A DNA stretch of 64,000 bases, taken from Sulfurimonas sp. SAG-AH-194-L11 (GTDB lineage: Bacteria > Campylobacterota > Campylobacteria > Campylobacterales > Sulfurimonadaceae). The notes under the pieces were generated by a model. It was not told the DNA's origin and made no database searches. It saw nothing but the letters and a program-made list of their open reading frames with translations. The position numbers and the translations under genes are program-made. The stretch spans positions 62,001 to 126,000 of the forward strand of contig NZ_JAEMVB010000002.1 of the NCBI RefSeq assembly GCF_029215995.1. Direction: 5' to 3'. Below are positions 1-64,000 of the stretch, in pieces (within the stretch, counting starts at the first letter, position 1; each line of letters begins with the position of its first letter).

Positions 1-16
1 GACTTTGCGAAGTTGA

Positions 17-421
17 GATGGAGATTGTAATATCTCACGCTCAGTTCAAGTAAGCCTTCTTTTTTCTTTTTTTTCACTTGCATTAAATGCAAGTGAATAC
101 CTCATATCTTACAGATACCTTGTTAAAAATGCTATACTTTATAGTGAAAAACTTGAAGTTGCACATGCTATGCAAAAATGTGATGGACATCCATACAATC
201 CCATTATATTTGAAACACGCGATGATAAAAATCTTAAAAAAATCCTCTCTAGTAATAATGAAGAGTTTATAGAGTACATACATAAACTAGGTCTCTCTTT
301 AGAGCATACTGATAGTACAATAAATTTTGAGTACACATCAACAACTATACTCACACTCAAAACAAGATGCTTCAAAGTCGATTTTAATGATAATTTTGTT
401 AGAATTTCACCATTAAAATAG
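17..421 (+). CDS. Hypothetical protein, 3' part; open frame 17-421, ATG-initiated part 170-421
   Basis: Frame 2 is open from the stop at 14-16 to the TAG at 419-421 and reads ...LALNASEYLISYRYLVKNAILYSEKLEVAHAMQKCDGHPYNPIIFETRDDKNLKK...; no ATG/GTG/TTG before 170. It may be a frameshifted or edge-truncated gene. Confidence 0.5.
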   Translation, partial: DGDCNISRSVQVSLLFSFFSLALNASEYLISYRYLVKNAILYSEKLEVAHAMQKCDGHPYNPIIFETRDDKNLKKILSSNNEEFIEYIHKLGLSLEHTDSTINFEYTSTTILTLKTRCFKVDFNDNFVRISPLK

Positions 422-440
422 GCAAAAAGTAGGATATCAA

Positions 441-1580
441 TTGAAAATTGCAATCGTTGAAGATGATATTAATATGAGAAAATCTCTTGAACTCGCTATG
501 GGCGATTATAAAGAGTTTGAGATTAAAACATTTAAACATGCAAAAGACGCACTCAAAGGTCTTGATGATAGCTTTGATTTAGTCATAACTGATATAAATA
601 TGCCTGGTATGGATGGTATAGAGTTAGTAAAAGAGATAAATGGTCGCTATGAAGTCATCATCATGACCGGGAATGCTACACTCTCTAAGGCCATAGATTC
701 TATACACCTTGGAGTGAAAGACTTTTTACTAAAACCTTTTGATGTAGATACACTTATCGGTGCAATACAACGCGAAAGTAAGGTACAACAAGTCCAAAAG
801 GCTCTAAAGAAAATTAAAAAAAGCACTCACGGTTTCCTTGGAAAAAGTGATGCACTTACAAAAGTACTTCGTATCGCTGATAAAGCTTGTAAAACGGATG
901 CAAGTATTTTACTCTTAGGTCAGAGTGGCGTTGGAAAAGAGGTTTTTGCTTCATATATCCATAAAAATTCGCCGAGGGCTAAAAAGCCATTTATAGCAAT
1001 TAATATGGCAGCTATTCCCGATAACCTTATAGAGAGTGAGCTCTTTGGTTTTGAAAAAGGTGCCTTTACTGATGCAAGTGAAGCCAAAGCCGGACAGTTT
1101 GAGTTAGCAAATGGTGGTACTCTTTTCTTAGATGAAATAGCTGAGATGCCTTTTGGTGTTCAAGCAAAACTTTTGCGTGCCTTACAAGAAAAAGAGGTAC
1201 GACGTTTAGGTGCTTCAAAAAGCATAAAGATAGATATAAGAGTAGTATCTGCTACAAATGCAAACCTTGATGAGAAGATAAAAAATGGAGAGTTTAGAGA
1301 GGATTTATACTACCGTTTAAACACCATCCCTCTTCATATCCCTCCTCTTTGTGAGAGAAAAGACGAGATACTACAAATTGCAGAGGCAACTTGTAAAAGT
1401 AACTGCGAGAAGTATGGATTTGAGTTAAAGAGCTTTTCAAATGAAGCAAAATCAGAGTTACTTGATTACAACTGGCCAGGAAATATACGAGAACTTATCT
1501 CTGTAGTAGAGCGTTCAGTAATTTTAAGTGAAACACAAGAGATACAAAAAGATGAACTCTTTTTAAATGTCAGAAAATAA
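441..1580 (+). CDS. flgR: Sigma-54-dependent response regulator (REC + AAA+), FlgR-type, TTG start
   Basis: REC domain MKIAIVEDD...VITDINMPGMDG; Walker A LLLGQSGVGKE; sigma-54 contact GAFTDA; ends shortly after WPGNIREL with no Fis-type HTH. Adjacent to asd, as in Campylobacter jejuni. Confidence 0.8.
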   Translation: MKIAIVEDDINMRKSLELAMGDYKEFEIKTFKHAKDALKGLDDSFDLVITDINMPGMDGIELVKEINGRYEVIIMTGNATLSKAIDSIHLGVKDFLLKPFDVDTLIGAIQRESKVQQVQKALKKIKKSTHGFLGKSDALTKVLRIADKACKTDASILLLGQSGVGKEVFASYIHKNSPRAKKPFIAINMAAIPDNLIESELFGFEKGAFTDASEAKAGQFELANGGTLFLDEIAEMPFGVQAKLLRALQEKEVRRLGASKSIKIDIRVVSATNANLDEKIKNGEFREDLYYRLNTIPLHIPPLCERKDEILQIAEATCKSNCEKYGFELKSFSNEAKSELLDYNWPGNIRELISVVERSVILSETQEIQKDELFLNVRK

Positions 1581-1595
1581 AATATAGGAAATAAT

Positions 1596-2630
1596 ATGAG
1601 TAGAAAATATAATGTTGCAGTCGTTGGAGCAAATGGTGCAGTCGGAGAAGAGATACTTACACTTCTTGCACAAATCGATTTTCCATTAGAAAGATTAATC
1701 CCACTTGCGAGTTCTAGAAGTCTTGGTAAAAGTGTAGATTTTAATGGAGAGAGTTTACCTATAATCGAACTTACACATGATGTATTTACTGAGTATGGTA
1801 TTGAGATAGCTCTTTTTTCTGCTGGTGGCTCTGTAAGTGCTGAGTTTGCACCATCTGCTGTTAAAGCAGGAGCTGTAGTTATTGACAACACAAGTCACTT
1901 TAGAATGGATGAGAACACTCCTCTTGTTGTACCAGAAGTAAACCCAGAAGATATTAAAAAGTGGAGACAAACAGGAATAATTGCAAATCCTAACTGCTCT
2001 ACCATTCAGATGGTTCAAGCACTTAAACCCCTTGATGAAGCATATGATCTGCTTCGCGTTGATGTGAGTACTTACCAAGCAACTTCAGGTGCTGGAAAAA
2101 CGGCGATGGAAGAGTTAGTACACCAGATGCAAGCATTTTTTGCATTTACTCTAGCTGATGCTGAGCATAAAGCTTTTAACCAACAGATAGCACTGAATGT
2201 TATCCCCCAGATAGATGTATTTACTGAGAATGGTTATACAAAAGAAGAGATGAAAATGGTAAATGAAACTATCAAAATCATGCACAAAGATGTACACTTA
2301 AGTGCTACTTGTGTTCGTGTTCCTACACTGCGTGGTCATGCTGAAGCACTTACACTTACTTTTGATTCTGAAGTAAATGCAGACGAAGCACGAGAGGTCT
2401 TAGCTAAGGCTCCAAATCTTGTCATCCTTGACAAGCCCGATGAAGCACTCTACCCTATGCCTGCAACTTGTGTAGACAAAAATGAGACTTTTGTTGGTCG
2501 TATACGTAGCGATATATACTCTAAAAACATCTTACACCTTTTTGTAGTAGCTGACAACTTAAGAGTTGGTGCTGCAACAAATGCTGTCAGAATCGCTCAA
2601 AAGTGGATTGAACTAGAAGAAAACAACTAA
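1596..2630 (+). CDS. asd: Aspartate-semialdehyde dehydrogenase
   Basis: VAVVGANGAVGEEIL N-terminus; active site NPNCSTIQ; 344 aa. Confidence 0.95.
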   Translation: MSRKYNVAVVGANGAVGEEILTLLAQIDFPLERLIPLASSRSLGKSVDFNGESLPIIELTHDVFTEYGIEIALFSAGGSVSAEFAPSAVKAGAVVIDNTSHFRMDENTPLVVPEVNPEDIKKWRQTGIIANPNCSTIQMVQALKPLDEAYDLLRVDVSTYQATSGAGKTAMEELVHQMQAFFAFTLADAEHKAFNQQIALNVIPQIDVFTENGYTKEEMKMVNETIKIMHKDVHLSATCVRVPTLRGHAEALTLTFDSEVNADEAREVLAKAPNLVILDKPDEALYPMPATCVDKNETFVGRIRSDIYSKNILHLFVVADNLRVGAATNAVRIAQKWIELEENN

Positions 2631-2639
2631 GGAGATAGA

Positions 2640-3155
2640 ATGTTAGAAAGTATATTTGAGAGAGCCTTATGGAGTACACGTTTTATGGTGCTACTCGCTG
2701 TAGTATTTGGGCTTCTTGGTGCTGTTGCACTTTTTATAGTAGCGTCATTTGATGTTTATGACACTGCAAAATATGTTCTTTCCACCTATGCAAACCATCT
2801 TCATCCTGAAGCATTTCATGAGGATGTTGTTGGAGGAATTATTGGAGCAGTCGACTTATATCTTATAGGTGTTGTAATGCTCATTTTTTCTTTTGGACTC
2901 TATGAGCTTTTTATTTCCGATATAGATGTAGCAAAAGAGGATAAAACAAGGGAAAATAAAATTTTAGCCATTCACTCACTAGATCAACTTAAAGATAAAA
3001 TATCTAAAGTTATTGTAATGGTTCTTGTTGTTGGATTTTTTCAAAAAGTTGGACATACTCAGTATAACGGTGCATTAGATATGCTCTACTTCGCACTTTC
3101 TATCACCGCGGTAGCCGTTGGTTTGTACTTTTTAGGTAAAGTTGGGAAACATTAA
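2640..3155 (+). CDS. YqhA family (UPF0114) membrane protein
   Basis: FERALWSTRFMVLLAVVFGLLGAVALF with several TM segments; 171 aa. Confidence 0.8.
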   Translation: MLESIFERALWSTRFMVLLAVVFGLLGAVALFIVASFDVYDTAKYVLSTYANHLHPEAFHEDVVGGIIGAVDLYLIGVVMLIFSFGLYELFISDIDVAKEDKTRENKILAIHSLDQLKDKISKVIVMVLVVGFFQKVGHTQYNGALDMLYFALSITAVAVGLYFLGKVGKH

Positions 3156-3185
3156 TTAGTTAGAAAATAATTTTAAGGAAATTAA

Positions 3186-4226
3186 ATGGGTAAAATATTT
3201 GTAGATGCATGTTTTGGTAAAGAGACACCGTACACACCAGTATGGATGATGAGACAGGCTGGTCGTTATCTTCCAGAGTATATGAAAGTTCGTGCAAAAG
3301 CAGGAGACTTTCTTAACCTTTGTCACGATCCTAAAGCAGCTGCTGCTGTAACTATTCAACCTTTAGACATCGTTGGTGTTGACGCGGCTATTTTATTTAC
3401 AGATATTTTAGTTATTCCTGATGAGATGGGTATGGACTTATCTTTTGTTAAAGGTGAGGGACCGAAGTTTTCTGACCCTATTGAAACGCAAGCTGACTTA
3501 GATAGACTCATCGGTGGAGACGAAGCAGCAAGTAAACTTACTTATGTTTTTGACACTATCAAACTCCTTCGTAAAGAGCTTGATGAACGCGGTGACAATA
3601 TCGCCCTCATCGGTTTCGCTGGTGCACCATGGACTCTGGCTACTTATATGATAGAAGGACAAGGAACAAAAACTTATAACATCTGTAAAAAGATGATGTA
3701 CTCTAATCCTAAACTTTTACATAACATCTTAAGAGAAGTAACAGAAGTTTTAAAACTTTACTTAGAAAAACAGATAGAAGCTGGAGTAGATGTTGTTCAG
3801 ATATTTGACTCATGGGCAGCGGCTATTGAAGTTGATAACTATGATGAGTTCTCTTGGAGCTACATGGTTGAGATAGCTGAGTACATCAAAGCAAAGTATC
3901 CACATATCCCTATCATCATGTTTCCAAAAGGCATACCTGCATTTTATGACAAGGTATACGGAAACTTTGATGTTTTTGGTGTTGACTGGGCTACTCCAAT
4001 GGAGTATGCTAAAGAAAAGCTTGGTGACAAGTATGTTCTTCAAGGAAATATGGAGCCATGTCGTCTGTACTCCAAAGAGCAAACAACTGCTTCAGTAGAG
4101 AAAATCCAAAAAGTTATGAACTCTAAACGCCACATCTTTAACCTCGGTCACGGAATACTTCCGGATGTTCCAGTTGAAAATGCTAAGCACTTCGTTAGTG
4201 AATGTAAGCGTGTCAGCAAAAAATAA
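3186..4226 (+). CDS. hemE: Uroporphyrinogen decarboxylase
   Basis: [16 protein letters not shown] signature; 346 aa. Confidence 0.96.
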
Positions 4227-5154
4227 TATAATATTCGGACCTATAAACTCACGCCGTTTTGGCATGAGTTTAGGCATCGACCTCTCCCCGGCACTCAAAC
4301 AGTGTAACTTCGACTGTCTCTACTGCGAACTTGCTCCTGCCCTTACTATGGACAAACAAATCAATACTATAACAGTTGATGAAATTATAAACGAACTTAA
4401 AGCTCACCTCAACTCTAAGATAGATGTCATCACCCTTACCGCGAATGGAGAACCAACTCTTTATCCACAGTTGAGTGAACTTATAGACGCCATCGATACA
4501 GTTAAGGGTAAAACTGAGACACTCATCCTTACAAATAGTGCAACACTTGTAGACCCAAATGTTTATAAAGCACTTTTAAAACTAGACCAAGTAAAACTCT
4601 CCCTTGACGCTATAAGTCCTGATATTTTTAAAAAGATAGACAGACCGCATGAGAGCATAAAAGTAGAAGATATAGTTGAGTGTGTTATAGCCTTTTCTAA
4701 AGAGTATAAAGGCAAACTCTTTATTGAGATTCTTTTTGTACATGAGTTAAATAACACAAAAGAAGAGATACAAAAGCTCAATAATGTTTTACTTGATGTA
4801 AATGCTTTAAGAATTGACCTAGGGACTATAGACAGACCTCCTGCTTATCCTGTTATGGGTATCAGTTATAAAGAGCTTCACACTATAGCCATGGCGTTTG
4901 ACACCGCACTTCCTATACACATAGCTTCGAGAATACATGCAGAACCAAACAATGCTTACTATAGTGATAAAGAGATACTCAACACTTTAGATAAACGCCC
5001 TCTCACTCGTGAAGATACAAAACTACTTTTTGATGAACCAACTCAGATAAGTTTAGAGCGACTTATCAAAGATGGTGAGGTAAGTGTGAAGTCTGTAAGT
5101 AATTTAGAGTTTTTACTACCGAGTGAAAATTTAAAAAGAAAGAGAAACAAATGA
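4210..5154 (+). CDS. Radical SAM protein (COG0731-like)
   Basis: [35 protein letters not shown]: CxxxxxCxxC-like radical SAM cluster. In-frame GTG at 4210 is the likelier start; the track starts at 4165. Confidence 0.8.
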
Positions 5155-5783
5155 CATCTTATGAAAACCTAGAGTTAGAAAACATCTTTATCCCTGCAAA
5201 GACACCATCAAAAAAACTGATGATTATTTTACATGGTCGTGGAGATTCAAGTGAAGGATTTGTAGGTTTTCCTCCATTTTTAGCCCTTGATGACATGAAC
5301 TACATACTTTTTGATGCACCTTTTGAGTACTTCACAGGTCACTCATGGTACCAACTTCCACCAGACCAACTCCCTGGAATTGCTTACTCATCAACGCTAC
5401 TCACAAAAGATTTAGACACTCTTTTTGAGAATGATTTTAATGCAAATGAGAGTTTTTTATTTGGTTTTTCTCAAGGCGCACTCCTTACATTTGAGTTTGG
5501 AGCAAGATACCATAAAGTTTTAGCAGGTTATATCGCCATAAGCGGATATATATATGACACGACTACACTACTAGAAGAGATGAACCCTGATGTAAATACA
5601 GGAAACTGGTTATGCACACACGGAACTAGCGATCCCGTTCTTCCTTACGAAACATCTAAAGAGCAGGTTAAACAACTGCAAGATGGTGGTTTTGAGATAG
5701 AGTTTGTTACTTATGACAAAGACCATAGTATAGACAGAGATGAGTTAAGTATGATTTCTGAGTGGATTAAAAAGAGAAAGTAA
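5151..5783 (+). CDS. Alpha/beta hydrolase (phospholipase/carboxylesterase-like)
   Basis: LMIILHGRGDS oxyanion region; nucleophile elbow GFSQGALL; overlaps the upstream stop by 4 nt. Confidence 0.75.
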   Translation: MTSYENLELENIFIPAKTPSKKLMIILHGRGDSSEGFVGFPPFLALDDMNYILFDAPFEYFTGHSWYQLPPDQLPGIAYSSTLLTKDLDTLFENDFNANESFLFGFSQGALLTFEFGARYHKVLAGYIAISGYIYDTTTLLEEMNPDVNTGNWLCTHGTSDPVLPYETSKEQVKQLQDGGFEIEFVTYDKDHSIDRDELSMISEWIKKRK

Positions 5784-5794
5784 TTTCGTGCTAA

Positions 5795-5821
5795 ACATAT
5801 ACTTAGCTTTTAAGTGTATGT
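5795..5821 (+). terminator. Putative terminator hairpin after the hydrolase gene
   Basis: ACATATACTTA (5795-5805) pairs with TAAGTGTATGT (5811-5821), one G-T pair, 5-nt loop, 11 nt after the stop codon; only a weak T-rich tail. Confidence 0.4.
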
Positions 5822-5836
5822 CTTCATTTTATACTA

Positions 5837-5858
5837 ATATCTCTTTTGCTAGAGATAT
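5837..5858. promoter_or_regulatory. Perfect inverted repeat upstream of the restriction-methylase gene
   Basis: ATATCTCT-tttgct-AGAGATAT, about 77 bp before the GTG start at 5935. Confidence 0.35.
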
Positions 5859-5934
5859 CAAAGTAACATAAATAATAAGATTAAAACCTTCATTTAGATA
5901 GAATAAAATACAAACTTATTTCAGAGGATAAAAA

Positions 5935-8900
5935 GTGCCAATAATGCTATCTCCAAAAGATGTTATTAAAAAATCATATTTAAAACAAAAACTGACAGAT
6001 AAAGAGTTTGAAGGGTTTAAAGAACATTTTGAAAGCTTCCAAAAAGAAACAAATGAAAATGAATCTGAAGAGTATAATAAAAACCTAATCACGGAATTTT
6101 TAAATAATATTGGCTACGCAAATACTTATAAAATAAACACATCCGGTAGAGTAGATTTAGCTATTTATAAAAATAATATTCCTGAAGTCCTCATAGAAGC
6201 TAAAAGTTTAAAAAATAAATCTGAAATGATAAAGCATGATAATCTTAATAAAAAATCACTTCAAGAAGCTGTTTTATATTATATGCGAGAAAAAATTAAA
6301 CATAAAAACTTTAATATTCGGCATATTATTATTACCAATAATATTGAATGGTTTATATTTGATGCAACTGAGATAAATAGGATTGCAACAAATAAAAGAG
6401 TAGAAAAACTTTATAATGATTTTGAAATAGAGAAAACTCTTTTTTCACAAAAAACAGATGAATTTTATAAGCATTTAGGAATTATATTACAAGATGATGA
6501 TCTCTTGAAAAATATAAAATTTGCAAGATTTTACTTAAAAGATAAGCAAACAAATACACAACTGAAATATATTTATAAACTCTTATCACCTACACATCTT
6601 TTAAAACTGTATAGCGAAGATGATTCGAACACTTTAAATAAAAACTTCTATTATGAGTTACTACATATTATGGGTTTAGAAGAGACAAAAGAGGGAAGTA
6701 AAAAAGTTATAGGTAGAAAGTCTAAATTATTAAGAGATGATGGTTCTTTACTAGAAAGTACTATTTTAAAGCTGAAAATTGAACATGATATTAGCAATGA
6801 AGGTAAGCTTTTTGAAACAGCACTAGAGCTGAACATCACATGGTTAAATAGGATTTTATTTTTAAAGTTACTAGAAGCAAGACTTTTAACTATTCATAAT
6901 GGAAAATATCCAAAGTTTTTATCTTATGAAGTTATAGATGATTTTGATAAGCTTAACACCCTCTTTTTTGAAATCCTTGCTCGTAGAATAAATGAAAGAG
7001 AATCTATAAGAATAGAAGAGTTTAAAAACATACCTTATCTTAACTCTTCACTTTTTGAAATAACTCCATTAGAAAGAAAGTATCTCAAGATAAGCGAACT
7101 TAAAAATAATACCATACTTCAAAAGTCTTCAAAAACAATCTTAAAATCCCAAAGCAATGAACTCAGCAGTATTGAGTACTTACTAAAATTTTTAAATGCT
7201 TATGATTTTGGTAGTAATGAAAAAGATGAGTTTAAGGATGAGCATAACACACTTATAAATTCATCTGTTCTTGGTTTAATTTTTGAAAAACTCAATGGTT
7301 ACAAAGATGGAAGTTTTTTCACTCCATCTTTTGTGACGATGTATATGACAAAAGAGAGTATTAGAAAAACAGTTCTTGAAAAGTTCAACAAATATTTTAA
7401 GATTCAAGCTGAAAACTTTCATGAATTGAAAAACTACTGTGAAGCAAACTTTTATAAAGATGAATTTTTAACAAAAGCCAATGACATTGTAAATAGTATT
7501 ACTATTGTCGACCCTGCTGTAGGGAGTGGACATTTTCTAGTATCTGCACTTAATGAACTTTTAAGTATCAAGTCTGAACTCAAAATCTTAAAAGGTCTTA
7601 ATCATATTCAAATAACCAATGAAAATGATGAACTCTACATTGAAACACAAGATGGTTTTTTTGAGTATACACAAACAAAAGAAGCTACTTTTTTAAAAGA
7701 GACTCAAAATATTCAAGAGCTAATATTTAACGAAAAACTCCACATCATAGAAAATCAACTCTTTGGAGTAGACATAAACATAAACTCTGTAAAGATAACA
7801 CAACTTAGACTTTGGATAGAACTTCTTAAAGAGAGTTATTATGATGAAAACAATGAACTTGTTACACTTCCAAATATTGATATCAACATTAAAACTGGAA
7901 ACTCACTTGTTAGTAAATACCCTCTCAAAGATAGTGAAACTAAAAATCCACTTTTAAAAGAGAAGTTAAATGATTACAAGAAGTATGTTAAATGGTATAA
8001 AGAAACAAATGATAAGGCTATTAAAAAAGAAGTAGTTGGCAAAATTGAAGATATTAAAAAGAGCTTCTCTCAAAAGTTAAAAGATGGCTCACCTGAGCTT
8101 ACTGAGTTTAAGAAGCTTATTCAAGGTTTTCAGCCTAAGGACAAAAAAAAGTATATCAAAGGTTATATAGAGCAGTTCGGGTTTAAAGGTTTAAGCGAAG
8201 AGATTATTATAAACTTTTCCAAACAAGAACATTGCATCTTATATGCTCGTTTTGGTAAAGAGTTCAACCCTAATAATACTTCTTTATTTGGTGATGAGAT
8301 AAAACTTACAGCTAAAGAGAAAAAAACTCAAAAAACTCAAGCAACAGCACTGCTTAAAAAAATAAATAAAAAATATGAAATCATAAAAGAGTTTGAGGAT
8401 GCTGAAATCTTTGAAAACTCTTTTGAGTGGCGTTTTGAATTTCCTGAAGTTTTAGATGAGGATGGGGAGTTTGTTGGTTTTGATATTGTTATTGGGAATC
8501 CTCCTTATGGTGCTGGTTTAGACGATAAGACAAAAACATATTATAAAAAACAATATGAAAATGTTCATATGCGAACTATTGATACTTTTAACTATTTTAT
8601 TTCAATGTCATCAAATCTTTTAAAAGATGAAGCATATCTCTCTTTTATCATTCCAAATAATTTTTTGTATCAAAATGAGTATGAAAAAACTAGAGAATAT
8701 TTACTTACACAATTTATAATGCAAGAGGCTATAAACCTTGGAGATAATGTGTTTGATGATGCTAATGTCCCTACATGTATAGTAGAGTGTAAAAATGGCA
8801 CAATAGCAAATAATTATAATTTTAACTATTGTGATATTAGACATTCAAAAGATAAACTAAAAGCATTTGAAAATCTAAGCTTTGAAATTTACAATAAAGA

Positions 8901-9741
8901 TTCTATGTTAAGTATTCCTTCTTATACATTCGGAATAAGCCCTCTAACTATTGAACTTATAAAAAAAGTGAAAGAGAAATCATATCTCATTGATGATATA
9001 GCCTTAGAAGTAGCAAGTGGTATCTCAACAGGTGGAGATAAAGTTTTTAGAGTCTCCCAAGAGTTTGTAAATAAAAATGAACTTGAAACTGATATTTTAG
9101 AAAATGTTTTAGTTGGAAGAGAGATAAATAAGTATGTGATTAATGATACTGAACATCAATTAATTTATACAACTAAAAATGTAGAAATAGAAAAGCATCC
9201 ATCTATATTGAATTATCTTAATAATTTTGAAGAAAAATTAAGTAATAAAAGAGAAACAAAAAAAGGAACTTTACCTTGGTGGTGTTTACATTGGTCAAGA
9301 TACAAAGAACTTTTCACAGAAGAGAAAATACTCTTACGACAAACAGCAGATAGTGTTATAGCAACTTATGATGATAAAGGGTATTTTGCTTTAAATAGTC
9401 TTTTAGTTTTCAAAATTGATTCAAAGTTTGACATAGATTATAAATTTGCCTTGAGTATTTTAAACTCCAAACTAACAACTTTTATCTATAAAAACTATAC
9501 GGGAGAAGATGGTCGTGACTTTGCAGAAGTTAAACCAAAGAATATTAGAAAGCTTTATATCCCAAAAGTTGATAAAAGTATACAAGATGAGTTTGTAAAA
9601 ATTGTAAATAAAATTTTAGAACTAAAAAAACAAAATAAAAATAGTTCCAAGCTAGAGTGTTTGATAGATAAAAAAGTTTATTCCTTATATGACCTTGATG
9701 AAGAAGAGATAAACCTTATAGAGAGTGCTTATAATGGATAA
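5935..9741 (+). CDS. Type IIG-like restriction-modification enzyme: N-terminal PD-(D/E)xK-like region, N6-adenine methylase (Eco57I-like) and C-terminal TaqI-like specificity region; GTG start
   Basis: Candidate nuclease motif GRVDLAIYKNNIPEVLIEAK; SAM motif I DPAVGSGHF (codons from 7510); catalytic NPPY (8497-8508); 1268 aa. Confidence 0.85.
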   Translation: MPIMLSPKDVIKKSYLKQKLTDKEFEGFKEHFESFQKETNENESEEYNKNLITEFLNNIGYANTYKINTSGRVDLAIYKNNIPEVLIEAKSLKNKSEMIKHDNLNKKSLQEAVLYYMREKIKHKNFNIRHIIITNNIEWFIFDATEINRIATNKRVEKLYNDFEIEKTLFSQKTDEFYKHLGIILQDDDLLKNIKFARFYLKDKQTNTQLKYIYKLLSPTHLLKLYSEDDSNTLNKNFYYELLHIMGLEETKEGSKKVIGRKSKLLRDDGSLLESTILKLKIEHDISNEGKLFETALELNITWLNRILFLKLLEARLLTIHNGKYPKFLSYEVIDDFDKLNTLFFEILARRINERESIRIEEFKNIPYLNSSLFEITPLERKYLKISELKNNTILQKSSKTILKSQSNELSSIEYLLKFLNAYDFGSNEKDEFKDEHNTLINSSVLGLIFEKLNGYKDGSFFTPSFVTMYMTKESIRKTVLEKFNKYFKIQAENFHELKNYCEANFYKDEFLTKANDIVNSITIVDPAVGSGHFLVSALNELLSIKSELKILKGLNHIQITNENDELYIETQDGFFEYTQTKEATFLKETQNIQELIFNEKLHIIENQLFGVDININSVKITQLRLWIELLKESYYDENNELVTLPNIDINIKTGNSLVSKYPLKDSETKNPLLKEKLNDYKKYVKWYKETNDKAIKKEVVGKIEDIKKSFSQKLKDGSPELTEFKKLIQGFQPKDKKKYIKGYIEQFGFKGLSEEIIINFSKQEHCILYARFGKEFNPNNTSLFGDEIKLTAKEKKTQKTQATALLKKINKKYEIIKEFEDAEIFENSFEWRFEFPEVLDEDGEFVGFDIVIGNPPYGAGLDDKTKTYYKKQYENVHMRTIDTFNYFISMSSNLLKDEAYLSFIIPNNFLYQNEYEKTREYLLTQFIMQEAINLGDNVFDDANVPTCIVECKNGTIANNYNFNYCDIRHSKDKLKAFENLSFEIYNKDSMLSIPSYTFGISPLTIELIKKVKEKSYLIDDIALEVASGISTGGDKVFRVSQEFVNKNELETDILENVLVGREINKYVINDTEHQLIYTTKNVEIEKHPSILNYLNNFEEKLSNKRETKKGTLPWWCLHWSRYKELFTEEKILLRQTADSVIATYDDKGYFALNSLLVFKIDSKFDIDYKFALSILNSKLTTFIYKNYTGEDGRDFAEVKPKNIRKLYIPKVDKSIQDEFVKIVNKILELKKQNKNSSKLECLIDKKVYSLYDLDEEEINLIESAYNG

Positions 9742-10750
9742 AAATCTAATAATAAATACAACACAATTCCTAATCTACAAATCAGACAATAATGACGTCA
9801 AAGTAGATGTTCTGATTCAAGATGAAAATATATGGCTTACGATAGAGCAGATGGCAGAGCTTTTTGGAAAAGGTCGTTCAACTATAAATGAGCATATTTT
9901 AAATATTTATAAAGATGGAGAGCTAGAAAAAGATGTATCTATGAGAAAAATCGGAAAAACCGATTTTTCTACTAAACCAACAAATTATTATAATCTTGAT
10001 ACTATCATTTCAGTTGGATATAGGGTGAAATCTATCCAAGGTGTACGATTTAGACAGTGGGCTACTGCGCGACTTCAAGAGTATATCATTAAGGGTTTTA
10101 CCATGGATGATGAACGCTTGAAAAATACAGAGCAGGTATTTGGAAAAGATTATTTTAGAGAACAACTAGAGAGAATACGAGATGTTCGTTCTAGTGAGAG
10201 AAGATTTTATCAGCAGATTACGGATATTTATGCTGAGTGTAGTATTGATTATGATAAAAATTCCTTAGCCACCAAGGAGTTCTTTGCTACGGTTCAAAAT
10301 AAACTACATTGGGCTATCACAAAACAAACAGCAGCCGAGATAATATACTCAAGAGCGAATCATATAAATGAAAATATGGGACTAACCACTTGGAAAAATG
10401 CACCAACTGGAAGAGTTAGAAAAACTGATGTGACTGTTGCAAAAAATTATTTACAAGAAAACGAGCTAAATACATTAAATCGAATAGTAACTATGTACCT
10501 CGACTATGCAGAAGACCAAGCTGAGAGAAATATACCAATGACTATGAAAGATTGGAGTCAAAAGTTAAATGCATTTTTACAATTTAATGAACGAGATATT
10601 TTACAAGATGCTGGAAAAGTTACAGCTGTAATTGCAAAAGAATTTGCTATCAGTGAATTTGAAAAGTATAAAGTCATTCAAGACAAATCATATAAAAGTG
10701 ATTTTGACATGTTACTTCAAGAGTTAGATAAAGATGGAAAGATTATATAA
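9734..10750 (+). CDS. RhuM family protein (start reassigned to ATG 9734)
   Basis: IWLTIEQMAELFGKGRSTINEHILNIYKDGEL and FYNLD-like NYYNLDTIISVGYRVKSIQGVRFRQWAT are characteristic of RhuM-family proteins; ATG overlaps the methylase stop by 8 nt. Confidence 0.85.
   Translation: MDKNLIINTTQFLIYKSDNNDVKVDVLIQDENIWLTIEQMAELFGKGRSTINEHILNIYKDGELEKDVSMRKIGKTDFSTKPTNYYNLDTIISVGYRVKSIQGVRFRQWATARLQEYIIKGFTMDDERLKNTEQVFGKDYFREQLERIRDVRSSERRFYQQITDIYAECSIDYDKNSLATKEFFATVQNKLHWAITKQTAAEIIYSRANHINENMGLTTWKNAPTGRVRKTDVTVAKNYLQENELNTLNRIVTMYLDYAEDQAERNIPMTMKDWSQKLNAFLQFNERDILQDAGKVTAVIAKEFAISEFEKYKVIQDKSYKSDFDMLLQELDKDGKII
9944..9970. promoter_or_regulatory. Perfect 11-bp inverted repeat inside rhuM
   Basis: AGAAAAATCGG (9944-9954) / aaaaa / CCGATTTTTCT (9960-9970); resembles a bidirectional intrinsic terminator. 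Confidence 0.5.
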
Positions 10751-10751
10751 A

Positions 10752-11759
10752 CTAAACAATCCAAGCTTCATTCTTAAAAATAACTTCATCATCAAGTTTC
10801 ACTGTAGTTATATCTACAAACACATCTACATGAAACTTCCCCTCACCTCTTTTTATGCCTGGTTTTGCATACATTCCATGTTTACGTCCAAGCGAGAGGT
10901 GGACACCACACATTCGCTCGTATGTTCCCGTGTCACTTACTATTTTCGTTTTACTAAAGGCACGATTAAGACCAAAGCCTAACTCTCTTACAAGTATTTC
11001 ACCCTCACCCTCACGAATTAATTCTAGGACTTCATCAAACGCAGGTGTAGTATTCTCAGTTGCTATCACTTTTCCTTTTTCTATTATAAGGATTGCTGGG
11101 GTTTGGGGTTTGTTAGTTTTATAACTTGTGTTACTAAAGACAGATATTTTTACTCTGCCATGTAGAGCTTCTAAGTCCTTAGACTCAGTAAAGACTTCCC
11201 CAATTGGAAACTGCCCTCCACTGTTTGGCATGATAGAGTAGTCTCCGATGTTTAGTTTAGCACTCTCAAAAGATGAGTCATAGAAAAGAAACTCGCCATC
11301 ACTCTCTATGACGGCCGAACCTGCCTTATCTATCTTACTTTTGAGTGCATATCCTACGCCTCTATAATACTCTTTATCGTATAAAAGTGAATCTATATAA
11401 GTCGGTATCTCATCCTCGCTCATACGACTTAAATGAGGATGCTCTATCACTTTTATCTTGAGCTTAAAGAGTTCTACTCTGATTCTAAAAGCATTTAGGC
11501 GAAAGTTTGTGGACTGTATAAGAGCTACAAAGTCTAATGCTTCTAATGCGTTAAATATTTCTAAAATGTCTTGCGAATCAGTAGCATCAAAGTTTATAAA
11601 GGTAGCATCAGGAAGTGCTAGTTTGTAAGCACTATATAAAAGATTAGAGAGTGTAGAGTTTGTGTCATAGACTACAACTGCTCTTTGTTTATCTGTATGC
11701 TCAAAGACATCTTCAATGATACTAGTAATATTTTTGTGTGCAATCTTTACTTGGTTCAT
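10752..11759 (-). CDS. M29-like aminopeptidase family protein
   Basis: GVHLSLGRKHGMYAKPGIKRGEGKFHVDVFVD C-terminus and GEVFTE; likely start MNQVK at 11759 rather than 11783. Confidence 0.55.
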   Translation of the reverse strand: MNQVKIAHKNITSIIEDVFEHTDKQRAVVVYDTNSTLSNLLYSAYKLALPDATFINFDATDSQDILEIFNALEALDFVALIQSTNFRLNAFRIRVELFKLKIKVIEHPHLSRMSEDEIPTYIDSLLYDKEYYRGVGYALKSKIDKAGSAVIESDGEFLFYDSSFESAKLNIGDYSIMPNSGGQFPIGEVFTESKDLEALHGRVKISVFSNTSYKTNKPQTPAILIIEKGKVIATENTTPAFDEVLELIREGEGEILVRELGFGLNRAFSKTKIVSDTGTYERMCGVHLSLGRKHGMYAKPGIKRGEGKFHVDVFVDITTVKLDDEVIFKNEAWIV

Positions 11760-11843
11760 AAGTGCAATAATACAATACGACACCTCTATTATTAATGAAA
11801 AACTTAAATTTTATAAGTATAATACAAAAATACAAGGAAATTC

Positions 11844-13934
11844 ATGTCACTCTTAGTCACCATGTTAGAAGCAAAAACTTCGCTTAAAAAAGAGCATATT
11901 CAAAATATTCTCAAACTCTTAGATGAGGGCTCAACTATCCCTTTTATCGCTAGATATCGAAAAGAGATGACCGGTGGAGCTGATGATGAAGTGCTTCGTG
12001 AGTTTGAGGCTCTATATCTTAGCTCAAAAAAACTACTAGAGAGAAAAGAAGAAATATCGCGTCTCATACAAGAGAGAGCTACTTTAACTGATAGCATTAA
12101 AAAAAGTATTCATGAAGCACAAACACTTAGAACTTTAGAGAGTATCTACAGACCTTATAAAGAGAAAAAGTCTTCTCGTGCTACTCTTGCTATGGATAGA
12201 GGTCTCACATCTTTAGCAAACATCCTACAAAGTGCAAGACTCTCTACTATAGAGTTTCGAAATCAAGCTAAAAGGTTTGTAAAAAAAGATGTCTCCAACA
12301 TTGATGAAGCCATAAAAGGGGCACAAGATATACTCGCTGAAAGATACTCCGAACAAGTAAGGGAGAGAGAAGCTATACGAAACTCAATGTTACAGTATGG
12401 TTTGATAGAGACAAAGAGAACAAAAACTTTCAATGAGACTGGTGTTTACAAAAACTTAGCCCCATCCTCTCAAAAAGTAGCCTACGTTCCATCACATAGA
12501 TACCTAGCCATAATGCGCGGAGTGAAAGAAAAAGAGTTGTCAGTAAAAATCACTGTAGATACAGAACGAATCTTAGAAAATATCAAACACTATAAAATTC
12601 CTAAAGATGCTTCAAGCTCAAAAGAGTTACTCTTTGCAGCTTATAAAGATGGACTTAAACGCCTACTGCTTCCTTCCATTGAGAGAGAAGTACAACATGA
12701 ACTTAAAGAAAAAGCTGATAAAGCTGCCATATCTGTTTTTGGAAAGAACCTCTCACAACTGCTTATGACGCCACCTGTAAGCAAGATGGTTCTTTTAGGT
12801 GTAGACCCTGCATTTGTGAGTGGCTGTAAACTTGCCGTCATTGATGAAAACGGAAACTATTTAGAGTCTGCTGTTATCTACCCGACACAACCTAGAAATG
12901 ACTATGCAAACTCTAAAAAAGTTGTTTTACAACTACGTAAAAAGTATAACATCACTGGTGTAGCCATAGGAAATGGAACGGGCTCACGTGAGACACAAGA
13001 GTTTTTTGCAAAACTAAACACTCAAGAGAGTGCCAACTTAAAGTATACAGTTGTCTCAGAAGCAGGAGCATCTGTGTACTCAGCTTCAAAACTCGCTCAA
13101 GATGAGTACCCACACTTAGATGTTACCATACGAGGAGCTATCTCTATAGCTCAAAGACTTCGTGACCCAATGTCAGCACTTGTCAAAATAGACCCTAAGT
13201 CTTTAGGAATCGGACAGTACCAACACGATGTAGACCAAAAACTCTTACAAAAAAGACTCGATGATGTAACGAGCGACCTTGTAAATAGAGTGGGTGTTGA
13301 CATCAACTCTGCTTCGGCCTCTCTTCTTTCTCATGTCGCAGGAATAGGTCCTAAAATCGCACAAAATATCATAGAGTATAGAGATAAAAATGGAAACTTT
13401 ACTGCTAAAGATGAACTCCTAAAAGTAAAAGGTTTAGGAAAAAAAGCTTATGAGCAAGCTGCTGGATTTATACGAATCAAAGAGAGCAAAAATGTTTTTG
13501 ATAATACGGGAATACATCCTGAGAGTTATAAAATAGCAAAAGAGTTAGTCAAACTAAAGCTTGATACACTCAACATACAAGAGATAGCTTGTGCATTAGG
13601 CACAGGAGTTGAAACACTTAGAGACATCATAAAAGAGTTACAAAAACCCGGCTTTGACCCTAGAGAAGAACTTCCTATCATTCCTTTTAAAGAGGGACTC
13701 ACAGATATAAAAATGCTTAAAGAGGGTAGCCTTGTCTCAGGGGTTGTGAGAAATATCACTGACTTTGGTGCCTTTGTAGATATTGGGCTTAAGAATGATG
13801 GAATGATTCATATCTCAAAGATGAGTGCTAAAAGAATAAAGCATCCACTTGAAGTTCTCTCGCTAAATCAGTATCTACCCGTGATAGAAGTAGTTGCTAT
13901 AGACAAAGAAAAAGTAGCACTGAGTTTAAACTAG
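11844..13934 (+). CDS. tex: Transcription accessory protein Tex (YqgF-like, HhH, S1 domains)
   Basis: STIPFIARYRKEMTGG N-terminus; GVDPAFVSGCKLAVID; C-terminal S1 domain GVVRNITDFGAFVDIGLKNDGMIH. Confidence 0.95.
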   Translation: MSLLVTMLEAKTSLKKEHIQNILKLLDEGSTIPFIARYRKEMTGGADDEVLREFEALYLSSKKLLERKEEISRLIQERATLTDSIKKSIHEAQTLRTLESIYRPYKEKKSSRATLAMDRGLTSLANILQSARLSTIEFRNQAKRFVKKDVSNIDEAIKGAQDILAERYSEQVREREAIRNSMLQYGLIETKRTKTFNETGVYKNLAPSSQKVAYVPSHRYLAIMRGVKEKELSVKITVDTERILENIKHYKIPKDASSSKELLFAAYKDGLKRLLLPSIEREVQHELKEKADKAAISVFGKNLSQLLMTPPVSKMVLLGVDPAFVSGCKLAVIDENGNYLESAVIYPTQPRNDYANSKKVVLQLRKKYNITGVAIGNGTGSRETQEFFAKLNTQESANLKYTVVSEAGASVYSASKLAQDEYPHLDVTIRGAISIAQRLRDPMSALVKIDPKSLGIGQYQHDVDQKLLQKRLDDVTSDLVNRVGVDINSASASLLSHVAGIGPKIAQNIIEYRDKNGNFTAKDELLKVKGLGKKAYEQAAGFIRIKESKNVFDNTGIHPESYKIAKELVKLKLDTLNIQEIACALGTGVETLRDIIKELQKPGFDPREELPIIPFKEGLTDIKMLKEGSLVSGVVRNITDFGAFVDIGLKNDGMIHISKMSAKRIKHPLEVLSLNQYLPVIEVVAIDKEKVALSLN

Positions 13935-14347
13935 TCTAAGTCTACTATTATTTTTTTACCAAATCCTAAAGTGTTATCTGTAAGTTTAAAGTGTTTTACT
14001 TTTATCTGCCAGAGTTTAGGTGACATTTCTCTAGCATAAGGAAAATCTTGAAAATAAAGCTTCTCTAACTCTCTGTTTTGCAAAGGGACACACTCTCCCC
14101 TAAACTGTAGACCTTGTATCTTTCCTACATCTTTTGTCTCTAGTAAAATGTTTCCTGCGACTGTTTTGTTTTGAAGTATATGTTTTATATGGAGGGTATC
14201 ATCACTACTCGCTACGATAAAACTTTTTATTTGTGCATCATACGAAAAGAAGAGAGAACAGACACTCACCTCATCTTCAACCGATGTCGCCAAACTCATT
14301 ACATGATGTTGGTCTATAAACTGCTCTACTCTCTCTAAATCATTCAA
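13931..14347 (-). CDS. Pyridoxamine 5'-phosphate oxidase-like (flavin split-barrel, YhbP/UPF0306-like) protein
   Basis: HHVMSLATSVEDEVSVCSLFFSYD and GKIQGLQFRGECVPL. Confidence 0.6.
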   Translation of the reverse strand: MNDLERVEQFIDQHHVMSLATSVEDEVSVCSLFFSYDAQIKSFIVASSDDTLHIKHILQNKTVAGNILLETKDVGKIQGLQFRGECVPLQNRELEKLYFQDFPYAREMSPKLWQIKVKHFKLTDNTLGFGKKIIVDLD

Positions 14348-14350
14348 AGT

Positions 14351-14572
14351 TTAAAATCTTTTTAAAAACTTTTCCATTTTTTCAGAGTCTGTAATAGAGC
14401 GTTTATTTAACATCATTTGAGCTGTTTCATCGCTCTTTAAAGTATCAAAAAGTTCTACTGGATTATGCATATTATAGTAACTTTTCATAAACTCTATCAG
14501 TCTCTCAAAGTTATCATCTCGCACACTCATTTTTTTATGTTCTTTGTATTCATCCCAGTCAATTCGTGTCAA
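14351..14572 (-). CDS. Hypothetical protein, 73 aa
   Basis: Tightly packed between ovoB-like and YhbP-like genes; no motif recognised. Confidence 0.5.
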   Translation of the reverse strand: MTRIDWDEYKEHKKMSVRDDNFERLIEFMKSYYNMHNPVELFDTLKSDETAQMMLNKRSITDSEKMEKFLKRF

Positions 14573-14597
14573 TTTAATATCCTTATTATTGTAAATG

Positions 14598-15773
14598 TTA
14601 TTTTAGCAAAAGTGCTTTGTCTAACTTCTTAATTATCTCTAACATTTTTTCGCCTGAGACTGCAAAGTTCAGACGCATATAACCAGAACCCTCTCTACCA
14701 AAGCTGATTCCAGCATTAAGTCCAAGTTTAGCATCCTTAATAAAAAACTCTCTTAATGCTTTATCTTTAAGATTCATACCTTTACAATTAAGCCAAGCGA
14801 GATATATTCCTTCGATAGGTGTGATTTTTATAAGTTTTGGATACTTTTCACATAGATTTTTAAGCATTTCATAGTTTTTATACAGATGAATTTTTAGCTC
14901 TTTTAACCACTCCCTACCCTCTTTATATGCTGCTTCATATGCCACATGCGAAAGAACAGCTCCTTGTGCAAAGTGTACTTTATCGTAAGCAACTTTAAAC
15001 TTTTTTCTCAAATCTTCATCTTCAATGACTACACTACTCATAGCGAATCCAGCCATATTAAATGTTTTTCCAACACCTATAGAAGTCACTGTTATACTTT
15101 TAGCTTCTTTGCTAAGAGTAGCAAAAGGTATATGTTTGTTTGGTGTGTAGACAAGATCAGAGTGTATTTCATCTGCAAATACTACAATGTTATGCTCTAA
15201 ACAAACTCTCAAAATTGCTTCAAGTTCCTCTTTTTTCCAAACTCTTCCAACAGGGTTATGCGGTGAACACAGAAGTAAAAGTTTTGTATTTGGAGTTATT
15301 TTTGATTTTAAATCTTCTATATCAAAACTGTAAACGCCATCTCCATTGACTTTAAGAGGATTTTTTATCAGTTCACGATTTAAACCAAGTACAGAGTGAA
15401 AAAAGGGAGAATAAACAGGCGTTTGGACTATCACGCCTTCACTCTCTTTACTAAAAGCTTCAATAGCCACAGCCATAGATGCCACCACAGAATGAGAGTA
15501 AAACATATCTTCAAGTTTAAAGTCAAAATTATGGAACTCTTTCATCCAAGCTTTTTGTGCATTAAACGCAGACACAGGAACTTCTTCATAGCCAACTATG
15601 GGATGTTCAAGTCGTTTTTTCACTGCGTTTAGTACAAAGTCAGGTGTATCTATATCCATATCTGCAACCCAAACCGGTTGCACATCATGCGTACCAAAAA
15701 GCTCTTCTCTTAGGGTATATTTCTCCGCATTTGTGTCTTTTCTACAAGCACTACGAGAGAAATCGTAAGACAT
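14598..15773 (-). CDS. MalY/PatB-type PLP-dependent C-S lyase; candidate ovothiol sulfoxide lyase (OvoB)
   Basis: PVWVADMDIDTPDFV, GYEEVP, LLLLCSPHNPVGRVW, SIGVGKTFNMAG (PLP Lys). Start ATG at 15773 overlaps the ovoA TAA by 1 nt (TAATG). Confidence 0.8.
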   Translation of the reverse strand: MSYDFSRSACRKDTNAEKYTLREELFGTHDVQPVWVADMDIDTPDFVLNAVKKRLEHPIVGYEEVPVSAFNAQKAWMKEFHNFDFKLEDMFYSHSVVASMAVAIEAFSKESEGVIVQTPVYSPFFHSVLGLNRELIKNPLKVNGDGVYSFDIEDLKSKITPNTKLLLLCSPHNPVGRVWKKEELEAILRVCLEHNIVVFADEIHSDLVYTPNKHIPFATLSKEAKSITVTSIGVGKTFNMAGFAMSSVVIEDEDLRKKFKVAYDKVHFAQGAVLSHVAYEAAYKEGREWLKELKIHLYKNYEMLKNLCEKYPKLIKITPIEGIYLAWLNCKGMNLKDKALREFFIKDAKLGLNAGISFGREGSGYMRLNFAVSGEKMLEIIKKLDKALLLK

Positions 15774-17896
15774 TACTTCTTTTTCCAAACACTAACTTCA
15801 GAGATAGTATGCTGATACTTTCTAGCTGTCTCTTTAATGACAAATTCTAAATCTTGCGTATGAATAAGCTCAAATTTTTCACCTAAAATAGTACTCAGAG
15901 AGTCAATAGTTTTAACCTCTTCTCCGTTCCCATTAGTAAATCCACCAAGCCAAAACTCTTTTGCAGTTGAGCTCTCTTGCCAAGTGTATGGAGAAGTGAT
16001 AACTAAGATACCATCTTCGTTAAGTCTCTCATCAATTGTGTCTAAAAAGAGTCTAGGATTATAGAGTCTGTCTATTAGGTTTGTAGCCATAATCAAATCA
16101 TAACCTGTAAAGTTAGCTTTTAAGTTACAAGCATCACCCTGCCAAAAAGATACTTTTTCTTTTAAGTCTTCATAAGCTAAATCTTCGATTGTGACCTTTT
16201 TTTGCAGAGCTATTTCACCCTCTTCTTTAGTGCTAAACGCCAAGTAACCATCTTCTTTTAGTTTTGCTCCAGCTTGAACGAAACGCACAGAGAAGTCTAT
16301 TCCCTCAACACTGTCAAACTCACGAGCTAACTCATATGTTGCCCGTCCAGTTGCACAACCTAAATCAAGTGCTTTTTTATTGTTAACTGCAAATGCACTT
16401 GCTACTCTTGCAGTGCTGCATGCAAAATTCTCAACTCCAAAATGTGAAGCTCCGTATTGAAATTCACAGTACTGTGAAACTAACTCATCACTCTCATATA
16501 TATGACCCGTAGGTAATGCCTTGGTGCTGTACAATTCTTCTTCCTTTTTTTGACTTATAACATATCTAAAACCTGCGTTTTGATAAAAGTGTTTTCTAAA
16601 CGCATAACGCGAATGTTTTGTGATAAGATTCCCACTACTTGCCCATGATGAGCCGAGTATTAAAGCATGCTTTTCATCAAATGTCGGCACAGAAAAATCA
16701 TCATATGCCTCATGAACTTTAAAACCTTTAAACGGTCGTATTGGTGTACGACTCCACTGCCAAACATTCCCAACAACATCATAAATCCCGTTAAAATTAA
16801 ACTCATTTACAGGACAAGATGAGGCATAGTGGTAGAGGTCAAGGTTAGCTCTACTCTCATGAAACTCAGGTATATCTTTAATTCCTGACTGCTCATAAAT
16901 AGCTCTATATTCAGCTTCACTTGGTAATTGATATAAAACACCATCTTTTTGACTTTTATAACGACAAAATGCCTCTGCTTCAAGAGCATTAACATCGACA
17001 GGCCAATCTTGCGGCATATCTATAATTCTGCTAAGTGTTCTATATTTATAAGTATTCTTCTCTTTTATCCAAAATGATGGATGTTGAGCCTGAGTGTTTT
17101 TTAAGAACTCTCTTCCCTCATCATCCCAAAACTCCTCTCTCTCATACCCACCATCTTCAACAAAAGCAAGGTACTCACCATTACTAATAAGATATTTAGC
17201 ACACTTAAAACTCTCAATGCTTTCTTTGTAAACGCCATACTCATTATCCCAACTATATAAAGGATGCGTATTATCTACTCCGAGTCGGATATCTACTGCA
17301 TTTATCTCCACCATCTCATTTATAGGTGCTGCTCCACTATGCTCACATACTTTAAAAACTTCTATATCTTTGACTAGTGCTATTGGCATTTGTCTATGCA
17401 GGACTAAAGAGGTCTCTAAATGAATCCTCTCATGCTCAATTGCCATCAAAACAATCCACATCGGAGACTCTTTTGTGATTGGAAGTGTTAATGGCAACTC
17501 CATAATGAGCTTATTTACAAGAGTATTCACTTGTTGTCTGTAGGCTCTTACTTCATCAACTGATGGCCAGTTATATTTACTACCATCCATCTCATCCCAA
17601 GCCATTTCATCTACACCAACAGCAAAAACAGACTCATAGTCTGCGTTTATTCTCTCATTTATTATCTTCATACTTATAAGTTTATTTATAAAAAATGTGG
17701 CTGTATGTCCAAAATAAAATATCATTGGATGGCGTGTTATCTCAGATTTTTCATAAAAAACGGTGTCATCTTTTAAGACTTCAAAAACTTTTTCAAATAA
17801 ATTATTTGTATTGTTAAAATATTCCTTAATTTCTAAGCGTTTAGCATCAACACTTTTTCCATCTAGTAAAACACTATATTTACTCAGTTTACTCAA
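15773..17896 (-). CDS. ovoA: 5-histidylcysteine sulfoxide synthase / mercaptohistidine N-methyltransferase (OvoA-like)
   Basis: DinB-like HPMIFYFGHTATFF and EHERIHLETS metal site; FGE-sulfatase domain GNVWQW...AGFRYV; C-terminal SAM methyltransferase ALDLGCATGRATYEL; 707 aa. Confidence 0.85.
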   Translation of the reverse strand: MSKLSKYSVLLDGKSVDAKRLEIKEYFNNTNNLFEKVFEVLKDDTVFYEKSEITRHPMIFYFGHTATFFINKLISMKIINERINADYESVFAVGVDEMAWDEMDGSKYNWPSVDEVRAYRQQVNTLVNKLIMELPLTLPITKESPMWIVLMAIEHERIHLETSLVLHRQMPIALVKDIEVFKVCEHSGAAPINEMVEINAVDIRLGVDNTHPLYSWDNEYGVYKESIESFKCAKYLISNGEYLAFVEDGGYEREEFWDDEGREFLKNTQAQHPSFWIKEKNTYKYRTLSRIIDMPQDWPVDVNALEAEAFCRYKSQKDGVLYQLPSEAEYRAIYEQSGIKDIPEFHESRANLDLYHYASSCPVNEFNFNGIYDVVGNVWQWSRTPIRPFKGFKVHEAYDDFSVPTFDEKHALILGSSWASSGNLITKHSRYAFRKHFYQNAGFRYVISQKKEEELYSTKALPTGHIYESDELVSQYCEFQYGASHFGVENFACSTARVASAFAVNNKKALDLGCATGRATYELAREFDSVEGIDFSVRFVQAGAKLKEDGYLAFSTKEEGEIALQKKVTIEDLAYEDLKEKVSFWQGDACNLKANFTGYDLIMATNLIDRLYNPRLFLDTIDERLNEDGILVITSPYTWQESSTAKEFWLGGFTNGNGEEVKTIDSLSTILGEKFELIHTQDLEFVIKETARKYQHTISEVSVWKKK

Positions 17897-17928
17897 AAAT
17901 CTACCTTTTAGTTTGATATAATGATTAT

Positions 17929-18693
17929 ATGAAAATTATTCAAAGTAACTTATTAAATCAATTTCCCAACTTAACACAGGGTTTTACAACTAAGGATAAT
18001 GGTAATATTGCCTTTCATGTGAATGATTCTAAAATAAAAGTCATTCAAAACCATAAACTAGTAGCAATTGAGCTGTCTTATGATGTAGCGAGACTTATTC
18101 ATATGAAACAAGTTCATAAAACAGAGGTAAAAGTTGTTCAGGGAAGTGATAATTTTTATAATTCTCCAACTTGTGATGCGCTCATTACAAATAAAAAAAA
18201 CACACCACTTATGGTAATGGTAGCAGACTGCTCACCGCTACTCTTTTATGACTCAAAAAAAGAAGTAATTGCTGTTGTACATGCAGGTCGTGCTGGTGCA
18301 TTTAATGATATAGTGAAAGAAACACTTAAGAGTTTTAGAGACGATTTTACTTCTGCTGTAAAAGATATTTATGTCTGTGTTGGTCCTAGTATTGGAGAAT
18401 GCTGTTATGAGGTTGGGAGTGAGATTTATGATGAGGCTAAAGAGTTAAAGCTTGATTTTGCTATAAGTCAAAAGCAAAACTCTTACTTCTTAAACATCTC
18501 AAAAATACTACATAAACAGCTTTTACAAAATGGTATAAAAAAGGAAAACATAGAGTTCTCTTCAGTCTGTACAGCATGTACTACAGAGAATTTTTTTTCT
18601 TATAGAGCCGAGGGAGAGACTGGTAGGTTTGCTGGTTTACTTATGCTTAAGGAGACCTCTGAGAACATTAGGGTTATTAGAGGTGCCCTTTAA
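17929..18693 (+). CDS. pgeF: YfiH-family multicopper polyphenol oxidase-like protein (purine nucleoside phosphorylase YfiH/PgeF)
   Basis: MKQVHKTEV, ADCSPLLFYD, VAVVHAGRAGAFNDI, CCYEVG, CTACTTENFFSYRAEGETGRFAGL. Confidence 0.85.
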   Translation: MKIIQSNLLNQFPNLTQGFTTKDNGNIAFHVNDSKIKVIQNHKLVAIELSYDVARLIHMKQVHKTEVKVVQGSDNFYNSPTCDALITNKKNTPLMVMVADCSPLLFYDSKKEVIAVVHAGRAGAFNDIVKETLKSFRDDFTSAVKDIYVCVGPSIGECCYEVGSEIYDEAKELKLDFAISQKQNSYFLNISKILHKQLLQNGIKKENIEFSSVCTACTTENFFSYRAEGETGRFAGLLMLKETSENIRVIRGAL

Positions 18694-19094
18694 ATCTCAT
18701 AAAAGAAAGTCTGGTATGATTTATCTAAATCACACAGTTTGACACTAAAAACCTTACGAGTTTGTTCTTGCATATCAGCCCAAAAAGAGTCTAGGACTAC
18801 ACTTGCACCTACATTTTCACTTGGGACAAATAGTTTTCCCTCAAGTGCTTCAACTATATCTAAAACTAGTATTTCATGTGCATCACGTGCTAACTTATAG
18901 CCACCATTCACCCCTCGAATACTCACAACCAAAGAGCTTTTTTTTAGACTTGAAAGAATCTGTTCAAGATAGCCATGTGATATCTGTGTCATTGCTGCTA
19001 TCTCTTTTATCTGCATTAGTTTTGCATTTGGAGAATTATAGAGTGCATGCATAGCTGCTACACCATAGATGCCTTTGGTGGAGATACTTACCAT
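18690..19094 (-). CDS. Rrf2 family transcriptional regulator
   Basis: STKGIYGVAAMHALYNSP...IAAMTQISHGYLEQILSSLKKSSLVVSIRGVNGGYKLAR. Only one Cys in the C-terminal half, so no IscR-type Cys triad. Confidence 0.85.
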   Translation of the reverse strand: MVSISTKGIYGVAAMHALYNSPNAKLMQIKEIAAMTQISHGYLEQILSSLKKSSLVVSIRGVNGGYKLARDAHEILVLDIVEALEGKLFVPSENVGASVVLDSFWADMQEQTRKVFSVKLCDLDKSYQTFFYEI

Positions 19095-19095
19095 T

Positions 19096-19530
19096 TTAGT
19101 TCATAATTCTTTTATAAATATGATATATTTCACACCCTAAACAGTAGTTAAAAATAACTTCTAAAAGTATACATAAAAAAAGAACTCCAAGGAGTATGTA
19201 CATAAGTGTCATCAGCTCTAGTAAAGTCGCTGCTGTAATAAGTAGTGAAAATAATAAGCCAAAATAATTCGCTAATCTTTTAGGTGCTGCATCAACTTTT
19301 TTAGATGGAAACTTCAAAATATCTTTTGTTGCAGATGAGAGTATAAAAAGAAAACTATACTCTTTTTTTAGAAAAAGTCTTGTTGAAAAATCAAGAATTA
19401 AAAAGTAAAGAATAGGTGTTTGAAGTGTAAGAAAATATATAACAACCAATATCCCCGTATAAAATGCATTGATTCTTGCAATATTTGAATCAACAGACAC
19501 AAGAGAAATGGGACAAGACTTATTACTCAT
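19096..19530 (-). CDS. DUF4395-like membrane protein
   Basis: CPISLVSVDSNIARINAFYTG...DFSTRLF...YCLGCEIY; 144 aa, four TM-like segments. Confidence 0.6.
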   Translation of the reverse strand: MSNKSCPISLVSVDSNIARINAFYTGILVVIYFLTLQTPILYFLILDFSTRLFLKKEYSFLFILSSATKDILKFPSKKVDAAPKRLANYFGLLFSLLITAATLLELMTLMYILLGVLFLCILLEVIFNYCLGCEIYHIYKRIMN

Positions 19531-19612
19531 AACTTACCTTCATGATTAAATTTTCATAATAATAGTAAGTTAGACTTTTAAAGTCAAGTAAACATAGTGC
19601 TTTACTAAGGTA

Positions 19613-21427
19613 TTAGCTCTTTATTTTTAAGGCTAACTGCTCAGGTAGTAGTCCAAGTGACTCTTCTATAAGTGTCGTATTTCCATGTGTGATAAAACAG
19701 TCTTCATACTCAAAGCTTGTCACTTGGACATCTAAGATTTTATCTTTTGCTAAGAACTCTAAAATAGCAGAACCAACGCCTCCCATTTTAGCACTGTCAG
19801 AGAATACAAACCACTTTTTATGTTTTTTTGCCATCTCTCTAAGCATCTCTTCGTCAAGAGGTTTCACAAAACGTAGGTCTACAATACTCACCTTCTCATC
19901 TAGTAATTTTGCTGTTTCATAAGCACGTCCAACACCTTGACCGTAACCTATAAGGAGTATATCACTCTCACTTGATTGCAGTAGTTGAGACTTTGCTAAA
20001 ACAAAGGGTGTAGACTCAACTAGAGGTGTTTCTTTAAAAGAACCACGAGGATAACGCAGTGAACAAGGGTGCTCATATGTAGAAGCAAACGCCATGGCAT
20101 GATGGAAACTTTTTTCATCACGAGGTGCAAAAAGTGTTATATTTGGAATAGCTCGTAAAAAACTAATATCAAAAGCACCCTGATGTGTCTCACCATCTTC
20201 ACCAACTATTCCAGCACGGTCAAGTGCAAAAACAACTGGTAAATCCATAAGACAAGTATCGTGTATAACTTGATCAAATCCACGTTGTAAAAAAGTAGAG
20301 TAGATTGTACAAAAAGGTTTAAAACCCTCTTTTGCTAAAGCACTCATAGAAGTAACGGCATGCTGTTCTGCAATTGCTACATCCCAAAATCTATCTGGAT
20401 ACTTCTCTAACAATGCTGTAAGCCCTGTTCCCGTTGGCATGGCAGCCGTTGCACCTACAATTTTATCATTAGTCTCACAAAGTTTTAAAAGTGCTTCAGT
20501 GTAAATTTGAGTAGCACTTTTACTTGTGCTTTTTTTAGAACTTGAACCACTATCTAAGTCAAATGGACCAACACCATGCCACTTTTCCTCTTTACCCTCG
20601 GCAATAGTATAACCCTTACCTTTAAGAGTTTGAGCATGTACAATAACAGGCAAGCCCATCTTTTTTGCAGTCTCTAAAATATCGATTAGTTGCTCTATAT
20701 TATGCCCATCAACTGGACCGATATAGTTAATCCCCATCTCCTCAAACATAAGTCCCGGAGTGATAAGTTTAAGAGACTCTTCCATCCGTTTAGCAATGTA
20801 GTGTGCACCCTCTCCAAAGTTATCAACAAAACTCTCTGTTGTTTTTTTAAAACGTTGGTAAAAAGGTGAAGCCATAGCCGAGGAGAGCATTCTACTTATC
20901 GCTCCAATTGGTTTAGCAATACTCATCTCATTATCATTTAAAATAATTACCATAGGATATTTTCTATCACCGAGCTCATTCAGTGCTTCATAGACCATAC
21001 CCGCAGTCATAGAGCCATCGCCAATCATAACAACAGGTATACGACTCTCTTGCTCACCTTTAATGGCGATTGCCTTTGCAGCTCCTACACCTAAAGAGAT
21101 AGAAGTAGAACTATGCCCCGCAACAAAATAATCAGCATCATTCTCACTCGGTTTTGTATAGCCACACAGTCCATTAAACTCACGAAGCGTATCAAACTCT
21201 TCCCATCTGCCTGTTAAAAGTTTATGTGCATAGGACTGATGACTTACATCAAAAATAAAAGGGTCTTTTTTAATATCAAACACTTTATGCATTGCTACTA
21301 TAATTTCAGTAGCACCAAGTGTCGAGCTTAAATGCCCACCATTTTTACTTACAACTCTCAAAATCTCATTTCTAATATCTTGACATACGGTTTCTAATTC
21401 TTTTATATTTTTATTTTTTAAATTCAT
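19613..21427 (-). CDS. dxs: 1-deoxy-D-xylulose-5-phosphate synthase
   Basis: GGHLSSTLGATEI, DVSHQSYAHKLLTGR, GDGSMTAGMVYEALN, YPRG; 604 aa. Confidence 0.96.
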   Translation of the reverse strand: MNLKNKNIKELETVCQDIRNEILRVVSKNGGHLSSTLGATEIIVAMHKVFDIKKDPFIFDVSHQSYAHKLLTGRWEEFDTLREFNGLCGYTKPSENDADYFVAGHSSTSISLGVGAAKAIAIKGEQESRIPVVMIGDGSMTAGMVYEALNELGDRKYPMVIILNDNEMSIAKPIGAISRMLSSAMASPFYQRFKKTTESFVDNFGEGAHYIAKRMEESLKLITPGLMFEEMGINYIGPVDGHNIEQLIDILETAKKMGLPVIVHAQTLKGKGYTIAEGKEEKWHGVGPFDLDSGSSSKKSTSKSATQIYTEALLKLCETNDKIVGATAAMPTGTGLTALLEKYPDRFWDVAIAEQHAVTSMSALAKEGFKPFCTIYSTFLQRGFDQVIHDTCLMDLPVVFALDRAGIVGEDGETHQGAFDISFLRAIPNITLFAPRDEKSFHHAMAFASTYEHPCSLRYPRGSFKETPLVESTPFVLAKSQLLQSSESDILLIGYGQGVGRAYETAKLLDEKVSIVDLRFVKPLDEEMLREMAKKHKKWFVFSDSAKMGGVGSAILEFLAKDKILDVQVTSFEYEDCFITHGNTTLIEESLGLLPEQLALKIKS

Positions 21428-21432
21428 TAATT

Positions 21433-22209
21433 TTATTCACTTAAAGCTGCTCGCCTTACCCTCTCAAATCTTTTAGTAATTTGTGAGTCAATATTACCTG
21501 CATCACTAAGTACTATCACTCCACCTTCACTTATCGCACTGTCACTCACTACACTTATATGGTCTAATTTTCCAACATGCTCTGAAATTGCTCCATGATT
21601 ATTTGGATTTACTTTAAGTGTAATTTTCGAAGCACTTTGTAAATCTTTTAGTAACTCATCTGAGAGTACTTTTGCAATTTCATTTGCACTGACACCTATT
21701 TCTACTCTAACTACCTCTTTAGCAATATCTAAAGCTGCTGTAATTAACTCTTTCTTAATACCCTCTAATGATACTTCAAACTCATTAGCACTCTCTTCAA
21801 GCTTTTTAACTGAAGATGCAAAAAGGTCCATATTCTGAGATGCATTACGACTAAAATCTTCTTTTGCCTTAGCAATCCCAGCTTCCATACCCTCTGCAAA
21901 AGCCTCTTCTTTAGCTTTTGTGAGTGCTGCTGCATGCTCTTCTTCTTTTTGCTCTAACTTCATCTGTAACTTGATAAAATTTGATGACATCTCATCTGTT
22001 TTTTGCATCAAAGATTCAATAAGGGACTCTTTTGAACTACTGCTTAAAGCACTTGAATCCACATCCCCAATTTTTACTCGAGGAGTAAGCTCTTCACCTA
22101 AACTTGAGTGATTATCTTGTGTCTCTTTTTTACCATTAGATATCACTTTGAAGTTATACTTATTTACATTATGTTTTGCTAGGTTATTTTCGCTGATTAC
22201 TTGTGCCAT
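21433..22209 (-). CDS. fliH: Flagellar assembly protein FliH
   Basis: Coiled-coil middle, C-terminal EVVRVEIGVSANEI...LKVNPNNHGAI...GGVIVLSDAGNIDSQI; follows fliF and fliG. Confidence 0.85.
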   Translation of the reverse strand: MAQVISENNLAKHNVNKYNFKVISNGKKETQDNHSSLGEELTPRVKIGDVDSSALSSSSKESLIESLMQKTDEMSSNFIKLQMKLEQKEEEHAAALTKAKEEAFAEGMEAGIAKAKEDFSRNASQNMDLFASSVKKLEESANEFEVSLEGIKKELITAALDIAKEVVRVEIGVSANEIAKVLSDELLKDLQSASKITLKVNPNNHGAISEHVGKLDHISVVSDSAISEGGVIVLSDAGNIDSQITKRFERVRRAALSE

Positions 22210-22212
22210 CTA

Positions 22213-23241
22213 TTACTCTATCATCTCTTCTGTAGAACCCATTTGGATTACACCAGATTCTGCAAGACCATTAACTGCTTCAACAATCTTTCTTTGTGCA
22301 GTCTCAACATCTTTCATCTTAACAGCACCAAGGAACTGCATCTCTTCTTCAAAAGCATCACGAGCCCGTTCACTCATAGCAGAGAAAAACTTCTCTTTTA
22401 ACTCTTCGGGTGAAGATTTAAGTGCCAGCATAAGTTCACCCTTATCAACAGCTTTAAGAGTCTCAGTAATTGCTGCTTTATCAAGACTCACTATATCTTC
22501 AAATGTAAACATCATCTCTTTAATAAGTGATGCCAACTCTTCATCAACCTGCTCAATCGTAGCAAGTGTAGACTTAGAACTTTTAGCCCCAAGACGGTTA
22601 AATACATCAGCAACTGCACGAGGTCCACCCACTTCAACTTTATATGAGGCAAGTGATTCTAATTTGGATTCAAGTACCGCTGAGACACGTTTGATAACGG
22701 ATGGAGAGATGTCTCCAAGTCTTGCCATACGCATTGCTACTTCACTTCGAAGTTCATCTGAAAAATATTGTAATGTATCTGCAGCCTCTGTTGCATCCAT
22801 ATGTGCTAGAATTAGAGCAATAGTTTGTGGGTGCTCGTGCTGAATAAAGTCTGAAAGTTGTTGTGGTTTAATTTTAGAAAGATAAGCAAAATTTTGTGTA
22901 TCTTGCATATTTTTAGAAAGTTTTTCAAGTACTTTTTTTGCTTCTTCTGAACCAAGAGTTCTATAAAGCAGCTCTCGTGCATACTCTAAACCACCAGCAG
23001 TAAGATACTGACCAGACTGAAAAATTGCATGAAACTCTTCAAGAACTGCAGTAGCAACTCCTCTATCAATCGTTTGATTTGTCGCAATATATTTTGAAAT
23101 TTCAGTAATACTATCAACACTTAATGAAGAAAATATTCCTGCTGTTGTCTCTTCACCAAGTTGTAAAAGTAAAACTGCAATCTTTTCAGCCATACTCATC
23201 TCATCAAATACTGCACGCTGCTGTTGTGTTAAATTTGCCAC
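22213..23241 (-). CDS. fliG: Flagellar motor switch protein FliG
   Basis: AEKIAVLLLQLGEETTAGIFSSL; EHPQTIALILAHMD; FTFEDIVSLD; 342 aa. Confidence 0.96.
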   Translation of the reverse strand: MANLTQQQRAVFDEMSMAEKIAVLLLQLGEETTAGIFSSLSVDSITEISKYIATNQTIDRGVATAVLEEFHAIFQSGQYLTAGGLEYARELLYRTLGSEEAKKVLEKLSKNMQDTQNFAYLSKIKPQQLSDFIQHEHPQTIALILAHMDATEAADTLQYFSDELRSEVAMRMARLGDISPSVIKRVSAVLESKLESLASYKVEVGGPRAVADVFNRLGAKSSKSTLATIEQVDEELASLIKEMMFTFEDIVSLDKAAITETLKAVDKGELMLALKSSPEELKEKFFSAMSERARDAFEEEMQFLGAVKMKDVETAQRKIVEAVNGLAESGVIQMGSTEEMIE

Positions 23242-23250
23242 TGTTTCTCC

Positions 23251-24960
23251 TTACCCAACTCTTGGAAGATTTGAATCTGCTTCTTCACTTAAAAGTGCTT
23301 GCAGAAGTGAGGCTATATCTTCTGGTGCTTCATCAGCCATAGATCTAACCTTATCTAAGATAACTTCATATTTAAGTTCATCCTCATTGAAGTTCTCTCC
23401 AACACCTAGTTGATCTTCAACTTTTTTACGCATCTGCTGTACTTTTTCAACTAAATCTTCTTCTTCATCATCTTCAATGTCTAATACCGGAGCATTTAGG
23501 GAGTCTTCTTCTTGCGAAATTTCTAGCATTCTACCTGCAAAAGGTGAAATAACTTTTTTATACAGAATAAGTAATAATATAATAACAAAGAGATATTTAA
23601 ACAGACCAGAAAAAGGAGCCAAATATGTTTGTATAAATATTTTACTTTGTGTCACACCATCTATTGATGGTGCAGTTTTGACTCTATCAAACTGTAGGTT
23701 TTGAACTGTGATTTGATCACCACGCTCTTCGTTGATACCAATTGCACGACTTACTAAAGAGGAGAGTGCAGTAATGTCCGTCTCATTAAGTGCTACATAC
23801 TCTACATTACCTGTAGTCTCACCATTTTCATCAAGTGAGGTTTTATACTTACCATCAACAACTACTGCAGCTGTGATTCTTTTGATTCTTGCAAATTGAC
23901 TTTTTGTAGTGCTTACAGTTTTACCAACTTCATAGTTTGTTGTTCCTGAGTTCTTGACATACTCCTCAGTTTTTTGATTACTTGAGAGCCCTTGTACTGG
24001 ACCAATATTACTCACTGTTCCAGGAACACCACCTACAGCAGGAGGGGTAGATCCTGTCCTTTTTTCTTCACTTACCTGCTCACTTCTAACAACATTTTCA
24101 GGATCATATGTTTCACTCGTAGAATTTTTAATAGAAAAATCAAACTCTATTGTAACTTGTGCTACTACTTTTTCTCTTCCACCAACAAAAGGAGATATAA
24201 CTTCAAGAATTTTTCGCTGACGTTTTTTCTCTTCTTTGAGTTTATAGCGCTGTTGTACTATTGAGAGCTCTCCCATTTGAGCCATTTCATCCTCATCCCC
24301 AAGTGTATTACCATCGCTACTGACAAGCATTACATTGGCTGAAGTTAATTTAGGAACTGCTGCTGCTACGAGATTTTTTATTCCTCGTATCTGCTTTGAT
24401 GAGAGACTTCTTCCCTCACTTACCTCAACCATCACGGAAGCTGTTGGAGCTATCTGTTTTGAAACAAAAAGTGTATCTTTTGGGAGGGCTAAACTAACAC
24501 TTGCACTCTCAATTGGTTCTAATGCATTAATAGTACGAGAGAGTTCACCCTCTAAGGCACGAAGATGTTTAATCTTTTGATCAAATGAAGTAGCTCCAAA
24601 CTCCTGTTTATCAAAAAGTTCAAAACCTACACCCGAATCTTTTGGAATACCTAAAGAGGCGATATTTATTCTCTCTTTATATACAACACCTTTTGGAACT
24701 TTTATAACATTGTTTGCTTCGAGTTTATAGGGTACATTATCTTTTTCAAGTTGTGCTACAACTTTAGCAGCATCACTTGAACTCAAAGAATCAAAAAGAA
24801 CTTCATATGAACTTTTTGTATTTTTTGTAGAGGTAAACACAACTAAAAAAATTAAAAAGCTAACAATACCTACAATAGCAGCCGCTATAATAATTTTTTG
24901 CTGCGAAGTTAACTTATCGTAAAGAACAACCAGTTGTGAAAAAAGTACCTTAAAGTCCAT
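23251..24960 (-). CDS. fliF: Flagellar M-ring protein FliF
   Basis: YEVLFDSLSSSDAAKVVAQLEKDNVPYKL; GGREKVVAQVTIEFDF; 569 aa. Confidence 0.95.
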   Translation of the reverse strand: MDFKVLFSQLVVLYDKLTSQQKIIIAAAIVGIVSFLIFLVVFTSTKNTKSSYEVLFDSLSSSDAAKVVAQLEKDNVPYKLEANNVIKVPKGVVYKERINIASLGIPKDSGVGFELFDKQEFGATSFDQKIKHLRALEGELSRTINALEPIESASVSLALPKDTLFVSKQIAPTASVMVEVSEGRSLSSKQIRGIKNLVAAAVPKLTSANVMLVSSDGNTLGDEDEMAQMGELSIVQQRYKLKEEKKRQRKILEVISPFVGGREKVVAQVTIEFDFSIKNSTSETYDPENVVRSEQVSEEKRTGSTPPAVGGVPGTVSNIGPVQGLSSNQKTEEYVKNSGTTNYEVGKTVSTTKSQFARIKRITAAVVVDGKYKTSLDENGETTGNVEYVALNETDITALSSLVSRAIGINEERGDQITVQNLQFDRVKTAPSIDGVTQSKIFIQTYLAPFSGLFKYLFVIILLLILYKKVISPFAGRMLEISQEEDSLNAPVLDIEDDEEEDLVEKVQQMRKKVEDQLGVGENFNEDELKYEVILDKVRSMADEAPEDIASLLQALLSEEADSNLPRVG

Positions 24961-24978
24961 TAATTTCCCGTTTAATTT

Positions 24979-26073
24979 TTATAGTAACTCTGCCGTCAAC
25001 TCAAAGAAACGACTGTTTTGTTCTGGTGTTCCTACCGTTACACGTAATGCATTCATCCCATAACCACTAAGATCTCTCACTATCATTCCCTGACGGAGTA
25101 ATGCATCAGAAATTTGTGTAGAATTATGGTTTTTATTTAGACATAAAGTAACAAAATTTGTATAACTCTCTATTATATCTATTTTTTGCTTAGTTGCAAA
25201 CTCTTCATAGCGTTTCATCTCACTAAAACATAAACTTATACACTCGTTTACAAATTCTTGCTCAAGAACAGCTACAGATGCTGCTTCAAGAGAGAGTGTT
25301 GTAATGTTAAAAGGGGGACGAAGTTTATATAACTCTTTTATAATTTTAGGACTACTTATCCCATATCCTACTCGCATACCGCCAAGACCATATGCCTTAG
25401 AAAATGTTCCTAAATAGATTACATTATTAAACTCTTTTATAAGATCTTTTGGTGAAACAGCTTTCTTTTCATCTTTAAATGCAGCATACTCCATATAAGC
25501 ACCATCGACAACAACTAAAGTATCCTCATCAATTTTTGATATAAAATCCATCATAGCTTTTGCATCTATTGCATCACCTGTTGGATTGTTTGGAGTACAG
25601 AGAAATATTACATCAGGTTTTTCACTTTTATAGAGCTCATAAAACTCATTTAAATCATGCTCTTGTGAACTTGTTCGGACTATCTCAGCACCTATATGTT
25701 TCGCATAAATTTCATACATAGCAAAAGTTACAGAGTTGATAAGAATTTTTGAAGAAGCACTTGCTTTGGCATGCATAATAAACTCTATAACCTGATCACT
25801 ACCACTACCGATAATCAAATTTTCTTCTGCAATGTCAAAACGATTTGTGAGTGCTAATTTTAGTTTCATCATACTATCATCAGGATAAAGTGCCATATTC
25901 GCAACTATTTTACTAACAGCTTCTTGAACCTTAGGAGCACAACCATAAGGATTTTCATTTGAAGCAAGTTTTACTATATCTTTTGCTGCTATACCAAACT
26001 CACGAACGACTAACTCAATCGGTTTTCCAGCCTCATAGGTTTTGATATTTTCTAATTTTTTATTAAATTTCAT
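24979..26073 (-). CDS. hisC: Histidinol-phosphate aminotransferase
   Basis: [41 protein letters not shown]; likely start MKFNKK at 26073. Confidence 0.93.
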
Positions 26074-26075
26074 AT

Positions 26076-27179
26076 TTAACTTTCGCCCTTTACATAAGAT
26101 CCCAACCAAGTAACCTCGTTTGTATGTTTTTTAAGTACATTTTGAATCTTTTCTTCATCTATATGACCATAAAAATCTATATAGAACCAGTAATCGAAAC
26201 CACCATCTTTATCTTTTGATGGACGTGATTCAATCTTACTGAGGTTTACATTCTCAGCATCAAAATCTTGCAAAAATCCAACAAGAGCACCTGCTTCTAG
26301 TGCATCAGTTAAGCGAACAAGTATAGAAGTCTTATCATCTCCACTTATTGCATTTTTAAAATCGCTCAGTATTACAAAACGGGTTGCATTATCTACCTCA
26401 TCTTCAATGTTTTCAAACATAATAGGCACACCATAAAGTTTTGCCGCTATATGAGAACAAATTGCAGCAGCGTTTTCATCTTTAGCTGCAAGTATTGCAG
26501 CTTTTGCTGTTGACTCTACAGGAATTTGTTCAACATTTTCAAAGCCATGTTCACTTAAAAACTCTCGTGTTTGACCAAAACCTTTATCTTTTGAGTATAT
26601 TTTTGTGATATCTTCTATCTTTCTTGCCTTCGTTGCAAATGCAACATGAATGGGCATATAGAGCTCAGCTACAATTTTTACTGATGATTTAGATAAGAGG
26701 TCTAATGTCTCTCCCACTATTCCATCGCGTGAGTTCTCAATTGGCACAACACCAAATTTCGCTCTCTTTGCTTCGAGTGACTTAAATACTGCCTCAATAG
26801 AGTTAAGAGAGAGATAATCACTCATCCCTCCAAAACGACTCTCTGCTGCTTGATGGGTAAAACTACCCTCTGGACCGAGAAAAGCGATACGTTCAGGAAG
26901 TTCAAGATTACGTGAGACTGCAAATATTTCTAAAAATATCGCCTCGATAGCCTTGTCGTTTAAAAGACCTTTTTGAGACTCGCTAATAGCTGTAAGTCGA
27001 GATATAATAGCCTTTTCACGCTCAGGTCTATAAATAGCTCCACCTGTATCGCTTTTAATCTCACCTACTCTTTGGACTACTTTCATTCGCTTATTTAAAA
27101 GTGCTAATATTTGCGTATCTATTGTATCTATCGCATCCCTACAATCTTCTAAAGTCTGCCATTCACTTTTGTCTTTCAT
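26076..27179 (-). CDS. pheA: Bifunctional chorismate mutase / prephenate dehydratase
   Basis: CM domain [29 protein letters not shown] domain [16 protein letters not shown]-like [19 protein letters not shown]. Confidence 0.94.
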
Positions 27180-27952
27180 ATCTTCTCCATTATCTCTTGC
27201 ATATTTTTATATACTAAGTCTGGTCTTAATTTTTCATCTAAAAATGGTACTATCTCTTGTGCAGATTTATACTTACCACTTGTTACAAAGATTGTCCTCA
27301 TTCCAAGCTCTTTAGCCCCACCAAGATCACCCTTAACATCATCACTAATCATAGTAATCGTATCAAACTTTGCACTTTTATCTTGCTTTTGCAACTCTTG
27401 TAAGGCTTGCATATAAAATGCACTGCTCGGCTTTCCAACTACCTTATATGAGACACTTGTAGCGAACTCTAGCAATTTAAGAATCGCACCCACACCAGGA
27501 TAGCGTTTAGAATTTTTTGCATATATAGATGTCTCATGCATACCAACGAGAGAGGCTCCAGCTAATAAAAAGTCTATCATCTGAGCATACTCATCTGCAC
27601 TAAAGTCCTCTTTAATAGCAATAAGAACTGTTTTTGGTTTTACATAGTCAAACGAATAAGCCATCGACTCTAAAGTCTTTAAAAATTCAGCTGCGCCGTA
27701 AGCTGCAACAGAGCTTTTATCTACTCTTGTTTCTAAAAGCATTAAAGGGTCGAGGTACTTATCAAAACTAATTTCAAAACCTATAGAGAGAAGATACTCA
27801 TAAAAATCATGAGACTTTTTTTTGGTGTTATTTGTTACTATCATATAAGGAATATTTTTTCTATTAAGCTCTGATATAAACTCTATGCTACCCTCAATTG
27901 GGGATTTATCCGCATCACTTATCAAAGTACCTTGAACATCTATGAAGTACAA
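27176..27952 (-). CDS. HAD-IIA superfamily hydrolase-like protein
   Basis: MYFIDVQGTLISD (motif I variant DxQ), MIVTNNTKK, VVGKPSSAFYMQAL, MISDDVKGDLGGAKELGM. Confidence 0.75.
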   Translation of the reverse strand: MYFIDVQGTLISDADKSPIEGSIEFISELNRKNIPYMIVTNNTKKKSHDFYEYLLSIGFEISFDKYLDPLMLLETRVDKSSVAAYGAAEFLKTLESMAYSFDYVKPKTVLIAIKEDFSADEYAQMIDFLLAGASLVGMHETSIYAKNSKRYPGVGAILKLLEFATSVSYKVVGKPSSAFYMQALQELQKQDKSAKFDTITMISDDVKGDLGGAKELGMRTIFVTSGKYKSAQEIVPFLDEKLRPDLVYKNMQEIMEKI

Positions 27953-27965
27953 ACTTACATCTCCT

Positions 27966-29177
27966 CTATTTTTCTAAAAATTCTGTCTCTAACGCAATCA
28001 AATCTTCAAAAGTTTCACGTCTACGGATAAGTCTACTCTTACCATCTTCAAGTGCAACCTCTGCACTACGTCCACGAGTGTTGTAGTTACTACCCATGCC
28101 AAAACCATATGCACCCGCACTATTTACTATAACTAAGTCATTATGTTCTAGTGGAGGAAGTGGGTAATCTTTTGCAAAAAAGTCTCCACTCTCACATACC
28201 GGTCCAACAATATCTACAGGACGAGCATCTTCTTTAGAGTCTGTGATAACATCTATTTTATGATATGCACTATATAGAGCTGGACGAAGTAAATCATTCA
28301 TAGCCCCATCAATAACAACAAATTTTTTCGCACCATTTTGCTTCTCATAGAGTACTTTACTTACAAAGTAACCTGCATTTGCAGTTAAAAAACGTCCAGG
28401 TTCACAAAGAATAGTAAGGTCTAGGGCATTTAAGCATCCTAAAATAGCTTGTGCATAATCATAAGGTTTTATTGTAACTTCATCATCATATCTTATTCCT
28501 AATCCACCACCAATATCAAAAAACTTCAGTTCTATATTTATAGTAGAGAGTGAACGTACTAAGTCAGCAACTATCTCAGCAGACTCACGAATAGGGTCAA
28601 GCTCTGTAAGCTGAGAACCGATATGAAAATGGATACCTACAGGGTCAAGTGAGTCTGAGTTATTTGCTTTAATGTACATACGTTTTGCAGAACTTAAATC
28701 AACTCCAAACTTGTTATCATGCAGACCAGTTGAGATATATGGATGTGTTTTAGGATCTATATTTGGATTTACTCTGATACTTATTCGAGAAACTTTGTTT
28801 AACTCTTTTGCTATAAGTTCAACACGACCAAGTTCAGCTTCACTCTCAACATTGATGTAGAGGATATCTTTCTCTATAGCTTCACGAATCTCATCATCAG
28901 TTTTACCTACACCTGAGAAGATAATTTTATAAGCAGGGATTCCTGCCATAAATGCACGTCTTACCTCACCAATAGAGACACAATCAGCTCCACTACCCAT
29001 TTTCGCAAAATGTTTTACAACACTGAGGTTTGAGTTCGCTTTTACTGCATATGCTAAGATAGATTTTCTACCTTTAAATGCAGCTTTTAGTTCATTGTAC
29101 TGATCTTTCATATAATCAAAGTCATATATGTATAGGGGGGTTTTGTACTCTTGTGTTATCGCTTTAAAATCAATCAT
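27966..29177 (-). CDS. lysA: Diaminopimelate decarboxylase
   Basis: LAYAVKANSNLSVV PLP site; GIHFHIGSQ; CEPGRFL; GPVCESGDFF; GAYGFGMGSNYN. Confidence 0.95.
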   Translation of the reverse strand: MIDFKAITQEYKTPLYIYDFDYMKDQYNELKAAFKGRKSILAYAVKANSNLSVVKHFAKMGSGADCVSIGEVRRAFMAGIPAYKIIFSGVGKTDDEIREAIEKDILYINVESEAELGRVELIAKELNKVSRISIRVNPNIDPKTHPYISTGLHDNKFGVDLSSAKRMYIKANNSDSLDPVGIHFHIGSQLTELDPIRESAEIVADLVRSLSTINIELKFFDIGGGLGIRYDDEVTIKPYDYAQAILGCLNALDLTILCEPGRFLTANAGYFVSKVLYEKQNGAKKFVVIDGAMNDLLRPALYSAYHKIDVITDSKEDARPVDIVGPVCESGDFFAKDYPLPPLEHNDLVIVNSAGAYGFGMGSNYNTRGRSAEVALEDGKSRLIRRRETFEDLIALETEFLEK

Positions 29178-29232
29178 AAAAATTCCAAATTCTTTTTTAA
29201 ATGATTCTATCTAAAATGTGCTTATAGGGGCG

Positions 29233-30303
29233 TTAAGTAGCCATCCTATATTTTCTCCACTGTCGTAATGCTATTATAAAGAGTATAAAAACAGGTGCTA
29301 TTACACCTACTTCACTTGAAATAGTTTTGTTATTTGAGAGTTCGATGAGCATAAAAAGAACACCCCAAATAAGTAAAGTTGCTAAAATTGCTCCAAAACT
29401 AAAGAGTGAAACATTTAAAAAACGTACACTAATTGGGACAAAAAAGAATATAATAACAATCAAACAAGGTACAAATAATGGATAGATAAATATCTTATAT
29501 AAAGCACCCTTAATACTACTCGTGTTCATATTTTGCTCTTGTAAAAGTACGATTGCATCAAGTGCATTTTTAATTGTAAAATTTACTTTTCCCTCGTATA
29601 CTTGATCGAGAATTTTAGGACGAAATCCTCCAAGAATTTTTAAATCATTTGTCTGTGTTACAATAATTCCAGATGAAGAGAAACTTAAATCATCAGGTTT
29701 TGTGATAATATCTGCTTCTTTAATAAACCAAAAATCATCTCTATAAATGGCTTCTTTAGCGATTAGCACCTCTTTTAGAGAGTTGTTTTTGACAGTAAAC
29801 ACACGGATATTTTCAGCTTTTTCCTGTAAAGGAAGCATTTTAGAAAAATAGACATATTGTCCTTTATAGGTAAAAAAGAGGTCTCTTGTAGGACTGAGGT
29901 ACTGGTTATTTTCTCGAATATTATTTGAAAACTCATCGGCTCTTGCAAAACTTGACCATGAGTGCAAAGAGATAAACAGAAGAATAATTGTAGTTGAGAC
30001 TACAACAAAAGGACGAAGAACATCAACTCTAGTGTATCCCAAAGAGAAAAAAGAGACTAAAGCATTTGAGCGGATAAGAAATATTTTTGTGCTTATCATC
30101 GCAAAAACAAGTGCTAAAGGAAGTAACATATCTATGGCGAAGAATGCTTTATAGACGAGATAAATTAAAATAAGATTCGCAGAAGATGAAAGACTCTCTG
30201 CATTTCCCATATAATCAAATCCTACCATGAAAAGGACTAGCGCTGTCATAATTACAAAAAAATATTTTAAATAATGAAAGGCTATATATTTAAAAGCTAG
30301 CAT
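29233..30303 (-). CDS. LptF/LptG (YjgP/YjgQ) family LPS export permease
   Basis: Six-TM layout, LVYKAFFAIDMLLPLALVFAMI...FFSLGYTRVDVLRPFV; 356 aa. Confidence 0.8.
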   Translation of the reverse strand: MLAFKYIAFHYLKYFFVIMTALVLFMVGFDYMGNAESLSSSANLILIYLVYKAFFAIDMLLPLALVFAMISTKIFLIRSNALVSFFSLGYTRVDVLRPFVVVSTTIILLFISLHSWSSFARADEFSNNIRENNQYLSPTRDLFFTYKGQYVYFSKMLPLQEKAENIRVFTVKNNSLKEVLIAKEAIYRDDFWFIKEADIITKPDDLSFSSSGIIVTQTNDLKILGGFRPKILDQVYEGKVNFTIKNALDAIVLLQEQNMNTSSIKGALYKIFIYPLFVPCLIVIIFFFVPISVRFLNVSLFSFGAILATLLIWGVLFMLIELSNNKTISSEVGVIAPVFILFIIALRQWRKYRMAT

Positions 30304-30866
30304 TATGGTATCTGTTTTGCTTGTTCTTTTTGTGAAAACTTTGCACTTGTCTCGTGCATTGTATGTTCAAAAAGATACATAATAGAATCACAAGCTTTAT
30401 CTATAAACTCATCCAAGTATTTTTCTTGATCCGTATTAAATTTACCTAAAACATAAGAGGTCACTTCCCCTTTATGCTCAGGCTTTCCAATACCCATTCT
30501 CACTCGTATATACTCTTTAGTGATATTTGCATCAATTGACTTTAAGCCATTGTGCCCACCGTGGCCACCACCTTTTTTAAAGCGAAGGCTTCCAAAAGGT
30601 AAATCTAAATCATCATGTATTACAACTACATCTTCAACTTTATAAAAGTTTTTAACCTTAACAACACTATCTCCAGAAAGATTCATAAAAGTTTGTGGTT
30701 TTAATAAAAAATGATTTTTTGATTTGTATGTTTTGCCTAAAAAAGCAGTTTTTGAAATATCTAAAGAGGATAACCTACGATTAAGTTCATCGATAACCAT
30801 AAAACCGATGTTATGGCGTGTTTTCTCATAGTCGGAACCAGGGTTCCCTAGACCGACAATAAGCAT
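30303..30866 (-). CDS. pth: Peptidyl-tRNA hydrolase
   Basis: LIVGLGNPGSDYEKTRHNIGFMV; LKPQTFMNLSGDSV; HDDLDLPFGSLRFKKGGGHGGHNGLKSI. Confidence 0.97.
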   Translation of the reverse strand: MLIVGLGNPGSDYEKTRHNIGFMVIDELNRRLSSLDISKTAFLGKTYKSKNHFLLKPQTFMNLSGDSVVKVKNFYKVEDVVVIHDDLDLPFGSLRFKKGGGHGGHNGLKSIDANITKEYIRVRMGIGKPEHKGEVTSYVLGKFNTDQEKYLDEFIDKACDSIMYLFEHTMHETSAKFSQKEQAKQIP

Positions 30867-30870
30867 TATA

Positions 30871-31407
30871 CTATTTCGCTTTAATAATACTTACTAAAGC
30901 TACACGATCAGCATCCATAATTTTCATATTTGGAAGCTCTGGTAAATCACGAACTAATTTAGAATCACCTGTATCCATCTCTGTTACATCAATTTCTAAT
31001 TTATTCATTAAGTTTTCAGGTGTACATTTAACTGTTAAACGCTCTTTAGCAATATGCACAAGACCTTTATTTTTAAGACCTATTGCTTCACCAACTGGAA
31101 CAATAGGAATATTGAATTTAGATTCAACACCAGCTTGTGCAACCATTAAATCAACATGAAGTAAGTTTCCTGTAACTGCATGAGACTCATAGCCTTGAAC
31201 AACTACACTTAACTCTTGACCAGCAACTGTAACTGGGAATGCTATAGTTTCTTTATTACGAACAGTACGGATATACTCATTTGATTTGAATGCAGCATTG
31301 ATATTTTCAAGACCTTTTCCGTAGATATTTGCAATTAGATAACCATCACGGCGTAGGGCTTTTGTAGCACCTGTGCTCATACTCTCTCTAACGATACCTT
31401 CTAACAT
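30871..31407 (-). CDS. rplY: 50S ribosomal protein L25/general stress protein Ctc
   Basis: RRDGYLIANIYGKG; HVDLMVAQ; AIGLKNKGLVHIAKERLTVKC; next to pth. Confidence 0.92.
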   Translation of the reverse strand: MLEGIVRESMSTGATKALRRDGYLIANIYGKGLENINAAFKSNEYIRTVRNKETIAFPVTVAGQELSVVVQGYESHAVTGNLLHVDLMVAQAGVESKFNIPIVPVGEAIGLKNKGLVHIAKERLTVKCTPENLMNKLEIDVTEMDTGDSKLVRDLPELPNMKIMDADRVALVSIIKAK

Positions 31408-31462
31408 ATTATTTCCTTGTGTTTAAAAATTGTTGGAATTATATCCATATATGCTTTAAGTA

Positions 31463-32647
31463 TTACTTCAAGTCGAAGATATCTGCATCATCATGATCAA
31501 TCTGTATACTTTGGCTAATGTTCGCCTTATCACTCGCCTTACCACTAGTAAGACCACTAATCTTAAGCTCTAAGTCAGATGCGGATGTCGCATTTTTCAT
31601 CGCTTGTTCTTTAGAAATTATTCCCTCATTGTATAAATCAAGTATGGACTGATCAAAACTTTGTGACTTATAGTGCTCTTTTCCTGCTTCAATAGTATCT
31701 CTAATCTCATAATCACGGTTTTCCATGATAAGTTTTTCAATTCTAGGAGTTCTCACCAAAACCTCCATAGCAGCACGACGTCCACCATCAACAGTAGGTA
31801 CAAGTCGCTGAGAGATAACACCTTGAAGTACCCCTGCTACTGAGAGTCGGATACGGTTTTGTTCATCCGAGGGAAACTGCCCTATAATACGGTTAATAGT
31901 CTCTTTGGCATCTATTGTATGCAGTGTTGAGAAAACTAAGTGCCCTGTATCTGCTGCATGAAGTGCAAGGTTAATCGTCTCTTTATCCCGCATTTCTCCA
32001 ACTAAAATAATATCGGGATCTTCACGTAGTGCTGCACGCAGGGCAGAACCAAAGGAGTGTGTGTCTTGTCCAACTGAACGTTGGTTGATAATGCAGTTTC
32101 TATCTTTATGCACAAACTCAATAGGATCTTCAATAGTAATAATATGCTGTTTTCTTGTTAGATTTATCTCATTAATCAGAGCTGCTAAGGTTGTTGATTT
32201 TCCAGAACCTGTTACACCGGTTACAAGTACCAGCCCTCTATCTTTTTTTGTAAAACTTTTGACAATATCTGGAAGATGAAGTTCCTCAAAAGAGGGAATT
32301 TTAACAGGAATAACACGAAAAACAGCTGAAACACCATCCATTTGAAAAAAAATATTTACACGAAAACGATTGTTCTCATCAAAAGGATATACTAAGTCAA
32401 GCTCCTTTTGTTCAACAAATTCTCTAAAGCGCCCTTTGAGTAGTTCTTTTGCAAAGGTCATAGCATCTTCTTTAGAAAAAATACCTCCAGAAAATTGGAC
32501 TATATTTCCATTGATTCTTGCACGAATAACTGAATTTGCTTTTATATGAAGGTCACTACCTCCAACTTCAATCATCTTTTTTAAATGAACACGTATTTTT
32601 TTTAACTGCTCAAATGTTAACTTACTTACATCAACTTCTGTGTTCAT
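31463..32647 (-). CDS. pilT: PilT-type twitching motility ATPase
   Basis: GGSDLHIKANSVIRARINGNI; Walker A VTGVTGSGKSTTLA; ALREDPDIILVGEMRD; STLHTIDAKETINRIIG. Confidence 0.9.
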   Translation of the reverse strand: MNTEVDVSKLTFEQLKKIRVHLKKMIEVGGSDLHIKANSVIRARINGNIVQFSGGIFSKEDAMTFAKELLKGRFREFVEQKELDLVYPFDENNRFRVNIFFQMDGVSAVFRVIPVKIPSFEELHLPDIVKSFTKKDRGLVLVTGVTGSGKSTTLAALINEINLTRKQHIITIEDPIEFVHKDRNCIINQRSVGQDTHSFGSALRAALREDPDIILVGEMRDKETINLALHAADTGHLVFSTLHTIDAKETINRIIGQFPSDEQNRIRLSVAGVLQGVISQRLVPTVDGGRRAAMEVLVRTPRIEKLIMENRDYEIRDTIEAGKEHYKSQSFDQSILDLYNEGIISKEQAMKNATSASDLELKISGLTSGKASDKANISQSIQIDHDDADIFDLK

Positions 32648-33624
32648 ATCGACTCCAGTATCTCTTTGAATGCTTCTTTAAAAGTCTTGAGTCCTTCATG
32701 AACTTGTCTGTCTAAAAGAGCTTCAAAGTCAATACCGGCTTCTTTTATTTTACTAAAGTGTGCATCAATAATTTCTTTTGATATTGGTAAAGCATTTTTA
32801 CGTACACTATTTTTTGTAAATGCCATTATTGTATCTACTGGAGCAGTATTTACACTGTTGTATGCAAGAAGATTTTCTATATAATAATCAGCAGCTAAAC
32901 TATCATTCTTTACTCCAGTACTTGCGAACAAAGCACGACATCCTTTGACATCCATCTGTTCTATAGTTGCATAAATACTCGCTGTATTATAAATACCACT
33001 GAGTGCTGTCTCTATACCCTTTGACAAGAGTTCTTTATCTAAAGCTCTGTCAATACGAGAGACAAATATACTAATCACAGTATCTACAATCTTATCGTAC
33101 TTATATACACCGCGTTTAAAGGCATTAGCACAAGCAATAGCCTGCTCTTTTTTAAAAATAAGTGTCGCATTTACAGGAATACCAACAGAAGTAAGCTCTT
33201 CCATCGCTATATACCCTGCTGTTGTAGCGGGTACTTTTATCATTACATTTGGACGATTTATAGTTTTAAAAAGTCTTTTACCCTCTGCAATGGTAGCATT
33301 TGCATTATCACATAAAGAGGGATCGACTTCTATACTTACATATCCATCATCTTTATTATTATAAAGGGGTCTTAAAATATCAGCGGCTTTTGTAATATCA
33401 TATACTGCGACAGCTTCATACTTCTCTTTTGCGGAAATTGAGCCTAAGGAGTTGAGCTGTTCTTTATAAGCAGGGGAATTTAATATAGCATTTTTAAATA
33501 TGGCAGGATTAGAAGTTGCACCATTTATAATCTTTTTATCTATTAACTCTTTAAATTCATTATCTAAATAATCACGCTCAATAAAATCTGCCCAGAGTGA
33601 AAATTTTAAATCTTCTATATACAT
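32644..33624 (-). CDS. tal: Transaldolase
   Basis: INGATSNPAIFKNAI; VMIKVPATTAGYIAMEEL; VNATLIFKKEQA; FVSRIDRALD. Confidence 0.92.
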   Translation of the reverse strand: MYIEDLKFSLWADFIERDYLDNEFKELIDKKIINGATSNPAIFKNAILNSPAYKEQLNSLGSISAKEKYEAVAVYDITKAADILRPLYNNKDDGYVSIEVDPSLCDNANATIAEGKRLFKTINRPNVMIKVPATTAGYIAMEELTSVGIPVNATLIFKKEQAIACANAFKRGVYKYDKIVDTVISIFVSRIDRALDKELLSKGIETALSGIYNTASIYATIEQMDVKGCRALFASTGVKNDSLAADYYIENLLAYNSVNTAPVDTIMAFTKNSVRKNALPISKEIIDAHFSKIKEAGIDFEALLDRQVHEGLKTFKEAFKEILESI

Positions 33625-33672
33625 TCCATACCTTTACTAGTTTTATTTTATTATAACGTAAGAAAATATAAA

Positions 33673-34962
33673 TTATGCGAGTTTTTTAGGAACTTTTATA
33701 CAAAACTCTGTTCCCTCTTTTGAGCTAATAACTTCTATTTGTGAATTAAATTGTTTTTCCATAATCATTTGTGACATATACAGACCAAGACCCGTTCCAT
33801 TCTTCCCTTTTGTACTGTAATAAGGTTCAAATATAGACTCTAAATTCTCTGGAGATATACCCCTACCATTATCTTTTATAAAAATGTCAAAACTATTACT
33901 CTTTTCTAAAACTCTAATACTAATACTCGCTTTATCTTTTTTATTTTCAAGGAGTTCATCTATTGCATTGTTAAGTATATTTAAAATTACTTGAACAAGT
34001 TCATTTGAATAGGTTTGAATAAGCCCATCATTACACTCTTTAAATTTAAAAGAGATTCTAGCACTATTCATTCGTGCTTTTGTAAAATTGACTGCACGAT
34101 TAATTATCTCACATATTCTCTCTTCACTCAGTGTTTTATTTGGTGCAAAATATGTTTGAAAATCATCAATAGTATCCGAAAGGTAGACAACAGTATCACT
34201 AATATCTTGTAGTGCTTTATCCATAAACTTATCATCAACCTCTTTGCCTAACATTTTTTTAAGTTGTATATCACTTATGCTTAATGTCACTGTTGAGAGA
34301 GGTTGTCTCCATTGATGGGCTATCATGCTAATCATCTCTCCCATAACAGCTTGTTTTGACTGTAACGATAAAAGTCTATCTTTTTTAGTTAACTCATGCA
34401 CCTGCATTTTAATTACATTTTTTGCTTTATCTATTTTGTTTTGATAAAAATAGACAATGATGCTGATTATCATTAGTACAACCGACATATATAAAACTTG
34501 AAATAGCGTGTATGAAACATTTATAAATGGTTGAAGCGGTGTTAAAATAAGCATTATTACCATAAAGACAACCCAATAAAAAGAGTTGTTTCCATTTTGA
34601 AAATAGAGTAAGAGAATAGGATACGTAAATATCCAGATGTGCTTAAGATCATTAGGTTCACTTATATACATTAAAACTAAAAAGAGCAGAGTAAACTGTG
34701 CTGTTTCAATAAGTGAGACTAATTTTAGAGACTCTTTTTTATAACGCAGTAAGAGAAACAATAAAAAATTGATGCCTAGAAGAAGCATTTCAAATGGTAT
34801 TAAGGCTGGTATACCACCTATCGTATTACTAATTATCCCTGTTATTAAACCAATTGTGGATAGCACAATAGCCACATTAATCATCTGAAATTTATTTTTT
34901 AAGTCAGACTCTTCTTTGGTAAAATCCCAAGCACTAGTAAAAAAATTTGTTTTTGTTATCAT
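33673..34962 (-). CDS. Membrane sensor histidine kinase
   Basis: N-terminal TM segments; H-box MIAHQWRQPLSTV; HATPase ILNNAIDEL..DNGRGISPENLESIFEPYYSTKGKNGTGLGLYM. Confidence 0.9.
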   Translation of the reverse strand: MITKTNFFTSAWDFTKEESDLKNKFQMINVAIVLSTIGLITGIISNTIGGIPALIPFEMLLLGINFLLFLLLRYKKESLKLVSLIETAQFTLLFLVLMYISEPNDLKHIWIFTYPILLLYFQNGNNSFYWVVFMVIMLILTPLQPFINVSYTLFQVLYMSVVLMIISIIVYFYQNKIDKAKNVIKMQVHELTKKDRLLSLQSKQAVMGEMISMIAHQWRQPLSTVTLSISDIQLKKMLGKEVDDKFMDKALQDISDTVVYLSDTIDDFQTYFAPNKTLSEERICEIINRAVNFTKARMNSARISFKFKECNDGLIQTYSNELVQVILNILNNAIDELLENKKDKASISIRVLEKSNSFDIFIKDNGRGISPENLESIFEPYYSTKGKNGTGLGLYMSQMIMEKQFNSQIEVISSKEGTEFCIKVPKKLA

Positions 34963-34971
34963 TGTTTTCCA

Positions 34972-35910
34972 TTATGGTAAATAAATTTTATTTTGTAACT
35001 CATTATACTCTAAACTTACATCACTATCTAGTGTAATACCTCCACCGCTTTTATAAACAAATCCTCTATCAGTTTTCTCTATAAAGCGAATCATAACACC
35101 ACTATCAAAAATCTCTCCATCAAAAACACCAAAGACACCTGTAAAGTAGCCACGTTCATATGCTTCAACTTCTTCGATTATCTCCAGAGTGCTTTTCTTA
35201 GGAGCCCCGCTAATACTTCCTGCTGGCAGGAGTGCTTCTAAAATTGTACCAATATTTTCATGCCAATTTTCACTCAGTTCACCACTTATTTTTGAGCTCA
35301 CTTGTAGGAGTTTTTTAGAACCCGTATTTACCTCACTTAGATATCGAAACTTCTCTACTTTTACATTTTTTGACACTATGGATAGGTCATTTCTGAGTAA
35401 ATCTACAATCATTATATGTTCAGCTTTCTCTTTTTCATCCGACAAAATTTTAGCTTTTGCATTTGGTATTGCGCTATCTATTGTGCCTTTCATAGGAAAA
35501 GTATGAATTTTATTATCACTTATCTGAATAAATTTTTCAGGAGAGAAACATACAAACTTATCTTTATATCGTAACTTATAATGTGCATTTGCATGCCTGA
35601 AAATCTCTTTTAAGGATAAACTTGTCTCAACTGGAGTAGCTTGAGTAAGATTTATCACATATGTTTTTCCCTCTTTTATCTTTTCTATAATTTTGTTAAA
35701 CTTTAAAGAGTAGTCTGAAAAGTCGATAGCACTTGCTTTAAAAAAATGATGGTGCTTTTCATATCTAAAGTTCTCATTTATAGAAAACTCAATATCTTCA
35801 TGCTCTAACTCTTTTAGTAATAAAACTTTTGTATCTTCGCCCTTAAAATCACTGATAAATAAAAAAGGTTCTCTATTTTTTCCAAGAGTGTTTAAAAGTT
35901 TTACATCCAT
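34972..35910 (-). CDS. pabB: Aminodeoxychorismate synthase component I
   Basis: ITQATPVET-like NLTQATPVETSL; FPMKGTIDS; HIMIVDLLRNDLS; LLPAGSISGAPKKSTLEIIEEVE. Confidence 0.88.
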   Translation of the reverse strand: MDVKLLNTLGKNREPFLFISDFKGEDTKVLLLKELEHEDIEFSINENFRYEKHHHFFKASAIDFSDYSLKFNKIIEKIKEGKTYVINLTQATPVETSLSLKEIFRHANAHYKLRYKDKFVCFSPEKFIQISDNKIHTFPMKGTIDSAIPNAKAKILSDEKEKAEHIMIVDLLRNDLSIVSKNVKVEKFRYLSEVNTGSKKLLQVSSKISGELSENWHENIGTILEALLPAGSISGAPKKSTLEIIEEVEAYERGYFTGVFGVFDGEIFDSGVMIRFIEKTDRGFVYKSGGGITLDSDVSLEYNELQNKIYLP

Positions 35911-35915
35911 ATATG

Positions 35916-36785
35916 TTAGGCGATAAGTTTCTTTAAAATTGCCATACGAATGTTAACGCCATTACTCACTTGATCTAAAACCTTACAGCGTTTATCATCA
36001 AGAAGTGCATCTGTAATATCTATGTTTCTATGTACAGGACCAGGATGAAGTAGTATAATATCTCTATCCCCAATCAACTCTTCAGTGATACAAAAGTCAC
36101 TTGCATAATCTTTGAGCGAAGCATAACTTTGTGAAGAGTGGCGTTCTGTTTGTGTTCTCAAACTCATAATAGCATCTACTTCATCTATAATTTCATTTAA
36201 GAAATGTGTTGTTCTTAGTCCTGTTTTTGGTAAGAACTGAGGTGGAGCAACTAATATGACTTCCATCCCAAAACGCGAGAGTAGCTCTATGTTAGAGTTC
36301 GCTACACGAGAGTTTTTAATATCTCCAACAATTGCTATTGTCTTGTCTTTAAGATCTCCTAAATGCTCTTTGAGAGTATAGAGATCTAAGAGTGCTTGAG
36401 ATGGATGAGCATGTGCACCATCCCCTGCATTTACTATACTAGCATTTGTATGTTTTGAGAGTATCTGTGGTACACCTGAGTTTTGATGGCGAACGATGAT
36501 TGCATGTGGACCCATAGCATCGAGGTTCATAGCAGTATCTACTAAAGTCTCACCTTTTTTTGTTGAACTCTGAGCGACATCTAAATGTACTATCTCTGCC
36601 CCTAGCCTTTTTGCCGCTATCTCAAAAGAACTTTTCGTACGTGTTGAGTTTTCAAAAAAAAGTGTTATGATGATTTTATCTTTAAGTATTCTTTCAAAAC
36701 CACCTAAACTAAACTTTTTCGCATCTAGTAGTATCTCTTGTATCTCTTCAATGCTAAAATCATCAGTACGAATTAGGTGTGCCAT
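35916..36785 (-). CDS. pyrB: Aspartate carbamoyltransferase catalytic subunit
   Basis: [50 protein letters not shown]. Confidence 0.95.
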
Positions 36786-36805
36786 GAAGTTCCTTTATAA
36801 ATATT

Positions 36806-37453
36806 TTAGAGATTATACAAGACATCGCAAATTGTGTCAATGTCTTTATCTACTTTTAGTATCTCTATATCTTTACTTAAAAAATAGGGCTGACTTATAG
36901 TCTCAAAGTCTCCATCTTCATCTCTTTGGTTAAAGACCATCATAGCATCAATATTTCTACTTTGGAGGGCACCTAAACTCAGCATACTATCGTTTATACA
37001 CCCAAGAGCACAGTGCGTTACAAGTAGCCCTACTGCATTAAAAAATGGTATTAAATCTATCATCATAAAGTTACCATCAACAGGAACAAGAAGTCCACCT
37101 GCTCCCTCTATAATCAAGATATCACAAACTGCTTCCATCTTAGTAATTGCACTGTTTAAAATAGAAAAATCAAGTGCCTTACCTTGTGAAGCGATAAAAG
37201 GGGCAGCTGGAAGTTCATAAGATATAGGAACTACATCTTCAATTGTAAAATCAACACAAGCACTATTACACTCTCTTAGTTTTTTAAGAAGTATATTTCC
37301 ATCAGGATAAACACCATCCTTAACACCTGTCTCAATGAGTTTAATGACACCAACAGCTATATTTTTAGAAGCATAACTCTCCATGAGTCTAAGTGTCGTA
37401 TATGTTTTACCAATATCCGTATTTGTCGCAGTTACAAAGATTCTTTTTGCCAA
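36806..37453 (-). CDS. bioD: Dethiobiotin synthetase
   Basis: KRIFVTATNTDIGKTYTTL; LIIEGAGGLLVPVDGNFMMIDL. Confidence 0.88.
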   Translation of the reverse strand: MAKRIFVTATNTDIGKTYTTLRLMESYASKNIAVGVIKLIETGVKDGVYPDGNILLKKLRECNSACVDFTIEDVVPISYELPAAPFIASQGKALDFSILNSAITKMEAVCDILIIEGAGGLLVPVDGNFMMIDLIPFFNAVGLLVTHCALGCINDSMLSLGALQSRNIDAMMVFNQRDEDGDFETISQPYFLSKDIEILKVDKDIDTICDVLYNL

Positions 37454-37502
37454 TGTTTTCTCTTTTTGAAATTATAGCATAGAAGAGATAAAATAATTAA
37501 CT

Positions 37503-37580
37503 GATAATAGTTATTAATATTAACTAAACTGTAAGTTTCAGCTCGCTATACTTTCATAATTGATATCTATTATCATTAAT
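37503..37580. promoter_or_regulatory. Two weak Fur-box-like sequences between bioD and the small ORF/EAL gene
   Basis: gataatagttattaatatt (37503-37521) and gatatctattatcattaat (37562-37580), each 13/19 to GATAATGATAATCATTATC by hand count. Confidence 0.3.
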
Positions 37581-37596
37581 ACAAAAAAGGTTTCCT

Positions 37597-37758
37597 ATGT
37601 CAGATACAAGACTAAAAGCTATAATACAAACCCTAATCATGCAATCTTCACATGCCAAGAGTGATAAACTCATATGTCCTATTGTTAAAATAATCTCTAT
37701 GAGACACCCCTATCTTACACATGACAAAATTTATGCCATTACAAAATCTTTACTCTAA
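37597..37758 (+). CDS. Small hypothetical protein, 53 aa (below track threshold)
   Basis: ATG...TAA ORF MSDTRLKAIIQTLIMQSSHAKSDKLICPIVKIISMRHPYLTHDKIYAITKSLL; its stop is 1 nt before the downstream ATG at 37760. Confidence 0.45.
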   Translation: MSDTRLKAIIQTLIMQSSHAKSDKLICPIVKIISMRHPYLTHDKIYAITKSLL

Positions 37759-37759
37759 G

Positions 37760-38473
37760 ATGAATATAAAAGACTCAATCAGCTCCATAATGGCAAATGA
37801 GAGTTTTGGTGTTAGTTATGAGCCAATTATTGATTTAAATAGTATGGAAATATTTGCTTATGAAGCGCTGAGTAGGTTTAAGCATGGGAGTATAGTTGTC
37901 TCTCCTTATGAGTTTTTTAAGAGTGTACATCAAGATATAGAACTCTTTTTTTACATTGAGAGTATTCTCAAAAGATTTCAACTGCACAATAGACCTCCTG
38001 ATAAAAAACTCTTTTTAAATCTAGACCCAGATGTAGCCATAAGCGATAATCACGTTGCATTTTGGATTGACTTTTTTCAAGATACAAAAGAGGTAGTAGT
38101 AGAGATTATAGAAAACTCTGATGAAGAGAGTGCTGAGGATGTAGAGCACTTTATGGACTGGATGGATGAGTATGAAATTCCTTATGCCTATGATGACTTT
38201 GCTAAACCAAACAGTATATACTTTACCTCACTTTTATGCAGAGCAAATCTAATTAAACTCGATATGGATGTTCTTAAAAGAATAAAACAACACCCACCCT
38301 ACATAGAGGTGATAAAAGGCATAGTAAAATATGCAAAAGAGTCAGAGAAGAAAACAGTTCTTGAAGGAATAGAAAATAACGAAGATTTAAAAATAGCTCA
38401 AGCATTAGGAGTTGATTACATACAGGGTTATATGTTTAAAGATAAGTTTATTAATGTCTGGAAAAATAGCTAA
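37760..38473 (+). CDS. EAL-domain protein (putative c-di-GMP phosphodiesterase)
   Basis: YEALSRF, LNLDPDVA, VEIIENSDEE, YDDFAKP, LIKLDMDV, EGIENNED, YIQGYMF; start reassigned to MNIKDS (37760). Confidence 0.8.
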   Translation: MNIKDSISSIMANESFGVSYEPIIDLNSMEIFAYEALSRFKHGSIVVSPYEFFKSVHQDIELFFYIESILKRFQLHNRPPDKKLFLNLDPDVAISDNHVAFWIDFFQDTKEVVVEIIENSDEESAEDVEHFMDWMDEYEIPYAYDDFAKPNSIYFTSLLCRANLIKLDMDVLKRIKQHPPYIEVIKGIVKYAKESEKKTVLEGIENNEDLKIAQALGVDYIQGYMFKDKFINVWKNS

Positions 38474-38510
38474 AATATTTATATAAACAATGTATAAAAG
38501 CTGTGGATTT

Positions 38511-38640
38511 TTGCTTAGTGTGCCTAAGATTTTGAAGTTTGGGTAAAGGAGCTTACATTGGTAAGTGACTGCACCCATCATTCAAAGATGTCTGGCACTA
38601 AATGCCGATACCCCCGTCGCTAAAGCGAAAGTGGGGTACA
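38511..38640. repeat. Structured intergenic element: long bulged stem-loop (38515-38601) plus adjacent hairpin (38609-38638)
   Basis: TTA/TAA, GTGCC(520-524)/GGCAC(594-598), TTTGAA(531-536)/TTCAAA(581-586), TGGGT(540-544)/ACCCA(573-577), apical CTTAC-attg-GTAAG (552-565); then TACCCC...CGCtaaaGCG...GGGGTA (coordinates +38000). Confidence 0.5.
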
Positions 38641-38674
38641 AGAAATGAAAAATATGGGATACCCCTTGAGGGTA

Positions 38675-39811
<1,137 letters not shown>

Positions 39812-39842
39812 TTAATCTCTTACTCTGTATAATACACAAAAA

Positions 39843-39881
39843 TTGAACTAAAGTGTTCAAGAAATAGGTGGAACCATTTCT
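39843..39881 (+). promoter_or_regulatory. Two adjacent hairpins overlapping the RBS of the NYN gene
   Basis: TTGAAC-taaagt-GTTCAA (39843-39860) and AGAAAT(a)GGT-gga-ACCATTTCT (39860-39881); the second includes the AGGTGG SD and ends 2 nt before the ATG at 39884. Confidence 0.45.
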
Positions 39882-39883
39882 AA

Positions 39884-40621
39884 ATGTCACTACATAAACA
39901 ACAAATAAGTATAGAACACAGATATAGAGGAAGTCTGATTCTTCCAGACAATACAGAAGCTAAAAATGTTTTTTTTCGTACAAAACAAGCCTATGCAAAT
40001 CACGAAAAGATGAGTGTAACTATTCTTTTTTCAAAAGCAAAACTAGCAAAGCTCAAGCACTATCAAAAAGGTTCTTCTGAGCTTGAATTAGAGAACCTTG
40101 AGCTTTACATTGAAATGGGAGAGATTTTAGGCTTTAAAACCGATGATGCAGTAAAACTAAAAAATAGTATCCTTTTTACAAATGACAGTGCACATACAAG
40201 TTTTAACATCACAAAACGACTCAAACTCATCAACAAAAAGCATAGGAGTAATACTAACGCCAACTATCTTTTTTGGGATATAGAAAATTTTTCTAGTATT
40301 AGTTCTATTTTTAATGACATTATTGATAAGTATGAGATAAAAGATGAGTTTATCTTTATGGCTGCAAACCCAGACTCTTTATATCTTAAACGTGCAGAAT
40401 GGGAAGCAAATCTTTATGATTATGGTAAAACACTCAACTCATTTAATTTTATTAAATGTGACCATGGAAAGGATGTTGCTGATGATGTGCTTCTTGGCAA
40501 GTTTATAGATGCTAAAATCACAAATGCAAATGTTTTTATATTAACATTTGATAGAGAACTTAAAGAGCGTTTTACTGATGCTACAGATAGTAGTAATAAC
40601 CTCTTTATAATGGGAAAATAA
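39884..40621 (+). CDS. NYN/PIN-like domain protein (predicted ribonuclease) with extra N-terminal domain
   Basis: NYLFWDIENFSS (D-x-EN), HGKDVADDVLLGKFIDA, VFILTFDRELKERF fit the NYN acidic-site pattern; 245 aa. Confidence 0.6.
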   Translation: MSLHKQQISIEHRYRGSLILPDNTEAKNVFFRTKQAYANHEKMSVTILFSKAKLAKLKHYQKGSSELELENLELYIEMGEILGFKTDDAVKLKNSILFTNDSAHTSFNITKRLKLINKKHRSNTNANYLFWDIENFSSISSIFNDIIDKYEIKDEFIFMAANPDSLYLKRAEWEANLYDYGKTLNSFNFIKCDHGKDVADDVLLGKFIDAKITNANVFILTFDRELKERFTDATDSSNNLFIMGK

Positions 40622-43145
40622 AATTCTCTACAACTTCTGCCTCAGGTTTACCGAGGTAGTATCCTTGAGCATAATCAATTCCCAACTCTTCTATTACTTT
40701 ATACACCGCTTCATTATGTACAAACTCTGCAACTATTTTTTTACCAAGTTTTCTAGCAAATACTATAATTGTTTCAACAACAAGTCGTGCATTTTTATCT
40801 GTATCGATATTTTTTATAAGGCTACCATCTATCTTCATAAAATCAGAACGCATTGTTGTCATATGCTCAAAGTTAGCAAACCCTGAACCAAAATCATCTA
40901 TAGCAATAGCCGCACCTACCTCATATACATTCTCAATAAATGCTGTTACTATATCTACCTTATCATTCTCTTGAGTTTCGAGTATCTCTATTGTTAATTG
41001 TGAAGCTATATCATATGCTTTTATTTTAGCAAACATAAACTCTCTCGTTTTTTCATTTGTTATATCACTAAAAGAGAGATTAATGCTAAAATTAAATCCA
41101 TTCTCTTTAAAATAACTAAAAGATTTTTCAATCATAATCTCCGTAATAAACGGATACAATTTAATCTTTCTACTGACCTCTAAAAATGCATATGGAGAGA
41201 GGATATTACCCTTTTCATCATCTAAACGAACAAGTGCTTCATATTTTTGAATTTTTCTTCTTTTAACATCTACAAGTGGTTGAAAATACGGGAATATTCT
41301 ATCACTACTTATTGCATTTTTTATTGTATTTGCCATGTTAATATTTGCTTCATAGTGTTTTGCCAGTTTTAGGTCTTCATTAAATATCATGTACTCTTTA
41401 CCCGCGCCTTTAGCAAGTTTGAGTGTCATGTCCGCATTAATTAGACCTGTCTTTTTATCATTTATAAGTGCTGCTGCTATTGTAACTGAGACATGGGCAT
41501 AATGTCCATTAGCCACTAAAAACTCTTCTGATCTTATATGTAAAATACAGTTCTTTATTCTCTCTTGGATAGCTTCTGTATTTAAATCTATCTTCATAAT
41601 TACAGCAAACTCATCTGAAGGAAGTTTAAAAAGTTGGGCATCGTTTTCTTTACTTAACATATGCAGAGTTAATGCTAATTGCTTTAGCACTTCATCTCCT
41701 ACTTCATGACCATAAAAATCATTTATCATCGTAAAATCATCAATATTTATGAGGATAATCATTTTTCCTAAACTTACATTGAGTTTTTTAATCAAACTGA
41801 GCCTATTTGGTAGGCCAGTTAAAGTGTCATAATATGCCTGTTTATAGATATAGTCCGCACTCTCTTGGATTCTTTTTTCTAAATTTAAATTTAACTCTTC
41901 GAGTTCGCTTGAAACTGTATTTGCAAGATGTGCCATAACATGATGTGCATCTATATTAAATTCATGTTTTGTAAAAGTTTCTTTGTAGTCAACTAGAGAA
42001 AGAGGATTATGGTCTTCACTCAAAACTAATATGGTCATCGTTTCATTAAGTAGTTGATTTGATTTTCCCTCATGATGAAACTCACCATATGTAAAAAATC
42101 CAGAAATTGCACCAATATTTGAGAGTACTTCTAACTCATCACTCATATACTCTTTCATAAAACGCCGTCTTGCCATACAGGAGTAAATAAATACAGCCTC
42201 AGGCTTATACTTAAGTTCACTCAACATTTTTCTTGTTTTATAACTACTGTTTTTGAGTATGTCCTCTATATCACCGACACCAAAACGAACCTTTGTTCCC
42301 TCTTTTATGTTTCCAGCAAAAGTCAAAGAACCATCATCATGTTTAAGTAAAACAGCACGTCCTACAAGTACACCATCATGTTCAAAAACAAGAGGAAATT
42401 CTATACCAACTCTAGGAAGTCTCGCAGCCAACTCATGCCCCATATACTTTGCATATATGTCAACTGCACTCATACCCTCAATCTCATATACACGATTATT
42501 TATCGATTTCGTGATGAGGAGCTCTTTGCCAACCGGGAACCAGTCAAATGAATAGTTCGTTGTTAGTTGTAATTTTTTACTACTTAAAGAGACTCCAACT
42601 GCACCATTATCACTCATTTCACTGTTTGTAAAAACATATGTTTTAAATAGTTTTCCATTGTCACCGGCTAATCCGCCTGAAAGAACTACATCTGGAGATA
42701 TCCAAGTTATTCCCTTAGCATACTCTTCTCCATTTGTATTAAGCCCATCTGTGAAACTTATGATAAGTTTTGTATCTTCGCTTATGAGTTCTTGTGCCAG
42801 AGACATTCCTGTATTAAAACTCGTGTTAAAACCATCTGTGTGTTCTATAAGAGTGGACTTTAAAGTTGTTTGATTGAATTTGGTAAAAGTAACTATAGTT
42901 TTTTTATCTGTCTCAACTTGGGAACCATTTATAACGCCATCACTTGTAGTTCCAATTATAACTGACTGGCTAAAAGTAGATGCAAAGTAGTTCTGAATAT
43001 TTTTTAATTCATTAATATCTGTAGATGTACAAAAAAGTTGTATAAGTGTCTGAGGAGAATCTATAGATACACCGTCTAACTTTTCTAAGACTTCTTCTGG
43101 TTGTATAAAATCAAGTGTAATATTTTGCATGGAAGATTCTAACAT
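40605..43145 (-). CDS. FIST-domain sensor fused to degenerate GGDEF and EAL domains
   Basis: FIST: SVIIGTTSDGVINGSQ...WISPDVVLSGGLAGDNG; GGDEF site reads LPSDEF; EAL: YEALVRLDDE, IDDFGSGFANFEH, YAQGYYLGKP. Confidence 0.85.
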   Translation of the reverse strand: MLESSMQNITLDFIQPEEVLEKLDGVSIDSPQTLIQLFCTSTDINELKNIQNYFASTFSQSVIIGTTSDGVINGSQVETDKKTIVTFTKFNQTTLKSTLIEHTDGFNTSFNTGMSLAQELISEDTKLIISFTDGLNTNGEEYAKGITWISPDVVLSGGLAGDNGKLFKTYVFTNSEMSDNGAVGVSLSSKKLQLTTNYSFDWFPVGKELLITKSINNRVYEIEGMSAVDIYAKYMGHELAARLPRVGIEFPLVFEHDGVLVGRAVLLKHDDGSLTFAGNIKEGTKVRFGVGDIEDILKNSSYKTRKMLSELKYKPEAVFIYSCMARRRFMKEYMSDELEVLSNIGAISGFFTYGEFHHEGKSNQLLNETMTILVLSEDHNPLSLVDYKETFTKHEFNIDAHHVMAHLANTVSSELEELNLNLEKRIQESADYIYKQAYYDTLTGLPNRLSLIKKLNVSLGKMIILINIDDFTMINDFYGHEVGDEVLKQLALTLHMLSKENDAQLFKLPSDEFAVIMKIDLNTEAIQERIKNCILHIRSEEFLVANGHYAHVSVTIAAALINDKKTGLINADMTLKLAKGAGKEYMIFNEDLKLAKHYEANINMANTIKNAISSDRIFPYFQPLVDVKRRKIQKYEALVRLDDEKGNILSPYAFLEVSRKIKLYPFITEIMIEKSFSYFKENGFNFSINLSFSDITNEKTREFMFAKIKAYDIASQLTIEILETQENDKVDIVTAFIENVYEVGAAIAIDDFGSGFANFEHMTTMRSDFMKIDGSLIKNIDTDKNARLVVETIIVFARKLGKKIVAEFVHNEAVYKVIEELGIDYAQGYYLGKPEAEVVENFIFPL

Positions 43146-43162
43146 AATTTTAATGTCTATAT

Positions 43163-43870
43163 TTAATAGATTAGTTTAATTGTATAAAATATCGAAAATA
43201 GTACGATTTGATGCACTAAATATATTATAAATGAGTGTTGTCCAAACAAAGATAAGAGAGTATTGAGTCTATTCGTTTTATTAAGTATTTCAATATTTAG
43301 AAATATTTCTTGTAGTTTATAGTAACCTGCACTCAATCCAAATAGATATACTCCAAACCAAGGTACGAGACTTACAAGATCTTGTGTGTAAAACTTTGGA
43401 AGAGAGAGTGTTTCTTGTAAATATAGATATAACCAATGCATATTTATCCACGACATGTTGTATCCAAGGATTATGAATATACCTAAGAGTAAAGATATTT
43501 TTGGAAGCTTTAAAAAAGGTAAGCCAATTATCGTTACAAGAAGAAAAAAGTGTAGTATTCCAAAATATATCCATGTGTTTGGAAACTGAGTATAACTTCC
43601 TATAGTTACAAGAAGAGATGCCACACCTAAAAGAAGCAGCCTTTTTAAAAGCTTTTGTAAATTAATGCCATTTTTATGTGCAAGTTGTGCACTAATACCT
43701 GCAGAAAATATAAACATACTCACTATAAGATAACGAAAATACTTCCAAAACTCCCCATGTTTGAGGTCAAAATCTACATATCCAAAATTCTTCAAATCAA
43801 AACAAAAATGAAAAATAACCATAAGGACAATAGCTACACCACGAAATATATCTAAACCTTGAAGTCTCAT
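43163..43870 (-). CDS. DUF1624 / heparan-alpha-glucosaminide N-acetyltransferase-like membrane protein
   Basis: MRLQGLDIFRGVAIVLMVIFHFCFDL...FIFSAGISAQLAHKNG. Confidence 0.75.
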   Translation of the reverse strand: MRLQGLDIFRGVAIVLMVIFHFCFDLKNFGYVDFDLKHGEFWKYFRYLIVSMFIFSAGISAQLAHKNGINLQKLLKRLLLLGVASLLVTIGSYTQFPNTWIYFGILHFFLLVTIIGLPFLKLPKISLLLGIFIILGYNMSWINMHWLYLYLQETLSLPKFYTQDLVSLVPWFGVYLFGLSAGYYKLQEIFLNIEILNKTNRLNTLLSLFGQHSFIIYLVHQIVLFSIFYTIKLIY

Positions 43871-44268
43871 CTCTGTTGTTTTTTCTTATAAAGATAGCGC
43901 TGTAAGATTATCATAGCAGAGATAGAGTCAATCCTTCCATCTCTAATGTACTTTATCTCACCCTTCATAAGACTCTCAGCTTCAAGTGAACTTCCCGCCT
44001 CATCTTGGTAAAAAACTTCACCCCCAAAATCTACAAGATTCATAAAGTGTGCTATGCGTCTTCGCATCTCATCTTCACTGCTACCACCAAGAGGAATCCC
44101 AATAACAACTACATCAATTTCCCACTCATTTATAGCTTTTCGTACTTCACTTGAAGCTTGATTACGGTTTTTTCTTATGATGGCGGGGAGTGGTGTTACT
44201 AAGTCCTTATGAGCAGAGTAAGCGAGTCCAATACGTTTGAGCCCTAGATCAATTGCAATATATTTCAT
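43867..44268 (-). CDS. ruvX: Holliday junction resolvase-like RuvX (YqgF)
   Basis: YIAIDLGLKRIGLAYS; VVIGIPLGGSS; VFYQDEAGSSLEAE. Confidence 0.88.
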   Translation of the reverse strand: MKYIAIDLGLKRIGLAYSAHKDLVTPLPAIIRKNRNQASSEVRKAINEWEIDVVVIGIPLGGSSEDEMRRRIAHFMNLVDFGGEVFYQDEAGSSLEAESLMKGEIKYIRDGRIDSISAMIILQRYLYKKKQQR

Positions 44269-44269
44269 A

Positions 44270-45610
44270 CTATTTTCCTAAACAAAAAGAGCCAAACATC
44301 TTATCAAGCATCTCATCATTTTCAAAAGGTCGGGTTATACTTGCCATCTCTTTGACAGCCTCATTAAGATGAAAAGAAAATATCTCTAACTCTTGATCTT
44401 GCAGCGGTATAAATGACTCTTGTATATTTTTCATAGTCTCTTGGACTGCATTTATCTGACGACTTGAGATAAGCATAACTTCATCACTAGAGTTACTCAT
44501 ATTCATAATTTTTTCTAAGGCACTTACAAGTGAACTCACATCATCTTTAGAGTTAAGTTCTATGTCAAAATCTAATGCTTCGAGTGAAAACTTTTGTTCT
44601 AAATCTATCTTATTTTTTACTACTACTACTTCTTTAGTTGTTCGTGCGATTTGGACGAGTCTTGCTATCTCTTTATCTTCATCATCTGCTTCTCTTGAGC
44701 TATCAAAGAGTGCTACAACTATATCACTCTCTTGTATGGCTTCTAGAGAGCGTTCTATTCCTATTCTCTCTATCTCATCATTCGCTTCACGAATCCCCGC
44801 AGTATCTACCATACGGATAAGATGTGTGCCAATTTTCACCTGCTCTTCAATTGTATCACGAGTTGTTCCTGCGATGTCGCTAACTATAGCTCTATCAAAA
44901 TGAAGTAGTGCATTTAGGAGTGAAGATTTACCAACATTTGGTTTACCAATAATTGCTACACGAAAACCTTGCATAAGTCCCTCACGAGATTTTGAAGCTT
45001 GCAATGTTTTACCCAGTAAAATATAAAGCTCATCTAGTTTCGACTTTATCTGCAGAACTAAGTCAGGAGGTAAATCCTCTTCAGCATAATCTATAGTCAC
45101 TTCACTAAATGCAAGTATATGAATTATTTCATCTCTAACATCTTCTATAAAGTGTTTTAGTGAGCCTTTCATCTGTGCCGCTAAAATTTTAGCTGCATCT
45201 TCACTTTTAGCTTCTATGAGTTGTGCTATAGCTTCTGCTTCGCTTAAATCAATGCGACCATTAAAAAAAGCTCGTTTAGAAAACTCTCCAGGGTTTGCAA
45301 GTCTTGCACCTGCACTCAGTGTCGCCTTAAGTATACTTTGTGCGACGATAAATCCACCATGACATTGAATCTCAACAACATGCTCTGCTGTAAAAGAGTG
45401 TGGTGCTTTAAAGTAGATAACAATCGCTTCATCTATAAGCGTATCTGTAGCGTCATAAATAGTTGAGAGTGTTGCATATCTTGGATTTATTATTTTATTT
45501 CGCGTAAGTTTTTGTGTGATTTCTAAGGCTTTATCACCACTTATACGGATAATTGCAATAGAGCCTATGCCATTAGCTGTTGCAATGGCACTTATTGTAT
45601 CTGAGTACAT
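44270..45610 (-). CDS. mnmE: tRNA modification GTPase MnmE
   Basis: SDTISAIATANGIGSIAIIRISG; IIGKPNVGKSSLLNALL; DIAGTTRDTIEE; C-terminal FGSFCLGK. Confidence 0.96.
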   Translation of the reverse strand: MYSDTISAIATANGIGSIAIIRISGDKALEITQKLTRNKIINPRYATLSTIYDATDTLIDEAIVIYFKAPHSFTAEHVVEIQCHGGFIVAQSILKATLSAGARLANPGEFSKRAFFNGRIDLSEAEAIAQLIEAKSEDAAKILAAQMKGSLKHFIEDVRDEIIHILAFSEVTIDYAEEDLPPDLVLQIKSKLDELYILLGKTLQASKSREGLMQGFRVAIIGKPNVGKSSLLNALLHFDRAIVSDIAGTTRDTIEEQVKIGTHLIRMVDTAGIREANDEIERIGIERSLEAIQESDIVVALFDSSREADDEDKEIARLVQIARTTKEVVVVKNKIDLEQKFSLEALDFDIELNSKDDVSSLVSALEKIMNMSNSSDEVMLISSRQINAVQETMKNIQESFIPLQDQELEIFSFHLNEAVKEMASITRPFENDEMLDKMFGSFCLGK

Positions 45611-45611
45611 T

Positions 45612-46544
45612 TTAGTTGTTGTAGTCGTTTATAATTATGTACTTTAATCCATCACGAGTTGAACGGATTACGACATACTTTTGAGGATATTTAGCACGTA
45701 ACTCTTTGAGTGCAATTTGGACTAAAACACCATCAAGAATTTTTGTTTGTGCTCTTCCATCTCTATCTACATTTTCATATACATTTAATAGATATCTACC
45801 GATAGACTCTTCTTGGTTTTGTAAAAATTCTGCTATTTCTAAGCGTAGCTGAACCTCATACTTAGAGTTAATCCAGTTAAAAATCATATACGAAAGTGCT
45901 TTATATCTATAGCCCTCTTTACCTATAAGAAGTGCCGCATCATCCCCTTTAAATTCAATTAAAAGTGTTTCACTATCATATGTACTTACTTCAATACTAT
46001 CTATCGCAAAACAAGTGAGTTTAAAAAGTGCATTTATTTTAATCTGTACTTCTTCGACTATAGAGTCTAAATTAGTATACTCTTGAGCCTTTTCTTCTCT
46101 TTGTTCATCACTTCTTTCATCATACTCATCATCATAATCAGCAGTAAAATCGAGTCCATTTAAATCATCATCTTCATCATCTTGATCACTTACAAAAGAT
46201 GCTGGCATAATTGTATCATTTAAAACTGTTTGTACTTTAGGTTTTTTTACTACTTTTTCTTTTTGAAGCTTGGGAGTTTTTTTAGTTTGAGTTTTTTTAG
46301 GACTTACCTGAGGAGTTGGTTTTTCTCTTTTTATCTCCTGTTTTGTCTCTTTAACTACTTGTGGTTCTAACTCTTTTTCTTCTAAACGCAGTGCAACAAT
46401 AATTGCACTCTTTTTAAAAAAACCCAAAAAGCCTTTACTTGGAACCTGTATAACTTCGATTTTAAGTTGTGTTATAGAACATTCTAATTGACTTGCAGCA
46501 TTTGCATAGGCTATTTCCAGTGTACTTGCTTCAATTTTCAACAT
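45612..46544 (-). CDS. jag: Jag/KhpB-type KH-R3H RNA-binding protein
   Basis: Jag N-terminus with GFLGFFKKSAIIVA; KH LLIGKEGYRYKALSYMIFNWIN; downstream of yidC. Confidence 0.82.
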   Translation of the reverse strand: MLKIEASTLEIAYANAASQLECSITQLKIEVIQVPSKGFLGFFKKSAIIVALRLEEKELEPQVVKETKQEIKREKPTPQVSPKKTQTKKTPKLQKEKVVKKPKVQTVLNDTIMPASFVSDQDDEDDDLNGLDFTADYDDEYDERSDEQREEKAQEYTNLDSIVEEVQIKINALFKLTCFAIDSIEVSTYDSETLLIEFKGDDAALLIGKEGYRYKALSYMIFNWINSKYEVQLRLEIAEFLQNQEESIGRYLLNVYENVDRDGRAQTKILDGVLVQIALKELRAKYPQKYVVIRSTRDGLKYIIINDYNN

Positions 46545-46546
46545 AA

Positions 46547-48145
46547 CTATTTCTCTACTTTAGCTGCTTTGAGTGCATCTTTAGCATTTTTAAATTGTTG
46601 ATTAACAATAAACTGCTGTAAAATAGAAAAGAGATTATTTACAAACCAGTACAGAACTAAACCAGATGGAAAAGTTACAAAGAAAAATGTAAATATAACC
46701 GGTAACCACTTCATCACTTTTTCTTGCATTGGATCTGAAAAGTTATTTGGTGTCATGCGTTGCTGTAGGAACATTGATGCACCCATAAGAACTGGCATTA
46801 CATAGTAAGGATCCATACGAGAAAGATCATCTATCCAAAGTATCCATGGCGCACCTTGAAGCTCGACTGCATTTAAAAGTACACGATAAATCGCAAAAAA
46901 CACTGGTATTTGCATTAACATTGGGAGACAACCACCAAGAGGATTTGCTCCATTTTTCTTGTACATATCCATAGTCGCTTGGTTTAAACGCTGTGGATCA
47001 CCTTTATACTTCTCTTTTAAATCTTTAATTTTTGGTGCAAGGTCTTTCATCTTCTGCATAGAAACCATACCTTTGTATGTCAAAGGATAGAGCACAAATC
47101 TAATAATAGCAGTAAGTGCAATAATCGACCAACCCCAGTTTCCAAAAATTCCATGTAACCATGAAAGAAGTGCAAAAAGTGGTTTTGCGGCAAATGTAAA
47201 CCAACCATACTCAATTGCATTTGTCAGTACAGGATTAATAGATTCAAGTATTTTATAATTCTTTTCACCTATGTAACCACTAAACTTTAGGTTTTGTGTT
47301 CCATCAAAATAGACTACTGGATTATCATCACGATCTCTCTCAACAATGACATTTCTATCTTTAGCGAGTCCATACATAATAGTTGCTGTGTATTGATCAA
47401 ATGCAGAAATCAACTCCACACCTGAAAAAGATTTTCTCCCCTCAGCATCTCCATCTGCGATTATAGTTACAAGTTCATCATCTGTATAAACCATAGCACC
47501 TACAACTGTCATCATCTGCTCATCTTCATTTACACGAGGACGTTGCCCTAAGTAAACATAGTAATGCTTGTCTGCACTCAAAGAGATTTCTACATCATAA
47601 TGACCATCTTTAAAAAATGTTATTTTTTTAGTTACACTAAGTGATGAAAGTTTTTGAGTAAGGGTTACAGTTTTTGCACTACCATCTACATTTACTTCTG
47701 TCACATCTGTTGTGTATGCTACTGAAGATGCCTCTTTATTTAGATTCTCATCCCTAAATCTGATATAGAGAGGTTTAGTTCCTGTTTGGGGAATAAGTTG
47801 TGCATGATTATCTTCTTTATCTCTAAACTTCTCTTCGAGTAACTCTTTAGAGGAGATACGTCCTAGCGTGTCTAGTTTTAATATAAAATTCTCATTTGTA
47901 ACTCTTACAAGATCGCTTGAACTTGTTCTCTCTGATGCTAAAATAACATGTCCAGCCTCCGCCTCTACATTTACTGCTGATTCACTACTTGCTTTAACAT
48001 TACTACTTTGTGTTATTTGAGCTTTAGTGTCTTCTACTACTTCTGACTCTACCGGTGGAAAAATTGCTGTATACCCTACGAAAAAAACTACTGATAATAG
48101 TACAGCTACTATTAATCTCTGATTTGGTGACATTTTGTCTAACAC
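46547..48145 (-). CDS. yidC: Membrane protein insertase YidC
   Basis: GNWGWSIIALTAIIRFVLYPLTYKGMVSMQKMKDLAPKIKDLKEKY; GGCLPMLMQIPVFFAIYRVL. Confidence 0.97.
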   Translation of the reverse strand: MLDKMSPNQRLIVAVLLSVVFFVGYTAIFPPVESEVVEDTKAQITQSSNVKASSESAVNVEAEAGHVILASERTSSSDLVRVTNENFILKLDTLGRISSKELLEEKFRDKEDNHAQLIPQTGTKPLYIRFRDENLNKEASSVAYTTDVTEVNVDGSAKTVTLTQKLSSLSVTKKITFFKDGHYDVEISLSADKHYYVYLGQRPRVNEDEQMMTVVGAMVYTDDELVTIIADGDAEGRKSFSGVELISAFDQYTATIMYGLAKDRNVIVERDRDDNPVVYFDGTQNLKFSGYIGEKNYKILESINPVLTNAIEYGWFTFAAKPLFALLSWLHGIFGNWGWSIIALTAIIRFVLYPLTYKGMVSMQKMKDLAPKIKDLKEKYKGDPQRLNQATMDMYKKNGANPLGGCLPMLMQIPVFFAIYRVLLNAVELQGAPWILWIDDLSRMDPYYVMPVLMGASMFLQQRMTPNNFSDPMQEKVMKWLPVIFTFFFVTFPSGLVLYWFVNNLFSILQQFIVNQQFKNAKDALKAAKVEK

Positions 48146-48148
48146 AGA

Positions 48149-48472
48149 TTACCCTTTATATGAAAAATTTTTTATTATGTAATGTTGGTTCTTTTTATTT
48201 GGAACCAGCCAATATTTTATACTTCCTACATCTAGTTGTGTAGGCTTACAGTGGAGCTTATAAAGCAATGGATGCTCTATCCCGCCATCAAATAATTGAT
48301 TACAACGTAGTATTCTAGTAAAAGAGTGGTAAAAAGCACTTGAAATTGAGTTGTTTTCGAAATTTAATCGTGCATATTCACTACATGTGGGATAAAATCG
48401 ACAAGAACCGAAGCCAATGAGGGTAAAAAACTTCTGATAAAGCCATAAAAGTTTAAGTAAAAGTTTTCGCAT
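48149..48472 (-). CDS. yidD: Membrane protein insertion efficiency factor YidD
   Basis: CRFYPTCSEYARLNFENNS...RILRCNQLFDGGIEHP. Confidence 0.93.
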   Translation of the reverse strand: MRKLLLKLLWLYQKFFTLIGFGSCRFYPTCSEYARLNFENNSISSAFYHSFTRILRCNQLFDGGIEHPLLYKLHCKPTQLDVGSIKYWLVPNKKNQHYIIKNFSYKG

Positions 48473-48791
48473 TTTTCAGTACTTTAATAAAATCATTTTG
48501 AAGTTTTTCGTGTGATGAATCAAAAAGACCTACTTTTGCAACAAATACATAAGAGCCATCTTTGAGTTTTGGAGAGTATTCACGAAATAGTGCTCTCATA
48601 CGACGTTTAGCTCGGTTACGCTTTACAGCATTTCCTAACTTTTTTGTCGCAGTAAAGCCTACTTTGCGAGTTCCATTTTGAGGAAGAAAAAAGAGAACAA
48701 CACTGCTTGAGTGCTGGTTTTTTCCTTTGTTATATACATATTGAAACTCCTTATGGAGTTTCAGTGTGTAAAATCCGCCTAAACTGACAAT
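48453..48791 (-). CDS. rnpA: Ribonuclease P protein component, non-standard start (ATT 48791 or CTG 48764)
   Basis: Frame reads [88 protein letters not shown]...; RnpA signature [19 protein letters not shown]. Absent from the ORF track. Confidence 0.88.
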
Positions 48792-48913
48792 CTTTTACGA
48801 CCTTTAGCTCTTCTACGGTTTAAAACTCTACGTCCGTTCTTAGTAGCCATACGTGCTCTAAAACCGTGAGTTCTTTTTCTTGGTGTTGAATGGGGTTGGT
48901 ATGTTCTTTTCAT
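48779..48913 (-). CDS. rpmH: 50S ribosomal protein L34
   Basis: [44 protein letters not shown] (44 aa); below track threshold. Confidence 0.97.
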
Positions 48914-48972
48914 GACATATCCTTATGTAAAATTAAGTTCGAAATAATACAAAAAATTTGCTTAAAGTGTTG

Positions 48973-51552
48973 TTAAGTGACTATCACTTCTATGTTTTCA
49001 CCCTCTTTAATAAATTCTACACTTGAACCCTCAACAATTTTTCCCTCTAAAATAAGGTCAGCTAGTCTATCTTCTACTATCTCATACAGAGCACGTTTAA
49101 GAGGTCTAGCACCATAAATAGGGTCGAATCCAGCTTCTGCTATGTATGCTTTAGCCTCAGGACTTAGAGTAAGTGTGATATCTCTATCTTTTACTTTTTT
49201 AGCGATATCGCTAAAAAAGATATCTACAATTGAAACTATTTCCTCTTGACCAAGAGCATTAAAAATCACTACATCATCAAGTCTATTTAAAAATTCAGGT
49301 TTAAAAGCCTGTTTTAATTCACCCATCACTAGTTCATCTAACTCTTTACTTGGCTTATTAGCCATAATTTTATCACTTGCAATATTAGATGTCAGAATAA
49401 TTATGGTGTTAGAAAAATCAACTGTAACACCTTTGTTATCTGTTAAACGTCCATCATCTAAAACTTGAAGCAACATGTTAAATACATCTGGATGTGCCTT
49501 TTCTACCTCATCAAACAGAACAACTGAATATGGCTTTCTTCTTACTGCTTCTGTAAGTTGTCCACCCTCATCATAGCCTACATACCCAGGAGCTGCACCA
49601 ACTAAACGTGAAACAGAATGTTTCTCCATGTACTCACTCATATCTATTCTGATAAGTGCCTCTTCACTATCAAATAAGAAGTTTGCAAGTGTTTTTGCTG
49701 TCTGTGTTTTTCCAACACCTGTTGGTCCTAAGAAAAGAAAACTACCAATAGGTGAGTTAGCATCGCTAAGTCCTGCTTTATTGCGTTTAATAGCACGTGC
49801 AACTGCATGTGTAGCTTTACCTTGTCCAATAACCGTTTTATTTAACTCATCTTCTACATGCAGAATTTTTGTCTGCTCAGACTGTAACATTTTGTTTACC
49901 GGTATATGTGTCCAACGCGATACAACACCAGCAATAGAGTCTTCATCAACACTATTTTTCAGTAGTGTTCCCTCAGCTTGTAATCTATCCCAGTTCTCGT
50001 TTATAGTTTTTTCTTCTTCTAAAAGTTTAGGGATGTCTCCATACTCTATCTCCGCTGCCTTGTTAAAGTCACCTGCACTTTTTGCAAGTTCTGCTTCTCT
50101 ACGCTTTGCCTCAATTGCACCTTTCATAGAAGATATCTTCTCAAATACCTCTTTTTCTGTCTCAAACTGTGAAGTGAGTCTTTGGACCTCTTCTGTTACA
50201 TCTGCTAACTCTTTTTCTATCTCTAAAAGACGCTTCTTATTTGCAGGAGTATCTTCCATTTTAAGTGCTTCTTTTTCTACCATCAGCTCTGAGTGTTCAC
50301 GTTTTGCACGAGAAAGCACTGTTGGTTCTGATTCTATCTGCATCTTTAGCTCAGCTGCTGCTTCATCAATAAGATCTATCGCCTTATCTGGTAAAAATCT
50401 ATCAGCTATATATCTATCACTTAATCGTGCTGCTGCAACTAATGCACTATCTGTAATCGTTACATTGTGGTGTGTCTCAAGACGTTCTTTAATACCACGG
50501 AGTATCTGTAATGACTGATTTACAGTAGGCTCATTTAGATTAATCGCTAAAAATCGACGTTGCAGTGCAGTATCTTTTTCAAAGTATTTTCTATACTCTT
50601 TAAGAGTTGTCGCTCCAATAGTATTGAGCTCTCCACGAGCGAGTGCTGGTTTTAAAATATTTGCAGCATCCATACCACCTTCACCTGCTCCTGCACCAAC
50701 AATAGTGTGAATTTCATCAATAAAAAGAATTATTTTACCATTCTCTTTTACTTCTTCTATAACAGCCTTAAGTCTATCTTCAAACTCTCCTCTATACTTT
50801 GCACCAGCTATCAGTGCATTCATATCGAGTGCAACAACTCGTTTATTTTGTAAAGAAGTTGGAACATCTCCTGCATAAATTTTTTGAGCTAGTCCTTCGA
50901 CTAAAGCTGTTTTACCAACTCCTGGCTCACCTAAAAGTATCGGATTGTTTTTTGTTTTACGAATAAGTATCTGCATCATACGAGTTATCTCTTCATCTCT
51001 TCCTATAACAGGAGAGAGTTTTCCCTCAGCAGCTTGTGCTGTTAAGTCAATTCCGTACTTAGATAAAGAGTCTAATGTTTCATCTGCACTTTGTGAGTCA
51101 ATCTTAGCTCCCCCTCGTGTTGCCTCTATATTTTTACTCAACTCAAGCATATCAACATACTTCGGGAGTATGCTTGAGTATGGCTCTGAATTTAGATTAG
51201 CTAGTAAGTAGGTATCTACTGCTAAAAAAGTATCCCCATTTTGTGCCATTAATCCAGCACCTTTTTCTAGTGTTTCAACAAAACTTTTAGAGAGTTTTAT
51301 ACTCTCTTTTGTTACAGATGAAGACTTTGGCAATTTTTCAGTCAGACTTTTAATATCTAACTCCATAGCTATCTTATCCACATTCATTTTTCTCAACATC
51401 TGATTTAAGATAGAATCTGAGTTTGTTAAAAGTGCCCATAAAAAGTGCTCACTCGTGACCTCTTGGTTTTTGTTATGAAGTGCTAGAGATATCGCACTCT
51501 CAATTGATTGTGTCAAATTATGTGTTAGTTTTTCAAAAATATTATTATTCAT
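48973..51552 (-). CDS. clpB: Chaperone ClpB
   Basis: Two Walker A motifs [17 protein letters not shown] and [17 protein letters not shown] with a middle coiled-coil; 859 aa. Confidence 0.96.
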
Positions 51553-51608
51553 TTGGAATCCTTTTATTAAATATGACAGTAGTATATAGCATTTAAGGTT
51601 TATCTTTT

Positions 51609-51628
51609 GCTACTTAGGTAGCTTTTTT
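51609..51628 (+). terminator. Intrinsic-terminator-like hairpin in the clpB/nitroreductase divergent region
   Basis: GCTAC-ttag-GTAGC followed by TTTTTT on the + strand. Confidence 0.5.
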
Positions 51629-51680
51629 ATAATAATCTTAATAATTATTTCACTATAATTTCAGCAAAGGATTATAAATT

Positions 51681-52361
51681 ATGCCAACTGTTTTAGAAGC
51701 TTTACAAAATCGTTCTTCAAAAAGAGCGTACAGTGACAAAAAAATACCTCATGAGACACTAGAGAAAATACTAACTGCCGCTGGAATGACTCCAAGTGGA
51801 GCGAACATGCAACCATGGGTTACATATGCTGTTAGCAATGCTGATACACTCAAATCTGTTGGAGATGCAGTCATCGCTAAGATGGATGAAGGTATAACCA
51901 ATGATCAGTTTATCCAGTATTATCCAGTAAAATGGACAAACCCATATAAAAAGCGTCGAATTGTAACGGGTGCAGGTCTTTATAAACTCATGGAAGTAGA
52001 TAGAAAAGATAATGAAACTCGTATAGAGATGTGGAAAGACAATTTTAGATGGTTTGGTGCACAGACTGTTATATTTGTCTTTACAAATAAGGCAAATATT
52101 GATGGTTCTCAAGGAGCACTTATAGACTGTGGTGCATATATGCAGAGTATCATGCTTGCTGCTCAAGAGTTTGGCATAGACTCTTGTCCACAAGGTTCTA
52201 CGACTGAGTTTGGTCGCGTTGTAGCCCAAACACTTGGTGTTTCAGATGATTTAGCACTGCTTTATAGTGTAGTACTAGGCTATTCAGATAAAGAAGCAAA
52301 GATAAACTCTTACCAACCTAAACGAGTAGATTTAAAAGAGTCTGTGACTTTTATAGATTAA
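51681..52361 (+). CDS. Nitroreductase family protein
   Basis: LQNRSSKRAYSDKKIPHETLEKILTAAGMTPSGANMQPW. Confidence 0.88.
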   Translation: MPTVLEALQNRSSKRAYSDKKIPHETLEKILTAAGMTPSGANMQPWVTYAVSNADTLKSVGDAVIAKMDEGITNDQFIQYYPVKWTNPYKKRRIVTGAGLYKLMEVDRKDNETRIEMWKDNFRWFGAQTVIFVFTNKANIDGSQGALIDCGAYMQSIMLAAQEFGIDSCPQGSTTEFGRVVAQTLGVSDDLALLYSVVLGYSDKEAKINSYQPKRVDLKESVTFID

Positions 52362-53224
52362 CGCCTACGTTGGTATCGCTTAAGCATACTTCTATTTCCC
52401 GTGAGTCCTCCACTATGTATATATAAAATGCTCTCTTGAGTACTCTCTAAGAGAGCTAACCACATAGCTGGAGCATACAGTAAATCAAACTCAACACCCG
52501 CCTCTTGTACTTTTTTATACATATCAAAAAACTCATCATATAATTTCGCAAAATGATACTTTTTTTTCGGTTCTAAAATGATTAAATTCTTTGGAATAGT
52601 GTGAAGTGAGTGCATCTGTTCTTTAAGATAAGCGACACTGCCTATACAGGGTGTTGTATAAACTGTATACTCAGGAAGACTAAGAGCAAGATAGAGTGCT
52701 GTTGTTCCTGTTCCAGAGGGTGTTGCTAATGCTTTTATACCTGAGTAAGGTTCCTCTTGTAACTGCTCTCTTAACTCATCTGCTAAGACCTCTAAACCCT
52801 CTTTAGCACTTACATCGGCACCACCTTGGTCTATAAGTAAAGTTTTTTCATCTAAACCTAAACGCAGAGCTGAGATATACTCTTTGTACAAATCATACTC
52901 TAACTCTATACTTTGCATACCAAACGAGCATGCTTCATAATAGTTTCCAAACTTTTGGTCTTTAATTATAGCGCTAATAGTTTTAGTATAGTAGATAAAC
53001 TCCCACCCTTTTTTCTTACATATCGCAGCAAGTGCTAGCATCGCGTTTGATTGTGTACCACCATAAGAGATAACCTTGGTGAATTTAGTTTTAGGTGTTT
53101 GGAGAAGAGTGTAGAGTTTACGGTATTTATTACCAGAGAGATAAGGATCTATCATCTCATCTCTCTTTATAAAGAACTCTCGCCCATCTAAAGTGATTTT
53201 AGAAATTGCAGAGAGTCTCTTCAA
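52358..53224 (-). CDS. PLP-dependent ACC deaminase/D-cysteine desulfhydrase-like protein
   Basis: FIKRDEMIDPYLSGNKYRKLY; SYGGTQSNAMLALA; ATPSGTGTTALYLAL. Confidence 0.8.
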   Translation of the reverse strand: MKRLSAISKITLDGREFFIKRDEMIDPYLSGNKYRKLYTLLQTPKTKFTKVISYGGTQSNAMLALAAICKKKGWEFIYYTKTISAIIKDQKFGNYYEACSFGMQSIELEYDLYKEYISALRLGLDEKTLLIDQGGADVSAKEGLEVLADELREQLQEEPYSGIKALATPSGTGTTALYLALSLPEYTVYTTPCIGSVAYLKEQMHSLHTIPKNLIILEPKKKYHFAKLYDEFFDMYKKVQEAGVEFDLLYAPAMWLALLESTQESILYIHSGGLTGNRSMLKRYQRRR

Positions 53225-53234
53225 AAGTAGTTAT

Positions 53235-54065
53235 CTACTTGATTGTAGCATTTTTCTGTAAGGCTGCCATTTTATCGTTCATTACAGACTTGAATTTTTC
53301 CATCTTTAAACGCTGTTCTATAAAAGGCTTAACCTCATTAAAGCTACGAGTCGCTTTATCTTTTTTCTCTTGAAGAAATATAACATGGTACCCAAACTGA
53401 GTTTTTACAGGTTTTTGAGTAATAGTACCTACTTTCATACTAAATACTTTATCATTAAATGCCGGAACCATCTGTCCCTCTGCAAAGAAACCCAAGTCTC
53501 CACCTTTTGGTCCACTAGGTCCTGTAGATTTACTTTTTGCTAGTTCTTCAAACTTTGCTTGGAGCTTTTGACCACTTAAATGTTTTAATTCATTTATGAT
53601 TGCTTTCGCCTCAGCCTCTTCTTTAACTAAGATATGACGAGCATGCACTGTCTTTTTTTCGTTAAATTCTTCTTTATTTTTTTTATAATAATCTTTAAGA
53701 GTAGCCTCAGAAATTTTAATTCCATCTACAACTTTTTTTTGCCATACTTGAACAGCAAGTTCTTTTTTCATACGTTCTTCAAGTTTTTTATACTCTTCTT
53801 TGTACTCTTTAGTTTTTAAAATACCTGTTTTTTGTGCATCATTATAGATAAGCTCTTTACCTATAAGTTGCTGGAGTACTTGCTGTCTAAACTCTGCTTG
53901 TTTATCCGCAGGAACTTGATTAAATCTTCCCTGCGTAGCATTCATAAGCTCTGAATCAACTTCTTGTTGTGTGATTGCTTTTCCATTGACTGTGACAAGA
54001 GTATTTGCTGACGCGATAACTCCCGTCATTAATACTACAGATAAAAGTTTTCTCGTTAGTTTCAT
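53235..54065 (-). CDS. Periplasmic peptidyl-prolyl isomerase (parvulin/SurA/PEB4-like)
   Basis: Signal peptide; VNGKAITQQEVD; VHARHILVKEEAEA; GPKGGDLGFFAEGQMVPAF. Confidence 0.88.
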   Translation of the reverse strand: MKLTRKLLSVVLMTGVIASANTLVTVNGKAITQQEVDSELMNATQGRFNQVPADKQAEFRQQVLQQLIGKELIYNDAQKTGILKTKEYKEEYKKLEERMKKELAVQVWQKKVVDGIKISEATLKDYYKKNKEEFNEKKTVHARHILVKEEAEAKAIINELKHLSGQKLQAKFEELAKSKSTGPSGPKGGDLGFFAEGQMVPAFNDKVFSMKVGTITQKPVKTQFGYHVIFLQEKKDKATRSFNEVKPFIEQRLKMEKFKSVMNDKMAALQKNATIK

Positions 54066-54132
54066 TCGTATTCCTTTGTTTTATAGCAACAAGTTTAATA
54101 GGAATTAACTAATAGTTATTAAACAAAACTCA

Positions 54133-56091
54133 TTAAGAAGCAGTTTTTAGATATTTATTGAGCACTGACTCTAACTTCTCTCGAATAAGAGGTTTTGACA
54201 TATAATCATCAAGTCCATTTTCCATAAGCATTTCTTTATCACCTTCCATAGCCATAGCTGTTAAAGCTACAATAGGTGTAAGTTTATTCATGTTCATAGT
54301 TTGTTTAATATCTTTGGTCGCTTCAATTCCATTTTTCTCCGGCATATCAATATCCATAAATATAATATCAAACTTTGTTTTATTGCATTGATCTACTGCT
54401 TCTATACCATTGGATGCTGTTGAGACAGAGATTTTATAACCTTGTAGGAGTATCTGCATAAGTCTTTGATTGATAAGATTGTCTTCAACTACTAGTGCAT
54501 TTACTTGTTTGTTAATCTTAACAGTCGGTTTCGTTTCTACATTCATATTAATAGCACTGACAGAGTAAAGATGTTTTGCGATATGACTAGGAAGTAAGGG
54601 TTTGGTTATAACTTCACTTACGATATGAGTCAATTTTGTTTGAAGTTTTTCATTCTCTTCGAGTAATAAAATTATTGGTGTTTTCTTAGAGTACGTACCG
54701 AGTTCTAACATCCATGATGAGTCATTTTGATTTGCTACTATATAGAGTGCATCAATACCCTCATATACATTTTTATCAAGCTGATTTGATTTTATAACAT
54801 CGAGTGCGAATGAACGTAGATAGATAGTTAAAAAGTTGGCTTCTTCAACTTTCTTTTGGTCTAGTAAAAGAACTTTAACCTTACGTTTAGGCATCATTTT
54901 GTAGTTTTGACCTTTAGCTGCTTTAAAATCAAGTACAAAGTTTACATATGTTCCAGCATCTTCTTTTGACTGTATTCTTAGCTCTGAGCCAAAAAGTTCA
55001 ACTAAACCATGAGAGAGTGCAAGTCCTACACCTAAGCGCTCATCTGCATGTGCTCCTGATGTGAAAGGTTCATTTATAAGTGCGATCTGTTCAAGAGAGA
55101 TGCCTTTTCCATTATCTCTTACACCAAAACCTATACTACAGTCACCATTTTTTTGGCGTTTAAGTAGTTTTACTTCAATAATAACTTTTCCATCTCTTGG
55201 TGTAAACTTTATAGCATTTTGAATAAGAGAAAACATAATTTGCTTAATCTTTTTAATATCTGTATAGAGTTCTTGAGGAAGTTTTGGGTCAATAAAGGTA
55301 AGAACTTTTATACCTTTATCTCTCCCGTTTTTATAAAAACTATATGCTAATTCTTCCATCTCTGGCAAGATATTACACTCATACGAATCTATCTCTAAAC
55401 GACCACCTTGAAGTTGTGAAAGTTCTAAAAGTGTTTCTATATTATTCATAAGACTTTTAGATGATTTGCTAATCATATTTATATATTCACTCTGATCTTT
55501 CGTTAATGAGGTCTGAGAAAAGAGTTCTATAAAACCTAAAATACCATTCATAGGAGTACGAAACTCATGTCCAATATTAGCCAAAAAACGAGTTTTTAAT
55601 TTTTCTACTTCTTTCGTTTTTAGCTCTGCATTATATAGCTTTGTAACATCCTCAAGCTCTAAAATATAAAAGTTTTTATTTACAGGTGAAGTGTGACAAG
55701 TTGCATCTATCATAACAACCTCTCCCTTCTCTTTAGCAATAGTTACTCTATAACCTTCACTCTGATATTTTTTTATATAATCTAACCACGACTTATCAGA
55801 CTCTGTAAATATCTCTTCACTCTCGTTGATAAATAGATCTCTTACACTATCATTTTGTGATATAAACTCATTTATATCTTTATACTTCATCGTTTCAAAA
55901 AAAGTTTTATTTGCCCCTATCCAACCTTGACCTTGGAAAAAAAACAGTATCATTGACTTAGAGTTATCTACAATAGCTGAGTAAAACTCCTTATCAAGGT
56001 ACTGATCAAACAGTGCTTTAGTATCTGTAATCTCTTTTTGTTTTTTTTGTTCTTCTGTTTTTTTTGATGAAAATAGTGAAAGAAAACCCAT
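54133..56091 (-). CDS. Hybrid sensor histidine kinase/response regulator
   Basis: HisKA GHEFRTPMNGILGFIEL; HATPase DNGKGISLEQ; REC VEDNLINQRL...IFMDIDMPEKNGIEAT...DDYMSKP. Confidence 0.9.
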   Translation of the reverse strand: MGFLSLFSSKKTEEQKKQKEITDTKALFDQYLDKEFYSAIVDNSKSMILFFFQGQGWIGANKTFFETMKYKDINEFISQNDSVRDLFINESEEIFTESDKSWLDYIKKYQSEGYRVTIAKEKGEVVMIDATCHTSPVNKNFYILELEDVTKLYNAELKTKEVEKLKTRFLANIGHEFRTPMNGILGFIELFSQTSLTKDQSEYINMISKSSKSLMNNIETLLELSQLQGGRLEIDSYECNILPEMEELAYSFYKNGRDKGIKVLTFIDPKLPQELYTDIKKIKQIMFSLIQNAIKFTPRDGKVIIEVKLLKRQKNGDCSIGFGVRDNGKGISLEQIALINEPFTSGAHADERLGVGLALSHGLVELFGSELRIQSKEDAGTYVNFVLDFKAAKGQNYKMMPKRKVKVLLLDQKKVEEANFLTIYLRSFALDVIKSNQLDKNVYEGIDALYIVANQNDSSWMLELGTYSKKTPIILLLEENEKLQTKLTHIVSEVITKPLLPSHIAKHLYSVSAINMNVETKPTVKINKQVNALVVEDNLINQRLMQILLQGYKISVSTASNGIEAVDQCNKTKFDIIFMDIDMPEKNGIEATKDIKQTMNMNKLTPIVALTAMAMEGDKEMLMENGLDDYMSKPLIREKLESVLNKYLKTAS

Positions 56092-56167
56092 CTATATTCC
56101 TTATGTTTTAGTTATGTTTTAGAAAAATTTTAGTTGATTATATCATAAACAATGCTAAAATACTGTT

Positions 56168-56821
56168 ATGATAAAAAAAGTAAAAAAAGCTACAAAAAAA
56201 GAAATTTTAGCAATTCACCAGCTCTTTATAGAACGCTATGATGATGCCGTAACCGAGCTTTCATATACTAATGCTTATGAACTTGTTGTTGCCGTTGCAC
56301 TCTCTGCACAATGCACAGATAAACGTGTAAATATTTTAACACCCCCACTTTTTGAAAAATATCCTGGGACAAAAGAGTTAGCAAAGGCTGACTTAGATGA
56401 TGTGAAATCTTTTATAAATTCTTGCTCATTTTTTAATAATAAAGCAAAAAATATAATCGCGATGGCACAGAGAGTTGAAGAGGCTTATGATGGAGAAGTT
56501 CCACTTGATGTTAAAGAGCTACAAACACTCGCAGGAGTTGGTCAAAAAACTGCTAATGTTGTGATGATTGAGTACACAGGGGCAAATCTGATGGCTGTTG
56601 ATACTCATGTCTTTAGAGTTGCACATAGACTTGGACTCAGTGATGACAAAACAGCAACAGCGACAGAGGCTACACTTGTAAAAAAGTTTAAAAACAACCT
56701 ACATGCCTTACATCAAGGGATGGTTTTATTTGGCCGTTATATATGTAAGGCTAAAAATCCTGAGTGTGAGAAATGTTTTTTAACAGAATTTTGTAAAACG
56801 AAAGAGACTTTTAAAGTTTAG
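56168..56821 (+). CDS. nth: Endonuclease III
   Basis: HhH LQTLAGVGQKTANVVM; AVDTHVFRVAHRLGL; C-x6-C-x2-C-x5-C cluster. Confidence 0.94.
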   Translation: MIKKVKKATKKEILAIHQLFIERYDDAVTELSYTNAYELVVAVALSAQCTDKRVNILTPPLFEKYPGTKELAKADLDDVKSFINSCSFFNNKAKNIIAMAQRVEEAYDGEVPLDVKELQTLAGVGQKTANVVMIEYTGANLMAVDTHVFRVAHRLGLSDDKTATATEATLVKKFKNNLHALHQGMVLFGRYICKAKNPECEKCFLTEFCKTKETFKV

Positions 56822-56846
56822 GTATAAAAAATGCTTGTTATTAAGT

Positions 56847-57065
56847 ATGATAAAAATAAGTCTATTAATAATACTGAGTCTACTTTTTACTGCTTGTATA
56901 AATAAGCATGGAATCTCTGCAAAGTATTATAGTGATTGTAAAGAGTATTACGATTTACAAGGCTACTACCACAAAGAGTGTGGAGAAGATGATATAATTA
57001 CCTATAAAGAGATGGGTGAAGCTTTAAAGAAAAAAGAGCTTGAGCCGAGTGGAAATGTCTACTAA
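56847..57065 (+). CDS. Small putative lipoprotein
   Basis: MIKISLLIILSLLFTACINKHG: signal peptide with LFTAC lipobox; start could also be 56835. Confidence 0.55.
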   Translation: MIKISLLIILSLLFTACINKHGISAKYYSDCKEYYDLQGYYHKECGEDDIITYKEMGEALKKKELEPSGNVY

Positions 57066-57076
57066 AGGAGAATAAT

Positions 57077-57202
57077 ATGAGTACGGGATTAATTGTGTTT
57101 TTTGTGATAACCACTATTATTGGGATTGGAGTCGTTGTCGTGTTTAGTGTAGATAGCATTGGTGCTAAAATCTTCAACCCTGAAGATAAAAGACCAAAGT
57201 AG
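57077..57202 (+). CDS. Small single-pass membrane protein, 41 aa
   Basis: AAAGGAG SD at 57064-57070; MSTGLIVFFVITTIIGIGVVVVFSVDSIGAKIFNPEDKRPK. Confidence 0.5.
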   Translation: MSTGLIVFFVITTIIGIGVVVVFSVDSIGAKIFNPEDKRPK

Positions 57203-57206
57203 CTAG

Positions 57207-57914
57207 TTACTTTACCGCTATAAAAGTTGCGAAATTTGCCCAACGGAACAAGACTTCACAGTGTTTGAAACCTGCATTTTTCGCCATTTTAATGTTTTCT
57301 TCTTCACTATAAGGGACAAGTACATTCTCTAACGCTTCGCGTTTTTGCATGATTTCATACTCTGAGTACCCTTGTGTTTTCTTAAAATCATAGTAACACT
57401 CTATAAGGTCTTTGTTGAGTTTTGACTCATGACTAATCACTTTTTCACTAAAGATAAAAACACCCTCTTCTTTTAAATTTGATGCAATCTTTTTCACTAA
57501 CTCTTCACGAACAAGTGGTCTAATAAACTGTAGTGTATAGTTGCTAATAAAGACATCTGCTACCTTATACTCATACTCTAAAATATCTGCATTTACAACT
57601 TCTATATCGGCTCCATAGGCTTCGCACTTGCGTCTTGCCTGTTTGAGCATAGCTTGGGAGTTATCTAGTCCTACCAACTTCGCAGATACTTCTAATCCCC
57701 TATGTATATTTAACAGTAAAGATGCAGTTGAGCATCCTAAGTCATACACTATACCACCATCACTTAAATTTTTATGTGTAAAAAATTGTGTGATTTTTTG
57801 GCTCTCTTTATAAAAAGGAACACTGCGTTCTAACATATCGTCAAAAACTGCTGCAACTTCTTCATCAAATTCAAACTGCTTTTTTATCGGTTTTGTAAAT
57901 ACTGTATCATTCAT
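57207..57914 (-). CDS. cmoA: Carboxy-S-adenosyl-L-methionine synthase CmoA
   Basis: [44 protein letters not shown]. Confidence 0.88.
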
Positions 57915-57970
57915 AATGCAATTTTATCCTAAATAGCCTATAATTATTATATTCATAAACAAGGTTTGAG

Positions 57971-58318
57971 ATGGAACTAGATGTAAAAACACTTATGCTA
58001 CTTTTTTTTATACTTTTTTTAACTTTAAGTATATGGAAAATATGGGTTTTTTTGCCCAATAAAGAGTTAAAAGATGATGATAGAACACAAGAGTCTCAAG
58101 CAAAACTTTTATCGCTAATATTAAAAATAATAAAAGAGACTCAAGGAGAGATTACAGAAGAAGAACTTTTTTTAAGGATTAAAGAAGATAAAGATTTTGA
58201 TTCAAAACTTTTTTGGCGTTTTAACCCTAATAGACTCAAGCATCTTCTCAATTCATTTTATATAAAAGACTCAAGTATTCAAAATATACATGATATTTAT
58301 ATTTCATGTTTAGATTGA
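57971..58318 (+). CDS. Hypothetical protein with N-terminal TM helix
   Basis: LMLLFFILFLTLSIWKIWVFLPN then a soluble region; 115 aa. Confidence 0.55.
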   Translation: MELDVKTLMLLFFILFLTLSIWKIWVFLPNKELKDDDRTQESQAKLLSLILKIIKETQGEITEEELFLRIKEDKDFDSKLFWRFNPNRLKHLLNSFYIKDSSIQNIHDIYISCLD

Positions 58319-58365
58319 GTTTAAGTTACTCTATTAATATTTTAATATAAATATTAGGAGTTCTT

Positions 58366-60324
58366 ATGAAACTATCAAAATCTACTTGCTATAAAACAAT
58401 AGCAATAAGCCTTAGTCTATTACTGTTTCAGGCATGTAATCCATCTACAACTGCAAAAGTCAGTGGTACAATTAGTTTAATAGAGTTAAATGATTTACAT
58501 GCTCATATAGTGCCACATACTGAGCAGGTAAGAGATACAAATAATACTGTTCCTCAAATTTTATTATCTAAAAGGGGTGGTTTAGCACGCATAAAAGCGA
58601 AAATGACTGAACTTACAAATAGTGGTACCATCATAATGAATATTGGTGATACCTTTCATGGTGGAGCTGAAGCACTCTTCTCAAATGGTAACGATATTGT
58701 TTCTTTAGTAGATGAACTACCTATAGATGTAGCAGTAATGGGTAACTGGGATTTTGCTTATGGTTCGGCTGCTACCCTTGCCAGATTTGGAAATGTTACA
58801 GATGCAAATGTTTCAAGACCAAATGCTCCATACATATCTGCAAATACTTCTTATATCATACCTAAGGGTGTAACAAACAATCCAAATTTAAATGCACAAC
58901 AAAAAATCATTGCTGCATCTGTTTTTACAAAAACTTTTAAGTATACAGTGGGGGATCAATTTCAAAATCCTACTAAAATGATTACACGTAATGGTATTAA
59001 AGTTGGTTTTATAGGTATTACTAGTGATATCATTAATAGAATGAGTCCTTTACTTGCACCAATGATTGAATTTACAGCAGGTGAAACTGCTTATATAGCA
59101 CTTATAGAAAAATACTCCGCGGAGCTCAAAACACAAGGTGCAAATATAATTGTTGTTATGAGTGAGCTTGGTATCCATAAGGATGTACAACTTGGAAATA
59201 AAATCACGGCAAACTCTGTTGATATTTTCTTCTCTGCTCATACTCATGAAGCAACTTTTGATATGATAAATACTACATCTGGTGCTAAAGTTGTAGAATC
59301 TGGTGATGACACATATTTAGGTGAGATGAAAGTAACAGTTACAGATGGAAACATTACAAATTATACTTGGAAACTTCATGAAATTACTAATGATATTACT
59401 CCAGATGCTGCACTCCTTGTAAAGATTAATACTATGAGAGCGAAATATCTTGCTAGTGATGTTAACATTACAACAAATGGAATTAAACCAAATACAGTTG
59501 ATGCAAATCTAACAGCTCAGGAAACAGGTATGGCAAATATTCTCTTCCAGCGTACTCGTACACCAATTGTTTTAAATGCACCACTTAATAAGTTTATAGG
59601 AACAACTACTCTTCCATTAACACGTAAAAATGTTTTAGAAAATGGTTTTAACTCTGTTTTTGGACAACTTCTTACAAATGATAAAAATGCTACCTTAGGA
59701 ATCCTTCCAGGCTTTAGATACGACGACGCGATTATTCCTGCACAGGCAGATACAACAAGTGTAAATGGATATAACTGGACAAGTGAAGCCAATGTAGTCC
59801 TTGATGGAAATATCACAATTGAAAATATCTATAGATTTTTACCCTCTACAAATTTTGTAGCTACTGCAAATATCACAGGGGCAAATATTAAGAGCTTCAT
59901 TGAAAATGAGTTAACATCTGCATTTAGTTCTGATGCCTTTAATCAAGCTGGTGGATGGATGCCAGGTATTACAGGTATTAAAATAAATGTAGCAATTAAT
60001 GCAAGTGATGGTTCTCGACTTATCGGTATAACTTACTTAAATGATGTGGCAATAAATGATACTGATGTATTAAGTGTTGCCTCGGCATGTGCAAGAGAGT
60101 TTGAGCCTACACCAGCACTAGCACAAACTGTTATCTGTGGACAAGCACTTTTTACAGATGTTGTACAAGATAAAAATATGACAACAGCAAATTTTTTGAT
60201 AGATGCATTTACAAGGAACTTAGATGAAAACCTTACTGATATAAAAAGAATTTCAGATAGTGCTAACACACAATTCTGGCCTGCTACACCTTACGTGCAA
60301 CCAATTTTACAAATAGTTCCATAA
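58366..60324 (+). CDS. Metallophosphoesterase/5'-nucleotidase lipoprotein, SoxB/UshA-like
   Basis: Lipobox LLFQAC; NDLHAH, GDTFHGG, GNWDFAYG, FFSAHTHEA metallophosphoesterase motifs; C-terminal 5'-nucleotidase domain. Confidence 0.8.
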   Translation: MKLSKSTCYKTIAISLSLLLFQACNPSTTAKVSGTISLIELNDLHAHIVPHTEQVRDTNNTVPQILLSKRGGLARIKAKMTELTNSGTIIMNIGDTFHGGAEALFSNGNDIVSLVDELPIDVAVMGNWDFAYGSAATLARFGNVTDANVSRPNAPYISANTSYIIPKGVTNNPNLNAQQKIIAASVFTKTFKYTVGDQFQNPTKMITRNGIKVGFIGITSDIINRMSPLLAPMIEFTAGETAYIALIEKYSAELKTQGANIIVVMSELGIHKDVQLGNKITANSVDIFFSAHTHEATFDMINTTSGAKVVESGDDTYLGEMKVTVTDGNITNYTWKLHEITNDITPDAALLVKINTMRAKYLASDVNITTNGIKPNTVDANLTAQETGMANILFQRTRTPIVLNAPLNKFIGTTTLPLTRKNVLENGFNSVFGQLLTNDKNATLGILPGFRYDDAIIPAQADTTSVNGYNWTSEANVVLDGNITIENIYRFLPSTNFVATANITGANIKSFIENELTSAFSSDAFNQAGGWMPGITGIKINVAINASDGSRLIGITYLNDVAINDTDVLSVASACAREFEPTPALAQTVICGQALFTDVVQDKNMTTANFLIDAFTRNLDENLTDIKRISDSANTQFWPATPYVQPILQIVP

Positions 60325-60341
60325 TTAAGGTAAAATCTTCT

Positions 60342-61019
60342 ATGCAAAAGAGAACATATACAACAAGAATACTTTTGGTAGAAGATGATCAAGGATTAGC
60401 AGATCTTTTGATACGGTTTCTAAGTGATGAATATACTATTATTCATACACTCCTCCCATCTGAAGCACTTGAACAGATAGCACTTGATGATGTTAATATC
60501 ATCTTACTTGACTTAAGCCTTCCACAAATGGATGGACTTGAGTTATGTAAAAAATTAAAAAAAATATCAAAAGCAAAAATAATTATCTCTAGTGCACGTA
60601 ACCTTATAAAAGACAAACTCACAGCTTTTGATTATGGGGCACAAGACTACTTGTCTAAGCCTTATGACCCAAGAGAACTAAAAGCTAGGATAGAACTACA
60701 ACTCAAAAAAGAGACAAACCTTACAACTATTACAAAGACATACATTGAACAAAAAAGCCTCAAGGTTTTTTATAAAGATATGCATGTTACACTCTCTACA
60801 GCAGAATTTGAAATTTTTTCACAACTCTTTAGACATGAGGGACAAATTCTTTCAAGAGAACAATTAGCAAATGCGACACAAGCACATGATTTTGATAGTT
60901 CTCTTGATAGTATTAGTGTACTTATAGGAAGAATTAGAAAAAAACTCTTACCTCTTTATGATAATTATAATTGTATCAGAACCATACGTTTAGCAGGTTA
61001 TACCTATGAATCCATTTAG
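60342..61019 (+). CDS. OmpR-family response regulator
   Basis: ILLVEDDQGLADLL; IILLDLSLPQMDG; DYLSKPYDPREL; winged-helix LSREQLANATQ...SVLIGRIRKKL. Confidence 0.92.
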   Translation: MQKRTYTTRILLVEDDQGLADLLIRFLSDEYTIIHTLLPSEALEQIALDDVNIILLDLSLPQMDGLELCKKLKKISKAKIIISSARNLIKDKLTAFDYGAQDYLSKPYDPRELKARIELQLKKETNLTTITKTYIEQKSLKVFYKDMHVTLSTAEFEIFSQLFRHEGQILSREQLANATQAHDFDSSLDSISVLIGRIRKKLLPLYDNYNCIRTIRLAGYTYESI

Positions 61020-62235
61020 CCCCTCGCTAATTAGTAAAATAAAATTCCTTGGATTCATCTTAGCTCTACTTATGCTTCTTATTCTTTTTATTGCTTATGG
61101 AATGAGTATTTTGTATATAAAAAAGAATACTCTTCATGATGCTATAAAACTATCTTCACTTCTAGCCTCTCCTGATGCTAAGTTAAATAAATATTTACTC
61201 CAACATAGTATTAGTCGATTAACAGATGCAGAGTTTAAGAAACTCTTAACAAAAGCAGAACCTTTAATCACAGATAAACTCATCAGAAAATTCTTTGAGG
61301 CCTCTTCAATAAAACTTTTTACAACTAAAAGCACAACTCTCTTCTTATTAAAAAATGAGAATAAAACATATTATTTTCAATCATCTAAGAATTTTTTATC
61401 CTCTAGGCTATTCCCTATCACTATACTTGCAACTCTTTTTTTCATAATCTTATTTGGTATCTATTATTATATTAAAAGTGCATTCAAGCCTTTACTTAGA
61501 CTAAATGATAATATAGAGCATTTTTCAAAGTTTGAAGAGATTCAAATAAGTTATGAGAGTGCAACTGATGAGATTGCTAATGTTGCAAATGCATTTTATA
61601 CTGCAATTGAGTATAATAAAAAGCTAAAACTTCAAAAAGATATGTATATATGTAGTATTATGCATGAGATTAGCACCCCTTTAACTAAAGCAAAGTTTAT
61701 CACATATTTTATGGAAAATGAGCAGGACAAAAATAAACTTAATGCCCTTTTTAACTCTATGCAAGAGGAGTTAGACAAGATACATGAACTTGAAAGTATA
61801 AATACAAAACTTTCTACTTTACAACTCAATAACTACTCTCTCAACCGGCTTGTCGAAGATATTTGTGATGTTCTACTTTTAGAAGCATCGAATATCCAAA
61901 TCACTCAAGAAGATGTAGAAAAGCAGTTTGACTATAGTCTTTTTATCGTTGCCCTCAAGAACCTAATAGATAATGCAGTAAAGTACTCAAAAGATGCGAA
62001 GGTAATAATCACAATAAAGCAAAACTATATGGAAATTAAAAATTTATCTATCCATGACAATAGTTCCTTAGACATTCATAGAGCCCTTCAACCTTTTAAA
62101 AGAGGAGATGAATGCAGTAGCGGTATGGGACTTGGTCTTTTTTTGGTCAACGAAATTATTACTAAGCATAACTTTAGATTAGAGTACAAATTTAATAATT
62201 CATACCATCTATTTAGAATTAATTTCGATTTATAG
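61006..62235 (+). CDS. Sensor histidine kinase
   Basis: Two TM segments; H-box IMHEISTPLTKAKF; NLIDNAVKYS; GMGLGLFLVNEI. Overlaps the RR gene by 14 nt. Confidence 0.9.
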   Translation: MNPFSPSLISKIKFLGFILALLMLLILFIAYGMSILYIKKNTLHDAIKLSSLLASPDAKLNKYLLQHSISRLTDAEFKKLLTKAEPLITDKLIRKFFEASSIKLFTTKSTTLFLLKNENKTYYFQSSKNFLSSRLFPITILATLFFIILFGIYYYIKSAFKPLLRLNDNIEHFSKFEEIQISYESATDEIANVANAFYTAIEYNKKLKLQKDMYICSIMHEISTPLTKAKFITYFMENEQDKNKLNALFNSMQEELDKIHELESINTKLSTLQLNNYSLNRLVEDICDVLLLEASNIQITQEDVEKQFDYSLFIVALKNLIDNAVKYSKDAKVIITIKQNYMEIKNLSIHDNSSLDIHRALQPFKRGDECSSGMGLGLFLVNEIITKHNFRLEYKFNNSYHLFRINFDL

Positions 62236-63298
62236 CGTTTAAATCTTTAAAGGCTTGAACCACTCTATCAACTAAAGTCTCCTGTCCTGCACGTAACCAT
62301 TTACGAGGATCATAGTACTTTTTATTTGGTTTATCTTCACCTTCTGGATTTCCTATCTGTGACTGTAGGTAATCATGATATTTTTCTACATAGTTTTTTG
62401 TACCTAACCATGTAGCCCACTGAGTATCCGTATCTATATTCATTTTTATAACGCCATAGCCAATAGCTTCACTAATCTCACTCGGCTCAGAACCTGATCC
62501 ACCATGAAAAACAAAGTTTACAGGTTTAGCCTCACCACCATGCTTAGCAGTGATAAATTTTTGTGAGTTATCTAAAATCTTTGGAGTCAGTGAAACATTT
62601 CCTGGCTTATAAACGCCATGCACATTTCCAAATGAAGCAGCAATTGTAAAGTGTGGAGAAACTTCATTTAAAACTTCATAAGCCAAACATACATCTTCTG
62701 GTTGAGTATACAGAAGTGAGTTGTCCATATCTGTGTTATCAACACCATCTTCTTCTCCACCTGTACAGCCAAGTTCTATCTCTATACTCATACCAATTTT
62801 ACTCATGCGTTCTAAGTAAGCTTTACAAGTAGAGATATTGTACTCTAGTGACTCTTCAGAGAGATCTAACATATGTGATGAAAAAAGTGCTTTACCCTCT
62901 TTAGCAAAGTGTGCTTCACCTGCATCAAGGAGTGCATCTATCCAAGGAAGCAGTTTCTTTGCTGCATGGTCAGTATGTAAAATAACAGCAACGCCATAAG
63001 CTTCAGCCATCATGTGTGTATGTAGTGCCCCAGAAATAGCACCAACAATTGCTGCTTTTTCAGCTTCATTACTAAGACCTTTTCCAGCATAGTAAGATGC
63101 ACCACCATTACTAAACTGAATAATCACAGGAGAATTTACTTTTGCAGCAGCTTCTAACACGGCATTTACAGAGTCCGTACCGACAACATTTACAGCAGGA
63201 ATAGCAAATCCTACTTTTTTTGCATGCTCATACACTTTTTGAACATCATCACCAAAAAGAACTCCAGGTTTTACAATATCTAAAATACCATTACTCAT
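62219..63298 (-). CDS. fba: Class II fructose-bisphosphate aldolase
   Basis: VILHTDHAAKKLLPW; EIELGCTGGEEDGVDN; FHGGSGS; KMNIDTDTQWATW. Confidence 0.95.
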   Translation of the reverse strand: MSNGILDIVKPGVLFGDDVQKVYEHAKKVGFAIPAVNVVGTDSVNAVLEAAAKVNSPVIIQFSNGGASYYAGKGLSNEAEKAAIVGAISGALHTHMMAEAYGVAVILHTDHAAKKLLPWIDALLDAGEAHFAKEGKALFSSHMLDLSEESLEYNISTCKAYLERMSKIGMSIEIELGCTGGEEDGVDNTDMDNSLLYTQPEDVCLAYEVLNEVSPHFTIAASFGNVHGVYKPGNVSLTPKILDNSQKFITAKHGGEAKPVNFVFHGGSGSEPSEISEAIGYGVIKMNIDTDTQWATWLGTKNYVEKYHDYLQSQIGNPEGEDKPNKKYYDPRKWLRAGQETLVDRVVQAFKDLNAINRN

Positions 63299-63338
63299 AA
63301 AAACTCACCTCAAAAATTTAATTTTCTTATTATATTTA

Positions 63339-63360
63339 AAAGTTCATTTAAAAGAACTTT
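63339..63360. promoter_or_regulatory. Inverted repeat in the fba/cyclase-like divergent region
   Basis: AAAGTTC (63339-63345) / GAACTTT (63354-63360). Confidence 0.3.
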
Positions 63361-63397
63361 ATGCTAAAATACTCACAAAAACTAAACTGGTCACACA

Positions 63398-64000
63398 ATG
63401 ACAAAAGCACTTATTACAGATATTGTTCTAATAGATATTATTAACTTTTCACAACTTACATCAGCACAACAGCTAGAGATAGTAGTCTTTTTAACAAAAA
63501 GTTTTAAAAAAATGATAGAGAAGATGTTATATAATTCTAACACACCTTTATCAAAATTTATAATTGGCTATGTCTCAACTGGAGATGGTTTTTACTGTAT
63601 ACTAAATCCTAGGCTTAAAGGATTTGGTCCTATTTTAGGTTTAAGTTTCAACCATTTTTCAGAACACATCTCAAAAAAATATGATTACTTTGAAGGGATT
63701 AGAATAGCTGCTCATACAGGTGAAGTGAATGAGTTTGAAGATATACTTGGGAGTAAAAACTTTATAGGTGATGGACTCAATGACTGTGCACGATACTTAG
63801 AGATAAAAAACTTTGCTATTTCAACAGTTATGGTCTCTGATGCAGCCTATGAAAGTTTAAGAAATTTTCTTACACTTCATAAAGATTTTAATACACTCCT
63901 CACAAAAAGAGAGCTTAAAAAGTCAACTGTGCAACACTTTAAAGATAAACATGGAAATAAAAAAGAGGGATGTTTAATCTGGTTAAGAAAATCTGGGATT
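63398..64000 (+). CDS. Class III nucleotide-cyclase-like protein, 3' truncated by window edge
   Basis: Frame open to the edge: MTKALITDIVLIDIINFSQ...VSTGDGFYCIL...IRIAAHTGEVNEF...FIGDGLNDCARYLEI; cyclase-like fold motifs. Absent from the track because no stop is reached. Confidence 0.6.
   Translation, partial: MTKALITDIVLIDIINFSQLTSAQQLEIVVFLTKSFKKMIEKMLYNSNTPLSKFIIGYVSTGDGFYCILNPRLKGFGPILGLSFNHFSEHISKKYDYFEGIRIAAHTGEVNEFEDILGSKNFIGDGLNDCARYLEIKNFAISTVMVSDAAYESLRNFLTLHKDFNTLLTKRELKKSTVQHFKDKHGNKKEGCLIWLRKSGI

Follow-up and report, generated by a model that had tools for sequence, protein, structure and literature searches.

To our knowledge, no biochemical function has been assigned to RhuM, which mostly goes under the label of a virulence protein. 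Type IIG restriction enzymes, the second group of proteins considered here, work alone. The occurrence of RhuM in restriction-modification (R-M) loci, together with PrrC or fused to DOC, was described in 2013; it was proposed to be a toxin in a multilevel defence, with protein modification as the predicted activity (PMC3710099). RhuM-like N-termini on Doc homologues had already been reported in 2006 (PMC1626090). RhuM was later listed as PDC-S05, a PADLOC candidate derived by guilt-by-embedding, in a preprint (Payne et al., 2024), as it is cited in PMC12988326 and PMC12255303. Most PDC candidates are reported as unvalidated for anti-phage activity (PMC12988326). A comparable layout is that of DarTG, a toxin-type module located inside a type I R-M island and co-expressed with the R-M operon (PMC12255303).

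The window analysed here is a stretch of 64,000 nt from the draft genome (79% complete) of Sulfurimonas sp. SAG-AH-194-L11, a member of the Campylobacterota. It contains a rhuM gene coupled to the gene of a Type IIG enzyme. The original prediction had presented this pair as the best candidate for an undescribed system. This was overstated, since RhuM in R-M loci has been on record since 2013 and the window RhuM is PDC-S05. The association of RhuM with R-M genes is an already known class, and the Type IIG pairing is a new form of it. The enzyme resembles the Type IIG system PDLC03612 in its full-length match and in uniting nuclease, methylase and target domain within a single chain, and differs only in the translationally coupled rhuM. 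RhuM strongly matches PDC-S05 and, like PDC-S05 as cited, lies in an R-M locus, but the host system is here a single-gene Type IIG enzyme; rhuM is therefore situated behind the enzyme, not between subunits. The loci described in 2013 also have RhuM beside R-M genes. In contrast to those, the window lacks a PrrC/HEPN gene and a helical C-domain takes the place of Doc. Whereas protein modification was predicted for those loci, the fold matches listed for the window RhuM include none to a Fic structure. The proteins of DarTG are unrelated to those of the window, and DarTG is a two-gene toxin-antitoxin system with a dedicated repressor, RptR.

The Type IIG enzyme, the overlapping rhuM gene and their insertion site

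The enzyme gene (5935..9741, forward strand) starts with GTG at position 5935 (alternative ATG at 5944), ends with TAA at 9739-9741 and encodes a restriction endonuclease-methyltransferase of 1268 amino acids. The PADLOC Type IIG model PDLC03612 matched residues 8-1264 of this protein (829 bits, E=2e-249), and Pfam identified DUF7149, DUF7814, Eco57I and TaqI_C along the chain. The N-terminal nuclease region (DUF7149; 5950..6618) contains the PD-(D/E)xK residues D74, E88 and K90 (about nt 6154-6204) and is followed by the DUF7814 linker domain (6625..7257). The methyltransferase displays the SAM-binding motif DPAVGSGHF (residues 526-534; 7510..7536) and NPPY, the catalytic motif of adenine methyltransferases (residues 855-858; 8497..8508). 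The TaqI_C target-recognition segment (8482..9534) is unrelated in the homologous enzyme of genome G432. All of these features are on the forward strand. D74...E88-x-K90, DPAVGSGH (D526-G532) and NPPY (N855-Y858) were kept across 18 aligned enzyme homologues. Since one polypeptide comprises the nuclease, the methyltransferase and the target-recognition domain, the protein is best read as a predicted stand-alone Type IIG R-M enzyme with a complete domain set. Its earlier designation as a single-chain Type IIG-like enzyme is borne out by the domains, the PDLC03612 match and the catalytic residues. Assignment to PglX of the BREX system was rejected (98 bits versus a curated cut-off of 500). The BREX genes pglZ and brxC were absent among the immediate neighbours of the enzyme gene.

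The rhuM gene (9734..10750, forward strand) encodes a protein of 338 amino acids, which was recognised by PF13310 (365 bits, E=2.2e-109; curated cut-off 33.7 bits) and, over its full length, by PDC-S05 (479 bits, E=2e-144). Its ATG at 9734 lies within the last 8 nt of the enzyme ORF (overlap 9734..9741, forward strand). The overlap is not due to chance, since a homologous pair at another locus, in G432, keeps it at exactly the same length. The original prediction was correct in describing these genes as overlapping by 8 nt and coupled. A scan for promoters and terminators gave no excess above shuffled sequences.

The neighbours of this module in the window are ordinary core genes. These are an alpha/beta hydrolase-like gene on the left (5151..5783, forward strand) and a convergent gene for 343 amino acids on the right (10752..11783, reverse strand). 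In G404, a close relative, the two flanking genes abut without any insert, and in G411 the hydrolase gene is directly followed by tex. The GC content is 27% in the enzyme gene and 32% in rhuM, versus 35-37% in the flanks. The lower GC content and the abutting flanks in G404 agree well with the earlier view of the pair as an accessory insert amid core genes. The first ~65 nt of the intergenic stretch left of the module (5784..5877) are shared with G398, which lacks the enzyme. The 5' border or leader of the module (5878..5934, forward strand) is common to G432, at the other locus, and largely to G401; it terminates in the Shine-Dalgarno-like AGAGGA. In the same slot of G398 (L221), the common intergenic sequence on the left is followed by a RhuM fragment in decay. 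This fragment (L221:2700-3005) belongs to a different RhuM, with 38% identity and an internal stop. On inspection of the insert, nothing resembling an integrase, a transposase or an att site was noticed.

Recurrence of the pair and neighbourhoods of RhuM

When 135 genomes from this genus were scanned, G432 was found to carry, at a different locus, a homologous enzyme gene and a rhuM gene, the latter with ambiguous bases. The block shared with the window extends from the 5' leader (~5878) to the 3' end of rhuM, and its surroundings differ, with SMEK and DUF2326 genes upstream and an antitoxin gene downstream. The two enzymes are 80-100% identical at the amino acid level up to residue ~840, then only 15-45% identical in the target-recognition segment, and then share a conserved tail. 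Identity between the RhuM proteins is 35-45% in residues 1-160 and 80-90% in residues 240-338. The simplest history of these sequences would be that the common ancestor already possessed enzyme and rhuM, that the unit moved and that two internal segments were exchanged. Direct adjacency of rhuM to an enzyme of this lineage was found in two genomes, the window genome and G432; the genes of relatives were mechanical ORFs and many assemblies are drafts. A third enzyme copy, in G401, is ended by the end of the contig after 28 residues. A phylum-wide comparison of DUF7814 matches with RhuM coordinates gave, among the matches listed, no adjacent pair except that in the window. The suggestion of a one-off pair was corrected by the loci in G432 and G415.

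The slot behind the enzyme is modular. It is occupied by YhcG/PDC-S02 in G487 (4-nt overlap), by Fic/PDC-S04 in G429 (23-nt overlap), by AlbA/Schlafen-HATPase proteins at L086 and L089, by a KAP NTPase at L098, and by a hisS-like core gene in G417. In G415, this position holds genes for proteins of 130 and 86 amino acids and for a SoFic-type protein, together with a RhuM that is interrupted. The YhcG, Fic, SoFic and Schlafen/AlbA proteins are further candidate effectors. Many enzyme homologues are without RhuM. Since other genes fill the slot, RhuM is one among several exchangeable add-ons and no obligate partner.

RhuM was present in 155 of the 397 Campylobacterota genomes sampled (39%). R-M genes were located at most four genes away in 22 of the 39 top-scoring RhuM loci of the phylum (type I, 14; type III, 8). 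By this count RhuM conforms to guilt-by-embedding, which is based on a position that recurs within R-M operons or in fusion with them. The remaining 17 loci were not near R-M genes. Of the 36 phylum loci that have an upstream gene on the same strand, 25 showed tight spacing to it (-30 to +10 nt). For the GTDB set, 26 of 83 RhuM copies had R-M genes within four genes, while 57 did not, many of these being on short contigs; the corresponding number was 14 of 36 for copies with four genes visible on both sides. The R-M labels were obtained with purpose-built profiles, which makes these counts a lower bound. N6-methyltransferases number mostly 1-6 per genome, so a random gene is estimated to lie this near to one in a few per cent of cases at most. 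The enrichment of RhuM in R-M loci is strong; no p-value is given because the loci are non-independent. As regards a co-occurrence of RhuM with Eco57I-type methylases, the counts uphold the enrichment near R-M genes, with 22 of 39 loci of type I or III, but RhuM paired with a Type IIG enzyme is seen directly only in the window and in G432.

RhuM also occurs alone, in type I and type III operons, and in non-defence neighbourhoods. A type III operon of the order Mod, accessory gene, RhuM and Res recurs in the phylum (L117, L119, L124, L126, and L131); the accessory gene in L124, L126, and L131 encodes a GHKL-type ATPase. Another multi-gene defence locus with an embedded RhuM was found in Paludibacter (L135:331-8308), where RhuM is located between genes for a PLD/SNF2 helicase and an Eco57I-type methylase, at distances of 4 and 9 nt. 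In E. coli, a RhuM match was obtained in 4,619 of 5,426 complete genomes, with at least 80% query coverage in only 915. At the selC site (tRNA-Sec), L247 contains a pseudogene remnant of RhuM beside tRNA-Sec and L248 an intact lone gene. As the selC copies seen are a remnant or a lone gene, E. coli is unsuitable for obtaining allelic RhuM/R-M pairs.

The abundance of RhuM, in 155 of 397 genomes and also in non-defence neighbourhoods, and the different, decayed copy in the G398 slot without the enzyme are what would be expected of a passenger that landed behind the enzyme by chance. This explanation is improbable in view of the module with the same overlap conserved in G432 and of the R-M neighbourhoods that hold more than half of the phylum loci (22/39). 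Since the pair recurs in G432 and RhuM is enriched in R-M loci, RhuM is more than a chance neighbour of the enzyme, as had been supposed.

RhuM architecture and an exchangeable recognition cassette

The AlphaFold2 model of RhuM (mean pLDDT 83, pTM 0.55) and fold searches distinguished two domains. These are an N-terminal winged-helix or Bro-N-like domain (residues 10-120; 9761..10093, forward strand) and a C-terminal all-helical domain (residues 126-333; 10109..10732, forward strand). The PDB fold matches, all moderate, were DdrC (E=6e-3, the best), a granulovirus Bro-N domain, and Ski/Dachshund domains; the viral matches, also moderate, were Bro-N/antirepressor proteins. The likeness to Bro-N, phage antirepressors and DdrC concerns the N-domain fold, and the C-domain differs. 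For the latter, fold and sequence searches brought up neither a relative, solved or recognised, nor a catalytic motif, and a PDB sequence search with RhuM returned nothing even at E=1. A Fic-like fold is unsupported: the window RhuM lacks the motif HPFx(D/E)GN(K/R) and has no Pfam Fic match.

The RhuM N-domain is fused to a Doc/Fic domain in three proteins (L064:264-1241, which is from the genome of the window, L113:10222-11220, and L121:8638-9633). Also, by inspection, a RhuM N-domain is joined to a PLD-like C-end (HDRFLILD...GASLKDLGKKW) in L078:8242-9105, for which Pfam gave no match. The fusions with Doc would be in line with a further explanation, in which RhuM would be a toxin that the R-M system keeps under guard, inactive while the enzyme works and killing the cell when a phage disables the enzyme. 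A toxin role was put forward previously (PMC3710099), and positions in R-M operons are shared by RhuM with Fic, YhcG and HATPase proteins. However, the window RhuM has no known toxin motif in Pfam, and RhuM is found alone or with unrelated R-M types, which makes a specific guard relation to the Type IIG enzyme unlikely. Overall, the guarded toxin is a rather doubtful explanation.

Comparison within the RhuM family revealed an exchangeable recognition cassette, whose position in the window RhuM is at residues ~41-80 (helix 48-60 plus wing; 9854..9973, forward strand). This is the least conserved region among close RhuM pairs: the two bins of 20 residues that make it up have mean identities of 76% and 60%, compared with 81-96% for residues 81-320; only the N-terminal end, with 77%, is comparable. 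In pairs such as L124/L126, L119/L125, and L114/L128, the DNA is mostly 88-100% identical outside and 68-78% within the cassette, often with more synonymous change in the latter. For RhuM proteins that are otherwise near-identical, DNA identity falls to 67-83% in the cassette (L124/L126, L126/L131, L119/L125, L114/L128, L117/L118, and L068/L076). Divergence of the DNA that is concentrated in the cassette, often with synonymous change, points to segmental recombination and not to point mutation alone. The cassette types couple helix with wing (for example, SSISEH with IREIRT and QNISLH with VKEYLT), and the two Doc fusions of the RhuM N-domain in L113 and L121 are likewise distinguished chiefly by this segment. 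We know of no earlier description of this swap in a literature of which our coverage is non-exhaustive, and we consider it the most interesting new element.

Winged-helix domains are common among plain regulators. RhuM might be a transcription regulator of this kind, with its winged helix on the promoter of its own operon timing restriction against methylation in a C protein-like manner. The fold of the N-domain and the tight coupling of enzyme and rhuM would be suited to this role, and swappable recognition helices would be expected if operators diverge. Several features of RhuM disagree with it, however, and render it unlikely. A C protein needs no large conserved helical C-domain, RhuM is also found alone and is absent from many enzyme homologues, and its N-domain also occurs on proteins with Doc or PLD-like ends. 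Moreover, the last co-translated gene is poorly placed to delay a nuclease, the more so as nuclease and methylase form one chain.

Between the window and G432, the target domain of the enzyme and the N-domain of RhuM both differ while the rest is conserved, as would be expected of a subunit that aids the enzyme in recognising or cutting its own target site. The type I and type III loci contradict this, since there RhuM and the target domains of HsdS or Mod change independently. In L067/L074 and L077/L079, the target-domain bins of HsdS are mostly 18-33% identical and the RhuM proteins 96-98% identical; conversely, the Mod target domains of L126/L131 are near-identical and the RhuM cassettes differ. 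A joint exchange of the RhuM N-domain and the target domain of its partner, as suggested by the window and G432, was rejected on the basis of these pairs. Since the cassette is swapped without regard to the target-recognition domain of the partner, RhuM does not have the specificity of the restriction enzyme. Type IIG enzymes, moreover, require no helper. The subunit role is largely contradicted and hardly credible.

Proposed role of RhuM

The reading that we tentatively prefer is that the pair forms a mobile module, in which a stand-alone Type IIG R-M enzyme is combined with an embedded, independently targeted putative second effector, RhuM. The enzyme would methylate host sites and cut unmethylated foreign DNA. 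RhuM would be a separate effector, made together with the enzyme by translational coupling. Its N-domain may recognise a target of its own, most likely a DNA sequence, via the helix-wing cassette that can be swapped. An activity of the helical C-domain would be released once this target is bound or lost and would stop the phage or the cell as a backup of the enzyme. The original prediction had regarded RhuM as a possible functional partner of the enzyme, namely a regulator, an anti-restriction control or a second effector. The second effector fits best, but RhuM is not dedicated to this enzyme class, other members of which are followed by YhcG, Fic or Schlafen-like proteins, or by nothing, in this slot.

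The compact pair of RhuM and a single-chain R-M enzyme offers a simple system for testing the role of RhuM. The swapped cassette provides a concrete way in: natural alleles distinguished chiefly by it, such as those of L124/L126 (the G244/G363 pair), would be expected to differ in what they bind. A broader proposal, possible but doubtful, is that the N-domain of RhuM serves as a general recognition module of swappable specificity on interchangeable effectors, which would give R-M operons a second, independently targeted defence. If this is true, the interchangeable effectors would be the helical domain of RhuM, the Doc toxin, and the PLD-like domain, and the logic of the N-domain would be comparable to the shuffling of R-M target domains, yet within only ~30-40 residues.
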